NCBI GenBank assembly: GCA_004212795.1
Contig: SHBR01000002.1
Span: 23,958-87,957 of the forward strand
Length of the DNA: 64,000 nucleotides
From: Candidatus Thioglobus sp.
GTDB lineage: Bacteria > Pseudomonadota > Gammaproteobacteria > Arenicellales > UBA868
Direction of reading: 5' to 3'
The position numbers were made by a program, and so were the translations under genes. Numbering within the stretch: the stretch's first letter is position 1; every line of letters starts with the position of its first letter. This document shows positions 1 to 64,000 of this stretch, piece by piece. The notes below the pieces were generated by a model. It saw only the letters and a list, made by a program, of their open reading frames with translations, ran no database searches and was not told the DNA's origin.

Positions 1-1
1 A

Positions 2-73
2 AGTAATCGCGTTGCAACCGATGTATGTTTTGGTGGGCTGACCCGCGATGAACTCAACGTAGCGCTGGTCTGA
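2..73 (+). CDS. Possible C-terminal fragment of a truncated CDS (SMP-30/gluconolactonase-like tail?)
   Basis: Frame 2 is open from the window edge to TGA: SNRVATDVCFGGLTRDELNVALV; 'CFGG..RDELNVA' faintly resembles SMP-30 tails. Too short to be sure. Confidence 0.2.
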   Translation, partial: SNRVATDVCFGGLTRDELNVALV

Positions 74-301
74 TTGGGCTATTTGTTAACCCTGAACAAC
101 TCAACGCTCTTCTCGATAATAAAACTTCATATCGCTAATCCAGATTGTTAAACCAATATAGACAATACGGGCATATCGTTGCATATTTTGGATCTTGCAT
201 AGCGTAACTTTCTAAAATAATCTACAAATTGACCAGAAGCAACGCAAGCCTTTTAAAGGCGTCATCTATCTTATCCAAATAACCTGTCCACCAGGGCTTT
301 A

Positions 302-1153
302 ATGTCAAACATGAAAAAAGGGTGCCGAGTCGTATTTACAGACCTTGATGGCACGCTTCTCGGTTCTGACCAAAAGCTAAGCAACAGAAATCGCCAGACG
401 CTAGAAGATTTAGGTCAACAGAATATTGCTCGAGTCGTAATCACCGGGCGATCGTTGTTGTCATGCGATCGCGTCATCAATGAAAATTTCCCGATCGACT
501 TTCTTGTGACGTCATCCGGCGCAGGTATTTTTTCTCATCAACCACGCGAATTGATTCACCATTTTGGCCTTGCCGTTCCGGAAATCAAAACAGCAATTGA
601 TGTGTTGAAAAATTTGAAAATGGACTTCATGGTTCATGATCCCGTTCCCGATAATCATCAGTTTTACTGGTATCGATTTGGCTCAAAAAATCCTGATTTT
701 GATCGCAGACTTGCGCTTTATTCGAGTCATCACCAAAAGCTCACTGATCTCACGCAGTTAAAGGAAGGTAGCGCACAACTTTTATCAATCGAAACTTCAA
801 AAAATGCATCAGCACGGCTTCAGGAACTCCGCGACAAGCTACCGGCATACAGCGTGTTACGGGCGACTTCCCCGCTTGACCATGCCTCGACCTGGTATGA
901 GATTTTCCCGCCTAACGTAAGCAAATCCCAAGCGGCTCAATGGATTTGTAACGCGTTTGGCGTCGACTCAGCCACCGCACTGGCAATTGGGAATGACTTT
1001 AACGATATTGACATGCTCCGATGGGCGCCTTTCGCACGCGTGGTTTCCAACGCGCCATCACCCCTTACCGAAGAGTTTTTATCAGTCGCTGACCATGATA
1101 AGAATGGATTTAGCGAAGCCGTCTCATACTGGCTGGGACAAACCAACAAATGA
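302..1153 (+). CDS. HAD-IIB (Cof-type) hydrolase / sugar-phosphatase-like
   Basis: N-terminal FTDLDGTLL motif and C-terminal AIGNDFNDIDML motif typical of HAD-IIB. Confidence 0.85.
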   Translation: MSNMKKGCRVVFTDLDGTLLGSDQKLSNRNRQTLEDLGQQNIARVVITGRSLLSCDRVINENFPIDFLVTSSGAGIFSHQPRELIHHFGLAVPEIKTAIDVLKNLKMDFMVHDPVPDNHQFYWYRFGSKNPDFDRRLALYSSHHQKLTDLTQLKEGSAQLLSIETSKNASARLQELRDKLPAYSVLRATSPLDHASTWYEIFPPNVSKSQAAQWICNAFGVDSATALAIGNDFNDIDMLRWAPFARVVSNAPSPLTEEFLSVADHDKNGFSEAVSYWLGQTNK

Positions 1154-1170
1154 CAACTTCCCATTCATAA

Positions 1171-1902
1171 TCACCAAAGCAGTTCGCCATTAATAAAGGC
1201 GGCCGAAAGAGAAGTTTCAGGCCTCTTAAAGAAATCCTCAGCAGGTGAATGCTCGATTAATCGTCCGTTGTGGAGGAACATGACATCGACCGCGACTCGA
1301 CGCACCTGACCGAGATCGTGAGAGACCATCATGATACGAACCTGATCTTCGTCCATCTCTCGAATAATCTGCTCAACCTGCGCCGTTGCAGCGGGATCGA
1401 GATTGGCTGTTGGTTCATCGAGAAAAAGTACGCGGGGCTTAAGTGCCCATGCTCTTGCGAGCGCTAAGCGCTGCTGCTCTCCACCTGACAGCACCCTCGC
1501 ATTCCTGTTCGAAATATTCTGGAGACCTGTTTTCTGAAGTACGTTCTCGGTACGATCCACTCGCTCATGTTTTGGGATATTGCGCGCTTTTAGAGCATGC
1601 TCAATGTTTCCACGGACTGAGCGTCGAAGCAGTATCGGTCGTTGAAAAACCATCGCTTGCGCAGCACGTTGCTGTTCAACACTGCCACCCGCCCATTCAA
1701 TTGATCCCGCTGATGGCGTCAACAGTCCGTGACATAACCGCAATAACAGACTCTTACCTGCGCCGTTGGGACCAACGATCCCTGTGGGCGCGCCCGGCTG
1801 CAGCTGAAAAGAAACGTCATCCAGCAACACTTTGCTGTCTGTCTCAAATCGCAACGAATCTACTTGTAACGGCAGAATTTGAAGTGAGGATGGGGAAGGC
1901 AC
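1171..1902 (-). CDS. ABC transporter ATP-binding protein, tungstate/molybdate/phosphate-importer type (TupC-like)
   Basis: Walker A GPNGAGKS, signature LSGGEQQRLALARA, Walker B VLFLDEPTANLD; no cognate permease or SBP nearby. Confidence 0.8.
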   Translation of the reverse strand: MPSPSSLQILPLQVDSLRFETDSKVLLDDVSFQLQPGAPTGIVGPNGAGKSLLLRLCHGLLTPSAGSIEWAGGSVEQQRAAQAMVFQRPILLRRSVRGNIEHALKARNIPKHERVDRTENVLQKTGLQNISNRNARVLSGGEQQRLALARAWALKPRVLFLDEPTANLDPAATAQVEQIIREMDEDQVRIMMVSHDLGQVRRVAVDVMFLHNGRLIEHSPAEDFFKRPETSLSAAFINGELLW

Positions 1903-2000
1903 GTTTTTATTTTTTAATCAGGAAACGAAGGATGGCACAAACATCACATACTTATTCAATTCTGAACATGGCAAACCCGCTCACGACGACAGGTAAACGC

Positions 2001-2960
<960 letters not shown>

Positions 2961-3023
2961 TTATCACTCTTCTTCGAAAACCATGTTGAGGCAGTTCTTT
3001 TTAAAAATACCGCCTGAACGTAA

Positions 3024-3047
3024 AAAGGGCTGCAAAAGCAGCCCTTT
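3024..3047 (-). terminator. Rho-independent terminator of the hsp20 gene
   Basis: AAAGGGCTGC-AAAA-GCAGCCCTTT perfect 10-bp stem, followed on the minus strand by a T-tract, just downstream of the minus-strand hsp20. Confidence 0.8.
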
Positions 3048-3068
3048 CTTTCCTGTCAAACTCCGGAT

Positions 3069-3527
3069 TCAGGCAATTTTGATGTCCACCTTGCGAGGCT
3101 TGGCTTCAGCAACTTTAGGTAGCCAAAGATTGAGAACGCCATCTTCATATCGAGCCTCGATGTTTGATTCATCAATCCCTGAGCCGAGTTTCAATGATCT
3201 CGAAAACTTGCCGAAAAATTGCTCTTTCAATATTGACCGGCCTGTTTTGTCATCACTCTGTCGAGGTTTTCTTTCTGCAACAATTTTTAATATGCCATCA
3301 GTGACGGTGACTTCCAGTCCTTCTCTACCCACTCCAGGGAGCTCTGCCTGAACAAGGAACGCGCTTTCGTTTTCACTGACATCAATGGATGGCCGCTTAG
3401 TCGCCGCGGCATGATACAGGTTAGCAGACTGAGGCCACCCGCCCATCAAATTTTCATAACTTCCTAAAACATCCCAACCGCGACCTCTCTCAAATGACCT
3501 TACTACGTTATTCATAATATTCTCCAT
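3069..3527 (-). CDS. Hsp20/alpha-crystallin family small heat-shock protein
   Basis: PSIDVSENESAFLVQAELPGVGREGLEVTVTDGILKIVAER...GVLNLWLPK alpha-crystallin domain. Confidence 0.92.
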   Translation of the reverse strand: MENIMNNVVRSFERGRGWDVLGSYENLMGGWPQSANLYHAAATKRPSIDVSENESAFLVQAELPGVGREGLEVTVTDGILKIVAERKPRQSDDKTGRSILKEQFFGKFSRSLKLGSGIDESNIEARYEDGVLNLWLPKVAEAKPRKVDIKIA

Positions 3528-3763
3528 TTTCTTTGGGACAGCAGGCTTATCTCTGAATCCCGGCTCTTTCTAAAATGGTGACAATCGAATATTTTTCAAT
3601 AGCAAATCCAAATAATTTTTGTTCGACACAACAGGATACGAATAAGTTAAGTGACCCATGAGTCGGACTTTTATTCGTTTTGAATCAGGAATTTCTTATC
3701 GGTTCAGATCTTTGTTTTGCCTAACCACAGCGCTCATAAAACAGCAGAACTCTCGCTTTGTTA

Positions 3764-4204
3764 TCAGGCTGCGCCCCCGTCAACACCTCTCTGAAAACGA
3801 GAATCAATGCCTTCAAAAAAATACATTCCAAACCCCATCGCCAACACAAAAATAAGTACTGAGTCATAGCCCGTAACCAATGCGACCAGAGCAGGTCCAG
3901 GGCAAAAACCGACGAGGCCCCAGCCCAGACCAAATAATAAAGATCCAAAAACAAGGGGCGGATCGATGTCGCGACGCGTTGGCAACGAAAAAGACTCAGC
4001 AAGTATGGGTTTGGATCGTTTGAGAATAAAGCCGTATCCCGTCAAATAAGTCATGGATGCTCCAAGCATGACAAAAATGAGACTGGGATCCCATTCACCC
4101 ACAACGTTTAGAAACGAAACAATTTTCTCCGGTTGCGTCATTCCTGATATACCAAGGCCCAATGCAAAGAGGACGCCTGATAAAAATATCATCAACAGGC
4201 CCAT
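3764..4204 (-). CDS. YeeE/YedE-family (DUF6691-like) membrane protein
   Basis: LGISGMTQPEKIVSFL, LGWGLVGFCPGPALVAL motifs; paired with the next gene by a 1-nt overlap. Confidence 0.85.
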   Translation of the reverse strand: MGLLMIFLSGVLFALGLGISGMTQPEKIVSFLNVVGEWDPSLIFVMLGASMTYLTGYGFILKRSKPILAESFSLPTRRDIDPPLVFGSLLFGLGWGLVGFCPGPALVALVTGYDSVLIFVLAMGFGMYFFEGIDSRFQRGVDGGAA

Positions 4205-4632
4205 TAGATTTCACCCCCGAATATGAGGTCAATTGATACAGCTGCAGCGATACCGCTTGATAAAAAAACCACGACCGCAATCATTGATCGTTGCGAGAGC
4301 CGGCCAATTCCGCAAACCCCATGCCCGCTTGTACAGCCACTTCCTATCCGGGTTCCAATGCCAACAAGCAACCCCGCGAGCATCACCGCTGGGGGGGAAC
4401 TTTTCAGCGTGAAATTAAGGGTTTCGGGAAATGTTCCGAGAAGAAGAACACCGCCCGTGACTAGGCCAGCTAAAAAAGCAAACCGCCAGAGCGTATCGTG
4501 CTTTTTAAATGACAGAAACCCACCCAGTATTCCGCTAACGCCGGCAACTCGGCCGTTAAAGAACAGTAACGATAAAGCTGCCAACCCCAATAAAAAACCT
4601 CCGAATAATGGCTTAATCAGTGTAAATTCCAT
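4204..4632 (-). CDS. YeeE/YedE-family membrane protein
   Basis: GIGTRIGSGCTSGHGVCGIGRLSQRSMIAVVVF signature. Confidence 0.87.
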   Translation of the reverse strand: MEFTLIKPLFGGFLLGLAALSLLFFNGRVAGVSGILGGFLSFKKHDTLWRFAFLAGLVTGGVLLLGTFPETLNFTLKSSPPAVMLAGLLVGIGTRIGSGCTSGHGVCGIGRLSQRSMIAVVVFLSSGIAAAVSIDLIFGGEI

Positions 4633-4773
4633 AAAGAGTCCTATTTTTTAGTATTAAACAATATTATAATTTACTAATTATACAGGTTTGTTCGCACGCA
4701 AGCGCGCGTTGGAGAAAATACCTGATTCAGAACTTAAAGTCGCAATCCCCGATAAACCAAATCGAAGTGAGTA

Positions 4774-6096
4774 ATGACAGCTAACACCCCGATAGCCGAT
4801 AATGAATTTGATGTCGTGATCGCAGGTGCCGGTATTATTGGCACGTCAATTGCCTTCGCTCTCTCCCAGCGCTCGTACCGCGTACTCGTTGTCGATCCAC
4901 TCGCCGGTGCAGGTCAAGGGGCAACGAGCGGATCACTGGCTATGATCCGAACGCAGTACTCAACGCTGGAGGGGACAGCGCTCGCTTGGGAAGGTTTTCA
5001 TTGCTGGAAAGATTGGCAAAATTTTCTAGGCCTTACTGACGATGAACCCATCGCTCCTTTCCATCGTGCGGGTGTTTTAACATTTAAAACACCTAACAAC
5101 GACTACTTACGATATCCACTCGAATTTTCAGAACAACTCGGTATTCCATTCTCGATTTGGTCACTTGCAAAATTACAGGAAGTATTCCCCACATGGGATT
5201 TTTCAACTTTTGGCCCACCTGTTATTTCTGATAACCCCAATTTTGGCCAATTTTCTAACAGCGCGCCCGAAGGCATATATTTTCCTTGTGGCGGGTATTG
5301 TGCAGACCCGCAGCTCGCGGCTAAAAATCTTCAACGAGCGGCCGAGAAAAATGGTGTCGTATTTTACTTTAATCGCGGCGTCTCCGGTATTAATCTAAAA
5401 GACAATCAGATTCGTGGCATCACCTTGACTGATGGCACAAATCTACCCTGCAAGATACTGGTGAACGCCGCGGGTCCACATGCACAAGACTTGATTAAAA
5501 AAGCGGGTTTATCCGGACAGCAACAGATTGGAACACGAGTCCTACGCCACCAAACCGTTCATATCAATTGTCCCGATTCAAAGAGCGCAGATGGCGCAAA
5601 AATAATGCTCTATGACACCGATATTGGCAGTTATATGCGCGAGGATACGGGTGACGCTGTCCTCGTTGGTAGCCTCGGCGCAGAAGGTGAGCACGAGGAC
5701 GCAGTTGATCCCGAGGGTTTTGACCGAAACATCGCACCGAGTGCGATCGAGCCACTTTACCGGCTTGCGCAACGCATTCCAGCTATGGGTATTCCAAACA
5801 GCATTTCAGGTCTCGCCGACCTATGGGATGTCAGTGATGATTGGATACCTATCTATGACTGCACAGATGTGAGAGGTTTTTATCTGTCGATCGGTACTAG
5901 CGGTAACCAGTTCAAAACCGCGCCTGCAGCCGGCCAAATGATGGCCGCCCTAATCGAAGCTTGCGAAACCGGCGCTCTTCATGACAAGCAACCGGTCAGA
6001 TACCAACTACCTCAAACGGGGCATGAAATTAGTCTGGGATTTTTCTCGAGAAACCGTGAGCCCAATCCGGCCAGCAGTCTGTCGGTGCTCGGATAA
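4774..6096 (+). CDS. FAD-dependent oxidoreductase (DAO family; amine/N-methyl amino acid dehydrogenase-like)
   Basis: FDVVIAGAGIIGTSIAFAL dinucleotide-binding motif and DAO-type C-terminal GFYLSIGTSGNQFKTAP. Confidence 0.85.
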   Translation: MTANTPIADNEFDVVIAGAGIIGTSIAFALSQRSYRVLVVDPLAGAGQGATSGSLAMIRTQYSTLEGTALAWEGFHCWKDWQNFLGLTDDEPIAPFHRAGVLTFKTPNNDYLRYPLEFSEQLGIPFSIWSLAKLQEVFPTWDFSTFGPPVISDNPNFGQFSNSAPEGIYFPCGGYCADPQLAAKNLQRAAEKNGVVFYFNRGVSGINLKDNQIRGITLTDGTNLPCKILVNAAGPHAQDLIKKAGLSGQQQIGTRVLRHQTVHINCPDSKSADGAKIMLYDTDIGSYMREDTGDAVLVGSLGAEGEHEDAVDPEGFDRNIAPSAIEPLYRLAQRIPAMGIPNSISGLADLWDVSDDWIPIYDCTDVRGFYLSIGTSGNQFKTAPAAGQMMAALIEACETGALHDKQPVRYQLPQTGHEISLGFFSRNREPNPASSLSVLG

Positions 6097-6106
6097 TTTC
6101 GTGCCG

Positions 6107-7474
6107 TTATGAAACTTCAGGAAATAATTCGTTCACAGACTCAAGTGCGCTGAATGTCATAAGTCTCTGATGCAAGTTCGCTGCTTGCTCTCCCAGTACA
6201 GGCTGAGTCAAAGATATAAATTTGGAGCGATGCGCTTTGGCATCTGGAAAATTTTCCGGTTCGCCCTTGGGGATTTCGACACATCGAGTCTCTAAGGAGC
6301 CGTCAGTCAAACGGATCGAAACTTTCCCACCCATTCGCTCGGGATAAATTGCATCCATCTCGGCGTCTTCCTGAACATCAATGCGTTGCGCAAGATCCAG
6401 GGTAGTCGGGTCAGTTAAATATTGATCGTAATCATCCCAGCTGAGATTGCCTGTCTGAGCGGCAACCGCTGCGGTAAAGTGCATTGAAAACTGCCCACCG
6501 ACCACGCCGTTTGGCTTCCGTCGGAACGCTTGCGGCAGAGCCGTTAAGTCCATTCCCTTTCTCGGCAACCCGATGTTAATTTGAGCGATTTTTGATGCTT
6601 CAATTCCGGGCGCCGCAATATCGATAATACCGTCGATCGCGGCATGACTGAATCGGCATGAAGGGTACGGTTTCACCCCAATTTGCAGCGTCTCCCAATG
6701 CTCTCGGAGTCCGGCAATTGCGAGCGATGGATCCGGGTCAGGCGCATAGCTCCTTAAAAATCCACAATCGCCTTCGATCGCCTCACTTGCGCCAACGAAT
6801 CCCTGAGATGCAAGAGATGCGGCAATAACACCCACCATCGCTGCATTGCCCACTTGGAATCGTTTGGTCCACGCGCTGTTGACTAAAAACTGCATAGAGC
6901 CCGAAGCTTGGCTTAGACAGATACCCAGTGCCATCGACAATTGTTCTGCGCTTAAACCAAGCGCCCTGCCTGCGGAAACCGTAGCGCCAAAGGCACCAGT
7001 CGTGGCAGTCGGGTGAAAGCCCCGATCATAATGATCGGCCGGTTTAAGCGCTCGCCCCAGGCGACACATGACTTCATAACCGGCAACAACGCCAGCAACG
7101 ACGGATGCCCCTGACGCATTCGCCATCTGTCCAGCCGCAAGTGCTGCGGCCAGTACCGGAGCCGACGGATGCACCGTCGCCGCGATATGCGTGTCATCAA
7201 AATCAAGGCTGTGAATTAACGTTCCATTAATCAGCGCAGCGGCGGGGAATGCGTAACCTCGCGAATCTGCAAACACCCGACCATCACCGTCTGCCATTCC
7301 CATCTGCTCTACAGCAGCGAGTAACGCGGGTGTCGATTCCGCCTCTTTTCTTGCCCGAATGGCCACGCCTACACTATCCGCAATCAGCAAACAGGCGCGC
7401 TCTGTAACCCCTGCGGGAATATGATCAAGTTCCAGAGTGCTTCCAAAAGCACTTAGCGTTTCAGTAATGTTCAA
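6107..7474 (-). CDS. MmgE/PrpD family protein
   Basis: LINGTLIHSLDFDDTH, GYEVMCRLGRAL, WTKRFQVGNAA, KPYPSCRFSHAAIDG motifs. Confidence 0.88.
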   Translation of the reverse strand: MNITETLSAFGSTLELDHIPAGVTERACLLIADSVGVAIRARKEAESTPALLAAVEQMGMADGDGRVFADSRGYAFPAAALINGTLIHSLDFDDTHIAATVHPSAPVLAAALAAGQMANASGASVVAGVVAGYEVMCRLGRALKPADHYDRGFHPTATTGAFGATVSAGRALGLSAEQLSMALGICLSQASGSMQFLVNSAWTKRFQVGNAAMVGVIAASLASQGFVGASEAIEGDCGFLRSYAPDPDPSLAIAGLREHWETLQIGVKPYPSCRFSHAAIDGIIDIAAPGIEASKIAQINIGLPRKGMDLTALPQAFRRKPNGVVGGQFSMHFTAAVAAQTGNLSWDDYDQYLTDPTTLDLAQRIDVQEDAEMDAIYPERMGGKVSIRLTDGSLETRCVEIPKGEPENFPDAKAHRSKFISLTQPVLGEQAANLHQRLMTFSALESVNELFPEVS

Positions 7475-7527
7475 CTTGCTTAGGTCTCGATTTTTGTATT
7501 CCCATGATGCGCACTCACACCACTCAG

Positions 7528-8319
7528 TTAACCATCCTTAAAGATCGCTTTTCGTTTCTCATTAAAAGCATGAATACCTTCATGTCGATCAGCCGTTGGA
7601 ATAAGCTCGTTATAAGCCGAAAGCTCGACTTCATAATCTTCTTTAATCGTCGAGAATTCAGCATGATTAATCGCTCGCAACGCGGCTCGAACTGCCATGG
7701 GCCCATTGCTTGCAATTTTGGTGGCGACCTTCTGCACCGTGTCTTCCAGTTCGGCCGGCGCGCAAACCTGGTTAACAAGCCCCCATTGCAGCGCCTGCTC
7801 TGCATCAAATGGACGGCCGCTGAGAATGACTTCTTTAGCGCGTCGAATGCCCACCGCGCGCGGCAGATACTGTGTGCCGCCCATTCCCGGAATAATGCCC
7901 AATGTCGTTTCCGTCAATGCAAATCGAGCATGTTGCGCGGCATATGCAAAGTCGCAGGCCAAGGTCAGTTCCGTGCCGCCGCCATAGGCTGCCCCGTTAA
8001 TGGCGCCAATGAGCGGTATCGGACAATCCATCAGCGCCCGAGCTAAGTCCTCAAAAACGACATGCTGCGTAAACCATGCTTCATTCGTCATGTTGTTGCG
8101 TTGCTTGAGATCGCCGCCCGCACAAAATGCTCGCTCTCCGGTACCGGTAAGCACAATACATCTTGCCTGACGAGTTCCAGAAATAAAGGCTTGAAACACA
8201 TCTCGTAACTCTTCAGCCATCAGCGTATTAAACGCATTGGCAACCTCAGGACGATTAAGCCGAATCCAGGCCACGTGCCCTTCATTCTTGATCAAAATCG
8301 TTTCAAATTGCTTATTCAT
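7528..8319 (-). CDS. Enoyl-CoA hydratase/isomerase (crotonase) family
   Basis: RAFCAGGDLKQR, GAINGAAYGGGTELTLACDFA, LGIIPGMGGTQYLPRAVG. Confidence 0.9.
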   Translation of the reverse strand: MNKQFETILIKNEGHVAWIRLNRPEVANAFNTLMAEELRDVFQAFISGTRQARCIVLTGTGERAFCAGGDLKQRNNMTNEAWFTQHVVFEDLARALMDCPIPLIGAINGAAYGGGTELTLACDFAYAAQHARFALTETTLGIIPGMGGTQYLPRAVGIRRAKEVILSGRPFDAEQALQWGLVNQVCAPAELEDTVQKVATKIASNGPMAVRAALRAINHAEFSTIKEDYEVELSAYNELIPTADRHEGIHAFNEKRKAIFKDG

Positions 8320-8389
8320 CCCGTTATCAACCCTTCAGACGTTTAGCGAAAAAACGTAATCCATCCGCGAATGGATTAAAACGAGCGCT

Positions 8390-8770
8390 CTACTCTCCAT
8401 CGAGCTCTGCAAAAACCTTTTTCGCAATTCGATGGCACTCAACGGCGACCGGCACCCCACAGTAAATGGCAATCTGATTAAGAATAGCCTTAAGCTCATC
8501 TCGGCTGACGCCGTTAACCATTGCCCCTCGGAAATGCAGCTCCCATTCGTGCATTCGATTCAATGCTGCGATCATGGTGACATTGAGCATGCTCCGGGTT
8601 TTGCGATCAAGCGTATCGTCGCCCCACGCGGCGCCCCAACAATATTCAGTCAGTAACTCTTGGAAATCACGACTAAACTCGCTCGCATTCTCCATTGTAT
8701 TTTTTACATAGTCGGCGCCGAGTACATCGCTACGCACCGCCAGTCCTTTTTCAAAACGCTCTTTATCCAA
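8390..8770 (-). CDS. Carboxymuconolactone decarboxylase family (PcaC-like)
   Basis: LLTEYCWGAAWGDDTLDRKTRSMLNVTMIAALNRMHEWELHFRGAMVNGVSRDELK..AIYCGVPVAVECHRIA. Confidence 0.87.
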   Translation of the reverse strand: MDKERFEKGLAVRSDVLGADYVKNTMENASEFSRDFQELLTEYCWGAAWGDDTLDRKTRSMLNVTMIAALNRMHEWELHFRGAMVNGVSRDELKAILNQIAIYCGVPVAVECHRIAKKVFAELDGE

Positions 8771-8856
8771 TGTCGATCTCCTGTAAAAATATCAATTATG
8801 CCTCGTTCCAAATCCGATTACCTCGTTGGTTTTATCGATTTCACAATTAAAAACCC

Positions 8857-9675
8857 CTACGCACCTCGCTGGGTATGGCGCCCAAGAAATTTGAGCAGTA
8901 CCGAATTGACCAGATCAGGGTCCTCCCAGGAAGTCAGATGATGAAGTCCCGGCAAGACGATGAGCTCACCATTTGTAAGATCATTAATCATTCGATGTGC
9001 AATTTCAGGTGTTGAACCCGGGTCAAGCTCACCCGTTAGCACAAGCGTCGGACACTTGACTCGCGTTAACGCATCCTTTATCTCCGAATCGGCTTCTACA
9101 AGCGCGCCATACGCCAGAACGTACGGTTTCAACTGATTTGACAGCATCTTCCGGCGAATGGTCTCGATGCGCTCCGGGTAAGCCTTCTGGAAATGCGGGT
9201 CAAACCAACGCGCGATTGCCGCGTCTGCGATCGGCTTTAATCCCTCTTCGCGTGTCAGTTCGAGACGGGCTCGCATACCAAGTAGTTCTGCTTCAGTACG
9301 CCTGTAGACTGTATTCATGAGAATCAATGTTTTTAATCGATCATGCTCCGTTCTTGCAAAACCCTGAGCCACTACGCCGCCCATTGACAAGCCTGCCAGA
9401 TGGCATCGGTCAATCTCCAAGTAAGCAAGCAAGTCTTTCAACTGGTCGATAAAAGTCCCGATGCCATTCACCGCTCCGGCCTTTGACTTACCATGACCCA
9501 TCATGTCGTAGCGCAAAACGGAATAATGTTCAGTCAGGGCAGCGATTTGAGGATCCCACATCTCAAGATCGAGGCCGACCCCGTGAATAAGCACAATGGG
9601 GTCTTTAACGCTGACACGATCTCGGGTCAACTCAAACCACGTCCCGTCAGCGCTTAATTCGTTAATTATCTGCAT
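8857..9675 (-). CDS. Alpha/beta hydrolase (PcaD/RutD-like)
   Basis: IVLIHGVGLDLEMW, GLSMGGVVAQ nucleophile elbow, LTGELDPGSTPE, LPGLHHLTSWEDP. Confidence 0.88.
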   Translation of the reverse strand: MQIINELSADGTWFELTRDRVSVKDPIVLIHGVGLDLEMWDPQIAALTEHYSVLRYDMMGHGKSKAGAVNGIGTFIDQLKDLLAYLEIDRCHLAGLSMGGVVAQGFARTEHDRLKTLILMNTVYRRTEAELLGMRARLELTREEGLKPIADAAIARWFDPHFQKAYPERIETIRRKMLSNQLKPYVLAYGALVEADSEIKDALTRVKCPTLVLTGELDPGSTPEIAHRMINDLTNGELIVLPGLHHLTSWEDPDLVNSVLLKFLGRHTQRGA

Positions 9676-9764
9676 TTAATTTATAGAGATTATGGGCCCA
9701 ACAAAAACACAGCAGTCCAGTTACAACTATGGTACTTTAAGTTTGAACCTGTTTGCGTAATCCT

Positions 9765-10160
9765 ATGATGCAATCTCAAAAATATGTTATTGGTGAGCCT
9801 CTCGTTATTAACGGCCGGCAACTATCCTTATCTCGAGCAGTTCGGGCAGGTGACTTCGTGTTTCTCACGGGACAGGTCCCGATGGAAAATGGCGTTGTTA
9901 TGACCACGGGCTCTATCGAGGATCAGACCCGGGCATGCCTTGAACGCATTAATGAAACTTTGTCGGAAGCTGGATGCCAACTATCAGACGTTGTGAAGTC
10001 GATGGTATGGATCAAGTCGAGAGAAGATTTTCCAGGTTTCGATTCAGTTTATGCCGAATTTTTTCCACAGGGGCCTCCTGCCCGGTCTGCACTGGTCAGT
10101 GACTTCCTGGTAGACATTCGCGTTGAGATTGAATGCATCGCTTTTCATCCGCTGGACTAA
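9765..10160 (+). CDS. RidA/YjgF family protein
   Basis: LSRAVRAGDFVFLTGQVPM...TRACLERINETLSEAGC...PPARSALVSDFLVDIRVEIECIA; ATG at 9765 preferred over TTG at 9753. Confidence 0.88.
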   Translation: MMQSQKYVIGEPLVINGRQLSLSRAVRAGDFVFLTGQVPMENGVVMTTGSIEDQTRACLERINETLSEAGCQLSDVVKSMVWIKSREDFPGFDSVYAEFFPQGPPARSALVSDFLVDIRVEIECIAFHPLD

Positions 10161-10175
10161 ATTTTGGAGAAACCC

Positions 10176-11660
10176 ATGTCTGAATTAAAACGGTATCAAA
10201 TGTACATCGATGGCGAATGGACTGATGCCGAAAATGGCGCAACGTTTACCAGCGTGAATCCAGCGACTGGCGAGACCTGGGCCGAAGTGCCTGAAGCCTC
10301 TGAGTCTGATGTGAATAGAGCCGTCGAGGCGGCACATCGTGCATTTAAGGAAGGTCCATGGTCCAAGCTGACACCGACCGCCCGAGGAAAAATGTTGCGA
10401 CGACTGGCCGATGTACTCGCAACCCATTCCGAAACGCTGGGCCGTTGTGAAACTATCGATACCGGAAAATTATTCAAAGAAACGCGTTGGCAGGCAAACT
10501 ACATTTCTGATTTCTTTCACTATTATGCCGGCCTCGCTGACAAAATCAGCGGGGAAACATTGCCCATTGATAAACCCGACATGATGACAATAACGCTCCG
10601 GGAGCCCTTAGGTGTTGTCGCGGCGGTGGTACCCTGGAATTCCCAGCTATTTCTGGTCGCAGTAAAAATCGGGCCTGCGCTTGCCGCCGGAAATACAGTT
10701 GTTCTGAAAGCTTCTGAACACGCCTCGGCCCCGATGCTCGAATTTGCAAAAGTATTTGAAGAGGCCGGCTTTCCACCGGGTGTGATCAATATCGTCACCG
10801 GGCACGGCGAACCCTGTGGGCGCGCATTGACGAGTCATCCTTTGGTCGACCGAATCAGTTTTACCGGTGGCCCGAATACCGCCAAACATGTTATCCGAAA
10901 CTCTGCAGAAAATTTTGCGCAAGTATCTCTCGAATTAGGAGGGAAATCTCCGGTCATCGTCTTTGACGATGCAGATTTAGAAAGTGCCGTAAACGGTATT
11001 TTGCTGAGCATTTTCAGCGCCAGTGGTCAAAGTTGTGTTGCAGGATCACGACTCCTCCTTCAGGACTCGATAAAAGAAGAGGTCTTGGCGCGCGTGGTCG
11101 AAAAAGCCAAGAAAATTCGTATCGGTGATCCCTTAGATGAGAACAGTCAAATGGGGCCCCTGGCAACAGAGGCACAGCTAACAAACATTCAATCCACGCT
11201 TGTCGATGCGAGCGCCAATGGCGCGAATATTTTATATGGTGGCGCCCGACCTTCAGGTCTGGATACCGGGTGGTATATCGAACCCACCATCGTCGATTGT
11301 CCAAGTCAGGAAATTGGTGTTGTCAGAAATGAACTGTTCGGGCCTGTGGTCAGCGCGTTGGCTTTTCACTCTGAAGAGGAGGCACTATTTATGGCAAACG
11401 ATACTAACTTTGGTCTCGCGAGCGGTATCTTCACGCGTGACGTCGGACGGGCGTTAAGAGTCAGTGGTGCAATTCGCGCGGGCATTGTTTGGGTCAACAC
11501 GTATCGCGTGGTCTCTCCCATTGCGCCCTTTGGCGGCTTTAAAGAAAGCGGCTTTGGTCGAGAATCGGGCATGGAGGCAATCTACGATTACACCCGACCG
11601 AAAACGGTTTGGCTCAATACCGCCTCTGAGCCCATTGCAGATCCATTTGTGATGCAGTAA
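10176..11660 (+). CDS. Aldehyde dehydrogenase family protein
   Basis: VVPWNSQLFL, FTGGPNTAKHVI, LELGGKSPVIVFDDAD, SGQSCVAGSR, NELFGPVVS, PFGGFKESGFGRE. Confidence 0.95.
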   Translation: MSELKRYQMYIDGEWTDAENGATFTSVNPATGETWAEVPEASESDVNRAVEAAHRAFKEGPWSKLTPTARGKMLRRLADVLATHSETLGRCETIDTGKLFKETRWQANYISDFFHYYAGLADKISGETLPIDKPDMMTITLREPLGVVAAVVPWNSQLFLVAVKIGPALAAGNTVVLKASEHASAPMLEFAKVFEEAGFPPGVINIVTGHGEPCGRALTSHPLVDRISFTGGPNTAKHVIRNSAENFAQVSLELGGKSPVIVFDDADLESAVNGILLSIFSASGQSCVAGSRLLLQDSIKEEVLARVVEKAKKIRIGDPLDENSQMGPLATEAQLTNIQSTLVDASANGANILYGGARPSGLDTGWYIEPTIVDCPSQEIGVVRNELFGPVVSALAFHSEEEALFMANDTNFGLASGIFTRDVGRALRVSGAIRAGIVWVNTYRVVSPIAPFGGFKESGFGRESGMEAIYDYTRPKTVWLNTASEPIADPFVMQ

Positions 11661-11776
11661 CCTTATCTGGGTCGACATAAATCGTTAGACAACCCAATTA
11701 ACCCTCGCATTTTCAGCATGTTATTCACCATCCCGGTGATAGACTTCATCCGTTAATTTTTGATCTTGAAACTACT

Positions 11777-12820
11777 ATGAAATTCCAACTCTCTATCAAC
11801 ATGGAACGCATCACCCCTGACGTCGATATGCGCGAAGTCGAGAAACATACCCTCGAAATGGTGCAAATGGCCGACGAAGGTGGATTTCATATTGTTTGGG
11901 CCGCCGAGCACCACGCGCTTGAAATGACAATCGCTCCCAATCCTTTCCAGATTCTTACCTGGTGGGCATCGCATACGAACCGAATTCGGCTTGGGACCGC
12001 CGTAGTTGTGGCGCCATATTGGCATCCCATTAACGTTGCCGGCGAAGCCGCACTTCTCGATTTATACAGTAACGGGCGACTGGAATTCGGAATCGGATCG
12101 GGTGCTTATCAGCGTGAGTTCGATCGGATGCATGCAGGGCTTAAACAATCAGACGCATGGCGATATATGCAAGAAATGCTTCCTGCAGTCAAAGCACTAT
12201 GGCAAGGTGATTACGCCCATGATGGAGACTACTGGCAATTTCCGGAAGCGACCTCGGTGCCCAAGCCCTTGCAGCAGCCCCATCCACCAATCTGGGTTGC
12301 GGCACGAGCCCCTATTACCTACGACTATGCGGTTAAACATGGATGCAACATCATGTCTTGGCCCCTGACACGCCCGATTAGCGAATTAGAAACCTATCTC
12401 GAGAGATTACAAACAGCCCTGGATGATAATCCTGGCAAAGAACGACCCATCTTCTCAGCGATGCGACATACCTGCGTCTACGATGACAAGAAAGATCGTA
12501 TGGTTCCGATTGAAGCCGCGCAGCGACAACTTGCGCAATTTGAAAATCTGTTTAAGAACTCGGGAGGCGTCAATAACGGCTTTCCCGCCATGATCGATCT
12601 CGAGACCGTCGCGAATCGTGACGAATACCACCCGGACATGCTGAATGAAAATTTAATGTTTGGCACGCCCGCAGAAGTTATTGAAAAACTTCGTCTTTAC
12701 GACAATTTAGGTGTGGATCAGTTCACCTATTACGCCAGCCTGGGTCTTGGCATGAAAGAGCAAAAACGCTCTCTCGAGTTATTTATTAATGAGGTGATGC
12801 CTGAGTTTTCCGAAGACTAA
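11777..12820 (+). CDS. LLM-class flavin-dependent (luciferase-like) monooxygenase
   Basis: GFHIVWAAEHHALEM, LGTAVVVAPYWHP, DLYSNGRLEFGIGSGAYQREFDRM. Confidence 0.9.
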   Translation: MKFQLSINMERITPDVDMREVEKHTLEMVQMADEGGFHIVWAAEHHALEMTIAPNPFQILTWWASHTNRIRLGTAVVVAPYWHPINVAGEAALLDLYSNGRLEFGIGSGAYQREFDRMHAGLKQSDAWRYMQEMLPAVKALWQGDYAHDGDYWQFPEATSVPKPLQQPHPPIWVAARAPITYDYAVKHGCNIMSWPLTRPISELETYLERLQTALDDNPGKERPIFSAMRHTCVYDDKKDRMVPIEAAQRQLAQFENLFKNSGGVNNGFPAMIDLETVANRDEYHPDMLNENLMFGTPAEVIEKLRLYDNLGVDQFTYYASLGLGMKEQKRSLELFINEVMPEFSED

Positions 12821-12828
12821 GCGTTGAC

Positions 12829-12858
12829 GTCTCGGCATCCCAGCGGGAATGCCGAGAC
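12829..12858. terminator. Bidirectional hairpin terminator between convergent genes
   Basis: GTCTCGGCAT-cccagcggga-ATGCCGAGAC between convergent LLM and BKACE genes. Confidence 0.65.
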
Positions 12859-12868
12859 ATTAATTGCG

Positions 12869-13753
12869 CTATCGAATACCCAGCTTCTCTCGCGTTTCGT
12901 CGGTATCACAAACCCGACCCCCTAAATCCTTGATGATTCGAACGGCTTTCTCAACCAGTTCGGCGTTGCTTGCAGGCACCCCCTTCTCAAGATAAAGATT
13001 ATCTTCAAGACCGACCCTAACGTTGCCTCCTAGCAACATTGCCTGAGCGGCCATCGGCATTTGTGTGCGACTAATTCCAAATCCGGACCAGAAAGCATCC
13101 CCCGGCAGTTGGTTTACCATCGCCATCATCGTAGCCGGATCCGCGCCCGCGCCCCAGGGTATACCCAAGCACACTTGGTACATCGCGGGTCCTTTAATAA
13201 TGCCTTCGGCGACCATCTGATTTGCAAACCGCAGGTGACCTAAATCAAACACTTCCATCTCGGGCTTGACCCCTATTTCGGCATAACGCGCTGCCATGGT
13301 CCTGAGCATATTCGGGGTTTGTACATACACATAATTTGCATTATCGAAATTGATCGTCCCACAGTCGAGTGTCGCAATATCCGGTCTTAATAACTCCACA
13401 TGCGCCATTCGCTCGGAGGCACTAATCAAATCCGTGCCCTCTCCAGGCACATTTGGCTGATCGTCATCAACAATAAGATCTCCACCCATTCCTGCTGTCA
13501 GATTGATGAGTACATTTCGACCACTATCCCTCACCAGCTGAACGGTCTGTTTAAACAGATTAATGTCTCGACTACCCTTCCCCGTTTCCGGATCGCGTAC
13601 ATGTAAGTGCACAATCGATGCGCCTGCATCAGCGGCTTCGATAGCCGAATCCGCAATCTGCTCAGGGGTTACCGGGATGGCGGGGTGTTTATCAACTGTA
13701 TCGCCGGCGCCAGTGACTGCGCAGGTAACGACAACATCTGTATTCATTGACAT
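12869..13753 (-). CDS. BKACE family beta-keto acid cleavage enzyme (probable 3-dehydrocarnitine cleavage)
   Basis: [18 protein letters not shown] Zn motif, [16 protein letters not shown]; adjacent to L-carnitine dehydrogenase-like gene. Confidence 0.87.
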
Positions 13754-13791
13754 GTTTTATCTCCTGTAAAAATTTTTTTGGGTTACCTGAC

Positions 13792-14820
13792 TTAGACCAT
13801 CTTGGGCCAACCATCCTCATCTTCCGAATACCAGTGCTCCTTAAGCACCTTTTGAATCTCAACAAGACATCGGTCACGACGGCGTTCCATTTCACTAAAT
13901 ACTCGATCGCCCGACTCATCTTCACAACCTTCCACAATTCGCTGTTTAAGTTCATCGGTCAATTCTGGCGCCTTCATATGAGACCACGGTAGTTCCAGAG
14001 CCGGACCGAATTGTTCAATGGTATGACGCATGCCGCCCGGTCCTCCACCCAGATGCCAGGCGAGAAAAGTTCCCATAAATGCCCAGCGCAACCCCGGCCC
14101 TCCGGTAACCGCCGCGTCAATCTCGGCAACGGTCGCCACGCCCTGATCTATCAGGTGAAGTGCCTCTCGATAGAGCGACTCCTGTAATCGATCCGCAATA
14201 TAGGCTTCGATTTCCCGTCGAACATGCAACGGGCGCATACCAATCGACCGGTAAAAGGCGCCAGCTCGACTCACAGCAACCGAGGAGGTCTGCTCACTGC
14301 CCACTACCTCGACCAGCGGCAATAAATAAACGGGGGCAAAAGGATGTCCAATCAGAAGCCGCTCGGGGTGTTTACACTGAGACTGTAGTCGACTTGGCAA
14401 CAGGCCCGATGAGCTAGACGCAATCACAACGTCCGCTCTGACATTCTCGCTGATCTCCTGGTGAATCGCTATCTTGAGATCTTCTCGCTCCGGAACATTT
14501 TCCTGTACGAAATCCGCTTGAGCCACTGCGGCTTCGATATTGTCTACAAAACTTAACTGACCGCCCGATTCGGCAATCAGATCAGCCGCCTCCAGAATCG
14601 GCCACGCCTCGTCAATCATCCGTTCAACATAATCTCGAGACTCAGGACGAGGGTCAGTCACCACCACGTTTAGCCCATTCGCTAAACATCGTGTCGCCCA
14701 ACCACCACCGATAACGCCACCACCCACCAGTGCAATAGTTTTGATCTCTTGCTGTGTCACTTTCAACTTTCTCCCTATCGGAAATTTATTCCCCTTTAAA
14801 ATTAGGCTTACGCTTCTCAA
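13792..14820 (-). CDS. L-carnitine dehydrogenase-like 3-hydroxyacyl-CoA dehydrogenase family protein
   Basis: VGGGVIGGGWATRCLANGLNV; VQENVPEREDLK; SSSSGLLPSRLQSQCKHPERLLIGHPFAPVYLLPLVEVVG; GLRWAFMGTF; GGMRHTIEQFGPALELPW match remembered L-carnitine dehydrogenase pattern. Confidence 0.82.
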   Translation of the reverse strand: MRSVSLILKGNKFPIGRKLKVTQQEIKTIALVGGGVIGGGWATRCLANGLNVVVTDPRPESRDYVERMIDEAWPILEAADLIAESGGQLSFVDNIEAAVAQADFVQENVPEREDLKIAIHQEISENVRADVVIASSSSGLLPSRLQSQCKHPERLLIGHPFAPVYLLPLVEVVGSEQTSSVAVSRAGAFYRSIGMRPLHVRREIEAYIADRLQESLYREALHLIDQGVATVAEIDAAVTGGPGLRWAFMGTFLAWHLGGGPGGMRHTIEQFGPALELPWSHMKAPELTDELKQRIVEGCEDESGDRVFSEMERRRDRCLVEIQKVLKEHWYSEDEDGWPKMV

Positions 14821-15598
14821 CGAAGGCTTTTACCCCCTCTTTTGCATCTTCCGACCGAAGCATTTTCCGGTAGGTCGGCAAATCACCCGTGCGCATCGTC
14901 TGAAATGCCCCTTCAATTGTTTCACCTTCAATCGCGCGCAACACCTCTTTGATTGTTTGAACCGCGAGTGGCGCCGAATCAGCAATTTGCTGCGCCCACT
15001 GACGCGCCGTCTCCATGAGTTCCGCGCCCGGTACCACGGCATTCACAAGGCCATGCTGACAGGCCTCATCTGCCCACATCTGACGACCCAACAGCAACAT
15101 TTCCATTGCCACGTTGTACGGCACACGGCGCGGCAATCTTTGAATCGCACCCGCATCTGGCACGATTCCGAGTGGCATCTCCGGAAGCTGGAAAAACACA
15201 TGATCGGCGGCGATCACCAGGTCGCATGACATCGCCAGCTCGAAACCCCCGCCAATCGCGTGCCCATTGATCGCGGCAACAACTGGTTTATTGAGATTCC
15301 ACATCTCTGTAAGACCTGCGAACCCGCCGGGCAGATCCGCGTCGGCTTCCCACCAATTATCCAACTGCTGTTCACCACTATCTAACGCCTTTAGATCCCA
15401 GCCCGCAGAGAAAATTTTCTCACCGCTAGCCGTCACTAATCCAACACGCAGCGAAGGGTCATCCCGCAACATCACGACCGCTTCATTGATACGGCGACTA
15501 AGCTCGAAGTCGATCGCGTTTACTTTCGGCCGATTCAGCTGAATTTCAAGGACTGCGTCATGGCGAGTGACGATCAATTCGTTAGTTCTGTCTTCCAT
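14786..15598 (-). CDS. Crotonase family, carnitinyl-CoA dehydratase (CaiD)-like
   Basis: EKIFSAGWDLKAL, GGFAGLTEMWNLNKPVVAAINGHAIGGGFELAMSCDLVIAAD, PEMPLGIVPDAGAIQRLP closely follow the CaiD motif pattern. Confidence 0.82.
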   Translation of the reverse strand: MEDRTNELIVTRHDAVLEIQLNRPKVNAIDFELSRRINEAVVMLRDDPSLRVGLVTASGEKIFSAGWDLKALDSGEQQLDNWWEADADLPGGFAGLTEMWNLNKPVVAAINGHAIGGGFELAMSCDLVIAADHVFFQLPEMPLGIVPDAGAIQRLPRRVPYNVAMEMLLLGRQMWADEACQHGLVNAVVPGAELMETARQWAQQIADSAPLAVQTIKEVLRAIEGETIEGAFQTMRTGDLPTYRKMLRSEDAKEGVKAFVEKRKPNFKGE

Positions 15599-15758
15599 AT
15601 TAATCTTGTTGTTTTAAATAACGGCATGTGGTTAGTCGTAGCGCAGAACATTATGGCAATCAGCCGTTCAAAGCAATATCATGTGAGCCTCTTATTTGCC
15701 CAAATGCGCTAGGAGGGTCAGCAAATCCTGCGCGGACTATTTTTAAAACGGATCAAAA

Positions 15759-16919
15759 ATGGATATTGAGTTGACGAGCGAACAGCAGATGCTGACGGAG
15801 TCGATCAAGGCATTCGTCACTGAGGAGCTGATTCCCCTTGAGGTAACAGTCGAACGTGCCGGAGAAGTTAGCGCGGCACAAGGCGACAAGATTAAACAAA
15901 AAGCACTGGACATGGGCTTTTATGCGGCCAATCTCCCCGAGTCTGTGGGTGGAGGCGGCCTCGACTACACCAGCCTCGCCATTATGGAGCGTGAGTTTGG
16001 CAAAGTGTCCCATGCGCTACATGGATTCGCGTGGCGCCCAACCGAACTCCTCATGGCCTGCAATCAGGAGCAAAAGGAAAAGTACCTTGACCCTTGTGTC
16101 ACTGGAGAAAAAGTCGAATGCTTTGCAATTACCGAGCCTGGTGCAGGTTCTGACATCATGTCGATGGCGACTCGTGCAACGCAGGACGGAGAAGACTGGG
16201 TGATTAACGGCGCTAAGCACTTTGTGAGCGGCCATATCGAACCGGACTTCGCAATTCTTTTCGCAGCGACCGGTGTTGACCAGACTGAACGCGGACCCCG
16301 CAAAAGAGTCAGCGCATTTTTAGTCGACAAAGGACACCCGGGATTTGATATCACTCGCGGACCCCGATGCGTCAGCCAGCGCGCTTACCTCAATTTCGTA
16401 CTCTCTTTTAACGACTGCCGGGTTTCTCAATCCCAAATGCTAGGTGCAGAAGGTGAAGGATTAACGCTAGCCGATAAGTGGATCAAAATGGGTCGAGTCT
16501 GGGTGGGTGCTGGATGCTGCGGCCGAGCCGAACGCCTGTTGGATCTCTCAGTTGAATGGGCGGCTAATCGAAAACAATTTGGGCAAGCAATAGGAAAATT
16601 TCAAGGCACCTCTTTTAAGCTCGCGGACATGGCGACCGAACTCCAAGCTGCGGATCTCATGGTCATGCATGCTGCAAAAAAGGCGGATGCCGGCCTCATG
16701 ACGCCAACAGATGCAGCAATGTGTAAGCTTTTTGCATCAGAAATGTTGCACCGCCTGGCCGATAACGCTGTTCAAATCCACGGCGGCATGGGACTCATGG
16801 AAGATCTTCCCATCGAGCGCCTGTGGCGAGATGCGCGACTCGAACGCATCTGGGAAGGCACATCAGAAATCCAAAGACATATTATTAGTCGGTCGCTACT
16901 TCGGCCGCTTGGCGCGTGA
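15759..16919 (+). CDS. Acyl-CoA dehydrogenase
   Basis: CFAITEPGAGSDIMSM, VINGAKHFVSG, NRKQFGQAIGKFQ, QIHGGMGLMEDLPIERLWRDARLERIWEGTSEIQR. Confidence 0.93.
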   Translation: MDIELTSEQQMLTESIKAFVTEELIPLEVTVERAGEVSAAQGDKIKQKALDMGFYAANLPESVGGGGLDYTSLAIMEREFGKVSHALHGFAWRPTELLMACNQEQKEKYLDPCVTGEKVECFAITEPGAGSDIMSMATRATQDGEDWVINGAKHFVSGHIEPDFAILFAATGVDQTERGPRKRVSAFLVDKGHPGFDITRGPRCVSQRAYLNFVLSFNDCRVSQSQMLGAEGEGLTLADKWIKMGRVWVGAGCCGRAERLLDLSVEWAANRKQFGQAIGKFQGTSFKLADMATELQAADLMVMHAAKKADAGLMTPTDAAMCKLFASEMLHRLADNAVQIHGGMGLMEDLPIERLWRDARLERIWEGTSEIQRHIISRSLLRPLGA

Positions 16920-19033
16920 ATCTTAATCAAAAAGAGAATCTTCGCAGGCTTCTAACGCCGCGGCACATCGCCTTCATTGGCGGCGAATCAGCGGTATTTG
17001 CCGCCAAGCAGTGTGAGTCAGGCGGCTTCAAAGGGGAAATTTGGGGCGTTAACCCGAAACCGGGGCGCTTTGATGCGCTACCATGCTATCCGTCGGTAAG
17101 CGATCTACCCGAAGGACCCGATGCCACTTTTCTTGCGGTGCCCAGAAAAGCCGTCCCTCAGGTATTAACTGATCTCAGGGAAAAAGGCGGTGGCGGTATT
17201 GTCTGCTACTCGGCTGGCTTTGGCGAGCTGGGCTCGGACGGAGAACAGTTGGAAAAATCGCTCATCGCCGCCTGCGGTGAGATGGCGCTCGCCGGTCCGA
17301 ATGTCTTCGGGCTTTTGAACTACGTGACTAATGGACACTTATGGCCATTTAGTCACGGCGGCCAATCAGTCAAACGGGGACCTGCAATCATCTCGCAGTC
17401 AGGGATGCTATCGAGTTATCTCCTCACGAACCGCAGATCAGTGGACTTCTCTTACGTAATCGGTGCCGGTAACCAATCCGTACTAGGCGTTGAAGATTAT
17501 CTGGAGCACCTGGTCGATAACCCGGCCGTAAATGGTTTTGGGCTTTACATTGAGACGCTAAGGGACATTCCACGTTTTACTGAGGCCGCGAATCGCGCGC
17601 TTGAAAAAGGCATCCCGATCGTAGCGCTCAAAGTAGGAAAATCTGATCTAGCCGCTAAAACCGCGTTAACTCACACAGGGTCTCTAGCCGGAGTTGATCA
17701 TTACTATCAGGCTCTTTTCGAACGGGTCGGCATTGCTCGTGTTTCAAGTCCTAGTCTTATGCTAGAAACCTTAAGCATGCTGACGGTTGCGGGCGGTCCT
17801 TCGGGCAATCGCCTCGCCGCTTTTACCTGTTCAGGTGGCGATGTTGCGATGTTAGCCGACTGCGCCCATGAAGCGGGCCTCCATTTTCCGGAACCCGATA
17901 AATTCACCCGGTCGCGATTGACAGAGTGCCTGCCTGACATCGCGACGGTAGGCAACCCGCTCGATTACACCACTCCACTTTGGGGTCAGGAACAAAAACT
18001 CGAGAGCGTTTTTGACGCGGCGCTTGAGCAGGGATATGACGCTGCGTTGCTCGTTCAGGACTATCCGCCTGTCGAACTTGGATCCGATCGCCCCTACTAT
18101 CAAGCAGATGCAATGGCCTTCATCCGAGCGACTCGGCGTGCAGGTATCCCAGCCGCAATCTGTGCGAGTCTTCCAGAAAATCTGGATAGCGAAACACAAC
18201 AAACGCTTATTGAAAATCAAATCGCACCGCTTCAAGGTATCTCTGAAGCCACTACCGCAATTGCGGCGGCTACTGTTTTTGGGCGAGCGCGGCAACGCTA
18301 CCTCGATGGGGGAAAAAATCTTGCGCTGTCTTGCAATAGATCTGATCGGTCGACAGCGCAGGTGCTGGACGAATGGCAGGGAAAATCTCTTTTAAAAAAG
18401 TTCAGTATCCCGACCCCTAATGGCATTCTGAGTGACTCTATTAACGCTGGAAGAGACGGCACAAAAATTGGTTTACCCGTTGTTTTAAAACTTGTTAATG
18501 CGCAACTGCCGCACAAAACTGAACATGGCATTGTCCGAGTCAATCTTCAAAACGAAACAGACCTACAACTGGCCGCACAAGATGTGATCTCTAATGGCGA
18601 AAAAGCGCTTGGCAAACCTGTCGAAGACCAGATTCTTGTTGAAGAAATGGTGACAAGTACGATCGCCGAGCTGTTGGTTGGCATAAAAAATGACCCGCAA
18701 TTTGGCCTAATTATGACAATTGCGAGCGGCGGCACGCTGGTTGAGCTCTTGAACGACGCAAGAACGTTATTGCTCCCCGCTGATCGAGACGAGATCCACA
18801 ATGCGCTTTCATCGTTAAAAGTCATGAAGCTTTTAACGGGATATCGTGGTCGACCCATGGCTGATATTGAACTGATTTTGAATTGTCTCGAAGCAATCAG
18901 CCTGATGGCTCAATCTCTTGCTAACTCGCTCAGTGAAATGGATATCAACCCACTACTCATTACTGCAAATCGGTGTGTAGCAGCAGATGCCCTCATAGCG
19001 CTCTTCGAGCCTAACAGCGATCAATCAACCTAG
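16916..19033 (+). CDS. Acyl-CoA synthetase (NDP/ADP-forming), fused alpha+beta subunits
   Basis: CoA-binding N-term (RHIAFIGGES..GFKGEIWGVNPK), LAGPNVFGLLNY, ATP-grasp-like C-term (VVLKLVNAQLPHKTEHGIVRVNL, GYRGRPMADIE); GTG start overlaps the acyl-CoA dehydrogenase stop. Confidence 0.9.
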   Translation: MNLNQKENLRRLLTPRHIAFIGGESAVFAAKQCESGGFKGEIWGVNPKPGRFDALPCYPSVSDLPEGPDATFLAVPRKAVPQVLTDLREKGGGGIVCYSAGFGELGSDGEQLEKSLIAACGEMALAGPNVFGLLNYVTNGHLWPFSHGGQSVKRGPAIISQSGMLSSYLLTNRRSVDFSYVIGAGNQSVLGVEDYLEHLVDNPAVNGFGLYIETLRDIPRFTEAANRALEKGIPIVALKVGKSDLAAKTALTHTGSLAGVDHYYQALFERVGIARVSSPSLMLETLSMLTVAGGPSGNRLAAFTCSGGDVAMLADCAHEAGLHFPEPDKFTRSRLTECLPDIATVGNPLDYTTPLWGQEQKLESVFDAALEQGYDAALLVQDYPPVELGSDRPYYQADAMAFIRATRRAGIPAAICASLPENLDSETQQTLIENQIAPLQGISEATTAIAAATVFGRARQRYLDGGKNLALSCNRSDRSTAQVLDEWQGKSLLKKFSIPTPNGILSDSINAGRDGTKIGLPVVLKLVNAQLPHKTEHGIVRVNLQNETDLQLAAQDVISNGEKALGKPVEDQILVEEMVTSTIAELLVGIKNDPQFGLIMTIASGGTLVELLNDARTLLLPADRDEIHNALSSLKVMKLLTGYRGRPMADIELILNCLEAISLMAQSLANSLSEMDINPLLITANRCVAADALIALFEPNSDQST

Positions 19034-19047
19034 GCGCTACATCAAAA

Positions 19048-19686
19048 ATGTTGAAAAAATTACTTTTGCTACTGGACTATGACGGCGTTATTGTGGATTC
19101 GGCGCAACCTGTTCTTGATGAGACTGCGGCCTTCTGTGCGAACCATCAGATTGCTTTTAATCTAAATCTTGAAGACTTCGATCGCCTTAATCCTGCCACC
19201 TTCACAATGTTAGCGAAAATATGCGGCATCCCCGATTCAAAACACCGTAATTACGCACAGTTTCTTTTCGACGAGCTTCAAAGCGACAAACGACGCATCC
19301 CCCTGTTCAATGGCATTAAGGATCTTATTGATGATCTCAGCCGTTACCACACGCTTTGCGTCGTCACAGCTAATCACGCGAAAGTTGTTGAAAACCGTCT
19401 TGCCCATGAGCAAATTCAAAACTGCATCGACACCTACTATGGAAGTGACCAGCCAGGGTCTAAAGCTGATCATATTCGTCAAGCGCTTGATCACTATGCG
19501 GTACCTGCAGCCGATGCCTGGATGATTGGAGATTCCGTCAGCGATATCGAAGCTGCTAGACACGGGGGCGTTAACAGTGTGGCGGTCAGTTGGGGATGGC
19601 AGTCGCGAAGTCTTTTAGGCTCGCACAGTCCTGACCTACTGTTTGACACGCCTCAAGAGATGCACACGTTCTTCAAGCCGAATTAA
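19048..19686 (+). CDS. HAD family hydrolase (phosphoglycolate phosphatase-like)
   Basis: LLLLDYDGVIVDS, CVVTANHAKVVENRL, AWMIGDSVSDIEAARHGGVNSVAVSWG. Confidence 0.85.
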   Translation: MLKKLLLLLDYDGVIVDSAQPVLDETAAFCANHQIAFNLNLEDFDRLNPATFTMLAKICGIPDSKHRNYAQFLFDELQSDKRRIPLFNGIKDLIDDLSRYHTLCVVTANHAKVVENRLAHEQIQNCIDTYYGSDQPGSKADHIRQALDHYAVPAADAWMIGDSVSDIEAARHGGVNSVAVSWGWQSRSLLGSHSPDLLFDTPQEMHTFFKPN

Positions 19687-19711
19687 ATCAGCGCTTGTTC
19701 ACCGCTTGATT

Positions 19712-20365
19712 ATGAATACGCTCGCACACCTTTACCTATCAGGCGACGACCCAGACCTGCTTCTTGGAAACTTTATTGGCGACTCGGTTCGCGGCGATGA
19801 TTTTTTACAACTTGAGTATCGCGTCCAGCAAGGCGTTCTGCTTCACCGGAAAATCGATCGCTTCACTGATCAGCACGTGATTTTTAAACACATTTGCTCA
19901 ATCATGCGGGATGGCTTTGGTCGTTACGCACCGGTCGTGGCAGATGTATTTCTTGATCATTTTCTCGCCCGAGACTGGGAGCGCTTTAATACCTATTCAC
20001 TAAAAGAATACGTCCAATGGGCCCAAGGCCTCCTCGCCCCGCGCATCGAAGGGTGTCCCGAGCGATCCAGAAGGTATTTTCACTATCTGAGCACAACCAA
20101 TACGCTTGTACACTATCAGTCAATAGAAGGGATCTGCAGCACACTTTTACAAATGTCCAAACGAACGCGTTTCAAGTCAGGAATGGAAAATGCGAAATCG
20201 GTATTAACAAGTTGCTATGAGGAGCTCGAAGAGAATTTTGAAATTTTTTTCCCGGAAGTGGTGGAATTCGCGTCGGCTTCAATATCCGATTTAACTGCAC
20301 CGATCCAGAAATTAACTAAATTTAGTAACTCATCTCAACTGAGATACCCGCATATTTACAAGTAA
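19712..20365 (+). CDS. Acyl-carrier-protein phosphodiesterase family (AcpH-like)
   Basis: MNTLAHLYLSGDDPDLLLGNFIGDSVRGDDF..VQQGVLLHRKIDRFTDQH; start revised to internal ATG. Confidence 0.85.
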   Translation: MNTLAHLYLSGDDPDLLLGNFIGDSVRGDDFLQLEYRVQQGVLLHRKIDRFTDQHVIFKHICSIMRDGFGRYAPVVADVFLDHFLARDWERFNTYSLKEYVQWAQGLLAPRIEGCPERSRRYFHYLSTTNTLVHYQSIEGICSTLLQMSKRTRFKSGMENAKSVLTSCYEELEENFEIFFPEVVEFASASISDLTAPIQKLTKFSNSSQLRYPHIYK

Positions 20366-20521
20366 TCAATTTTTATATCTCTCGTTCCCTCAGATAATTT
20401 TCTCTTTGTGGAAACAATTTAAACCGCAAAACGACGCCCCCTGTAGAACCAATTGGTTTTGAATTAGAGATGTTTCATACTTGTCTAATCCACTCATGCA
20501 ACATATTAGGAAATCCGCATT

Positions 20522-21556
20522 ATGCGCTACCAGCCATTAGGTCACACGGGAATAGATGTTTCCATAATCTGCCTGGGCACCATGACATGGGGCGAGCAAA
20601 ACACTCCAAAGGAAGGGTTCGACCAGATGGATCACGCCCTAGAGACCGGTGTTAATTTTTTTGACACCGCCGAGATGTATCCGGTCGACGTGCGCGCCGA
20701 GACCTATGGGCATACCGAAAGTATTATTGGCGATTGGATGTCTGAAAGAGCTTGCCGAAAAGACATTATTCTCGCCAGTAAGGTTTGTGGTCCCGGCAGA
20801 CATCACGTCCGTAATGGGGATACGCGATTTGATCGAAAGACCATTCATGAGGCGTGTGAAGGCAGCTTAAGTCGTCTTCAAACCGACTATATCGATTTAT
20901 ATCAGCTTCATTGGCCGGACCGCGGCTGGACTGACTTTAAAAGTTTGGGACAAACCGACCACATTGAAGACGTGGGCGCCAATCGGGATGAAACCATCGC
21001 TGCGCTGGATGAACTAGTGCAGGCAGGCAAGATCCGAAGTTGGGGTGTTTCAAACGAAAGCGCTTGGGGGCTGATGGACTACATTCAAAGATCGGATGCC
21101 AATCAATCGCCGAGACCCGTCGGCATTCAAAACGCATACAGCCTCCTCAATAGAAAGTTTGAGTTAGCGCTTGCCGAGGTTGCCATTCGTGAAGATATCG
21201 GTCTTCTCGCCTACGCCCCTATTGCAGCAGGCGTACTGACCGGAAAATATCTTGATAATGCCAGCCCCGAAGGCGCCCGCAATACCTTATGGCCCTCAAA
21301 TACCCGCTATTTTTCTGAACAATCAATCGCGGCAACCCGCGCTTATATCGAGCTTGCAGCCGAAATTGGGATTGCGCCAGAAGTCTTAGCTCACGCCTTC
21401 GTGCTCAAGCAGAAATTTTTGACGGCCTCGATTGTCGGCGCCACCCAAATTTGGCATCTTGATCAGGCGTTCGCGGCATTGGATGTGGCACTCGATGAGA
21501 ATACATGGAGTCAGCTTGAAACATTGCACCGCAAGTTTCTTGTGCCAGCGCCCTGA
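20522..21556 (+). CDS. Aldo/keto reductase (Tas-like)
   Basis: GTMTWGEQNTPKEGFDQMDHALETGVNFFDTAEMYPV, YIDLYQLHWPDR, GATQIWHLDQAF. Confidence 0.92.
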   Translation: MRYQPLGHTGIDVSIICLGTMTWGEQNTPKEGFDQMDHALETGVNFFDTAEMYPVDVRAETYGHTESIIGDWMSERACRKDIILASKVCGPGRHHVRNGDTRFDRKTIHEACEGSLSRLQTDYIDLYQLHWPDRGWTDFKSLGQTDHIEDVGANRDETIAALDELVQAGKIRSWGVSNESAWGLMDYIQRSDANQSPRPVGIQNAYSLLNRKFELALAEVAIREDIGLLAYAPIAAGVLTGKYLDNASPEGARNTLWPSNTRYFSEQSIAATRAYIELAAEIGIAPEVLAHAFVLKQKFLTASIVGATQIWHLDQAFAALDVALDENTWSQLETLHRKFLVPAP

Positions 21557-21594
21557 AATAAGTTACCCACCTGGCAGATACAACTCTCAACCTA

Positions 21595-22638
21595 TCAATC
21601 TGGTCCGCATTGGCCCCCAATCAGTTTCAGCAAATCGTCAACCTGGGACTCGGTGGTATTCCAGGCCGTAACGAAGCGCACCGCCTTGCCATCAAGTTCT
21701 TCATCATTGATAGAGACATGTTGGGCCCACAGCTTCTCGATTAAATCCGTTGGAATTTTTACAAATACTTCGTTCGACTCGGTTGGGTATGCCAATTCAA
21801 GACCCGGAAGTCTTGCCATCCCCTTGCTCAAGCGCTGCGCCATCGCATTGGCGTGACGCGCATTTCGCAACCAGACGTCGTTCGATAAATAACCGGTAAA
21901 TTGCGATGAGATAAATCGACTCTTCGACACGAGCTGACCGGCACGTTTCTGAAGAAAGGGGAAGTCTCCGACCAGTTCTGGCTTAAAAAATACAACCGCC
22001 TCGGCCGCCAAACAGCCGTTTTTTGTACCGCCAAAAGACAACACATCGATGCCTGCTTGCCAGGTCATCTGTGCAGGCGTTACGCCGAGCGTCGCTATAG
22101 CGTTTGCGAAGCGGGCACCATCCATGTGCATATGGAGACTATGCGCGTGGGCCACTGAGGTAATCGACCGAATCTCGTCAAGCGAGTACACCGTTCCAGA
22201 CTCACACGCCTGCGTAATACTGACCGTTGCGGGTTGTGCGTGATGGACATTCCCTGCGCCATAGATCGTTCTCTCTAGCGACTCTGCACTGATGCGACCA
22301 TTCTCGCCCGGTATATCAACAATCTTCGCGCCTCCTGTAAACATCTCGGGCGCACCACATTCATCAGTATTAATGTGCGCGAGCTCATGACAATAAATCT
22401 TCCCAAACACAGGCGTCAATGTGGACAACGCCAAAGCATTCGCTGCGGTGCCCGTTGTAAGCGGGAAAACCGTGACCGGCGTTTCAAAAATTTCCTGTAA
22501 TCGAACGGTAAGTTCTTTGGTCCACGGGTCATCGCCATACGATGGACTGTTGTCCTCATTGGCTTGGATCAGCGCGTCCATAACCTCCGGACATGCACTC
22601 GAGACGTTATCGGACATAAAGTTACTTTTTGAAGACAT
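21595..22638 (-). CDS. Low-specificity L-threonine aldolase / beta-eliminating lyase family
   Basis: FPLTTGTAANALALS, MHMDGARFANAIA, DVLSFGGTKNGCLAAEAVVF (PLP lysine). Confidence 0.88.
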   Translation of the reverse strand: MSSKSNFMSDNVSSACPEVMDALIQANEDNSPSYGDDPWTKELTVRLQEIFETPVTVFPLTTGTAANALALSTLTPVFGKIYCHELAHINTDECGAPEMFTGGAKIVDIPGENGRISAESLERTIYGAGNVHHAQPATVSITQACESGTVYSLDEIRSITSVAHAHSLHMHMDGARFANAIATLGVTPAQMTWQAGIDVLSFGGTKNGCLAAEAVVFFKPELVGDFPFLQKRAGQLVSKSRFISSQFTGYLSNDVWLRNARHANAMAQRLSKGMARLPGLELAYPTESNEVFVKIPTDLIEKLWAQHVSINDEELDGKAVRFVTAWNTTESQVDDLLKLIGGQCGPD

Positions 22639-22670
22639 CGTACGGAATTCCTAAGATTAAAAACCGAAAC

Positions 22671-23852
22671 TTAATCGATCACGATCAATTCCCGGTGAAC
22701 ATCGCAAAGACGCTCGCCGCCATTTTCTGTCACCACAAATGGCTCAGAAACGGCTGCGCCAATCGACTCTAGCCAGACACCCGATTGAAAATGAAAACAC
22801 ATACCGCTTTGCAGCACTGTTTTATCCCCCGGACGAAGACTTGCCGTTCGCTCACCCCAATCTGGCGGATAATTGACGCCGATCGAATAACCGACCCGAC
22901 TTTCTTTTTGGTAACCGTTGCGATTGAGCACTTTCTGCCACACCGCCTCAACAGCTTCGCAGGTGACGCCTGGTCGCGCAACGTCTAACGCTGCATCAAC
23001 GCCTTCCACAATCGTCTCGGTTAATTTGGTGACATCCGCTGGTGGCCGTCCCAGATAAAGTGTGCGCGTCAACGGAGCCTGATAATGATGCCGCGCACCG
23101 CCCAACTCCATCATCACCAACGTATCGTTGGGTAAAGGATGTTCCGACCATGTCAGGTGAGGCGTGCTGGTGCCCTCACCGACCTGTATCAGGGGGCACA
23201 AGCTTGAGTAATTTCCATATCGCCCCTCAACTCCCATAACCTGAGCGTGATAGACCTCTGCAATGATCTCGTATTCCGGCACCCCCGGCGCGACCTTTTC
23301 AATCGCCCGATTCATAACCGCGCTCACGGTCTGTCCGGCCTCACGCATATAAGCAAGCTCAGCATCTGATTTGACTAAACGCTCCCAATTCACCAACTGC
23401 TTTGTGTCACTAATTTTTGCATTGGGGAGCCCTTCTGAGAGATGCGCATGCGCGCGGGCGGTGTAGTAGTGGGCGTCGAGTTCGACGCCAATGCGATGGC
23501 TTGCCCAGCCACGCCGGGTGATCAGTTCCGCCAGATCATCATAGGGATGTTCAGTCGGGTGATGAATTAAGGTCTCGGAGAAGGTGGTGATGTTTTCAGG
23601 CGGCATATCGGTGGTGATATGGGCGGCTTTCGCGTCCTGCGGACGACCAAACCAAATAGGCGCCTCTTCTTCAAGGTGAAGCAAAACAGCTTGGGGCGTA
23701 TAAAAAGACCATCCGTCAAATCCAGTCAGCCAATTCATATTCGCTGGGTCCTGGCAAATAATCAAATCAAAGCCTTGCTCTGCCATGCTTTGCTTAGTCT
23801 GAGCAATTCGACGGTCGTATTCAGACTTGGGGAACGGTTTGGTGTAATTCAT
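22671..23852 (-). CDS. doeA: M24-fold C-N hydrolase, ectoine hydrolase (DoeA/EutD)-like
   Basis: DLIICQDPANMNWLTGFDGWSFYTPQAVLLHL; STPHLTWSEHPLPND; YPPDWGERTASLRPGDKTVLQSGMCFHF; adjacent to doeB-like gene. Confidence 0.8.
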   Translation of the reverse strand: MNYTKPFPKSEYDRRIAQTKQSMAEQGFDLIICQDPANMNWLTGFDGWSFYTPQAVLLHLEEEAPIWFGRPQDAKAAHITTDMPPENITTFSETLIHHPTEHPYDDLAELITRRGWASHRIGVELDAHYYTARAHAHLSEGLPNAKISDTKQLVNWERLVKSDAELAYMREAGQTVSAVMNRAIEKVAPGVPEYEIIAEVYHAQVMGVEGRYGNYSSLCPLIQVGEGTSTPHLTWSEHPLPNDTLVMMELGGARHHYQAPLTRTLYLGRPPADVTKLTETIVEGVDAALDVARPGVTCEAVEAVWQKVLNRNGYQKESRVGYSIGVNYPPDWGERTASLRPGDKTVLQSGMCFHFQSGVWLESIGAAVSEPFVVTENGGERLCDVHRELIVID

Positions 23853-23895
23853 ATGTTCTCGGTAACGTTGGTTTGAGTCTCAGAAAAACTGATGC

Positions 23896-24888
23896 TTAAT
23901 CGACGATGGTCGCAATCACTGCCAAAAAATCACCCGGACGAATCAAACAGGGGAAGTGTCTTCCCATAAAAATGCCGTCTACTTTAGACCGGCACTCAAC
24001 AGGTGTCGTACCCGTCCTATCGGTGTCGTGAATCACGGCCAGAATATCGCCCGCGTTAATTTTAGCGCCAAGATCATGGCGCATCTCAATCAGTCCCCGA
24101 TGCTCGGAAGTAATAAAACATTCCGGATTCATCGTATCGAGATTGACAGACGCTCCTCGCTCCACATCACCCGCAAGAATACCGGCATGCTTTAAAACGT
24201 TTGAAATACCCCGTCGGGCAATTTGCACACTCGTTGCACTTGCAGAACCACCGCCACCCAACTCAGTGCTGACAAAAACCTTGCCCTGATTTTCGGCAGC
24301 GGTGTCGTATAAGTGGGCCGCATCAGGCTCAAGCAACATCAGCGTATATGGCGCATTAAATGCCTCCACCGCAGAAACGCAGCGCGCCTGTTGACCCTTG
24401 TCATCCAGGATATGTGCGGCTCCAAATGGCAAAAACTCCATCGTCTTGCCTCCTGAATGAATGTCAATCACAACGTCAGCCATCGGCAGCAATGTACGAG
24501 AAAAAAAGTCCGCGATGATCTGCGTGATCGTGCCATCGGGATCACCCGGAAAAACCCTGTTCATATTTCCGCCATCAATCCAGGAGGTACGCTTACCCGC
24601 TGTAAAAGCCGGGTAGTTCATTGCTGGCACGATGATGACGCGACCACTGATGTCATCCGCACTCAGCGAGTGCGTCATTCCCCAGAGTGCAATCGGCCCC
24701 TCGTATTCATCACCATGATTGGCGCCTGTGAGCAAAGCTGTCGGTCCGTTTCCATTTTTTATTACCGTAATCGGCACCATTACGGCCCCCCAGCCGGAGT
24801 CGTCACCTGAATAGGGCACCTTTAGAAATCCATGCTGGACACCGTCCCGCTCAAAATCCACTGTTGGATGAATTGGGTTATCTCTCAT
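23896..24888 (-). CDS. doeB: N-acetyl-diaminobutyrate deacetylase-like (DoeB/EutE), succinylglutamate desuccinylase/aspartoacylase family
   Basis: NPIHPTVDFERDGVQHGFLKVPYSGDDSGWGAVMVPITVIKNGNGPTALLTGANHGDEYEGPIALW; DIHSGGKTMEFLPF; ELGGGGSASA. Confidence 0.85.
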   Translation of the reverse strand: MRDNPIHPTVDFERDGVQHGFLKVPYSGDDSGWGAVMVPITVIKNGNGPTALLTGANHGDEYEGPIALWGMTHSLSADDISGRVIIVPAMNYPAFTAGKRTSWIDGGNMNRVFPGDPDGTITQIIADFFSRTLLPMADVVIDIHSGGKTMEFLPFGAAHILDDKGQQARCVSAVEAFNAPYTLMLLEPDAAHLYDTAAENQGKVFVSTELGGGGSASATSVQIARRGISNVLKHAGILAGDVERGASVNLDTMNPECFITSEHRGLIEMRHDLGAKINAGDILAVIHDTDRTGTTPVECRSKVDGIFMGRHFPCLIRPGDFLAVIATIVD

Positions 24889-24949
24889 TTTTGATTCCTA
24901 TTTCTATAAAAAGCGATCGCTTAAGCAGACAAGATCCTGACCATTTGCG

Positions 24950-25858
24950 TCAAGCGGACACCCCATTCCGAACTGGTTCTACCTCTTTTTCCTGATGGGC
25001 AAATATTGACGTGTACCCGTCTGACCAATCGGGCGGCATCGGCACGAGGAGTTCCTCATGATGTGCGTAGCCTGGTTCCTTACCTCTCACTAACCTGCCA
25101 TAGCGTGAACTCGGGTAGGCCGGCGCAGTATAGGGAATCGCATCAGCCGCTGAATACGTAATCACCAATACCGGGCGACCTTTGCTACTGAGATTTGGTT
25201 TAGATCCGTGAATGGTACGGCTATGATGGACGCTCACCGTGCCTGCCGGACCTGTGAGCGCGATAGGCTTTCGCGCTACCGTAGCTAAATCGCGCTCCCG
25301 GATTGCGCCCGTCCAGTTTCCCGAGTCGTCATAATGCTCGAAAATAGGGCCGAGATGACTACCGGGATAAACCTCAAGCGGGCCCTGCTCGGCAGTGACG
25401 TCCTCAAGGAAAACCAGAAACTGCAAAGTCCCGGCGTGCGTATGCGGATAAAAAACAAGATCTTGATGCCTCTTGACCTCAGAGCCGCCACCCGCCCACT
25501 TATAGTTCAGCATGATTTCCCGAAAACGGACGTTAGGGCCCAGCAGATCGGCGGCAATATCCGGAATGACTGAATCGACACATATTCCCCAAAAGTCAGG
25601 ATCGAGATCGTCACAATAGGCCGCACGCCGTAATCGGGGATGATCTGCACTATGATCATGCTCGAGATCAATCTCCTTCGAGGAAGCCGTTAATGTGCGC
25701 GTTGCTTCAACTATTCGCTTCGCAGCTCCACGAAGATGATCTAGCTCATCAACATTAATCAACGACGGAAAATTAAGGTATCCGTGTTCGTAATAATGCT
25801 GACGTTGATCCTGATCCAAAAACGTTGGCGTGTGGGTATAAATTTCATTCAGTTTCAT
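24950..25858 (-). CDS. Phytanoyl-CoA dioxygenase (PhyH) family Fe(II)/2OG oxygenase
   Basis: HxD in VKRHQDLVFY, LEVYPGSHLG, distal His in VHHSRTIHGSKPNLSSKGRP. Confidence 0.85.
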   Translation of the reverse strand: MKLNEIYTHTPTFLDQDQRQHYYEHGYLNFPSLINVDELDHLRGAAKRIVEATRTLTASSKEIDLEHDHSADHPRLRRAAYCDDLDPDFWGICVDSVIPDIAADLLGPNVRFREIMLNYKWAGGGSEVKRHQDLVFYPHTHAGTLQFLVFLEDVTAEQGPLEVYPGSHLGPIFEHYDDSGNWTGAIRERDLATVARKPIALTGPAGTVSVHHSRTIHGSKPNLSSKGRPVLVITYSAADAIPYTAPAYPSSRYGRLVRGKEPGYAHHEELLVPMPPDWSDGYTSIFAHQEKEVEPVRNGVSA

Positions 25859-25886
25859 TTGTCTGTCTCAATATTGAATCTTTACT

Positions 25887-26675
25887 TCATGAAATACTGT
25901 CTTCAAAACTGTTGCGTCCACAAACGTCAACACCGCGCATCAAATAAAGAGGTGGCCTGTGGATTTTCTTTAGCTCCGTCGCATCAATGCCAGGATACGG
26001 ATCCGAAGAATTTCGCTCCTCCTCAATCTCTCGGTCATAAAAGGAGGTGGTGGGCATGAATCTCAACGTCATCCCGCGACGCGGTTGGTCTGATCTGTTT
26101 GGCTCTGATCCATGAACGAGATAAACGTCGTGCAACGACATTTGTCCTGCTTCCATCACCATATCCACCGCATCCGATTCTTCAAACTCTTTAGGCGCGA
26201 GTTCCTCGTTTAATGCGAGACCGGGCATATTGTTGACTTCGTGTTGTCTCAAACTTTTCTCCCGATGGGATCCCGGGATCACACGGAGACATCCATTACG
26301 AGGCGTCGCGTCATCGATAGCCATCCAGACAGTACAAGTCGCTAAAGGTCGCATCGCCCAATATTTACCATCCTGGTGCCAGGGGGTTCGACTTCCCACT
26401 TTTGCTGGCTTTGCAAAAAAACTTGAATTCCAAAGCGCAAAATTCTCTCCGAGAATCTGCCCAACCATATCCAGAATGATCTCGTCTTGAGCGACTTCCA
26501 GGAAACCCGGCTCTAAAGGCAGCAACGCCGGACAGTAATCCGAAAACGCAGGATAGCGCTCGATAAATTGACTGTGCATGGCTCGAATCTTGGCTAAAGT
26601 CGTATTGCTCAACCGATAATCGGGAATAACAAAACCTTCTTCATGATACCGGGCTAATTCTTCATTGGTTAACAT
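25887..26675 (-). CDS. Phytanoyl-CoA dioxygenase (PhyH) family Fe(II)/2OG oxygenase
   Basis: HxD in TPWHQDGKYW, NGCLRVIPGSHR, distal His in LHDVYLVHGSEPNRSDQPRRG. Confidence 0.87.
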   Translation of the reverse strand: MLTNEELARYHEEGFVIPDYRLSNTTLAKIRAMHSQFIERYPAFSDYCPALLPLEPGFLEVAQDEIILDMVGQILGENFALWNSSFFAKPAKVGSRTPWHQDGKYWAMRPLATCTVWMAIDDATPRNGCLRVIPGSHREKSLRQHEVNNMPGLALNEELAPKEFEESDAVDMVMEAGQMSLHDVYLVHGSEPNRSDQPRRGMTLRFMPTTSFYDREIEEERNSSDPYPGIDATELKKIHRPPLYLMRGVDVCGRNSFEDSIS

Positions 26676-26707
26676 TACGATCTACCCTCAAAGTCAAATT
26701 AAATACG

Positions 26708-27505
26708 CTACGACAACTTCATTTTTAGCAACGTGCCGTAGCCATTGATCGGAGCCTCATAGCCAGCCGTCCGAACAGACTCCCAGAAAAGTGCCTGATT
26801 GGCCGAGACCACCGGCTTATTTAACTCACGCTCAATCTCATCGATCACATCCACCGCGCGTATCGCGGTACAGGAGATAAAAAGCGCTTCGGCATCATCC
26901 CGATCGGCCTCTTTTGCAGCACGGATAATCGCTTCGACGGGTATACGAGCCATATCATTGTCATCCGCAAAATGAAAACTTGTCGTTGCAGTGACACGAG
27001 GTCCACGCGCCTCGATATAGCGCACCAGGGATTCGTTAACATCCGGCGTATAAGGCGTTAACACGGCAATTTGCTTCGCATCGAACTGCTGTAAGGCTCT
27101 CAATCCTGCCGTAATGGGTGTAACGACCGGGATATTTGGCCGAACCGTTCGAATATTGTCAGCGACTGTGTCATATCCCATTGCGGCGGTTCCGGAAGTG
27201 CAGCAATAAACCATGGCATCCAATCGTCCATCAGGGATAATCAATGACGCCGCATCTGCCAATCGAGGACCCATTGTTCTCAGATTCTCGACAGTGCATG
27301 GATTAACATTAAGAATTCTTGACACATAAATCGCGACGTCATCACTGGGACGCATATTCATAAAATCGCGCTCAACGACGTAGTCACTTGCCAGCGCTAT
27401 TAATCCGATCCGGTATCGACCCGGTCCATTATCAAGAATCGTCGGTGCCGTTAGTGGATTAGAGACAAAATCTGTTTCGATAGATGATGATAAAGCTGAA
27501 CTCAT
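26708..27505 (-). CDS. eutA: Asp/Glu racemase-fold protein, EutA-like (ectoine utilisation / maleate isomerase/AMDase family)
   Basis: YRIGLIALASDYVVERDF, MVYCCTSGTAAMG, IAVLTPYTPDVNESLVRYIEARG, EALFISCTAIRAVDVIDEIE (two catalytic-type Cys). Confidence 0.75.
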   Translation of the reverse strand: MSSALSSSIETDFVSNPLTAPTILDNGPGRYRIGLIALASDYVVERDFMNMRPSDDVAIYVSRILNVNPCTVENLRTMGPRLADAASLIIPDGRLDAMVYCCTSGTAAMGYDTVADNIRTVRPNIPVVTPITAGLRALQQFDAKQIAVLTPYTPDVNESLVRYIEARGPRVTATTSFHFADDNDMARIPVEAIIRAAKEADRDDAEALFISCTAIRAVDVIDEIERELNKPVVSANQALFWESVRTAGYEAPINGYGTLLKMKLS

Positions 27506-27523
27506 AATGTATTCCTGTCGATG

Positions 27524-28732
27524 TTATCCGAGCACTTTGGATAAGTCCTCACACAAATCCTCTGGATCCTCCAGCCCCACTGAAAGGCGGTATACGCCAT
27601 CTCCAGCGAAGTCACGATAGGCACTTAACTGCTCGCCCGAAAGCGAATACGTGGATGCCATTAATTCGTCCGTATCCATCCAGCAAATCAAGCTTCGATG
27701 ATGTCCAAGCGACACGGCATAGTGAATCACCTCAAGCGTTGACATCATTTTTTGTGCGCAATTCGCGCCGTTTTCAATTTGAAAAGAAAGCATGCCCGAG
27801 AAGTTATCCATCTGTTTTCGAGCCAAATCATGATGCGGATGGCTGGCGAGCCCGGGGTACAGCACTTTGGTCACTCTCGGGTGGGCCTCCAGAAATTGGG
27901 CTACTGCCAGAGCGTTCGACTCGTGAGCTTTCATTCGTAACGGCAATGTTGCGACACCCCGGTTAATCAACCACGCATTGAAGGGGCTGATGACACCGCC
28001 CACATGAATCTGTCCATCGGTCTCAATTGATCGCATATTTTCCTCTGAGCCAAGAACCGCGCCCCCCATTGCATCACCATGGCCACAGCAATACTTGGTC
28101 AATGAGTGAACAACATAATCTGCGCCTAGGGTAATGGGTCGCGTCGCAATCGGTGTTGCAAAAGTGGAGTCAATCGCCAGTCGAGCATTCTGGCGGTGAG
28201 TGATCTCAGCGACCGCTGCAATGTCTGTAATCCGAGTCGTTGGGTTAGCTGGAGTTTCTCCCCAAACCAGAACGGTCTCAGGCGTCACCGCACGCTCAAC
28301 GGCATCAAGGTCGGAAAAATTAGCCGTCACCACCTCGACCCCCATGCGAGAAAGATTATTTCGCGCAAGTTCTGCTGTACCCGGGTAATTCGTGTCACTC
28401 ATTACCAATCGATCTCCAGACTTCAAAACGCTAAAAAGCACTGCAGACGTTGCCGCCATCCCCGAAGCAAAACATCTACAAGCTTCAGTCTGCTCAAGTA
28501 CTGCCATTTTATCCTCCAGCTGCTGGACCGTAGGGTTACGCCAACGACTGTAAATAAACGGCGCCTCTTCAGGGATGTCGTAGGCGGAAAACCCAACAGG
28601 CTCATCGAGCACGAATGTACTGGACATCACAATGTTTGGGGCAGAGGCACGGGTAACAGGATCCGGCGCTTCGCCGGCGTGAATCGCCAAGGTTTGCGTT
28701 TTTCTATTCTTTTGATCAGGTGTCTTAGTCAT
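27524..28732 (-). CDS. Cys/Met-metabolism PLP-dependent enzyme (cystathionine gamma-synthase/lyase family)
   Basis: TQTLAIHAGEAPDP, YSRWRNPTVQQLEDKMAVLE, CFASGMAAT, DYVVHSLTKYCCGHGDAMGGAV (PLP Lys), SLICWMDTDELMA. Confidence 0.88.
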   Translation of the reverse strand: MTKTPDQKNRKTQTLAIHAGEAPDPVTRASAPNIVMSSTFVLDEPVGFSAYDIPEEAPFIYSRWRNPTVQQLEDKMAVLEQTEACRCFASGMAATSAVLFSVLKSGDRLVMSDTNYPGTAELARNNLSRMGVEVVTANFSDLDAVERAVTPETVLVWGETPANPTTRITDIAAVAEITHRQNARLAIDSTFATPIATRPITLGADYVVHSLTKYCCGHGDAMGGAVLGSEENMRSIETDGQIHVGGVISPFNAWLINRGVATLPLRMKAHESNALAVAQFLEAHPRVTKVLYPGLASHPHHDLARKQMDNFSGMLSFQIENGANCAQKMMSTLEVIHYAVSLGHHRSLICWMDTDELMASTYSLSGEQLSAYRDFAGDGVYRLSVGLEDPEDLCEDLSKVLG

Positions 28733-28896
28733 GGTAATCCCGTTGAGTAAACGTCAATGCTCGCTGTTTTTAGTTTTATACGAGTACAATTTTTCTTCTA
28801 TCCAGAACACAAAAAAATTGCGCGGTCCGCGCCTTTGCGAAGCAGAATAGAGGAATAATCTAAACCATATCGTTTTCAAAGCGTCAGAATTTTCCT

Positions 28897-29895
28897 ATGA
28901 GCGACTACCTCAGCATCCATCTTGCAGTTCGCCCTCAAGCCGGCCCTATTACCCAAGGACTTTTTGAGCTTAAACGCCAACCGATACCCGAGATTAGAGG
29001 CGGCGAAGTCCTAATCAAACAAACGCATATGTCTCTTGATCCTGCCATGATCGGCTGGATGAGCGCTGATCGTGAAAGCTATATTCCGCGGGTTGAGCTG
29101 GGAGACGTGATGCGATCGGCCGGCATTGGAGTCATCGTCGATAGCAATCATCCAGACTTCTCGCCCGGAGACACAGTGCAAGGCATGCTGGGCTGGACTG
29201 AGTACAACGTAAGCAGGGGTAAAGGTCTAAATAAGGTCCCTTCAGGAAGCGATCCTGAGATGGTACTTGCTGTTTTCGCGCTACCGGGCTTGACTGCGAC
29301 ACAAGGGCTTTTTGGCTTTGCTGACCCAAAAGTGGGAGAAACCATTGTCGTCACAGGCGCTGCGGGCTCGGTAGGATCGCTGGTGGGTCAGTTGGCCAAA
29401 GCGGATGGTCTAAAAGTTATTGGCGTCGCCGGTGACGATGAAAAATGTCAGTGGATCACAGACGCTCTCGGATTTGATGGCGCAATCAACTATAAAACTG
29501 ATGACGTCACGTCGACGCTTAAGGATCTAACGCCCGAAGGTGTAGACATCTTTTTCGAAAATACTGGGGGGCCAATTCAGCAGCAGGTCTTCAACCGGAT
29601 GAATGTACATGGCCGGATTATTGTCTGCGGCATGATTTCCGATTACCTCAGCGCACAGCCGTCGCCCGGACCCAACTGGATACCCCTGATCAAAAAAAGA
29701 GTGACAATTCGCGGATTTGCCATGACTGATCATCTTGGCGATGTATCCAAGTTGCGCGCCAAATTAGCGCCTTATGTCAACGACGGAAAAATTAAGTTCC
29801 GCACTCATATATTGGAAGGGTTGGAATCAGCCCCTGAGGGGCTTAATTTATTTTTTAACGGTAGCAACCGGGGCAAACTCATTGTTCGGCTTTGA
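28897..29895 (+). CDS. NADP-dependent MDR-family oxidoreductase (leukotriene B4 12-hydroxydehydrogenase-like)
   Basis: SLDPAMIGWM, VVTGAAGSVGSLVGQLAKADGLKVIGVAG, VDIFFENTGGPIQQQVFNRMNVHGRIIVCGMIS. Confidence 0.92.
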   Translation: MSDYLSIHLAVRPQAGPITQGLFELKRQPIPEIRGGEVLIKQTHMSLDPAMIGWMSADRESYIPRVELGDVMRSAGIGVIVDSNHPDFSPGDTVQGMLGWTEYNVSRGKGLNKVPSGSDPEMVLAVFALPGLTATQGLFGFADPKVGETIVVTGAAGSVGSLVGQLAKADGLKVIGVAGDDEKCQWITDALGFDGAINYKTDDVTSTLKDLTPEGVDIFFENTGGPIQQQVFNRMNVHGRIIVCGMISDYLSAQPSPGPNWIPLIKKRVTIRGFAMTDHLGDVSKLRAKLAPYVNDGKIKFRTHILEGLESAPEGLNLFFNGSNRGKLIVRL

Positions 29896-30033
29896 TTTGA
29901 AAACCGTCCCGGAATATAGAAACAAATCCTGAACCCTAGATGCCTGATTTATTGAGGTCGGGACACCAAAACGCGATTTGACCGTTACGGGAGGCTGTAT
30001 CTATTCCGTTTTTTTAAACAAGAGCGGTAAAAC

Positions 30034-31152
30034 CTATCGGATTTCACAAACCAAAGGTCCGAGGACGTCCATCAAAGGCTCGACTCCCAATCCCGGCGCT
30101 GATGGTGCAGCCATGTAACCACGCCCCATCTCGGGACCCCCCTCAGCAATCGCTCGACTCGCGTATTCGTGGAACGCGGACGACTGAAAATGAAAGGCCG
30201 GCGGGGTCGACTGGGCGAGATGAGCAATTGCTGATGTGGCGATCTCCCCGCCCCAACTGTCTTCAATCGTCATCACAATACCAAGATGAACACATAAATC
30301 TCGAACCTGACGCGCGCGGGTAAGACCGCCCATCCGATTGATCTTGAGATTAATCAGATCCATCGCGTTATCCTGAAATCCGCGCAACAAAACCGCCAAT
30401 CCATCCATGCATTCATCCAGAATGAAGGGCAGATCGGTATGTTGGCGCACCGCAAAGCATTCCTCATAACTTAGACAAGGCTGCTCTATAAAGCATGACA
30501 GCTGTTGCTCCTGAAACATTTGCTGAACTGCACCCACAACACGCAAAGCCTCATGCTGCTTCCACCCAGTGTTTGCATCTGCATCCACAACATCACCTGG
30601 CTGCATGACATCAAGAATTTGCCGAAAGCGCTCGATATCCGTATCCGGATTTTCTCCAACCTTTATCTGAAAATGATCAAAACCTTGTTCTCGATACTCT
30701 ACAAACCGGTCAGCCATCAGTTTAGGGTCCGCGCGAGGAACAACTTTAAAAAGGGTGACCTGCTCCTGTAGTTTGCCGCCCAGTAACTGATAAGCCGGCA
30801 GGCCCGTGGCTTTACCTAGAATATCCCAGCAGGCCATATCGATAGCCGACTTGACATACGGATGCCCCTTTAACAACTCATCCATCTTCAGGTTAATGCT
30901 GTCGAGATGGGTGGGATCCTCGCCAATCAGGCCAGGTGCCAGTATGGAGACCCCCGTTCGCACCCCCTCAGCATACGCCGCCAAATACGAAGGGCCCAGT
31001 GGACAACTTTCTCCGACACCGGTTATTCCTTCATCGGTGTCCACCAAAACCACAGTGCTATCGAATGATGAAAATGATTGGGTCGACCAACTATACGATC
31101 CTTCTTTCATCGGCAAATCGACCTGGAAAACCCGGATTCTAGAAATTTTCAT
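30034..31152 (-). CDS. Mandelate racemase/muconate lactonizing enzyme family (resembles hydroxyproline-betaine epimerase / cis-3-hydroxyproline dehydratase group)
   Basis: GVGESCPLGPSY, KSAIDMACWDILGK, DHFQIKVGENPDTD (KxK-like), DVVDADANTGW, FIEQPCLSYEE, ILDECMD, MTIEDSWGGEI. Confidence 0.85.
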   Translation of the reverse strand: MKISRIRVFQVDLPMKEGSYSWSTQSFSSFDSTVVLVDTDEGITGVGESCPLGPSYLAAYAEGVRTGVSILAPGLIGEDPTHLDSINLKMDELLKGHPYVKSAIDMACWDILGKATGLPAYQLLGGKLQEQVTLFKVVPRADPKLMADRFVEYREQGFDHFQIKVGENPDTDIERFRQILDVMQPGDVVDADANTGWKQHEALRVVGAVQQMFQEQQLSCFIEQPCLSYEECFAVRQHTDLPFILDECMDGLAVLLRGFQDNAMDLINLKINRMGGLTRARQVRDLCVHLGIVMTIEDSWGGEIATSAIAHLAQSTPPAFHFQSSAFHEYASRAIAEGGPEMGRGYMAAPSAPGLGVEPLMDVLGPLVCEIR

Positions 31153-31193
31153 AAGAGTAATCGCCCGCGCGGCCTAGAAGATAAATGAGTGCA

Positions 31194-32342
31194 TCAAGAT
31201 GGATTATTGACTGCTACAGAATGCTCAACATGCCGCGCTTTCGCTTGGGCGAGAGCGTCAAGGTCCAGCTCAAACCCCAAACCAGGGGCGTCAATCGGTC
31301 CGAGTTTTGCCTCTGAGAGCGTGAGGCTTGGGCTGGCAATCACATCAGCAGTCAACAGGTGATTCATATACTGGTTTGCATCGTCAAGATTTGATATCGC
31401 CAAACCGGCGTGATGGGCAGCGCAGGTCGTGATTCCCGTTTCGTACAAACCGTGCAGACAGATATTCAGTCCGCCCTTTTTTGCCGCGTCTGCAGCTTTC
31501 ATGAGAGGCCCGATACCACCCGTCTCATGAAGACCAAGCGTGATGAGATCAGCAGCTTGCATCTGCGTGATCTGAAAAACATCATCTGCATTAAAAACGC
31601 TTTGATCCGCTGCGATCGGGATCGGGCTTGAATCCTTTATCTGCTTCAGAGCGCTTAGACTTCTGTGATCACAGGGTTGCTCAATCATTTCAGGATTAAA
31701 CATTTTTAACCGATCAATCATGCGTCTTGCTGAAAGCACATCCCACGCCTCGTTCGGATCAAGCCGCAACCGAATATCCGGCCCCACCGCCTCACGCACC
31801 TGCCTGACAATCTCAAAATCAAGATCATCGCCACGACCGACCTTGCAGTAAATAGTGCGATGACCGCGTTGCACAAATGCGGTTGCATCCTTTGCGAGCG
31901 CCTCGGGTTCAGATCCCTGAATAAAACCAAAGTACTCCACATACTCTCGCTGTGCACCACCGAGCAATTCGTAAACAGGACGATTCAGTACCTTTCCCTG
32001 TAGATCCCAGAGCGCCATCTCGAGCCCTGCCAATACCTGGCCGCCAAACCGGGGCGCACTACAATTGCCCCGAAACTGAAAAAGAGATTGATAACAGGTC
32101 GCCATCAAACGCTCGCGATCAAAAATCGACTCGCCCGTGATGTGCTTCGCAGCCTCTTTGACAAATGCCTGAACACCCGTCGCAGTGGGTGTGGCGAGGC
32201 ACTCTCCGAAACCGACAAATTCGCTTTCTGTGCGAATCTCAATCAATAGCACTTCTGCACCCAGGGTCACTCCCTGAGACCAGTAATACGGCTGGGAATA
32301 CGGCACTAACAACGGCGTAATCAGTATTTCCCTAATTTTCAT
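31194..32342 (-). CDS. Mandelate racemase/muconate lactonizing enzyme family
   Basis: GFGECLATPTA, LEMALWDLQGKVLNRPVYELLGG, RTIYCKVGRGDDLD, RLRLDPNEAWD, MIEQPCDH, IAADQSVF. Confidence 0.87.
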   Translation of the reverse strand: MKIREILITPLLVPYSQPYYWSQGVTLGAEVLLIEIRTESEFVGFGECLATPTATGVQAFVKEAAKHITGESIFDRERLMATCYQSLFQFRGNCSAPRFGGQVLAGLEMALWDLQGKVLNRPVYELLGGAQREYVEYFGFIQGSEPEALAKDATAFVQRGHRTIYCKVGRGDDLDFEIVRQVREAVGPDIRLRLDPNEAWDVLSARRMIDRLKMFNPEMIEQPCDHRSLSALKQIKDSSPIPIAADQSVFNADDVFQITQMQAADLITLGLHETGGIGPLMKAADAAKKGGLNICLHGLYETGITTCAAHHAGLAISNLDDANQYMNHLLTADVIASPSLTLSEAKLGPIDAPGLGFELDLDALAQAKARHVEHSVAVNNPS

Positions 32343-32539
32343 TGAGATAGCTCAAAAGCATGCGCGGCGACTAATAAATAAAAAGTGGCGTCCTGACGTA
32401 AGTATAAGGTCTTTCAAGCACGGTGAAATCTTGAATTTTAATTTCAATGCGGTAGCATGGTCGCATCACTCGGGCCTCTCAGAGGCCATATCAATTTAAT
32501 AAGAGTGGTTAGATTAATCAACATTTCGGAGGAGCAAGG

Positions 32540-34156
32540 ATGAAAAAATCGAAGATCGAACAGATCATTCACCAGGATATTATCCTGAAGCAAGCACTAA
32601 GCGACCCTCGCGTCACGCGCAGAGATTTTCTGGCCTTTACGGGAGCGATGGGCATGACCGCCACAATGGGCGGAGCGCTTTGGTCGAACAGGGCATTAGC
32701 CGCTACGCCTAAAAGAGGCGGACATATGGTGTCCGGCCTAAACGATGCCAACACCGGCGACTCCCTCGACTGCGGACTGTTTAACGCAACCTACATGATC
32801 TGTATCAGTCGCGCATTCCGTGACAGCTTGGTAAACGTCGGCCAGGACAACAGTATGGAACCGGCACTTGCTGAAAGCTGGGAAGCGAGCCCCGATGCAA
32901 AAGTCTGGCGCTTCAATATTCGCCAAGGCGTCGAGTTTCACAACGGCAAGTCCCTGACAACCGATGATGTCGTCGCTTCGATCAACAAACACCGGGGCGA
33001 AGATTCAACTTCTTACGCCAAAGGCGTGTTCTCAGGGATCAGCGATGTTCGGGTGGATGGAAATACCGTTGTTGTTGAATTGGCTGATGGCAACGCAGAC
33101 GCTCCTGCTTTATTTACGGATTATCACTTCAACATTATGCCGTCTAAAGACGGTGTCGCAGAATCTCTCTCAAGCGCGGGCACAGGACCCTACCTACTTA
33201 AAGAATACAATCCCGGGGTCAAGACCGTACTAGAGCGCAACCCAAACACCTGGCATCCTGATGGCGGCGCACTGGCGGACTCCCATGAGGTTCTCGCGAT
33301 TCTGGATGATACGGCTCGGCAGAGTGCGCTCATCAGTGGATCCGTCGATGTGATTAACCGACCCGCCCTAAAAGGTATTGCACGACTTAAAAATGTGAAG
33401 GGCGTCAATATCGTCGATGTGGCCAGTAACCTAGCATTTACCCATCCCATGCGCATGGATGTAACGCCATTCGACAACATGGATTTCCGAACAGCCTTGA
33501 AACTCTCAACACCGCGACAGGAATTCATCGACAAAGTCTTGTTTGGATACGGTGCGATCGGTAACGATCAACCGCTCGGCCCTGGGTTCGGCAGCTACGA
33601 TGCGGACCTCAACGTTGAATATGATCTCGACAAGGCCAAGCATCATCTCAAGAAGTCCGGACATGAAGGCGTCACAATTGACCTCAGCGCATCCAATACT
33701 TCTTATGGTGGCGCGATGGATGCCGCGCAGTTGTTCCAGCAGCACTGGGCGAAGATAGGTGTCAACACTAACATTATTCAGGAACCACAAGATGGCTACT
33801 GGAATAACGTATGGAATGTAAAGCCATTTTGCACATGTTATTGGGGTGCCCGTCCGGTTGAGGACATGATTCTTTCAATTGCTTACCTGTCCTCATCTCC
33901 GTGGAATGACACGGTCATCAAGAACGACCGGGTGGACGAGCTTGTTGTCGCAGCCCGAGGAGAACTTGATGCCGCAAAACGAAAAGCAATGTATCAAGAA
34001 GTCCAGCACATCATTTCCAAAGAAGGTGGAACTATTATTCCTGCTTTTGGTACGGACGTTGCCGCGACTCGCGACACCGTGGGCGTCGGCGATCAGATCG
34101 GCGGCGGTTGGGAAATGGACGGAGGTCATTACCTCAAGCGTTGGTGGAAAGCATAG
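32540..34156 (+). CDS. ABC transporter substrate-binding protein, SBP_bac_5 (peptide/opine) family with Tat-type signal
   Basis: TRRDFLAFTGAMGMTATMGGALWSNRALA Tat signal; LAESWEASPDAKVWRFNIRQGVEFHNGKSLTTDDVV. Confidence 0.92.
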   Translation: MKKSKIEQIIHQDIILKQALSDPRVTRRDFLAFTGAMGMTATMGGALWSNRALAATPKRGGHMVSGLNDANTGDSLDCGLFNATYMICISRAFRDSLVNVGQDNSMEPALAESWEASPDAKVWRFNIRQGVEFHNGKSLTTDDVVASINKHRGEDSTSYAKGVFSGISDVRVDGNTVVVELADGNADAPALFTDYHFNIMPSKDGVAESLSSAGTGPYLLKEYNPGVKTVLERNPNTWHPDGGALADSHEVLAILDDTARQSALISGSVDVINRPALKGIARLKNVKGVNIVDVASNLAFTHPMRMDVTPFDNMDFRTALKLSTPRQEFIDKVLFGYGAIGNDQPLGPGFGSYDADLNVEYDLDKAKHHLKKSGHEGVTIDLSASNTSYGGAMDAAQLFQQHWAKIGVNTNIIQEPQDGYWNNVWNVKPFCTCYWGARPVEDMILSIAYLSSSPWNDTVIKNDRVDELVVAARGELDAAKRKAMYQEVQHIISKEGGTIIPAFGTDVAATRDTVGVGDQIGGGWEMDGGHYLKRWWKA

Positions 34157-34181
34157 TAATCTGAATCTAGGTTACTAACTG

Positions 34182-34207
34182 AATAAGCGGCCTTCGGGCC
34201 GCTTATT
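34182..34207 (+). terminator. Intra-operonic hairpin terminator between SBP and permease
   Basis: AATAAGCGGCC-TTCG-GGCCGCTTATT perfect 11-bp stem with UUCG tetraloop followed by T-tract. Confidence 0.85.
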
Positions 34208-34343
34208 TTTTCATTGAGCAGGGTATAACCAGTATCTTCAGTCCGAACAGGCGAAAACAGAAGATTGAAAACTCAATATACAAACTGAGTTGATCTGCGC
34301 TACAGTGTTGATCAACGAATGAAGATGTAAGCGTTAAAAGATA

Positions 34344-35300
34344 ATGAATAGAATTCTTCTCATGATTTTGCAGCGATTCGGTCTTGGGCTGCTGACGCTT
34401 TTTGTGGTTTCTATTATTATTTTTGTTGGCGTTGAGTTTCTGCCCGGCGATATTGCAGAAGCACTGTTAGGACAAGGCGCCAGTCCTGAGAACGTTGCTG
34501 CCTTGCGCCATGAACTGGGTCTCGATCGTCCAGCTCATATTCGCTATATCGACTGGTGGGCCGGCGTTTTACAGGGCGATCTGGGGACTTCGCTCGCAAA
34601 CCGGCGTGATATCGCGGAACTTATTACGTTCCGTTTGTCCAATACCCTTTTTCTGGCCCTAACCGCCGCCGCAATCTCCGTTCCGCTCGCAATTCTTTTT
34701 GGTATTTTAGCGGCTCTCTATCGAAACAGTGCCTACGACCGATCGGTCAATGTCATCACGTTAGGTGCCGTATCCGCGCCGGAATTCTTAACCGCCTATG
34801 TACTTATTCTTTACTTTTCCGTAAAACTGGGATGGTTTCCAAGCCTTTCAAATATTGATCAAGACACCTCGTTTATTGACAAGTTACATCAGGTGGCACT
34901 CCCTGCGATTACGCTGATGGGGGTAATTTTGGCCTACATGATGCGAATGGTTAGAGCTTCCATTATTAATCTGCTGGCGAGCGCCTATATCGAAATGGCG
35001 CACCTAAAAGGAATGCCTAAATTTCGGGTCATTGTTAAACATGCATTACCTAACGCATGGGCACCTATTGCCAACATCATTGCCATTAGTCTTGCCTACC
35101 TGGTTGTGGGCGTAGTGGTTGTGGAGGTCGTCTTTATCTATCCGGGCCTTGGTCAATTAATGGTCGATTCAGTTTCAAATCGTGATATCCCGGTAGTCCA
35201 GGCCTGCAGCATGATCTTTGCCGGCACCTATATCTTGCTTAATCTAACCGCTGATATTGTTTCGATCTGTACCAACCCCAGACTACTGCACCCCAAATGA
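34344..35300 (+). CDS. Peptide/opine ABC transporter permease (DppB-like)
   Basis: DppB-type N-term (LQRFGLGLLTLFVVSIIIFVGVEFLPGDIAEALLG..LRHELGLDRP), EAA-like loop SAYIEMAHLKGMPKFRVIVKHALPNA. Confidence 0.9.
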   Translation: MNRILLMILQRFGLGLLTLFVVSIIIFVGVEFLPGDIAEALLGQGASPENVAALRHELGLDRPAHIRYIDWWAGVLQGDLGTSLANRRDIAELITFRLSNTLFLALTAAAISVPLAILFGILAALYRNSAYDRSVNVITLGAVSAPEFLTAYVLILYFSVKLGWFPSLSNIDQDTSFIDKLHQVALPAITLMGVILAYMMRMVRASIINLLASAYIEMAHLKGMPKFRVIVKHALPNAWAPIANIIAISLAYLVVGVVVVEVVFIYPGLGQLMVDSVSNRDIPVVQACSMIFAGTYILLNLTADIVSICTNPRLLHPK

Positions 35301-36190
35301 GTAGCAATGACATATCGCCACTTGAGGCGCAGGTGAATCGACCCCAAAGAACCCGTTTGCAAAATGCGTTGCGGGAAATTCTTAAAGCTCCCATTACTGC
35401 AAAGTTTGGCATGCTGGTGATTTTGACCTACGGTTTTGTGGCTATTTTTGCCCCTTTCTTAACACCCTACAGCGAGACTGAAATTGTTGGCCCTGAATTT
35501 GACGTCTGGGGTGATGAATTTATTCTCGGCACAGATGGCTTGGGCCGAGATATGCTGACACGACTACTGTTTGGCGCTCGTAATACAGTGGGTATCGCCT
35601 TTATTACAACCGTGCTTGCATTTGTGATCGGTGGCATTATGGGCCTGCTCGCAGCGATCTACACGGGATGGTTTGATCAGATCGCAAGTCGCGTTGTGGA
35701 TGTGTTGATGGCAATTCCTCAGTTGATTTTTGCCCTGATGTTGCTGACTATCTTTGGTACTTCAATTCCGATTCTAATTATTGTCATTGCGACTCTTGAC
35801 GCCACCCGAATTTTTCGCGTCACTCGAGCCGTAAGTCTCAACGTCGTTGTCTTGGATTATTTTGAGGCGGCTCGGCTACGCGGAGAGCGAATTTTCTGGC
35901 TTTGCATCCGCGAGATTTTGCCGAATATTACTGCGCCTTTACTGGCCGAATTTGGACTCCGATTCTGCTTTGTTTTTTTAATGATTGCAGCACTCAGTTT
36001 TCTTGGACTCGGCATTCAGCCTCCCACTGCAGACTGGGGCTCGATGGTTCGTGAAAACGCGGTCCTGATCACTTATGGTGACATCACTCCAATCCTACCG
36101 GCGATTGCGATTGCAATCCTCACACTAGGCGTTAACTTTCTAGTGGACTGGTTCTTGCATAAATCGAGTGGGCTCAAAGATGGTCATTAA
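35297..36190 (+). CDS. Peptide/opine ABC transporter permease (DppC-like)
   Basis: ILGTDGLGRDMLTRLLFGARNTVGIAF, DYFEAARLRGERIFWLCIREILPNI, LSFLGLGIQPPTADWGSMV. Confidence 0.92.
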   Translation: MSSNDISPLEAQVNRPQRTRLQNALREILKAPITAKFGMLVILTYGFVAIFAPFLTPYSETEIVGPEFDVWGDEFILGTDGLGRDMLTRLLFGARNTVGIAFITTVLAFVIGGIMGLLAAIYTGWFDQIASRVVDVLMAIPQLIFALMLLTIFGTSIPILIIVIATLDATRIFRVTRAVSLNVVVLDYFEAARLRGERIFWLCIREILPNITAPLLAEFGLRFCFVFLMIAALSFLGLGIQPPTADWGSMVRENAVLITYGDITPILPAIAIAILTLGVNFLVDWFLHKSSGLKDGH

Positions 36191-36214
36191 ACTTTCGCGT
36201 CGCCAGGCACACTC

Positions 36215-37855
36215 ATGAACGATCCTTTACTCGAAATCCGAAATCTTCAGATCGATGGTGAAAGCGATGAGATTTGGCATGAGATCATCAAGGGAATTGA
36301 CCTCAATCTTGATCGAGGCGAAGTGTTGGGCCTTATCGGGGAATCGGGTGCCGGCAAGTCTACGCTTGGCCTCGCCGCCATGAATTTTGTCAGGCCCGGT
36401 TGCCGTATTCGAGGGGGTTCCATTCGTTTCGATGGTCAAGAGCTTACTGAGCAATCTGAATTAACCTTAAGAAAATTAAGGGGTGTGCGTATTGCCTACG
36501 TTGCCCAAAGCGCGGCAGCCTCCTTTAACCCTGCCCACCAACTGATCGATCAATTCTCTGAAATTCCTGTGGTTCATGGCGTTAAAAGTCGGCGCGAGGC
36601 AGAGAAAGACGCCAAGGATCTTTACAGTCGAGTCCTGCTCCCAGATCCCGACGGTATTGGCTATCGCTACCCGCATCAGGTGTCGGGGGGGCAATTGCAG
36701 CGAGCCATGACCGCAATGGCATTATCCTGTCGGCCCGACCTCATTATTTTCGACGAACCCACCACCGCGCTCGACGTCACAACACAAATTGAAGTCCTTA
36801 CGACCATCCGGGATATTGTGCGCGAATTCAACACGGCCGCCATTTATATTTCTCATGACCTTGCAGTTGTCGCTCAGATGGCTGATCGGATCATGGTGTT
36901 GCGCTATGGCGAGTTAGTCGAGGAAGCAACAACCCGCGAGATGATGTCGAGCCCCAAAATGGAATACACAAAGTCATTATGGGCTGTTCGATCATTCAAA
37001 AAAGAAGCTGAGACGGTCGCAAGCGCGATGAGCCCAGTAGTCAAGGTGAATAGCGTAACCGCAGGATACGGATCAGAAGATATTCTCAAAGAGGTTTCTT
37101 TTGAAATTCATCGCGGACAAACGGTGGCCATCGTAGGTGAATCCGGGAGCGGAAAAAGCACGGCAGCGCGAGTCATTACGGGGTTGCTCCCGCCCCGCGT
37201 GGGCGATATTCAACTTAACGGCAAAATTCTGCCCAAAAGTTTTAAGGCACGAAACAAAGAGCAACTGCGCCATGTACAAATGATCTACCAGATGGCGGAT
37301 ACCGCGCTTAATCCACGCCAGCGTATTCGCAATATCATTGGCCGACCGCTGACCTTTTATCTGGGTCTTACCGGAAAACAAAAGGAAGCGCGCATTCGGG
37401 AACTCTTGTCACTGATCGAACTTGAACCCGATCTTTATATCGACCGTTTTCCAGATGAACTCTCCGGCGGACAGAAGCAAAGGGTGAGTATCGCGCGCGC
37501 ACTTGCAGCGGAGCCAGAGTTCATTATCTGCGACGAAGTCACATCAGCGCTAGACCAACTGGTTGCCGAGGGCATTCTACGGCTATTGGATCGCCTACAG
37601 CGGGAGTTCAACCTTGCCTATATGTTTATCACGCACGATCTTGCCACGGTCAAAGCCATTGCTGATAACGTTGTAGTGATGCTGCAGGGCAAGATTGTTG
37701 AGCAAGGCTCAAAAACAGAAATATTTTCACCGCCACACCATGACTATACCGAACTCCTATTGTCCTCAGTGCCTGAAATGGACCCCGACTGGCTTAACGA
37801 ACTAATTGCCCATCGTGAGAAACATGGCGTAATGTCTTCGACATCAATCTCCTGA
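36215..37855 (+). CDS. Peptide/opine ABC transporter, double ATPase (DppD+DppF-like)
   Basis: Two Walker A (GESGAGKST, GESGSGKST), two signatures (VSGGQLQRAM, LSGGQKQRVS). Confidence 0.94.
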   Translation: MNDPLLEIRNLQIDGESDEIWHEIIKGIDLNLDRGEVLGLIGESGAGKSTLGLAAMNFVRPGCRIRGGSIRFDGQELTEQSELTLRKLRGVRIAYVAQSAAASFNPAHQLIDQFSEIPVVHGVKSRREAEKDAKDLYSRVLLPDPDGIGYRYPHQVSGGQLQRAMTAMALSCRPDLIIFDEPTTALDVTTQIEVLTTIRDIVREFNTAAIYISHDLAVVAQMADRIMVLRYGELVEEATTREMMSSPKMEYTKSLWAVRSFKKEAETVASAMSPVVKVNSVTAGYGSEDILKEVSFEIHRGQTVAIVGESGSGKSTAARVITGLLPPRVGDIQLNGKILPKSFKARNKEQLRHVQMIYQMADTALNPRQRIRNIIGRPLTFYLGLTGKQKEARIRELLSLIELEPDLYIDRFPDELSGGQKQRVSIARALAAEPEFIICDEVTSALDQLVAEGILRLLDRLQREFNLAYMFITHDLATVKAIADNVVVMLQGKIVEQGSKTEIFSPPHHDYTELLLSSVPEMDPDWLNELIAHREKHGVMSSTSIS

Positions 37856-37911
37856 TTTATCAAAGATCAGTAATCCAAATCCGGCTTTACCCGTCTTTGT
37901 CAGGCTGCCTC

Positions 37912-38283
37912 TTATAAGTTTGATGTGTGGAATATTTTTGTCACGGTTTCACGAATGTCCCATCTCACTCGCCGACCTTTACGAGTAAAAACGCTATCAC
38001 CCGCCACACATTCAATCGACGCCTGCCCTTCCATGCTGAGCATGACCCGACCAGCCGTTATCGTTTGCAACTCATCTCCCAATTCGTTGCAGTCGAATAT
38101 ACCCGGGGTGCACCGCCAGATCCCCGTTCGAGACAACCCATCTGGGCTTAAAAAATCAATCCGCCCGGATGCGCTAGGATGACCTGAAACAATTACATAG
38201 TCAGAAGCCTCGTTATCAAACGGCCATTCCTCTAGATCATTAACATCTAATGTGTTTGGGTAATATTGAAAAGTCACTATCAA
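37912..38283 (-). CDS. Cupin (DUF861/EutQ-like) domain protein
   Basis: GIWRCTPGIFDCNELGDELQTITAGRVMLSMEGQASIECVAGDSVFTRKGRRVRWDIRETVTKIF. Confidence 0.8.
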   Translation of the reverse strand: MIVTFQYYPNTLDVNDLEEWPFDNEASDYVIVSGHPSASGRIDFLSPDGLSRTGIWRCTPGIFDCNELGDELQTITAGRVMLSMEGQASIECVAGDSVFTRKGRRVRWDIRETVTKIFHTSNL

Positions 38284-38515
38284 AAAATCTCCGTGAAATT
38301 AGCCAAGGCGCGTCTCAAAAACACGATACCATATCGAAAATAATCAGTAAGAGTTTATTATTTACAGATCCATTCATTAAAAATGGGCGAGAGCCCACAA
38401 AATTTAATCTCTAAGAACGAATCACATTAACCAGAAAAATTACGAATATGTCGTTCTATGACTTTTCTCTTTCGGGTTACTTGGTTCAAAATATACCAAT
38501 CAATCGTAGGCGCTC

Positions 38516-39532
38516 ATGAGTTCAACGGAAAACACGAGTTTTAATATTCGGGTGTCATCCACCGATGAGGTGTTTGAGGTTCCGGAAAATCGAACTATTC
38601 TTCATGTTTTATATGAGAATGGTTATGAAGTTCCGCTCGACTGCTCCAATGGCCGTTGCGGAACGTGTCGCACGCGCTATCTCTCTGGCGAGATCGATCA
38701 TCGAGACACTGTGCTCGAAGACTCTGAGCGTTCCGAGTTTCTAACGGTCTGCGTCTCGCGCGCGACTGGCGGAGAAGTCGTTCTTGATCTAGAGCCTCCG
38801 GTCGATTCTGCTCAACCCATCACTCGACCCATCGCGGTTGTTAACGCGCCGGTGTGTGTTGCATGCCTAAATTGCGTTCGATTCTGCACGTTTGGCGCAG
38901 CCAAAATTGATAGTGGTCTGGTGGGGGTTGGCGGGATTCAAGGTGCCGCGATAGTTGATAAAGACTTATGCACGGGCTGTGGATTATGTGCCGCAGCTTG
39001 TCCTACCGGGGCAATCGAAATGAACGTCAATACTCATGACGTTGTTATTGATGCCATCGACCAGTTCAGTTCCGGACCGGCTTCTCAGCAAAATCAACTG
39101 AGTAAGACCCCGAACTCCCTGGTCATTTTTACCTGTCCGCAATCTCGGCAGACCACACAAGAAGTTTGCGCTGGTGATTCCCGTACCAAAAAGACCGATG
39201 CTGCGACCCATGTTGTTGAAGTCCCCTGTTCCGGACGAGTCGATACGCTCCAACTTATGCATGCTTTCGAGAAAGGCGCTGATGGGGTAATGGTGGTCGG
39301 GTGTCAGCCCGGGGAGTGTTACTTTAATACCGGAAATTTACATGTGAAACAGCGGGTAGACCGTGTGTCACAATGGCTGGATAAATGCGGCCTTCATCAT
39401 GACCGGGTCATGATGACTCACATCACGCCCGGCGATCACAAGGGACTTGCCAACGCCATCGACTCACTGGATGAAAAGACTCAAGCGCTCGGATTAACCC
39501 CGCTGCATCAAGTCGCGACTGACAGAACATAA
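38516..39532 (+). CDS. Fused iron-sulfur protein: plant-type [2Fe-2S] ferredoxin + two [4Fe-4S] motifs + MvhD/hydrogenase-iron-sulfur-subunit-like domain
   Basis: CSNGRCGTC...C; CVACLNCVRFC; CTGCGLCAAACP; VEVPCSGRVDTLQLMHAFEKGADGVMVVGCQPGECYFNTGNLHVKQRV. Confidence 0.88.
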   Translation: MSSTENTSFNIRVSSTDEVFEVPENRTILHVLYENGYEVPLDCSNGRCGTCRTRYLSGEIDHRDTVLEDSERSEFLTVCVSRATGGEVVLDLEPPVDSAQPITRPIAVVNAPVCVACLNCVRFCTFGAAKIDSGLVGVGGIQGAAIVDKDLCTGCGLCAAACPTGAIEMNVNTHDVVIDAIDQFSSGPASQQNQLSKTPNSLVIFTCPQSRQTTQEVCAGDSRTKKTDAATHVVEVPCSGRVDTLQLMHAFEKGADGVMVVGCQPGECYFNTGNLHVKQRVDRVSQWLDKCGLHHDRVMMTHITPGDHKGLANAIDSLDEKTQALGLTPLHQVATDRT

Positions 39533-39615
39533 CCTCTTATTCGAGATGATTAAGTAACTCATATCACCACGCTATTCGACGAACTAGCTCACAAGTAAAA
39601 TTTTCGAGAAAAATC

Positions 39616-40773
39616 ATGATTGTTGCCGAACAGAAGAAGTTGGAAGATATTCAGCGAATGCTGAAAGGTAAAAAAAAGGTTCTCACGGTAGGATGCGGAA
39701 CGTGCGTATCCGTATGTTTTGCCGGAGGACAAAAAGAGTCCAGCGCAATGGCGGCGACCTTGCGAACGGCGGCAGCGGCTAATGGCGAACAAATCGAAGT
39801 TGACGAAGCGACGGTTCAGCGACAGTGCGTGCAAGAGTTTGTAGCACCACTGGAGGAAAATATAGAGGAATATGACGCTGTATTGTCAATGGCCTGTGGT
39901 GTGGGTGTGCAAACACTTGCCGAAAAATATATGGACACCCCAATCCTTCCCGGACTCGATACTAACTTTATGGGCCAACCGACCGAACCGGGGGTGTGGG
40001 AGGAGCGGTGCGTCGGTTGTGGAAATTGCGTCTTGGAGTACACCGGAGGCTTATGCCCGATTACCCGCTGCCCTAAACAACTGCAAAATGGTCCGTGCGG
40101 CGGATCAGAGGGTGGCATGTGTGAAGTCGATCCCAACATTCCTTGCATCTGGTCGAAAATCTGGACATTGTTAGACCGTCAGGGCATTGCTGACACACTA
40201 ATGGATATTCAACCCCCCAAAGACTGGTCGACAAGCCGGGGCGGCAGTATGCGGCGAGTGGTCGTCAGCAGCGACCTCAGCCAACAAAGTGCCCGGGCTG
40301 CCGGCGACAAAATCAAGGCAGAAAATACAACACCGACCGCCCCTGCCACGGATTCAACAGCACCCTCTTCCACACCTGACCACGAGTCGGTTCTTGACGC
40401 CTCCTGGCATCAGGTCTGCAGCCTTTCGGATCTCCCAGAAGGCAAGCTTCGTCGATTTACCGTTTCTGGAGTCGACGTCATGCTGACCAACCTCGGGGAC
40501 TGCATCCGCGCTTTTCCACCCACCTGCCCACACCTCGCCGAGCCCTTAATCGACTCTGGCGTTCTGAGGGATGGGTTACTGACCTGCACAAAACATTTGT
40601 GGAAATGGGATCTACGCAGTGGAGAAATGAAAGGCGCCGCCGAGCGGCCCGTTGAGATGTATGAATCACAACTTAAAAACAATAATGTCTTCGTCAGAAT
40701 GGAATCGGAAATTATTTATGATTACGAAGAAGATGATGACCTCGATGAAGACGACTTCTTTAACGCAGATTGA
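39616..40773 (+). CDS. MetV-like methylenetetrahydrofolate reductase C-terminal/iron-sulfur protein fused to a Rieske [2Fe-2S] domain
   Basis: MetV motif CVGCGNCVLEYTGGLCPITRCPKQLQNGPCGGSEGGMCEVDPNIPCIW; Rieske CPH-x17-CTKH (CPHLAEPLIDSGVLRDGLLTCTKHLWKWDL). Confidence 0.87.
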   Translation: MIVAEQKKLEDIQRMLKGKKKVLTVGCGTCVSVCFAGGQKESSAMAATLRTAAAANGEQIEVDEATVQRQCVQEFVAPLEENIEEYDAVLSMACGVGVQTLAEKYMDTPILPGLDTNFMGQPTEPGVWEERCVGCGNCVLEYTGGLCPITRCPKQLQNGPCGGSEGGMCEVDPNIPCIWSKIWTLLDRQGIADTLMDIQPPKDWSTSRGGSMRRVVVSSDLSQQSARAAGDKIKAENTTPTAPATDSTAPSSTPDHESVLDASWHQVCSLSDLPEGKLRRFTVSGVDVMLTNLGDCIRAFPPTCPHLAEPLIDSGVLRDGLLTCTKHLWKWDLRSGEMKGAAERPVEMYESQLKNNNVFVRMESEIIYDYEEDDDLDEDDFFNAD

Positions 40774-40784
40774 GTAACAATCCC

Positions 40785-41780
40785 ATGGCAACCAATCCTG
40801 AAATTCAGTCACAAGAAGCTCAAAAGTCAGGAAGCAATCTTGAGCGGGTACTCGCCGCAGGCCACTTTGCTGTAACTGGAGAACTCGGTCCTCCGAAACA
40901 TATGGATCAGGCTTTCATTGACCGGAAAATAAATCTTCTAAAAGGTGTCGTTGATGCCGCAAACGTCACTGACAATCAAACAGGCATTGTTCGGCTGAGT
41001 AGTATTGCGACCGGTATCTATATGGCCCAACAAGGTTTAGAGCCCGTGATTCAGATGACCTGCCGCGACCGAAACCGTCTTGCCATTCAAAGTGACCTAA
41101 TGGGCGCCTATTTTCACGGGATACGAAACGTCCTGTGTCTTTCCGGTGACCATCAATCTTTCGGAAATCATCCCGGCGCCAAAAACGTCCAGGACATTGA
41201 TTCAATGCAACTCATTCAAATGATTAAAGAGATGCGGGACAAGAACCAGTTTCAGTGTGGTGATGAAATTAAAGGCGGCGGGCCGAAACTCCTTATCGGT
41301 GGTGCAGGCAGTCCCTTTTCAGAACCAATCTCCTTTCGACCCCTTCGAATCGCCAAAAAAATGGCGGCGGGCGTTGACTTTATTCAAACCCAAATGATTT
41401 TTGATATGGACATTTTTAAACAGTTCATGGCAAAGCTGGTTGATTTAGGCGTCACGGAAAAGGTCCATATCTTGGCAGGTATCGGGCCATTAAAAAGCAG
41501 TCCAATGGCACGATTCCTGAACGATCAGATTCCTGGAATCGTGATTCCGGATGAACTGCTTAAGCGTATGGACGGAGCCGTTCAGGGAATCGATGAAAAC
41601 GATAAAGACGCACGCCGTGATGCCTGGCGCGCTGAAGGTCAAAACATCTGCATTGAACAGATCGAGCAGCTTCAGGAAATCGAGGGCGTGGCAGGCGTAC
41701 ACATTATGGCGATCGAATGGGAAGCCGCGATAAGACCAATCGTCGAACGAGCGGGCTTATTCCCCCGACCACAAGTCTAA
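40785..41780 (+). CDS. metF: Methylenetetrahydrofolate reductase, MetF family (acetogen-like short form)
   Basis: FAVTGELGPPKHMD, VTDNQTGIVRLSS, VIQMTCRDRNRLAIQSDLMGAYFHGIRNVLCLSGDHQSFG, FIQTQMIFDMDIFKQFM; TTG at 40770 is an alternative start overlapping the upstream stop. Confidence 0.9.
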   Translation: MATNPEIQSQEAQKSGSNLERVLAAGHFAVTGELGPPKHMDQAFIDRKINLLKGVVDAANVTDNQTGIVRLSSIATGIYMAQQGLEPVIQMTCRDRNRLAIQSDLMGAYFHGIRNVLCLSGDHQSFGNHPGAKNVQDIDSMQLIQMIKEMRDKNQFQCGDEIKGGGPKLLIGGAGSPFSEPISFRPLRIAKKMAAGVDFIQTQMIFDMDIFKQFMAKLVDLGVTEKVHILAGIGPLKSSPMARFLNDQIPGIVIPDELLKRMDGAVQGIDENDKDARRDAWRAEGQNICIEQIEQLQEIEGVAGVHIMAIEWEAAIRPIVERAGLFPRPQV

Positions 41781-41828
41781 CCCACAGTGTCGCTGTCTCC
41801 CTTCTTGTAAACGGCGATGAACGCTTAG

Positions 41829-42974
41829 CTAGTTTGTAATATGAGGCCCATGCGATGTCTTGGTAAGCACCTCGGCAGCGTCTGCTCCAAGCAGCACGGT
41901 ATTTGAAATAAAGTAGTTCCCTCTTCCGGTCTCCGTAAACCAAGACATCAGATGGAATGTCATACCCTCTTTCATCTGACGATCTGAATCGTGCCGTAAG
42001 CCGGTTACCCGTGGCCCACCGGTCCACGAGGGCGGAAACCCGATCCCCACCAGGTATCCACAGTGATGGCGCCGATACTCAGGCATCCCTGCCGCATCAA
42101 CAATTGATTGCCAGCCGTTATAAACATCTTTCGCTTCGGCGCCCACTTTAAGTGCCTCTATCGATGCGTTAAATGCCTTCCCGCATAAGTCAGCCATCTC
42201 AGCATCCTCATCAGAAATACTGCCGATGTTTACCAGTCGACCCATTGGCGCGTTGTAACGCGCCACACACCCGGCGACCTCAAGAAATACAGCATCCTTG
42301 TGTCGACCCTCGCCCCAAGTCGTATGCTCTTCAGCCATACGGTGCCACGGACGCAAAAAAGGACCGAAACCCGGAGGCGTGCCGCCAGCCCGCGTCATTT
42401 CTGCCAGACACTCTGCTGCAACCTCGGCTTCGAGCGCCCCATCATGGATAGCTGAAATCGCAGCCTGGGTTCCTGCGTCTGACGCCACAGCCGCACGCCT
42501 CATAAATATCTGCTCTTCGGGTGACTTCACCAGGCGAAGCTCATCAAGCATTCCGGTCACGTCAACCCATCGCGCGACATCGACCCTTTGTTGAAGCGCC
42601 TCGCCCATCGCATAAGAGAGCCCGGCGGAGCCCATTTCCAGTCCAACTGCTTTATTAGCGGTCTTTCCAGTTAAATGGCGAGCCACAATATCAACCGCCG
42701 TTTCCGAGTCCAGATGGCCAATAAACGTTGCGTTTCGAACCTGATTGTGAATTGCAACATGCTCCATCTGGCGGGTCACAAGTGTTAAATCGCCCTCCCG
42801 AGGCACTAATAAAAGATGAGGGGCGAAATAACCCCAGTGATCAAGGCCTGTTAAATAGAAGACCTGCTCAGGCGCACTCAGCATGACTAGATCCAGTTCA
42901 CGGGATTCCATCTCGGCACGAGTTGCCGCTACCCGACGACGAAGCTCGTCATCCGTAAAAGGGTTTGAATGCAT
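41829..42974 (-). CDS. M24-fold creatinase/DoeA-like hydrolase (second paralogue)
   Basis: ELDLVMLSAPEQVFYLTGLDHWGYFAPHLLLVP; VFLEVAGCVARYNAPMGRLVNIG; HHCGYLVGIGFPPSWTGGP; MTFHLMSWF. Confidence 0.82.
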   Translation of the reverse strand: MHSNPFTDDELRRRVAATRAEMESRELDLVMLSAPEQVFYLTGLDHWGYFAPHLLLVPREGDLTLVTRQMEHVAIHNQVRNATFIGHLDSETAVDIVARHLTGKTANKAVGLEMGSAGLSYAMGEALQQRVDVARWVDVTGMLDELRLVKSPEEQIFMRRAAVASDAGTQAAISAIHDGALEAEVAAECLAEMTRAGGTPPGFGPFLRPWHRMAEEHTTWGEGRHKDAVFLEVAGCVARYNAPMGRLVNIGSISDEDAEMADLCGKAFNASIEALKVGAEAKDVYNGWQSIVDAAGMPEYRRHHCGYLVGIGFPPSWTGGPRVTGLRHDSDRQMKEGMTFHLMSWFTETGRGNYFISNTVLLGADAAEVLTKTSHGPHITN

Positions 42975-42988
42975 ATATGTCTCCTTTG

Positions 42989-44401
42989 TTAATTAATTTC
43001 GGGCAATGGCAGTTTGAACTGCTGATGCGAGTTGATCAGATTTGCAAATGCCAGAAGACTTGCTTCACCAAACGCCTTGCCCACAAGTTGGACCCCCATT
43101 GGGAGACCTAGACTGTGCATGCCGGAAGGAATAGAAATAGCCGGGTGTCCAGTGGTATTGAAAAAATTAGTAAAACGCATCATCGCGTTCCCGACTGGCT
43201 CCGTCAAACCCTCAGTCTCAACCTCAACAGCTCCGATCTTAGGCGCCACGATAGGAGTCGATGGGGTAATCAAAATATCGACTGTTTCTAGTACGTCATC
43301 AATCTGCGTCCGGTAATGGGTCATTAATCTTTTGGCCCGTATGTAATGCTCAGCCAGAATTTGCTGCCCCAGTGCAAGCCCTGTTCTGAAGTCCTCGCCG
43401 TAATCACCCGCTCTTTGTTCAAGCCATGGCATATGAAAACTAAGCGCCTCAGGCATCTGAATCGTTAAAGAAACTGTTCTTGAGAAATTTAAATCAGGTG
43501 TTTCTACCTCTCGCACCGTCGCACCCTTTTTTTCAAGAAATGAAATCACACGCTCCGTCGCACTCAAGATTTCAGGATCGACGTGTTCATAAAAGAACTG
43601 ACGCGGCACGCCAATGCTGCGACCCGTCAAATCGTCAAGCGAATCAATCTCCGATAGGTATTGATCAGTCGGGAGATGAGTTGAGCCAGAATCAGCTAAG
43701 TCGGGCTCAGCAAGCGTTTGCAGAATCACCGCGCAATCGCGAACATCACGCGAAAGAATGCCGAGGTGATCAAGCGACCAGCTATAGGGTGTCACGCCGC
43801 GCATCGAAATTCGGCCATAAGTCGGTTTGAGACCGACCAGGCCGCTTAATGCCGCTGGAGATCGAACCGAACCGCCAGTATCTGTGCCCAGCGCAAAAGA
43901 TGAAAGACCCCATGCGACTGCCGCTGCAGATCCACTGGAGGAGCCTCCGGCTAATCGAGATGAATCATATGCATTGACCGCAGTTCCGTAGAGCGCATTC
44001 TCCCCGGTCGCCCCATAAGCAAACTCATGGAGATTCAGCTTGCCAAGACATACCGCGCCTGCTGCCGTTAATTGACTCACAACATGCGCGTCTTCCAATG
44101 CGATGTTGTCCGCAAATACGGCTGAGCCGGCACTGGTACGATGATTCCTAACATCAATGAGATCTTTAAGCCCATACGGAATGCCATAAAGCATCCCACT
44201 GCCGGGCTGTTCTGCAAGCTTTAAGGCGTGCGCCAGAGCACGATCCGTATACACATCAATAAAGGCTTTTGAAGCAGGGTTGAGCTCGGCGACACGCGCT
44301 AAAAAAGCATTAACAAGATCGTGAATACTTACTTCTCGATTGACTAAAGCGCGCCTGAGCTGCCTTACCGTCAGCCAACAAACCGCTGTCGCGTCACTCA
44401 T
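42989..44401 (-). CDS. Amidase signature family (AtzE-like)
   Basis: GIPYGLKDLIDV (catalytic Lys), LAGGSSSGSAAAVAWGLSSFALGTDTGGSVRSPAALSGLVGLKPTYGRIS. Confidence 0.93.
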   Translation of the reverse strand: MSDATAVCWLTVRQLRRALVNREVSIHDLVNAFLARVAELNPASKAFIDVYTDRALAHALKLAEQPGSGMLYGIPYGLKDLIDVRNHRTSAGSAVFADNIALEDAHVVSQLTAAGAVCLGKLNLHEFAYGATGENALYGTAVNAYDSSRLAGGSSSGSAAAVAWGLSSFALGTDTGGSVRSPAALSGLVGLKPTYGRISMRGVTPYSWSLDHLGILSRDVRDCAVILQTLAEPDLADSGSTHLPTDQYLSEIDSLDDLTGRSIGVPRQFFYEHVDPEILSATERVISFLEKKGATVREVETPDLNFSRTVSLTIQMPEALSFHMPWLEQRAGDYGEDFRTGLALGQQILAEHYIRAKRLMTHYRTQIDDVLETVDILITPSTPIVAPKIGAVEVETEGLTEPVGNAMMRFTNFFNTTGHPAISIPSGMHSLGLPMGVQLVGKAFGEASLLAFANLINSHQQFKLPLPEIN

Positions 44402-44621
44402 CAGAAGAACTGGCTTTTGGTTTTATCTCAAGCGCAGGCGGTAGTGCGCCCAAGTCTACCGTCCGCAATTGGTCCAGCTCATCCATAAGATCCTTAAAAC
44501 TGGTAATCATTCCCAATTTTGGTTCAACCAGCTCCGACAGGTCTTCATCAGAAAACGGATGGGCGCCAAAAGTGTCGCCAACAGCACGCAGAAGTTCAAG
44601 CGTGGGCTTATCTTTTGGCAT
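44394..44621 (-). CDS. Small AtzG/GatC-like accessory subunit
   Basis: 75 aa, immediately 5' of and overlapping (8 nt) the amidase gene; size, charge and position like AtzG. Confidence 0.55.
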   Translation of the reverse strand: MPKDKPTLELLRAVGDTFGAHPFSDEDLSELVEPKLGMITSFKDLMDELDQLRTVDLGALPPALEIKPKASSSDE

Positions 44622-44649
44622 TTCCTGAGCTCAATTCCGAACGGCTCAC

Positions 44650-45408
44650 TTAGCCTCGCCCGACAAAAGGCATATCCCGTGCCATGATATTCATAAAAAG
44701 AACATTGGTATCCAGGGGAAGTTCTGCCATATGCATCACACTACTGGCAACATGCTGCACATCCATCAATGGTTCTTTTAAGGTATCGCCATTCGCCTGC
44801 TTAATCCCTGCTTTCATGCGCTGAGTGAGATCCGTCTCAGCATTGCCGATATCAATCTGTCCGCAGGCAATTTGATGCGCTCGCCCGTCCAAGGCCAAGC
44901 TCCGCGTCAAACCTGACATCGCGTGCTTACTCACCGTGTAGGGGAGACTGTTAACCCGGGGCGCATAAGCCGAAATCGATCCGTTATTAATAATTCTTCC
45001 CCCCATGGGTGACTGGCGCTTCATTTGTCCAAACGCCCGGCGCGCGCACATCACCGCACCATGGATATTCGTCTCGAGAACTGCGCGCCATTCATCAACC
45101 TCAAGTTCATCAATATCAACAGCCCGAGCACCAATGCCTGCATTATTAAAAAGAAGATCAATCCGACCGAACCGGTCAACCGTGCCATCAAAGATTTGAT
45201 TGACATCTTGTTCATAGCGAATATCAGCCCTTATACAATAAATCTTCTCTGGATCCGCGCCGCTATCGGCTGCGGTTTTCTCGAGGAGTTCCTGTCGACG
45301 ACCTGTCAATGTCACCGCGTAATTATTGCGCAGCAAAATTTGTGCAACCGCTTTTCCAATGCCCGTTCCCGCGCCGGTCACGACAGCGACTTTTCCATGG
45401 GTGTGCAT
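44650..45408 (-). CDS. Short-chain dehydrogenase/reductase
   Basis: KVAVVTGAGTGIGKAVAQ, LLFNNAGIGARAV, YTVSKHAMSGLTRSLALDGR; start moved to internal ATG. Confidence 0.92.
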   Translation of the reverse strand: MHTHGKVAVVTGAGTGIGKAVAQILLRNNYAVTLTGRRQELLEKTAADSGADPEKIYCIRADIRYEQDVNQIFDGTVDRFGRIDLLFNNAGIGARAVDIDELEVDEWRAVLETNIHGAVMCARRAFGQMKRQSPMGGRIINNGSISAYAPRVNSLPYTVSKHAMSGLTRSLALDGRAHQIACGQIDIGNAETDLTQRMKAGIKQANGDTLKEPLMDVQHVASSVMHMAELPLDTNVLFMNIMARDMPFVGRG

Positions 45409-45412
45409 CTGA

Positions 45413-46468
45413 CTAACTCCTGGGATCGATGAAGTGATGCTGCTTAAGATAATTAATAATCGTATCCGATAGCGCCTCTGCCTGACAATCCACTGTCGAG
45501 AGCGTGATCTGTGGCGCCACAGGCACCTCATAGTCGGAGTCAATGCCTGTGAAATTCTTCAATACGCCGTCGCGTGCCTTTTTGTATAGCCCTTTGGGAT
45601 CCCGGCTTTCGCATAACGCCAGCGGCGTATTCACAAATACCTCAATAAAGTGCGCCGAGCCAATTAAGTCACGTGCCATCTGCCGCTCTGCCACAAAAGG
45701 TGAGATAAAAGATGTAATCACAATCAGTCCGGCGTCGGTCATTAACCGGGCCACTTCAGCAACTCGCCTGATATTCTCAACCCGGTCACCATCGGTAAAG
45801 CCAAGATCCCGGCACAGGCCGTGACGCACATTATCGCCATCAAGAAGGTAAGTATGTTTCCCGCTAGCGTGCAACTTTTGCTCTAAATGATCGGCAATTG
45901 TTGATTTTCCTGACGCCGACAATCCAGTTAACCAGATCACGCAAGGTGTTTGTTTATTTCTTGTAGAACGGGCTTTCTGATCGACCTTGGTTGGCTGCCA
46001 AACAATATTTGTTGCTCGACGCAAAGAAAAGTGCACGACCGCAATACCAATCGAGTTCCCTGACGCTGAGTCCTTGAATACGAAGATAGTGCCCGGATCA
46101 GTTTCCAAAAAAATCACATTGCGGTCGGTTGAAATCTTGCAGTAAGCCATCTCCCCGCTCGCAAGCGTTTTGGCCGCTTGGTGAGAATGATCATCCGGCT
46201 TAATACGATAAGTCAGATCGGTAATCCTTGCATCAAAGGAATCGCCGTTTGATACCACTCGATAGCTGCGTTCTGGCAGCATGGGCGAATCACTTAACCA
46301 GTGAATATAAATCGAAAACTGATCAGATCGCTGTTGCGGTTCGTGACGCTCTGATTGACTGGCGTCCGTTGCCGACTCGTCCACTGAGCCCGTCTCTAGA
46401 CTTCTGGCCAGAGCCATCAATTGATCGATCCGTTCCGCCTCGGATATGCTGTGATCTTTGTTATTCAA
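45413..46468 (-). CDS. cysC: Adenylylsulfate kinase with N-terminal CysN-like C-terminal beta-barrel (GTPase-less CysNC)
   Basis: [18 protein letters not shown]...[32 protein letters not shown]...[26 protein letters not shown] then [44 protein letters not shown]. Confidence 0.9.
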
Positions 46469-46671
46469 AAATAGACCTTAACTTCCGGATAGTCGTCTTA
46501 AACCGTTCCGCGGTTTCAAAAACACTATTCTACCGTTTTAACGTCCACCCATAATCGGTTTGAGCATCCCACTCGTGTGATCGAAGCATCGAGGAAAGAC
46601 ATAAAACATTGCGAAACTTGAACGATAATAGCGCGGCAGACAATTTCTATGGTAAAACAATCCATGAGAGC

Positions 46672-46702
46672 AAACGATATCGTGTCTTTAGCAATATCGT
46701 TT
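46672..46702. promoter_or_regulatory. Inverted repeat upstream of proX-like gene (possible operator or 5'UTR hairpin)
   Basis: AAACGATAT-N13-ATATCGTTT, perfect 9-bp arms, about 70 bp before the ATG. Confidence 0.35.
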
Positions 46703-46773
46703 CGACCGGTACCGCAATCGTAAAGGTTCTCACGAGTGGCTACCCAAAATTAAAATAAATCGAAGGAGGAGTT

Positions 46774-47736
46774 ATGTTTAAAAAGAAAATTTTTTCAACG
46801 ATCGCTGGACTTTCAATGCTTGCGTCCGGCGTCAGCCTTGCAGGATCCATGGGGGCTGTTGATGAGCCGATTAAGCTCGCGGTAAACGAATGGACGGGTC
46901 AGCATATCACTACGCATGTCGCTGGCGAAATACTAAAACGTGCCGGTTATAACGTTGAGTATGTCACAGCAGGCTACTACCCTCAGATGACCGCTATTCA
47001 AGATAACACCGTCACAGCGACTCTGGAGATCTGGAGCTCAAACATTGGTGAACATTACGATGAAGCCGTAGCTTCAGGACAGGCGAAAGAATTGGGTGAT
47101 CTCGGCCTCGTCCCCGTGGAGACCTGGATGTATAACGATGCCGCGGCCAAAGCCTGTCCCGGACTTCCTGATTGGAACGCGCTCAATGCGTGCGCGGACA
47201 AATTCGCGAATGCTGACACATTCCCGAAAGGCCGTCTTGTCGATTATCCAGCGGACTGGGGCACCTCCAACGTCGACCGAATAAAAGGGCTTAATCTGGA
47301 TTATGTTTCCGTGCCCGCCGGCAGTGAAGGTGCGTTGATTGCAGAAATGAAAGGCGCTGAGGCTAAAAACACACCACTTTTGGTTATGTTTTGGGCGCCT
47401 CACTGGGTACAGGCAGTAATCCCCCTGAATATTGTCGCACTCCCTGCATACGAGGAAGGTTGTCATGATGATCCTGCTGTGGGCGTTAACCCCAATGCGA
47501 CTTGGGATTGTGACTGGTCACGAGGCTATATTAAAAAAATGGCCTGGGCCGGCATGGAAGATAAGTGGCCGGCAGCGCATGCTATTTTAGAGGCTTACAC
47601 GCTTCGCAATGAAGATCAAATTCCAATGATGAATGCAATCGATCAGGAAGGTAAGAAGCTCGACGATGTTGTTCGCCAATGGGTTGATAATAACGAAGCA
47701 ATTTGGAAACCTTGGGTGGACGCTGCCAAAGGTTAA
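46774..47736 (+). CDS. proX: Glycine betaine/proline-type ABC transporter substrate-binding protein (OpuAC/ProX-like)
   Basis: Signal peptide; IKLAVNEWTGQHITTHVAGEILKRAGYNVEYVTAGYYPQMTAIQDNTVTATLEIW; strong AAGGAGGA SD. Confidence 0.85.
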   Translation: MFKKKIFSTIAGLSMLASGVSLAGSMGAVDEPIKLAVNEWTGQHITTHVAGEILKRAGYNVEYVTAGYYPQMTAIQDNTVTATLEIWSSNIGEHYDEAVASGQAKELGDLGLVPVETWMYNDAAAKACPGLPDWNALNACADKFANADTFPKGRLVDYPADWGTSNVDRIKGLNLDYVSVPAGSEGALIAEMKGAEAKNTPLLVMFWAPHWVQAVIPLNIVALPAYEEGCHDDPAVGVNPNATWDCDWSRGYIKKMAWAGMEDKWPAAHAILEAYTLRNEDQIPMMNAIDQEGKKLDDVVRQWVDNNEAIWKPWVDAAKG

Positions 47737-47778
47737 TCAAAAATTTTTGATTCAAAACACCGTTTAACCGCCAATAGA

Positions 47779-47810
47779 GACCAGGAAAACGCCTCGCCGT
47801 TTTCCTGGTC
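47779..47810 (+). terminator. Hairpin terminator between SBP and ATPase genes
   Basis: GACCAGGAAAACG-cctcgc-CGTTTTCCTGGTC perfect 13-bp stem followed by TTGTTTT. Confidence 0.85.
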
Positions 47811-47833
47811 TTGTTTTACCACTCTCAGCGCCT

Positions 47834-48880
47834 ATGTCATCAGACAACCCCAAGCTCCGTTGCAGAGGGCTGTGGAAAGTCTACGGCCCAAACGCTAGCC
47901 ACTTCTTCGCGCAGTCCCACGACAAGGAATCTCGAATTAAAACGATTCGAGATTCCAGTCATATTCCTGCGGTATGTGATGTCAGCTTCGATGTGCCTGA
48001 AGGTGAAATCTTTGTCATCATGGGCCTCTCCGGATCAGGGAAGTCCACCGTCATCCGGTGTCTATCGAGATTGATCGAGCCAGAGTCAGGCACTATTCTT
48101 CTTGATGGTGAAAATCTTCTAGAAAAATCCAAAGATCAGATGATCGAGATTCGGCGTCGTCGTGTTGGAATGGTATTTCAGCATTTTGGACTGCTGCCGC
48201 ATCAGACCGTTCTGGGTAATGTTGCTTTTCCATTAAAAATACAAGGCCTGAGTATCTCTGAGCAAACAAATCGTGCTCAACAAATGATTGACTTGGTGGG
48301 CCTCAACGGGCGTGAGCAGAGTTACCCTCGTGAACTCTCCGGAGGACAGCAACAGCGGGTGGGTATTGCCCGATCTCTCGCGAGTGATCCGGAGCTTTGG
48401 CTGCTCGATGAGCCTTTTAGTGCACTTGATCCTTTGATTCGTCGACAGATGCAAGATGAATTTCTTCGTCTTCAGAAACTGCTCAATAAGACGATTGTCT
48501 TTATTACCCATGATTTTCTAGAAGCACTGCGACTCGCAGATCGAATTGCGATTATGAAAGATGGGGCTATTGTTCAGATAGGAACACCTGCAGAGCTTGT
48601 CAGTAATCCAGCGAACGATTACGTTGCAGAATTTACTCGCGATGTCCCAAAGCTCAAAATTTTAACCGCTGGCGCAGTACTGTCCGAAGTCAATCCGCAA
48701 AAAATATCAGCACCGCTTGAGGGTAATCCGACTATCGAAAATACCACAACAATTGATCAATTTTTACCTATTCTGATTCGCAGTGAAACACTGAACGTTG
48801 CCAACAACGCAGGTGATTACTTGGGATCAATATCAGTGCTTGATGTTCTGAAAAAACTCGCAGAAGAAACCATCTCGTGA
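47834..48880 (+). CDS. proV: Glycine betaine/proline ABC transporter ATPase (ProV/OpuAA-like)
   Basis: MGLSGSGKSTVIRCLSRLIEPESG, LSGGQQQRVGIARSLA, LLDEPFSALDPLIRRQMQDEFLRLQ. Confidence 0.93.
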   Translation: MSSDNPKLRCRGLWKVYGPNASHFFAQSHDKESRIKTIRDSSHIPAVCDVSFDVPEGEIFVIMGLSGSGKSTVIRCLSRLIEPESGTILLDGENLLEKSKDQMIEIRRRRVGMVFQHFGLLPHQTVLGNVAFPLKIQGLSISEQTNRAQQMIDLVGLNGREQSYPRELSGGQQQRVGIARSLASDPELWLLDEPFSALDPLIRRQMQDEFLRLQKLLNKTIVFITHDFLEALRLADRIAIMKDGAIVQIGTPAELVSNPANDYVAEFTRDVPKLKILTAGAVLSEVNPQKISAPLEGNPTIENTTTIDQFLPILIRSETLNVANNAGDYLGSISVLDVLKKLAEETIS

Positions 48881-50952
48881 ATTCGCTGCATCAACGAAAA
48901 GAGCGTTTCTCTCTTTTCGCTTGGGTCGCTGTCGCAATCTTTGGGTCTGTTTTCCTCTTTCAACGAGACCTAGCGGATTGGGTCACTCAGTACCCGGAAG
49001 CGTGGACCTTACCTGCAGCAACCTGGGCAAACATCGGAATGGATTGGTTCGTCGATCACTTTCGTTGGTTATTTCGAGCGATCTCGTGGCTACTCACATG
49101 GCCTATGGATGCCATCCTTGGGCTATTAACCTGGCTGCCGTGGCCAACCACGATCAGCTTATTTATTGGAATTGCCTTTGTGGCGGGCGGCTGGCCACTT
49201 GCTTTATTTACCCTTTTTGCGCTTCTTTATATGGTCGGAATAGGCTATTGGACAGAAAGCATGCGCACGCTCGCGCTTGTGGCCGTATCAGTACCCCTAT
49301 CAGTTCTCGTTGGTTTTGGACTCGGCGTCAGTGCGTGGCGCTCGGAGCGCGCAAATCGATTGGTGCAACCTCTTCTCGATCTCATGCAGACCGTACCTAC
49401 TTTCGCGTACCTAATTCCTATTTTATTACTCTTCGGCTTTGGTCCCGTCGTGGGAATGATTGCGAGCGCAATTTATGCCTGTCCGCCAATGGTTCGGAGC
49501 ACTGTGCTGGGATTACAACGGGTTCCAGAAGAAACCGTTGAATCTGGAATCATGAGCGGTGCCAGCAGCGGCCAACTCTTCTGGTGGGTACGCTTTCCCA
49601 GCGCGTTACCGACCATCCTGGTGGGAGTCAATCAATCGACCATGGCCGCGCTCAGCATGGTCATTATCGCCGCTATTATCGGGAGTTCTGCTGATATCGG
49701 CTGGGAGGTCTTGAGTACAATGCGCCGGGCTAATTTTGGAGAAAGTTTGCTGGCAGGGATTGTCGTTGCCCTCATTGCCATGCTTCTCGATCGCATCACC
49801 CGGGGCTTTGCACAAGATAATCAGCGCTCCAAAAGAGCATTCTCTTTGAGTCCGCGGCTGATTTTGGGAATTGCCGGAGCAACCGCGCTGTCTTTTTTAT
49901 TACTTTCACTATCAGTAACAGAGTTGTCCGAATTTCCTGATCAATGGGTTTTTTATCCAGCTGCGCAAATCAACGCTGCGATTCTGTTTTTTACCGTGGA
50001 GTTTGGTGCTGCACTTGATCAAATTAAAAACGGTTTTTTATTTTTCTTTCTCTTGCCACTTCGTATCGGACTCGAAAATACCATTCGCCCGTTCACTTGG
50101 GGTTTTGATTTAACGCTGACAATGAAGATCAGCTACCTCATCGCCTGTGTATCGCTGTCACTTTTAGGTGGTTATCGATACGGTTGGCGCGTTGCTGTCG
50201 CGATCGGAATTGCCACGGTCTTGCTCTATTTCGGCATTGAGCGCATGCCTTGGCCAGCAATGGTCGCGCTATTGGTGACTTTAGCCTGGCAAGCTGGTGG
50301 CACTCGCGTTGGGCTTTTTACGTTAGCCGGACTCGCATTTATGTTGGTTACGGGAGTCTGGTCGCTTGGGGTGCGCTCGCTTTATCTTTGTTTTGCGGCT
50401 GTACTGGTGTCTTTTATTATTGGCGGAAGTCTCGGCATCTGGGCATCCCAAAGTGATCGGGTGTCACGTCTGGTCCGACCGATCAATGACACCCTTCAGA
50501 CGATGCCTTTGTTTGTGCTGCTGATTCCGATTCTGATGTTTTTTCAGGTCGGGGAATTCACCGCCTTTCTTGCAATTATTGCTTATGCAATCGTTCCAGC
50601 CATCCGTTACACGGAGCACGGGCTCCGGCATGTAAATAACGAGGTCATAGAAGCTGCGATTGCCTCCGGTTGCACACCCCTTCAGATTCTCTGGCAAGTG
50701 CGACTCCCTCTCGCGATTCCTGAAATTATGCTGGGCCTTAACCAAACTATTATGTTTGGCCTCGCCATGTTGATTATTGCAGCACTCGTCGGCACACAGG
50801 GCTTGGGGCAAGCGGTCTACGTCGCCCTCGGTCAGGCCAACTTCGGCGAGGGCCTTGTTGCAGGCCTCGGCATTGCCTTCATCGCGATGTCGGCCGACCG
50901 AATCATTCAGGCGGTTAGCGCAGGGAAAAAGCGAGCGTTGGGTATTAAATAG
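48877..50952 (+). CDS. proW: Double-length ProW-type permease (two tandem OpuAB/ProW domains)
   Basis: Two copies of the EAA-type segment: VESGIMSGASSGQLFWWVRFPSALPTILVGVNQSTMAALSMVIIAAIIG and VIEAAIASGCTPLQILWQVRLPLAIPEIMLGLNQTIMFGLAMLIIAALVG. Confidence 0.93.
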   Translation: MNSLHQRKERFSLFAWVAVAIFGSVFLFQRDLADWVTQYPEAWTLPAATWANIGMDWFVDHFRWLFRAISWLLTWPMDAILGLLTWLPWPTTISLFIGIAFVAGGWPLALFTLFALLYMVGIGYWTESMRTLALVAVSVPLSVLVGFGLGVSAWRSERANRLVQPLLDLMQTVPTFAYLIPILLLFGFGPVVGMIASAIYACPPMVRSTVLGLQRVPEETVESGIMSGASSGQLFWWVRFPSALPTILVGVNQSTMAALSMVIIAAIIGSSADIGWEVLSTMRRANFGESLLAGIVVALIAMLLDRITRGFAQDNQRSKRAFSLSPRLILGIAGATALSFLLLSLSVTELSEFPDQWVFYPAAQINAAILFFTVEFGAALDQIKNGFLFFFLLPLRIGLENTIRPFTWGFDLTLTMKISYLIACVSLSLLGGYRYGWRVAVAIGIATVLLYFGIERMPWPAMVALLVTLAWQAGGTRVGLFTLAGLAFMLVTGVWSLGVRSLYLCFAAVLVSFIIGGSLGIWASQSDRVSRLVRPINDTLQTMPLFVLLIPILMFFQVGEFTAFLAIIAYAIVPAIRYTEHGLRHVNNEVIEAAIASGCTPLQILWQVRLPLAIPEIMLGLNQTIMFGLAMLIIAALVGTQGLGQAVYVALGQANFGEGLVAGLGIAFIAMSADRIIQAVSAGKKRALGIK

Positions 50953-50970
50953 TCAATATTTGAGATTAAT

Positions 50971-51684
50971 ATGGATTTTAAAGTTGGTGCATCCTTACCC
51001 CGCTGGTCGGCTCCTGAACACCCAGATTCAGTAGACCTCAATGGACAATATTGTCGACTTGTCCCGCTAGACCCGGGCACGCACAGTGAGTCACTTTTTA
51101 AAGCCTTTGCGGGCGACACGACAGACTTTGACTGGGTCTACCTTCCGTATGGACCTTTTAGTACAGACGAGCAACTTAAAGCATGGCTGGAAACAGTCGC
51201 GAGTGAAAAAGACCCTCTGTTTTTCACTATCCTCAATACTCATAATCAACCCATTGGGATCGCGAGCTACCTCAGAATAAATCCCGCAAGTGGCTCCATC
51301 GAAGTGGGTCATATCCATTTTTCACCCGCTCTTCAGAGAACGCCAACCGCGACCGAGGCAATGTATCTAATGATGCGATATGCCTTTGAACTCGGCTACC
51401 GGCGATACGAATGGAAATGTGACGCTCTGAATAATCGATCTCGACGGGCAGCCTTGAGGCTCGGTTTATCTTTCGAAGGAATTTTTCGACAAGCGACTGT
51501 CTACAAATCACGAAATCGAGATACCGCGTGGTTTGCCACTATCGACTCAGAATGGCCAGCGCTTAAAGTGGCTTTTGAGACGTGGCTGAAAAGAGACAAT
51601 TTTGACCAAGACGGCAAGCAGCACCTGTCACTCTCGACACTCACGGCGCCCGTTCTGTCCTCCAAGATCACGCACTCTGATTGA
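50971..51684 (+). CDS. GNAT N-acetyltransferase (RimJ/RimL-like)
   Basis: PIGIASYLRINPASGSIEVGHIHFSPALQRTPTATEAMYLMMRYAFE..YRRYEWKCDALNNRSRRAALRLGLSFEGIFRQ. Confidence 0.88.
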   Translation: MDFKVGASLPRWSAPEHPDSVDLNGQYCRLVPLDPGTHSESLFKAFAGDTTDFDWVYLPYGPFSTDEQLKAWLETVASEKDPLFFTILNTHNQPIGIASYLRINPASGSIEVGHIHFSPALQRTPTATEAMYLMMRYAFELGYRRYEWKCDALNNRSRRAALRLGLSFEGIFRQATVYKSRNRDTAWFATIDSEWPALKVAFETWLKRDNFDQDGKQHLSLSTLTAPVLSSKITHSD

Positions 51685-51686
51685 TC

Positions 51687-52466
51687 ATGCGCAAAGCACC
51701 GAACTTTCGAGTCATCTTTCGCAATATTCTTGGCGCTCTGGCCTCAAGAAGCGGGTATCGACTACGGCATCGACGCGGGGGATATCGAAAACTGGCCGGT
51801 CGAGGCATCGAAATTGGCGCGCTACATAGCCCGGCCAAGCTAGGCAAGCACTGCTCAACTGAGTACTGCGATGTGTTAAGCGCGAGCGAAGCTGCCCAGC
51901 TATTTCCTGAACTGCACCGAGCCAGATTCGTTGAAGTCAAACATATTGTAGACCTCGACCAAAATGCGCTTTCGAGCTTCACCGCCAATCAATTTGACTT
52001 CGTGATCATGAATCACGTCATTGAACATATTGCTAACCCTATCCGCGTGATTAATGACGCTTTTAGAATTCTTAAGGTCAGTGGCAAGTTTGTTATCTCC
52101 GCGCCTGACAAACGATTTAATTATGACTGTAATCGCAAAATCACCTCATTTGATCACTTATGGTCCGAATATCTTGATGAGGTAACTTCAGTGGATGACG
52201 ATCATTACTTGGATTTTCTAAGTGCTGTCCATCCATCAACACTAGTTGATCCGATCGGCGTGAGTCGCCATATTCAACATGCTCGAGAACGACGCGAACA
52301 TGCGCACGTTTGGGATTCGGCCGCGTTCCACAGTATGATGGAGGAAGGTATCAAGCGTTTAAATATTTCAGCGCACTGCATACTGAAGAGTACTGGCGAA
52401 TCCAATCATCTTGAGTATTTTGGCGTTTGGGAGAAAGTAAGAGATATCGCTCTGCCAGATCGATGA
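51687..52466 (+). CDS. Class I SAM-dependent methyltransferase
   Basis: GIEIGALHSPAKL, HIVDLDQNALSSF, FDFVIMNHVIEHIANPIRVINDAFRILKVSGKFVIS. Confidence 0.8.
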   Translation: MRKAPNFRVIFRNILGALASRSGYRLRHRRGGYRKLAGRGIEIGALHSPAKLGKHCSTEYCDVLSASEAAQLFPELHRARFVEVKHIVDLDQNALSSFTANQFDFVIMNHVIEHIANPIRVINDAFRILKVSGKFVISAPDKRFNYDCNRKITSFDHLWSEYLDEVTSVDDDHYLDFLSAVHPSTLVDPIGVSRHIQHARERREHAHVWDSAAFHSMMEEGIKRLNISAHCILKSTGESNHLEYFGVWEKVRDIALPDR

Positions 52467-52505
52467 TTCGTTGGCCGCGACGACTCTCTCAAGAACAGAA
52501 GAAGG

Positions 52506-52582
52506 TGGTGGCTATGGGTGGACTTGAACCACCGACCCCGGCATTATGAATGCCGTGCTCTAACCAGCTGAGCTACATAGCC
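52506..52582 (-). tRNA. tRNA-Met (CAT), elongator type
   Basis: Reverse complement GGCTATGTAGCTCAGCTGGTTAGAGCACGGCATTCATAATGCCGGGGTCGGTGGTTCAAGTCCACCCATAGCCACCA; CAT in 7-nt loop; encoded CCA. Confidence 0.95.
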
Positions 52583-52721
52583 TTCGGGTCAGGGAATCTA
52601 CATTTATTACGGAGTCTTTTCAAGGTTGAGAGCGCTGCACTCTCAGTAAATATCCCTATTTACTCCTTCGACTCGGCGTTTCTTCGGCACTCCAGCGCGA
52701 TCAATCAATCGATACAGCTGA

Positions 52722-53813
52722 TCATACATTGAAACGGAAATGCATAATGTCGCCATCACTGAGCACATATTCCTTGCCTTCGAGTCGAAGCCGCCCCGCC
52801 TCACGGGCTCCTTGCTCTCCATTTAGGCCAATAAAATCGTCATAAGCGATAGTTTCTGCCCGGATAAAACCCCGCTCAAAATCAGTATGAATCTCTCCCG
52901 CAGCTTGTGGTGCGGTTGCCCCTCGACGCACGGTCCAGGCTCGCACCTCTTTCGGCCCCGCAGTAAAAAATGTCTGTAACCCCAGCAAATCATATCCCGC
53001 TCGAATTACCTTATCGAGCCCAGATTCATCTAAGCCAAGATCTTCAAGAAAACTCGGGCGATCGCTCGGATCAATCTCCGAAATTTCCTGCTCGATCGCA
53101 GCGCTTACGACCACGAGTTGAGCGACGGCCTCTGCGGCATGCTTGCGAAGCGCTTCGACCTTTTCATTACCCTGCAACTCATTCTCCGCGACATTTGCAA
53201 CATAGACGACAGGCTTCGCTGTAAGAAGACAAAGCGGTTTCAAAGCATGAATTACTTCATCTTCAGTAAGTAGTGCCGCAATCTGTGTATCGTTTGACAA
53301 GGCCTCGTGAGTGGTCTTCAAGATCTCAAGCTCACGAAGCACTTTTTTATCGCCCGTCTTGGCGGCTTTTGACGTCCGCTCAATGGCACGTTCAAGCGTT
53401 TCGAGATCAGCAAGTGCGAGTTCGGTTTCAATCGTACCGGCATCGGAAATGGGATCAACGTGTCCCGATACGTGCGTAATATCATCGTCGTTAAATGCAC
53501 GAACCACATGAATGATCGCGTCGACTTCACGAATATGCGCAAGAAATCGATTTCCAAGACCCTCCCCTTTGGATGCGCCCGCAACCAGTCCCGCAATGTC
53601 CACGAACTCAATAGCCGTAGGAATGAGCTTTGCAGGATTAACCAGCGCTGATATTTTCTGAAGTCGCGGATCCGGAACTTCGACAATCCCCACGTTCGGA
53701 TCGATAGTACAAAAAGGGTAATTTTCAGCTTGCGCCCCTGCATGGGTCAGCGCATTAAAAAGAGTCGATTTACCCACATTGGGCAGTCCAACAATGCCGC
53801 AACGAAACCCCAT
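52722..53813 (-). CDS. ychF: Ribosome-binding ATPase YchF
   Basis: [35 protein letters not shown], ends [10 protein letters not shown]. Confidence 0.97.
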
Positions 53814-54404
53814 CTACGTCACCTTCCCTGACGGTGTATGGAGCGATTTCATCACAGCCTCAATGTTTCCTTCGATTAGCGATTCAAAATGGTCCAAGGC
53901 TTGCTCGATTCCTTGTTCAATCATATTCAGTTCCTCTCTGGGCGGTTTTGATAGCACCCAATCGGTGACGTCATCAGAATGACCTGGATGGCCAATACCA
54001 ATACGAAGCCTGACAAAATCTCTGGAACCCAGCTTTGAGAAAATATCCCGCAAACCGTTATGGCCGCCATGACCGCCCGCGCGCTTAACCCTCACGGTTC
54101 CGGGTAAAAGGTCGAGCTCATCATGCATTACCAGAACCTGTTCAGGCGGAATATCGAAATACTCGGCAATACTGGCCACGGAGTTGCCACTTTCATTCAT
54201 AAATGAAGTGGGTCGTATGAATCGAACTTTCTGGCTACCCACACGGATGTCTGCCCACTCCGCAGAAAACCGGTTCTCTTTCCGCCATGATAGAGCCCAT
54301 CGGCGCGAAAGCGCATCAAGCGACCAAAATCCGGCGTTGTGCCGGGTCATCTCATAGGCATGGCCCGGATTTCCGAGACCCGCGACTAAAGAGATAACGG
54401 GCAT
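53814..54404 (-). CDS. pth: Peptidyl-tRNA hydrolase
   Basis: LVAGLGNPGHAYEMTRHNAGFW, PTSFMNESGNSV, VMHDELDLLPGTVRVKRAGGHGGHNGLRDI. Confidence 0.97.
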   Translation of the reverse strand: MPVISLVAGLGNPGHAYEMTRHNAGFWSLDALSRRWALSWRKENRFSAEWADIRVGSQKVRFIRPTSFMNESGNSVASIAEYFDIPPEQVLVMHDELDLLPGTVRVKRAGGHGGHNGLRDIFSKLGSRDFVRLRIGIGHPGHSDDVTDWVLSKPPREELNMIEQGIEQALDHFESLIEGNIEAVMKSLHTPSGKVT

Positions 54405-54483
54405 ATGTCACAAATATATATGGGTGGTGCTGCCAATAGCGTCAATACAGTTTCTCGCTACAAACCGTAGCCCGCAGCAATTT

Positions 54484-55155
54484 CTAAGCTTCGCCGGCGT
54501 CTTCTGCGTCCGCAGACTTGGCATCGACTCCAGCTTCCTGATCTGCACTCTCTTCAACGGCTTCTTCCTCAACCACTTTCGGCGGAGAAATAGTGGCGAT
54601 CGTTGGGTCTTCACCCTCAGGAAATGCTGTTGCCGTCAACTCAACGCCTTCCGGCATTTTGATACTCGATAGATGCAAGCTCTCGTTTAGATTGAGCTCT
54701 GATACATCAACTGCAATAAATTCAGGCAAATCCCTTGGCAAGCAAGTGATGTCTAGTTCAGTGATCGGATGCGACAAAATACCGCCATCCGTTTTTACGC
54801 CCGGCGCCACATCTGAGCCCTCAAAATGCAAAGGTACCTTCATATGAAGTTTCTCGGTCGCCCGGACACGCTGAAAATCAACATGCATCACCAATTGTCG
54901 ATGCGGATGCATCTGGACTTCACGAAGAATCACCTGCTGCGATCCCGTATCTGTTTTGAGATCTATAATAGCCGAGTGAAAGGCCTCTTTTTCAAGGCTA
55001 TGCATCACCTGATCATGATCAAGCATCACGCTCTCATTATCCTTTCCCGCTCCATAGACAACCGCAGGAACAAGATTTTCCCGTCTCTGCCGACGACTTG
55101 CGCCCGTGCCAAATGAATCCCGACCCTGGGTGCTCAATTCATAGTTACTACTCAT
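54484..55155 (-). CDS. rplY: 50S ribosomal protein L25/general stress protein Ctc
   Basis: GTGASRRQRRENLVPAVVYGAGKD, HVDFQRV, acidic C-terminal tail; adjacent to pth and prs. Confidence 0.93.
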   Translation of the reverse strand: MSSNYELSTQGRDSFGTGASRRQRRENLVPAVVYGAGKDNESVMLDHDQVMHSLEKEAFHSAIIDLKTDTGSQQVILREVQMHPHRQLVMHVDFQRVRATEKLHMKVPLHFEGSDVAPGVKTDGGILSHPITELDITCLPRDLPEFIAVDVSELNLNESLHLSSIKMPEGVELTATAFPEGEDPTIATISPPKVVEEEAVEESADQEAGVDAKSADAEDAGEA

Positions 55156-55215
55156 TACAAAATCTCCCTTAACCTGGCGCTAACACGCCGCATTTTATCG
55201 GAACTCAAAGCCCGA

Positions 55216-56169
55216 CTAGTCTAAAAATAAAGAACTTACAGAATCACCGCTTGCTATTCGACGGATGGACTCAGCCAAAAGACTCGCAACACTGATCTGG
55301 CGAATCTTCGTACTAAAATTTATCGCTTCTTCGCTAAGCGGAATCGAATTGGTCACCACCACCTCGTCCAACTCCGACGCCTCAATTCGCTCTACCGCTT
55401 TTCCCGAAAGCACAGGATGGGTACAACACGCTTTCACCTGTACCGCGCCTGCGTCTTTGAGTGCTGAGGCTGCCTCACAAAGCGTGTTGGCCGTATCCAC
55501 CATGTCATCCATCAGTACACAGCTGCGTTTATCAACTGAACCAATAATGTGCATGACTTTCGCTTCATTCGCCTTCGGGCGTCGTTTATCAATAATGGCC
55601 AGCTCAACCCCAAGCTGTTTGGCCATTGCACGAGCCCTCACCACCCCGCCTACGTCAGGTGAAACCACCATGAGCCCTTCCGGTGCATGACGCCAAAGCT
55701 CTCCGTTCAGAACAGGAGCGGCATAAATATTATCCACCGGAATATCAAAAAAACCTTGAATCTGATCCGCGTGAAGATCCATTGTCACCACTCGATCAGC
55801 ACCCGCAATACCAATCATATCTGCAACCAACTTTGCGGTTATTGCCACTCGAGCGGTTCGAGGACGACGATCTTGCCGCGCGTAGCCAAAGTACGGAAGC
55901 ACGGCAGTAATACGCTCCGCTGAGGAACGGCGCAGTGCGTCGATCATCACCAACAATTCCATCAGGTTTTGACTAGCGGGCGCACAGGTCGGCTGCATCA
56001 CATAGACATCGGAGCCGCGAACATTCTCCATAATTTCTACGTTAGCTTCACCATCACTAAAAGTTGAAACCACGGCTCGGCCGATACCAATCCCGAGCTG
56101 AGCAGCCACTTCGCTTGACAACCCAGGATTTGCATTTCCGGTAAATAGCTTTAAATCATCAATAGCCAT
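55216..56169 (-). CDS. prs: Ribose-phosphate pyrophosphokinase
   Basis: [86 protein letters not shown]. Confidence 0.97.
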
Positions 56170-56213
56170 CAGTGTTTTTGCCGCCTCAAAAATAAATCAA
56201 CTTCAAATAAATA

Positions 56214-56288
56214 TGGCTGGGGTGCCAGGATTCGAACCTGGGAATGCCGGAATCAAAATCCGGTGCCTTACCACTTGGCTACACCCCA
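56214..56288 (-). tRNA. tRNA-Gln (TTG)
   Basis: Reverse complement TGGGGTGTAGCCAAGTGGTAAGGCACCGGATTTTGATTCCGGCATTCCCAGGTTCGAATCCTGGCACCCCAGCCA; TTG anticodon; encoded CCA. Confidence 0.95.
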
Positions 56289-57112
56289 GAAGGCTCTTCA
56301 AAAAATGCGGGGTTGTAATTGATGCCTCGAGCAACCAAGCCGCTAAAAGAAGCCGGTAATTGTTTAATAATTTCTTCGCCAGACTGATCACTCTCCGTGA
56401 TAAGAAAGACCGCAGATCCACTACCAGACATCTGAGCGACTCCAAATTGGCTTAACCACTCCAAACATTGTCCTACCTCAGGGAACCGCTTCCTCGCTAC
56501 CGGCTCCAGATCATTCCGCCAAACCTCATTAGACGGGCTCGGTATTCTGATTGGCGGCGTGTTTCGTGTCAATTCTGGATCCGAAAATATAGCTGCTGTA
56601 GGCACATTAACCTGCGGCCACACCACGCAGTAATGACGATCAGGTAACTGTGCCGGCGTAAGAAGCTCTCCGACCCCTTCTGCCCAAGCAGAGTGACCCC
56701 CCACAAAAAATGGGATATCCGAGCCCAGACTCAGTCCAATATCCGAGAGACATTGCCGGCTAAGGTCCAAATCCCAGAGCGTATTGAGTGCGACTAATGT
56801 TGTTCCGGCATCGGAACTGCCGCCGCCGAGCCCCGCACCCAGCGGAATTCTCTTATCGAGACTAATTTTGACCCCCAACTCACAATGGCTGTAACTTTTT
56901 AAAGCACGAGCTGCAAGAATAGTTAGGTCATCTTCAGGGAGACCCGGATTATCTGACCGCTCAACTCGTCCATCTGAGGTGATTTCGAAGCTCAGGTTGT
57001 CACCAAAATCTAGAAGTTGAAACAATGTCTGAAGTTCATGAAAGCCATCATCCCGCTGACCCAGTACATGTAAAAAAAGATTTAACTTGGCAGGTGCTAA
57101 CCAGTTCTTCAT
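56279..57112 (-). CDS. ispE: 4-diphosphocytidyl-2-C-methyl-D-erythritol kinase
   Basis: APAKLNLFLHVLGQRDDGFHELQTLF, IPLGAGLGGGSSDAGTTL, MSGSGSAVF; ATGA overlap with lolB stop; stop lies inside tRNA-Gln. Confidence 0.94.
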   Translation of the reverse strand: MKNWLAPAKLNLFLHVLGQRDDGFHELQTLFQLLDFGDNLSFEITSDGRVERSDNPGLPEDDLTILAARALKSYSHCELGVKISLDKRIPLGAGLGGGSSDAGTTLVALNTLWDLDLSRQCLSDIGLSLGSDIPFFVGGHSAWAEGVGELLTPAQLPDRHYCVVWPQVNVPTAAIFSDPELTRNTPPIRIPSPSNEVWRNDLEPVARKRFPEVGQCLEWLSQFGVAQMSGSGSAVFLITESDQSGEEIIKQLPASFSGLVARGINYNPAFFEEPSGV

Positions 57113-57783
57113 TGACTCAGCACCTGTTTTGACACACTGTTCTGCCAATTTTCGACAAAAACTTTTAGCACTAATCGGTCACCCGCGAGATAGCCGGTCG
57201 AAACAAGCGCGTCGATCGTTTTTGGTTGAGCAGTCAATTGAATTCTTTTGGGTAATGTCAAATTACCGACCAACATAAACTCGTCATATGAAATCTCCCA
57301 GCCCGCTTGGCGCAGATAAATAAGTCTGCCCTCCTGATCGATCTCGATAGATTCATAATCACCTGACGCGGGAAGGCCACGCAACCAGTCATCCAATGAA
57401 TCAAAGGGAACATGCCAGCCGGTGACCTGATAAAGCAACACGGTGACGTCGGTTCCACTGAACACCTGACCCTTTGCGTCGCGTAACTCGACCCTGTGAT
57501 CTTTGATATCAAGTTGCACCTTTCCGCCCCCCAAAAGACCGAAAAGATATATCTGATCACCGCGTTCGGTGCGGTGCCAACGTAAATTGGCGGTGGCACC
57601 GCTATCAGCCGTCCGCAGACCAATGCGACCTGCCATCTTCCATTGGGTAAAATTATTTAATGCTAATTTTTGTTGCTGCCAAGCCGTTTCAGGATCGAAA
57701 ATTGACTGACCGCGGTCGGATGGCACCGTCGCGCAGCCTACTGTGACCAAAGATATCATCGCCACGAGAATTCGCGGCAACAT
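57109..57783 (-). CDS. lolB: Outer membrane lipoprotein LolB
   Basis: Lipobox-like VTVGCA; KMAGRIGLRTADSGATANLRW; upstream of ispE as in many gammaproteobacteria. Confidence 0.88.
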   Translation of the reverse strand: MLPRILVAMISLVTVGCATVPSDRGQSIFDPETAWQQQKLALNNFTQWKMAGRIGLRTADSGATANLRWHRTERGDQIYLFGLLGGGKVQLDIKDHRVELRDAKGQVFSGTDVTVLLYQVTGWHVPFDSLDDWLRGLPASGDYESIEIDQEGRLIYLRQAGWEISYDEFMLVGNLTLPKRIQLTAQPKTIDALVSTGYLAGDRLVLKVFVENWQNSVSKQVLSQ

Positions 57784-59486
57784 TACTGACCGTATCTTCG
57801 CAATGTCTCGATAAGCACCGCATTTTCAGGATTGTTTTGCTGACCCCCTTGCCAAACTATGAGAGCGCCATCTTCATCGCCCATCTGCCAGAGTACCTCT
57901 CCAAGATGGGCGGCAATCTCTGCATCGGGCTGCTGCTCTATCGCCTGCTGCAACAACTCAAGAGCTGAATCAAGGTCACCACGGCGATAATGAACCCAAC
58001 CAAGACTATCGAGAATAAAAGGATCGCCGGGCGATAGTGCCAACGCCTTCTCAATCAATTCGAGCGCTTCCGCTAAGCGATCCGTTTTGTCAGCCAACGT
58101 ATAGCCAAGCGCGTTGTACGCGTGGGGGTTCTCAGGCTCGATAGAGATAAGACGGCGCATATCCCGCTCATGGTCATCGATCCGGTCTAGCATCGCCGTC
58201 ACAAGACCTCTCGCATAAAGTAGATCGGGATGATCCGGGATATCAATTAGCGCAGCGTCAAGAAGACTCAGTGCTTTTTCAAGTTGATTACTATCCCGGA
58301 ATACCTGCTCAGTCGCAAGGTAGATGCGAACCTGCTCATCCTGGGATTTCGGCGTGATATTTGATAAATGCTCAATCGCTTCTTCGATCCGGTTGTCGTC
58401 AGAGAGCACAAATCCAATCCGCAACTGAGCATCAAGATAAAGATTCGAAGACATAACCTCTCCGAGTAAAACAAGCGCCGCTTCGGCTTCTCCTTGACGA
58501 CTCAGAATTTGTCCCAGATAAAGGCGGGCGCGATCCTCCTCCGGACGAGCGACAAGTAACGTCTCGAACAGTTGACGGGCTTTTTCCATTTGCCCGAGCC
58601 CCTCACTCAACACACCTGCGGCATACAACGCATCTATGTTTTCGGGCGCGAGCTTAAGCAACGCCTCAAATTGCGCCAGTGCTTCTATATTTTGGTTCCA
58701 CTGCGCCAGAAGACGGCCATAATTCAACCGGACACGCGGGCGGTCAGGAAAGGTTGTCAAAAACTGTGAGGCAAAAGCGGATGCCTCTTCGAGACTATTT
58801 TTATCGCTAAGGTGAGAAAGCTTAAGTAGCGCCGCCTCCTCCCACCCGGGCTTTAACGCCATCGCGCGATCATAAGCGTCTTCAGCTATTGCTATCTTTC
58901 CCGTTCTATACGCGAGCCATGCCAGTGCAAGTTGCGCTGACGGCTGGTCTTTAAGATGGGTCGCAAACCGTTCCATAACGGGCACCCAACGATCTGCATC
59001 CTCTTGTCGCCCTAGCGTCTGCGCAATAAAACTAATCAACTCACCTTCGCTCTCAGGCAAAATTTCGACAAGCGCCACAAGCGTATCGAATACGTCATCT
59101 TCCCGATCCAGCGGAATTAACGCCTGTAATCGCATCGTAAGGCGACGTTCCGGTGCGCCTTGCGGATCGACTTGACTCATCAAGTCGCTCAATGCCAATG
59201 CCTGCTCAAACTGGCCGACATTCATCGATAGTGAAAAAGCTTGTACCGTAATATCAACACTTGACGAGAGCGCCGCAGCCTTTGCCATTGCAGAAGCCGC
59301 TATCTCGCCTTCGCCGCGACGAGCGGCGACACGACCCAGCATATATTCGTAGATCAAATCTCCCGAAAGTCCAGAGTGTTTCGAGGATTCGGCATCATCT
59401 CCCGCCACGTACGACGGTGTGCCTGCGCACCCTACGGAAGTCATGACAAGCAACCCCCAGGCGAGATATCTTAGTTTAGAGCGCAT
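57783..59486 (-). CDS. Tetratricopeptide-repeat lipoprotein
   Basis: Lipobox-like MTSVGCAG; multiple TPR units (e.g. PENPHAYNALGYTLADKTDRLAEALELIEKALALSPGDPFILDSLGWVHYRRGDLDSALELLQQAIEQQPD). Confidence 0.9.
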   Translation of the reverse strand: MRSKLRYLAWGLLVMTSVGCAGTPSYVAGDDAESSKHSGLSGDLIYEYMLGRVAARRGEGEIAASAMAKAAALSSSVDITVQAFSLSMNVGQFEQALALSDLMSQVDPQGAPERRLTMRLQALIPLDREDDVFDTLVALVEILPESEGELISFIAQTLGRQEDADRWVPVMERFATHLKDQPSAQLALAWLAYRTGKIAIAEDAYDRAMALKPGWEEAALLKLSHLSDKNSLEEASAFASQFLTTFPDRPRVRLNYGRLLAQWNQNIEALAQFEALLKLAPENIDALYAAGVLSEGLGQMEKARQLFETLLVARPEEDRARLYLGQILSRQGEAEAALVLLGEVMSSNLYLDAQLRIGFVLSDDNRIEEAIEHLSNITPKSQDEQVRIYLATEQVFRDSNQLEKALSLLDAALIDIPDHPDLLYARGLVTAMLDRIDDHERDMRRLISIEPENPHAYNALGYTLADKTDRLAEALELIEKALALSPGDPFILDSLGWVHYRRGDLDSALELLQQAIEQQPDAEIAAHLGEVLWQMGDEDGALIVWQGGQQNNPENAVLIETLRRYGQ

Positions 59487-59651
59487 TTGTTAGGAAAATT
59501 ACCGTAAGTAGTGAATCGAGTCGAGAATAGCAGAATCCCCGTAAAAACAGTGAGAGTAACGGGCTCAAGTCGTCAATCTCCGCGAGATTCTTTAACTGGT
59601 TAATCTTTTATGACGTAAAAATCTGGCCAAAACGCATAAAATAGGGGCGTC

Positions 59652-60905
59652 ATGCATCTTCTCGCCCTAGGCCTAAATCATCGAACAGCACCAGTTGCAT
59701 TAAGGGAGCGCACCGCATTCTCAGCTGATCAACTGCCTGATGCCGTTCGCTCACTTCTCGAGGCGCCGGAGATTTCCGAGGCCACTATCCTCTCGACTTG
59801 TAATCGAACCGAGATTTATTGTCACCAGAATACACCGGTTACTTCCAATGTCATCAATTGGCTGCGAGATTATGGCGATGTACCTCCCGATGCGTTAACC
59901 GGCTCGACGTATACCTTGCCTGACGAGCAGGCAGTACAGCACGCCTTTCGGGTTGCCTCGGGATTGGATTCAATGGTTCTCGGCGAGCCACAAATTCTGG
60001 GTCAAATGAAGTCCGCTTTTTCGGTTGCTCATCAGGCAGGCACGACCGGTAAGATACTTAATCGATTATTCCAGCACACTTTCTCAGTAGCGAAACAGAT
60101 TAGGACGGATACTGCGATCGGCGCCAGTGCAGTGTCCGTAGCCTACGCAGCGGTCGATCTGGCCAAAAGGATTTTTTCGAAACTTGACGACCAAACCGTC
60201 CTGCTATTAGGCGCCGGCGAGACCATTGAGCTCGTCGCTCGTCACCTTAAACAAAATAACGTTAAGCATATTATTGTCGCTAACCGTTCTTCAGAACGTG
60301 CCGAAACCTTAAGCCGTCAACTCGGCAGTGAAGCGATTTCACTTGCCGAAATGCCAAACCGATTGCATGAAGCTGATATTGTGGTTGCGTCCACCGCCAG
60401 TACACTGCCTATTCTCGGAAAGGGCACTGTCGAAGCTGCATTGCGACGACGACGTCATCGACCCATGTTTTTAATTGATCTTGCCGTACCACGTGATATC
60501 GAACCACAAGTAGACGAACTTGAAGACGTATTTCTTTACACGGTTGACGACCTTGAGAAGGTGATTGCACAAAATCAAGCCTCTCGTCAGGAAGCGGCAG
60601 TTGAAGCAGAAAAAATAATCGACTTGCAGGTCGTGCGCTTTATGCACTGGATGCGTTCGCTTGATTCCGTGCCGACTATTCGCTCACTTCGCGCAAAAGT
60701 TGATTTACTGAAAGCGGCAGAACTCGCAGAAGCCAAAAGGCGTCTCGCTAACGGTGAGGACGCAAATCAGATCATCGAGCAACTCGCCCATAACCTCAGT
60801 CAAAAATTCACCCATGGTCCAAGTCAGGCGTTAAAACAGGCAAGTCAAAAAGGTGACTCTGGCCTAATCAAAAACACAAAACGACTTTTCAGACTTAAAG
60901 CATAG
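59652..60905 (+). CDS. hemA: Glutamyl-tRNA reductase
   Basis: [63 protein letters not shown]. Confidence 0.97.
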
Positions 60906-60907
60906 CG

Positions 60908-61993
60908 ATGAATAATCAGATGCGAAACAAGCTCGAGCACTTGATCGAGCGGCGCGAGGAAATTAATGCGCTACTTTCTGATCCTTCGATAATTGGAAAC
61001 CAAAACTCTTTCCGGGACTTATCAATTGAGCTATCCGATATTAGCCCTGTTGTTGAGCACTTCGAAGGTTACCTTGTTCTGGACAGCGAAATAAACGCAA
61101 CACGAGAAATGGCCGGTGATGAAGATCCAGAAATGCGGCGCATGGCAAATGACGAGATGCCGCGCTTGCAGTCAGAGCTTGATGACAGCTTCGAGACATT
61201 ACGCAGATTACTTGTCCCGAAAGATCCAAACGATGATCGTAATATTTTTCTTGAGGTACGAGCGGGAACAGGCGGCGACGAAGCGGCTATTTTTGCGGGA
61301 AACCTTTTTCGCATGTACAACCTTTACGCGGAAGGGCGTGGCTGGAAGGTCGAGGTGATGAGTCAAAGCCATGGCGAACACGGGGGTTTCAAGGAAGTGA
61401 TTAGTCGCGTCGTTGGACGTGGGGCCTACTCACAGCTGAAATTTGAATCTGGCGCCCATCGGGTTCAACGCGTTCCTGAAACCGAGACCCAAGGGCGAAT
61501 TCACACGTCAGCCTGCACCGTAGCGGTTATGCCAGAAGCGGATGAAGTTGATGACGTTGAAATAAATCCCGCAGACCTCCGAGTGGACACCTATCGAGCC
61601 TCAGGTGCAGGCGGGCAGCACGTCAATCGAACAGATTCCGCGGTCCGGTTGACTCACCTTCCGACAGGCGTTGTCGTTGAGTGCCAAGACGAGCGCTCTC
61701 AGCACAAAAACAAAGCCCGTGCGATGTCCGTCCTGCGCTCGAGACTGCTTGAGGCTAAAATCAGCGCTCAAAAACAAGAAGAAGCTCAAAATCGAAGGAG
61801 TCTGGTTGGTAGCGGTGATCGATCAGAGCGCATTCGTACTTATAATTTTCCTCAGGGTCGAGTAACAGACCACCGGATTAATCTGACACTTTATAAGCTT
61901 AACGAAATAATATCAGGTGATCTCGGTTTGATCATCGAGCCCCTGGTTTCCGAGCACCAAGCGGATGAGCTCGCCGCGATGGGAAGTGACTGA
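60908..61993 (+). CDS. prfA: Peptide chain release factor 1
   Basis: [66 protein letters not shown]. Confidence 0.97.
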
Positions 61994-62834
61994 TTCACCG
62001 GCCTCAGCGGTTCTTGCTGACGCCATTAGACAGCTCCAGTCAACAAGTGACTCGGCGAGGCGCGATGTTGAAGTTCTATTGCATGCAGCCTGTGACATCG
62101 ATCAGTCAAGTGTAATTCGAGACCCTGATCAACTTATTGATCACAATGCGCTTGCTGCTTTTTATCATTATCTGGCTCGTCGGAAGCTAGGCGAACCTAT
62201 CGCGTGCATATTAGGACATAAGGAATTTTGGTCAATCGACCTCAAGTTAAATAAAGCAACCCTTACCCCTCGCCCTGAAACTGAAATTCTCGTGGAAACC
62301 GTTCTGGATCAAATACCCTGCGACACCAACAGTACAATCGTCGACCTCGGCACCGGCTGTGGTGCAATCGCGATCGCACTTGCCAGTGAGCGGACCCATT
62401 CCCAAATTACAGCGACCGATATAAGCTCTGTTGCCATCTTTCAAGCGGCAGAAAATGCAGCTGCGCTTGAGTTACAAATTTGTTTTTTGCAAAGCGACTG
62501 GTTTTCCAAACTTCAAGGAACGCAATTTGATGTGATCGTAAGCAATCCACCGTATATCAGAGCGAACGACCCCGCCCTCGAGGAAGGCACGGCCGACTTT
62601 GAGCCTGCCCAGGCGCTTTTCGGCGGAATTGATGGCCTTGATTGCTTAAGAGCTATCTGTCGGGAGGCTAAGAACCACCTCAATCCCGGTGGATTTCTTG
62701 CCCTCGAGCATGGTTATGATCAAAAAGACGCTGTTGCTAATTTGATAAAAGAGGCCGGGTTAGAATTAAACAGTCAAGTTAACGATTATGCAGGTTTACC
62801 CCGAGTCACAACTGCTTTACGTCCAGAAACGTAA
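61965..62834 (+). CDS. prmC: Release factor glutamine methyltransferase
   Basis: [49 protein letters not shown]; overlaps prfA end, GTG at 61986 possible. Confidence 0.94.
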
Positions 62835-62862
62835 AATTATTCAAAATTCAGACTTCAAAAAT

Positions 62863-63504
62863 ATGAAAAATTCTCAACCTAATATCTTTCACTCCGACCA
62901 AAACCTGCCAGGGCGTGACGAGGCCATCGTAATTCCGGATCGCCACTTCGTTAACGGCGCATCTATCAAGCCCCCCTTCCCGGAGGGTAGCAAACAGGCT
63001 ATGTTTGGATTAGGTTGTTTCTGGGGTGCGGAGCGTTGTTTCTGGCAGCTGGATGGCGTCATCAGTACTGCCGTGGGATATGCCGGCGGGAGCACGAAAA
63101 ATCCAACCTATCATGAAGTCTGCTCGGGGATGACCGGACACACCGAAGCTGTTCTGGTCATCTATCACCCTGAGAACATCAGCTACCAAAAACTTTTGAT
63201 GGTTTTCTTGGAGTCGCACAATCCGACTCAAGGCATGCGTCAGGGAAACGACGTGGGTACCCAATATCGCTCGGCGATCTACACTCGCAACAACGCGGAA
63301 ACTGAAATCGCGAAGACCACCTTAAGCCACTATGAAATTCTGCTCCAAAAATCGGGATACGGAGCGATCACGACTGAGCTGGCGACGGCCGGATCGTTTT
63401 ATTACGCTGAAGATTACCATCAGCAATATTTAGCAAAGAACCCAGGAGGCTACTGTGGACTCGGCGGAACCGGCATTAAATGTCCGGAATCGGAAGCCGC
63501 GTGA
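62863..63504 (+). CDS. msrA: Peptide-methionine (S)-S-oxide reductase MsrA
   Basis: [71 protein letters not shown]. Confidence 0.96.
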
Positions 63505-63505
63505 G

Positions 63506-63841
63506 CTAGTCAGTCAATGGCGGCTTGATGGGCATTGGAAAAGCGGAGACGTTTCCGGTCTTAGTATCGCCCGCCGGCATGATCTTTGCCTGGCCTTCTT
63601 TCTCAACTTCATCGATTCGAACAATAGCCTGTAAAGGGATATAGGTTCGCTTCACGCCGGCAAATTCACTTTTAAGTTTTTCATCGGACGGGTCAACCAC
63701 GACTTTTGATCGCTCCCCAAACATGATCTCACCAACTTCCACAAACGCGTACATTGCGCCTTGGGAGACCTCATGGGCATAAACCTCATAGATATTGCCC
63801 TGATTATGAAAGATAACTCGAAAAATGCTTTTGCTTGCCAT
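63506..63841 (-). CDS. DUF1820 family protein
   Basis: IFRVIFHNQGNIYEVYAHEVSQGAMYAFVEVGEIMFGERSKVVVDPSDEKLKSEFAGVKRTYIPLQAIVRIDEVEKEG. Confidence 0.85.
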   Translation of the reverse strand: MASKSIFRVIFHNQGNIYEVYAHEVSQGAMYAFVEVGEIMFGERSKVVVDPSDEKLKSEFAGVKRTYIPLQAIVRIDEVEKEGQAKIMPAGDTKTGNVSAFPMPIKPPLTD

Positions 63842-64000
63842 CGCTGTAAATCGTTGTTTTATGGGTCTGGTTCAATTATATCAATGAAAGGAAACGTAAG
63901 CGTTTAAATTTCCGAGCCTGTCATTTCTTAACCTCTAAACTAAATTTAAAATTTTCCGGATGAACGAGAAATTAATTCAGTTGGCGTTAGCGACCGTGTT

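Follow-up and report, generated by a model that had tools for sequence, protein, structure and literature searches.

The analyzed DNA (the window) is a stretch of 64,000 nucleotides from contig C12 of a marine bacterium's 2.04 Mb genome assembly that is 78% complete (G000). Three consecutive genes on its plus strand encode a [2Fe-2S]/2x[4Fe-4S]/MvhD fusion, a MetV with a Rieske domain and a short MetF, an assignment that had been made from the letters alone (the sequence-only reading) and with which the open reading frames, the Pfam matches and the motifs agree:

38516..39532, plus strand: gene 1, Fer2 - 2x[4Fe-4S] - FlpD/MvhD fusion, 338 aa (open reading frame and Pfam)
38552..38767, plus strand: Fer2 domain of gene 1, residues 13-84 (Pfam); closest solved structure 2pia, C-terminal [2Fe-2S] domain of phthalate dioxygenase reductase (PDR)
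38834..39022, plus strand: di-[4Fe-4S] stretch of gene 1, residues 107-169, corresponding to the C-terminal ferredoxin part of HdrA (Pfam and HdrA2 model)
39122..39493, plus strand: FlpD/MvhD domain of gene 1, residues 203-326 (Pfam); invariant Cys 207, 238, 263, and 268
39616..40773, plus strand: gene 2, MetV-Rieske fusion, 385 aa (open reading frame and Pfam)
39949..40230, plus strand: DUF5981 (MetV iron-sulfur / MTHFR C-terminal) domain of gene 2, residues 112-205 (Pfam)
40402..40638, plus strand: Rieske domain of gene 2, residues 263-341, motif CPHLAEPL..CTKH (Pfam); preceded by a low-confidence linker and followed by an acidic tail
40785..41780, plus strand: gene 3, short MetF, ATG start preferred (the open reading frame 40770-41780 from TTG has 336 aa)

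The Pfam domains of all three proteins score above the curated cut-offs and include a Fer4 match at residues 146-168 of gene 1 and an MTHFR domain at residues 24-329 of gene 3. The Fer2 cluster motif (C43-C48-C51-C79), the two CxxCxxCxxxC motifs of gene 1 (at 114 and 152) and the Rieske motif of gene 2 (CPH..CTKH, at 304) are intact, and every cysteine position that is invariant across 19 aligned MetVs is kept in the window MetV. Comparison with relatives makes ATG 40785 the more likely start of MetF than TTG 40770; genes 1 and 2 are separated by 83 bp, and genes 2 and 3 by 11 bp if MetF starts at the ATG. The single-chain structure models of genes 1 and 2 both have low overall confidence (pLDDT 62), and the predicted gene 1 fold matches MvhD (5odc_D, TM(target) 0.85).

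The module genes are genuine and evolve under purifying selection. In comparisons with the closest relatives, dN/dS ranges from ~0.02 to 0.1 across the module, with a dN of 0.005 versus a dS of 0.073 for gene 1 and a dN of 0.007 versus a dS of 0.295 for MetF. The same domain architecture is found in other genomes at 47-81% identity, and because of this recurrence and of dN values far below dS the architecture is not due to chance.

The distribution of the module was analyzed with a MetV-Rieske query against 274 genomes of the class, 399 genomes of the phylum and 41 relatives, and with a gene 1 query run over 85,462 species genomes, a scan from which the numbers of loci are lower bounds. A partial or fuller MetV-Rieske is present in 12 out of 20 genus members, the window genome included. 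The three genes are intact in eight further genomes of the genus and frameshifted in a ninth, and outside the genus the intact module was found in at least two distant loci, one in another family of the class (G214) and one in a Hyphomicrobiales MAG (L071). The conservation as a unit in the eight genomes, G214 and L071 is the outcome of the joint neighborhood search that the sequence-only reading had proposed. Two loci, in MarineAlpha3 (L073) and in a Rhodospirillaceae genome (L074), carry gene 1 and MetF together with a MetV that stops short of a Rieske domain. The order gene 1-MetV-MetF is kept in the eight further genus genomes, G214, L071, and L074, and gene 1 orthologues with a Fer2 domain occur in the genus, G214, L071, L073, and L074. 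Among the matches listed in the gene 1 scan, most other loci are HdrA-FlpD-MetV-MetF-HdrCB sets or parts of them, that is, type IV enzymes, and the nearest named records to the window genome among the matches listed are MAGs labelled Proteobacteria, Acidiferrobacteraceae or Arenicellales. No full module was found at E <= 1e-30 in a 387-genome sample of the class of G311, viral contigs contained no relative of the module, and 28 partial matches on plasmids included none over 80% of the query.

Two irregularities were observed among these loci. The MetV-Rieske frame is broken between residues 284 and 311 in two UBA7447 loci (L053 and L062), either by an assembly error or in reality. In L074, the C-terminal tails of gene 1 and MetV are alike (EDALLAELGLI and EDAFLKELGLS) and possibly form a docking peptide.

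Published MetFs have been divided into types I to IV (PMC8760232). The window MetF scores 76 bits against TIGR00676, the model of the type I NADH-dependent MetF, far under the cut-off of 293.7. A MetF (PF02219) stands beside a MetV (PF12225) with conserved iron-sulfur cysteines, which places the MetVF catalytic core of type II (MetVF alone) and type III (MetVF-RnfC2) in the window; in contrast to both types, the module has an extra Rieske domain and gene 1. RnfC2, the partner in type III, has no domain in the three module proteins (Pfam) and none in the neighboring open reading frames as read. The closest likeness is to the type IV enzyme (HdrCBA-MvhD-MetVF) of Moorella thermoacetica and Sporomusa ovata (PMC8760232, PMC9430772), with which MetV and MetF are orthologous and their clustering is conserved; the window MetV is 55-62% and the window MetF ~60-65% identical to proteobacterial type IV proteins. 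The module keeps the MvhD domain and the C-terminal ferredoxin stretch of HdrA as in type IV. Unlike type IV, the window cluster lacks the HdrA flavin core, HdrB and HdrC, carries in addition a PDR-type [2Fe-2S] domain on gene 1 and a Rieske ferredoxin on MetV, and belongs to a predicted aerobic host.

The absence of HdrA, HdrB, HdrC, Rnf and hydrogenase genes from the window had been claimed from the sequence and was upheld with one amendment. HdrCB gave no tblastn match within the 64-kb window and no Rnf or hydrogenase genes appear in its list of open reading frames, but the HdrA query had a sole match inside gene 1, to the C-terminal ferredoxin stretch (query positions 1267-1344), so that, of HdrA, the core is what is absent. 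Residues 107-326 of gene 1 match positions 572-772 of the HdrA2 model. In a tree of 40 MetV rows, the Fer2-linked MetVs form a single clade (support 100/100) inside the type IV MetVs, and the sister of this clade is the type IV MetV of G686, a genome of the same order (support 97/94). A full type IV set (HdrA-MvhD-MetV-MetF-HdrCB) is present in G678, which belongs to the same family as the window genome, type IV genes are also found in G686 and G265, and G663, a member of the same genus, contains a type IV MetV-MetF on a short contig. By these homologies the module derives from the type IV HdrABC-MvhD-MetVF complex and is not an isolated invention. In the simplest history, a type IV complex would have lost the HdrA flavin core and HdrBC, gained the PDR-type [2Fe-2S] domain on gene 1, and later the Rieske ferredoxin on MetV. 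Type IV with Hdr, Fer2-MvhD without Rieske and Fer2-MvhD with Rieske would thus represent a natural evolutionary series. A tree of Rieske domains has too little resolution to show a single origin of the fusion or a donor oxygenase.

Both added domains resemble components of Rieske-oxygenase electron chains, in which an oxygenase-type Rieske ferredoxin and a PDR-type [2Fe-2S] likewise occur. Residues 3-92 of gene 1 match phthalate dioxygenase reductase (2pia, E 1.9e-22), and by this match the [2Fe-2S] domain is of the PDR type. Sequence comparison pairs the Rieske domain with oxygenase-type Rieske ferredoxins, its predicted fold, modelled fairly confidently (pLDDT blocks 64-91), matches the oxygenase ferredoxins 1fqt, 5bok, and 2qpz (TM(target) 0.82-0.88) well above b6f (8hn2), and a motif check found no bc1-type disulfide motifs in it; on sequence and model, the domain is an oxygenase-type ferredoxin and not of the bc1 type. 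The preceding residues 195-257 of gene 2 are modelled at pLDDT < 50, as would suit a mobile tether of the Rieske domain. Both window domains are homologous to phthalate dioxygenase reductase (2pia) and Rieske-type ferredoxins (1fqt, 1vm9) by sequence and predicted fold. Unlike in the oxygenase chains, the domains are fused to MvhD and MetV, and the module lacks an FMN/NAD domain and an oxygenase: Pfam identified no NAD(P)H-binding or flavin reductase domain in the three proteins, and a query search of the window found no Rieske oxygenase.

The methylene/methyl-THF couple has a potential of -200 mV (PMC9430772, PMC8760232), and potentials of -174 mV for the PDR [2Fe-2S] (PMC4814904, PMC9044450) and -112 mV for the oxygenase Rieske ferredoxin ThnA3 (PMC4814904) were measured on relatives of the gene 1 Fer2 domain and the gene 2 Rieske domain, respectively. 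With these potentials of relatives, a two-electron transfer from methyl-THF under standard conditions costs ~+23 kJ/mol to NAD+ (-320 mV) and yields ~-5 kJ/mol to a PDR-type [2Fe-2S], and a chain of such carriers, near-isopotential with methyl-THF, fits an oxidation of methyl-THF without bifurcation. In the proposed mechanism, the MetF flavin would take two electrons from methyl-THF, as expected from the family, and these would move singly into the MetV clusters, the ligands of which are conserved, and exit through the tethered Rieske domain and/or gene 1 (the MvhD [2Fe-2S], the two [4Fe-4S] and the PDR-type [2Fe-2S]). Two domains of the Rieske-oxygenase-donor type would have taken the place of the HdrA flavin core and of HdrBC, to which the bifurcation proposed for type IV is ascribed. 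The Rieske domain would not be an obligatory electron exit because it is absent in L073 and L074. An iron-sulfur-wired oxidation of methyl-THF had been suggested before; the MetVF core with its iron-sulfur chain, kept as a unit, suits this suggestion and an osmolyte-demethylating genome, and the Rieske domain, one link of the suggested chain, is not essential to the module. Transfer to NAD+ by way of a separate flavoprotein reductase that works backwards is highly improbable: reductases of the Rieske-oxygenase NADH type exist in the genome, but the step is uphill by the amount given above and the module has neither an NAD-binding domain nor the HdrA flavin core.

MetF, MetV and MvhD are reversible carriers, and sequence does not set their direction. 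The genome offers several sources of methyl-THF, with six MttB/MtgB-family methyltransferases, 12 places with a GcvT domain above cut-off, and a cluster on contig C67 (L027:10725-17394) of MtgC-like, DUF1638, MTHFR-C, MetF2, pterin-binding (MtgD-like) and RamA genes that resembles the MtgBCD-MetF2 system of glycine-betaine demethylation (PMC12478193). The MetF2 of that system is a short MetF with an MTHFR-C iron-sulfur partner, like the window pair; unlike the window MetV, the MTHFR-C partner on C67 has no N-terminal MetV part, no Rieske and no MvhD, and the window MetF is ~41% identical to the C67-type MetF2 (orthologues L196 and L197). MtgC, MtgD-like, RamA and GcvT queries gave no tblastn match within the window, in line with the earlier statement that it holds no THF-dependent methyltransferase; the THF-linked methyltransferases sit elsewhere in the genome. 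Co-occurrence with fhs and GcvT/MttB-like genes had also been proposed as a check, of which the methyltransferase part was found and Fhs was not. An NADH-type MetF was likewise not found in the assembly, where the second MetF is the MetF2 on C67, and was detected in four out of 20 genus members but not in the other 16, several of which are incomplete. These absences, and those of reductases, are weak evidence because the genome is 78% complete.

Other genes of the window and the genus were also recorded. The window contains a DoeA-like gene (427 bits, below the cut-off of 613) beside a DoeB above cut-off at 22671-24888, indicative of ectoine catabolism, and a cis-3-hydroxy-L-proline dehydratase at 30034-31152. 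Several genus members (L189, L191-L195, and L198) encode yet another short MetF, the third, of 292-306 aa and with ~34% identity to that of the window. In the three loci read (L189, L191, and L193), its gene converges with that of a reductase of 433-457 aa that has NAD-binding and C-terminal Fer2 domains; the L193 reductase has a Trx-like [2Fe-2S] match. At C5:18686-20005 (L216:686-2005), the window genome retains this reductase together with, by reading, the gene on its far side, and lacks the third MetF.

The module of L073 adjoins URO-D/B12, pterin-binding and RACo genes and that of L071 lies near URO-D and B12-binding genes, which by annotation places these two alphaproteobacterial copies near corrinoid methyltransferase genes. 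In L071, the module is located between a molybdopterin oxidoreductase and ArsD, ArsA, URO-D and B12-binding genes, and a link to methylated arsenicals is possible. An oxidative direction is moderately, and in each case indirectly, supported by the supply from MttB, MtgCD-like and GcvT proteins, the corrinoid-methyltransferase neighbors in L073 and L071, and the lack of a detected NADH-type MetF; the physiological substrate would be methyl-THF from corrinoid or GcvT-type demethylation of osmolytes. The reverse, in which NADH would feed a Rieske-oxygenase-type reductase, the Fer2/Rieske domains and finally MetF to make methyl-THF for methionine synthesis, appears improbable. Electron flow from NADH to methylene-THF is downhill, two of the three Fer2 and NAD-binding reductases found in the window genome (on C21 and at C5:18686-20005, the third being beside the C5 oxygenase) have no adjacent oxygenase, and the NADH-type MetF was found neither in this genome (78% complete) nor in the majority of genus members. 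On the other side, methyl-THF can already come from the MtgCD-like genes and the six MttB, the surroundings of the module are catabolic or of the corrinoid-methyltransferase kind, and genus members without a detected module carry other MetFs. The module is probably an oxidative, iron-sulfur-wired methyl-THF:acceptor oxidoreductase derived from the type IV enzyme.

The candidate acceptor is narrowed by the Fer2 domain being of the PDR type and the Rieske domain of the oxygenase-ferredoxin type. Rieske oxygenases or their ferredoxins may tentatively be proposed as the likeliest acceptors; the oxidation of methyl groups would then be tied to the use of O2 with no need for NADH. The window genome has 15 places with a Rieske domain, seven of which were read as oxygenase alpha genes, and within the stretches read only the C5 oxygenase has an adjacent reductase. 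Behind the G214 module comes a transporter cluster and, ~16 kb away, a set of genes for a Rieske oxygenase, a ferredoxin, its own reductase, and PanB-like and GcvT-like proteins; the counterpart of this oxygenase cluster in the window genome is on C5. In some genus members, an oxygenase whose N-terminal half is GbcA-like and an OYE-type flavoprotein are encoded within ~10 kb of the module. Such proximity is weak and suggestive because the genome is rich in Rieske oxygenases, and co-location was rejected as proof of the acceptor, given the 15 Rieske places and the fact that the genus loci are not independent. Electron transfer to the quinone pool, with MvhD docking a membrane partner as proposed for S. 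ovata, is unlikely: the MvhD of S. ovata is mostly membrane-associated and was taken as the membrane linker of type IV (PMC9430772), and the reaction from methyl-THF to ubiquinone is strongly exergonic, but no membrane protein was seen to recur next to the module in the loci compared, the Rieske domain looks like an oxygenase ferredoxin and not like a bc1/b6f Rieske protein, and the Fer2 domain is similar to one by which a reductase docks soluble oxygenases.

The oxygenase clusters on C5 of the window genome (L026) and on C22 of G214 (L023 and L024) share a Tau/Ssu-type ABC transporter, TauE, a PanB-like hydroxymethyltransferase, a two-subunit Rieske oxygenase, a Rieske ferredoxin and a reductase, the GcvT-like gene being in the G214 cluster. 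A homarine/trigonelline pathway was considered for this cluster and dropped, as no supporting paper was found.

For aerobic marine bacteria, published work holds a paralogous MetF responsible for oxidizing the methyl-THF that betaine-type osmolytes yield (PMC12478193, PMC3160333). No paper with MetV and Rieske together was found in the open literature searched (preprints and most subscription-journal papers lie outside this scope), so the expectation of a complex not previously characterized holds within it. The module is proposed as a variant of MetVF, a putative 'type V' methylene-THF reductase, in which an anaerobe-type MetVF would be re-plumbed, with mid-potential carriers as judged by their relatives, and for which a concrete candidate acceptor can be named; NAD+ is an unfavorable acceptor at standard potentials. 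That methyl-THF and not NADH serves as the donor of a Rieske oxygenase, closing a redox loop in aerobic osmolyte catabolism, is a rather doubtful possibility; if true, methyl-THF derived from demethylation and oxidized to methylene-THF would supply the two electrons for the O2-dependent step of the oxygenase. Taken by its gene content, the module suggests a hitherto undescribed route by which aerobic bacteria would burn methyl groups.

Follow-up and report, generated by a model that had tools for sequence, protein, structure and literature searches.

A MetV-Rieske ferredoxin fusion in a reduced Hdr-type operon of Candidatus Thioglobus: a new variant within the MetVF methylene-THF reductase family

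The fused gene and its operon

The window considered here is a 64,000-nucleotide stretch from a draft genome of Candidatus Thioglobus sp., one of a group of uncultured marine bacteria, in which a single ORF on the forward strand (39616-40773) runs from ATG to TGA and encodes 385 residues, with no internal stop in the window translation. The ORF is intact: MetV is joined through a disordered linker to an oxygenase-type Rieske ferredoxin that ends in an acidic tail (Table 1). A sequence-only reading of the locus had proposed a MetV cysteine pattern, a Ser/Thr/Pro/Ala-rich linker of about 50 residues, a full CxH-x17-CxxH Rieske motif, and an acidic end, and each of these elements was recovered. 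A Pfam profile search of the ORF placed both domains in one protein, with PF12225 matching residues 112-205 (E 5.5e-34; 116.2 bits against a curated cut-off of 23 bits) and PF00355 matching residues 263-341 (E 6.3e-12; 45.7 bits against a cut-off of 20.3 bits). All 13 cysteines of the MetV pattern are present (C27, C30, C34, C71, C94, C132, C135, C138, C147, C152, C161, C169, and C177); in the alignment they are invariant among the fused copies and also occur in nearly all unfused MetV sequences. The retained pattern is consistent with a MetV part predicted to bind iron-sulfur clusters and zinc and to form the MetVF heterodimer, and membership of the MetV family is further indicated by a MetF gene directly downstream, in the window as in its relatives. 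A PDB sequence search with the MetV part found no relative.

Within the linker, 25 of the 44 residues are Ser, Thr, Pro, or Ala. The Rieske ligands are arranged as C304-P-H306-x17-C324-x2-H327, an exact form of the motif that arises in 0.02% of shuffles of the fused protein. The tail, 23 residues long, contains 13 Asp or Glu. An AlphaFold model of the fusion displays two folded regions, MetV and Rieske, together with a disordered linker and a disordered tail (mean pLDDT 70, falling below 50 at residues 203-257, in the linker).

Table 1. Features of the fused ORF and of the genes adjoining it (window coordinates).
Feature	Position	Strand	Evidence
N-terminal [2Fe-2S] domain of the upstream gene, phthalate-dioxygenase-reductase type	38516..38791	+	2pia, E 4.7e-24
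HdrA remnant, C-terminal two-[4Fe-4S] module	38828..39067	+	48.75% identity to HdrA residues 1472-1551 of 1557
FlpD/MvhD-type domain, 3' end of the upstream gene	39122..39532	+	PF02662, E 4.8e-30, residues 203-326
MetV part, residues 1-218	39616..40269	+	PF12225 match; 13/13 cysteines of the MetV pattern
Linker, residues 219-262, Ser/Thr/Pro/Ala-rich, disordered, fast-evolving	40270..40401	+	Composition, codon changes, pLDDT
Oxygenase-type Rieske [2Fe-2S] ferredoxin domain, residues 263-362	40402..40701	+	PF00355; PDB sequence and fold matches
Acidic tail E(I)xYDYxxDD..DDFF + stop, residues 363-385	40702..40773	+	Alignments; common to standalone MsmC-type ferredoxins
MetF, methylene-THF reductase flavoprotein	40785..41780	+	PF02219, E 3.7e-37; likely ATG 40785 (mechanically called ORF starts at TTG 40770)

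In high-potential Rieske proteins of the bc1 type, the two loops around the cluster hold additional cysteines that form a disulfide (PMC12445004). No further cysteines are found in the corresponding loops of the fusion, CPHLAEPL and CTKHLWKW, and the fold matches are oxygenase ferredoxins; the bc1 type was rejected on both grounds. The PF00355 match, the CxH-x15-17-CxxH spacing, and the absence of disulfide cysteines are those of an oxygenase-type Rieske ferredoxin. The domain was matched in PDB sequences to T4moC, BphF, and the toluene dioxygenase ferredoxin, and a fold search returned dioxygenase ferredoxins first (1fqt, 5bok, and 2qpz), suggesting a domain of the low-potential, oxygenase-ferredoxin kind. 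PDB entry 8jng, named as a methanesulfonate monooxygenase ferredoxin, was given no weight, its source being an algal photosystem complex.

Among the sequences found, the closest belong to standalone Rieske ferredoxins, 117-125 residues long and with the same acidic end. Against MsmC-type ferredoxins, the fused domain is 43-50% identical and shares the acidic tail. The branch uniting the two has a support of only 66/93 in a weakly supported tree of a short domain, and the link to MsmC is instead drawn from identity, tail, and the co-occurrence described below. The Rieske domain and its tail are thus likely to be MsmC-derived. A NirD or general Rieske protein was ruled out, the acidic tail being absent from NirD and the other Rieske ferredoxins compared. 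The ferredoxin of an msm-like cluster on a Methylobacterium nodulans plasmid ends in DDDDDFFK.

Beyond what the sequence-only reading had described, the tail appears to be part of an MsmC-like module, and the upstream gene bears a second oxygenase-type [2Fe-2S] domain joined to an HdrA remnant. In that upstream ORF (38516-39532, forward strand), the remnant sits between the [2Fe-2S] domain, for which the runner-up to 2pia scored E 5.3e-16, and MvhD. When an HdrA of 1557 residues (L084) was compared with the window, residues 1472-1551 were the sole stretch to find a match; the HdrA flavin domains and HdrCB had none within the window. Whereas Hdr-type (type IV) methylene-THF reductases, known from Moorella and Sporomusa (PMC9430772), join MetVF to HdrA, HdrB, HdrC, and MvhD, the window operon retains MvhD and the C-terminal module of HdrA, and is related to that type by descent without being a full member. 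HdrB-like CCG-domain matches in the source genome lie only in a lactate-utilisation-like gene on contig C67 (judged by eye) and not in an Hdr operon. The FCCxxC motif of MvhD reads FTCPQS in the window, FACPQC in most of the genus, and FCCPSA in G321, a genome of another family; given this reduced motif, the MvhD cluster may be altered or lost.

Every fused copy falls in a single clade (100/100) of the MetV tree, within the MetV proteins of HdrABC-MvhD-type reductases; this points to one fusion event, now present in two families. The Rieske-free relatives compared (G021, G037, G083, G089, G371, G438, Anaerolinea L049, and Chloroflexi L050) have MetV adjoining long HdrA, MvhD, MetF, and HdrBC-like genes, to the extent that the contigs cover them. 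The operon is thus a stripped form of the Hdr enzyme, which has lost the flavin and disulfide machinery and gained two oxygenase-type [2Fe-2S] modules.

Distribution and genomic company of the fusion

The full-length fusion was found in nine species genomes of the genus, the source genome included; the eight others (G002, G007, G009, G013, G014, G016, G018, and G019) carry it at 76-81% identity. The junction is also visible in G003 and G010, where contigs are broken, while G017, whose sequence ends at residue 202, was not counted among the demonstrated fusions. Outside the genus, samples of the class and phylum (369 and 399 genomes) yielded the fusion in G321 only, a member of another family and order of the Gammaproteobacteria, at approximately 62-64% identity. 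All four cluster ligands of the Rieske domain are invariant in the aligned fused copies, G321 included, and the gene order Fdx-FlpD, MetV-Rieske, MetF was observed in every locus with readable flanks, the G321 operon among them. A contig scan of 84,980 species relied on exact short peptides, which distant fusions would escape, and a plasmid search found no fusion.

That two ORFs were merged by an assembly error or frameshift can be dismissed as barely conceivable: the source genome is indeed a fragmented draft (82 contigs, 78% complete), but homologous fusions, 62-81% identical, are present across many distinct assemblies, and G321, from a second gammaproteobacterial family, carries its copy in an operon of the same three genes. 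When the window is compared with locus L039, the codon differences amount to 122 synonymous and 14 non-synonymous in the MetV part, 46 and 26 in the Rieske part, and 10 and 29 in the linker, a pattern that suggests constraint on the Rieske domain but none on the linker. The junction is therefore genuine, and the impression of the sequence-only reading that no such fusion had been described held for the library of papers searched, in which no account of one was found. The architecture is a new variant within the MetVF methylene-THF reductase family.

The genomes that carry the fusion tend to encode methanesulfonate monooxygenase. The source genome has a complete msmABCD set on contig C5, in the order alpha, beta, ferredoxin, reductase, and its MsmA has the spacer of 26 residues in the motif CXH-X26-CXXH, a motif reported to be specific to the MsmA of this enzyme (PMC4433239). 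Its standalone ferredoxin (L059 9174-9551) lies in the msm cluster, with a TauE-type exporter and a PanB-like gene alongside, an arrangement comparable to Filomicrobium, in which genes for 3-methyl-2-oxobutanoate hydroxymethyltransferase and a sulfite exporter neighbour msm genes (PMC4433239). The PanB-like (ketopantoate hydroxymethyltransferase-like) gene (L059 6029-7051) occupies the same place in other msm clusters, with 87-91% identity between distant genomes, and may encode an enzyme that handles formaldehyde or methylene-THF when methanesulfonate is broken down.

Of the 12 genomes in which the fusion was demonstrated, 11 have a detected msmA, and the remaining one, G016, is 73% complete; G017, where the fusion is cut off, has msmA as well. 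By comparison, it was found in 4 of 28 tested genomes without the fusion, and none of six tested genomes with an unfused Hdr-type MetV had it. With G017 counted as a fusion, the association gives a Fisher p of 3e-6 across 41 genomes and 0.004 within the genus, values weakened by shared ancestry; only G321 is clearly a lineage apart. There, the msm cluster lies approximately 11 kb from the fusion operon.

Sources of methyl-THF are also encoded. Two copies of DmdA in the source genome score 534 and 533 bits against NF009133 (curated cut-off 410 bits), and these putative DMSP demethylases would supply methyl-THF. Almost every genome of the genus encodes DmdA, and so does G321; as it occurs with and without the fusion, it fails to discriminate fusion genomes. 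A GcvT/DmdA-like methyltransferase (L042 744-1949, reverse strand; same place in L043, L044, and L046) lies some 3 kb upstream of the operon in other species of the genus and scores 170 bits, below the DmdA cut-off. The source genome (2.04 Mb) further holds 12 GCV_T and 15 Rieske-domain matches above the Pfam cut-offs, a richness that speaks of a strongly oxygenase- and demethylation-based lifestyle.

A second MetF, paired with a short MetV, is encoded in one of the source genome's clusters, that of a corrinoid methyltransferase. This cluster (contig C67; L083 6726-13395) comprises an MtgC-like corrinoid protein, a DUF1638-like gene, the short MetV (163 residues), the second MetF, a methyl-THF:corrinoid methyltransferase, and an AcsV-like activator, in a gene order matching a Paracoccus methylovorus plasmid (L107). 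Elsewhere in the window, an ORF at 45413-46468 (reverse strand) encodes an APS kinase (CysC) after an eEF1A-C-like domain and has no CysN GTPase domain; truncation is probably not the explanation, given a homologue of similar length (L048 5259-6368).

Direction and destination of the methyl-THF electrons

A rebuilt Hdr-type reductase, made up of MetF, MetV-Rieske, and the Fdx-HdrAtail-MvhD protein, is best read as a methyl-THF oxidase that would feed an oxygenase-type acceptor via its Rieske domain, a reading given about even odds. Methyl-THF released by DmdA and other demethylases would reduce the FAD of MetF, and the electrons would then travel by way of the [4Fe-4S] clusters in MetV to the low-potential Rieske centre, held on its tether and equipped with an acidic docking tail. 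The acceptor after that would be of the oxygenase type and most likely a Rieske oxygenase; MsmAB is the leading candidate because of the common ferredoxin core, the common tail, and the co-occurrence. Loss of the HdrABC flavin and disulfide modules, absent from the operon, would have removed the bifurcating route and left oxidation free of NAD+. The three proteins may form a complex, and the Fdx-HdrAtail-MvhD protein may act as a second exit or relay.

Oxygenase-type Rieske ferredoxins have potentials near -150 mV. Oxidation of methyl-THF is uphill to NAD+, as the methylene/methyl-THF couple lies at -200 mV and NAD at -320 mV (PMC8760232), and transfer to an oxygenase-type Rieske centre would be near level or downhill. 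The sequence-only reading had put forward the Rieske centre as a higher-potential exit for methyl-THF electrons than the clusters of acetogens. A Rieske exit is likely, and fits the presence of DmdA, the loss of HdrABC from the operon, and the second MetF in the genome; "higher-potential" stands relative to acetogen ferredoxin only, the domain being apparently of the low-potential oxygenase kind.

Direct coupling to methanesulfonate monooxygenase is plausible. Against an oxidase wired to an oxygenase, it should be considered that msm clusters have an MsmC and MsmD of their own and do not require a second electron supply, that four genomes possess msm without the fusion while G016 has the fusion with msmA undetected, and that DmdA is also common where the fusion is missing. 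The weak Rieske tree and the statistics inflated by ancestry weigh in the same direction, and the reading does not account for the Fdx-HdrAtail-MvhD protein.

Two other readings are each considered unlikely. In the first, the system would work reductively, with an MsmD-like NADH-dependent reductase donating through the Rieske domain or Fdx to MetV and MetF to provide methyl-THF for methionine. Oxygenase reductases normally donate to such ferredoxins, an MsmD-type reductase is encoded, and MetVF of acetogens runs in this direction with no NADH site of its own (PMC9430772, PMC8760232). Such a costly route is, however, less needed where a second MetF and short MetV are present and DmdA, probably together with the corrinoid system, already yields methyl-THF.

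The second would have the Rieske domain pass methyl-THF electrons not to an oxygenase but to the respiratory chain or a soluble carrier, for instance a cytochrome or quinone reductase. This type of enzyme is tied to an electron chain in the membrane of Sporomusa, and of its subunits there MvhD was the one most strongly associated with membranes (PMC9430772); a respiratory acceptor would also account for the fusion without msmA in G016. Nevertheless, the Rieske domain resembles the low-potential oxygenase type and not that of bc1, its tail matches oxygenase ferredoxins, and the operon contains no respiratory genes. Far less credible is the suggestion that the Rieske domain and tail mainly dock the reductase to methanesulfonate monooxygenase, so that formaldehyde is captured as methylene-THF with the cluster off the electron path; the msm co-occurrence and the long flexible linker would suit it, yet the four cluster ligands, invariant even in G321, would be unnecessary for docking alone.

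The oxidation of DMSP-derived methyl-THF in aerobic marine bacteria is usually ascribed to a reversed MetF, despite the potentials of -200 and -320 mV; SAR11 MetF, for example, was predicted to oxidise methyl-THF with reference to a Methylobacterium enzyme (PMC3160333). A MetV carrying an oxygenase-type Rieske acceptor would lessen this problem of potential, and the architecture suggests that methyl groups of marine sulfur compounds are oxidisable without passing electrons first to NAD. Were the proposed oxidase to hold true, the burning of one methyl group, for instance from DMSP, would directly pay for activating the O2 with which another C1 compound is attacked, and the breakdown of DMSP and of methanesulfonate, both large in the marine sulfur cycle, would be joined by one electron wire. 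The operon also shows how an anaerobe-type Hdr complex can be pared down and refitted for aerobic life, in a system testable with purified parts.

Relation to known systems

It is only tentatively that a fifth MetVF type is proposed, one in which methyl-THF is oxidised and a Rieske oxygenase, namely methanesulfonate monooxygenase, receives the electrons with no involvement of NADH. MetF, MetV, MvhD, and the C-terminal cluster module of HdrA are held in common with the type IV MetVF-HdrCBA-MvhD of Moorella thermoacetica and Sporomusa ovata (PMC9430772). In contrast to that enzyme, the window operon is without HdrB, HdrC, and the HdrA flavin domain, its MetV is fused to a Rieske domain, and its HdrA remnant is fused to MvhD and to a [2Fe-2S] domain of the oxygenase-reductase type. 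The type III MetVF-RnfC2 of Acetobacterium woodii, as described in PMC9430772, is likewise a MetVF core with an extra redox module that sets the electron partner; RnfC2 is a separate, NADH-oxidising subunit, whereas in the window the module is the Rieske domain, fused to MetV and lacking an NADH site. The short MetV and MetF of the P. methylovorus plasmid and of the corrinoid cluster in the source genome also place PF12225 beside MetF in aerobic proteobacteria, but this MetV matches only the C-terminal part of the protein and is accompanied by neither Rieske nor MvhD. Finally, MsmC (PMC4433239) shares with the fusion the core PPxCPHxxEPLxxSG...LTCxKHxWxW, its length, and its acidic tail; it is a free protein within msmABCD, whereas its counterpart in the fusion is the C-terminal domain of a MetV encoded in a MetF operon.
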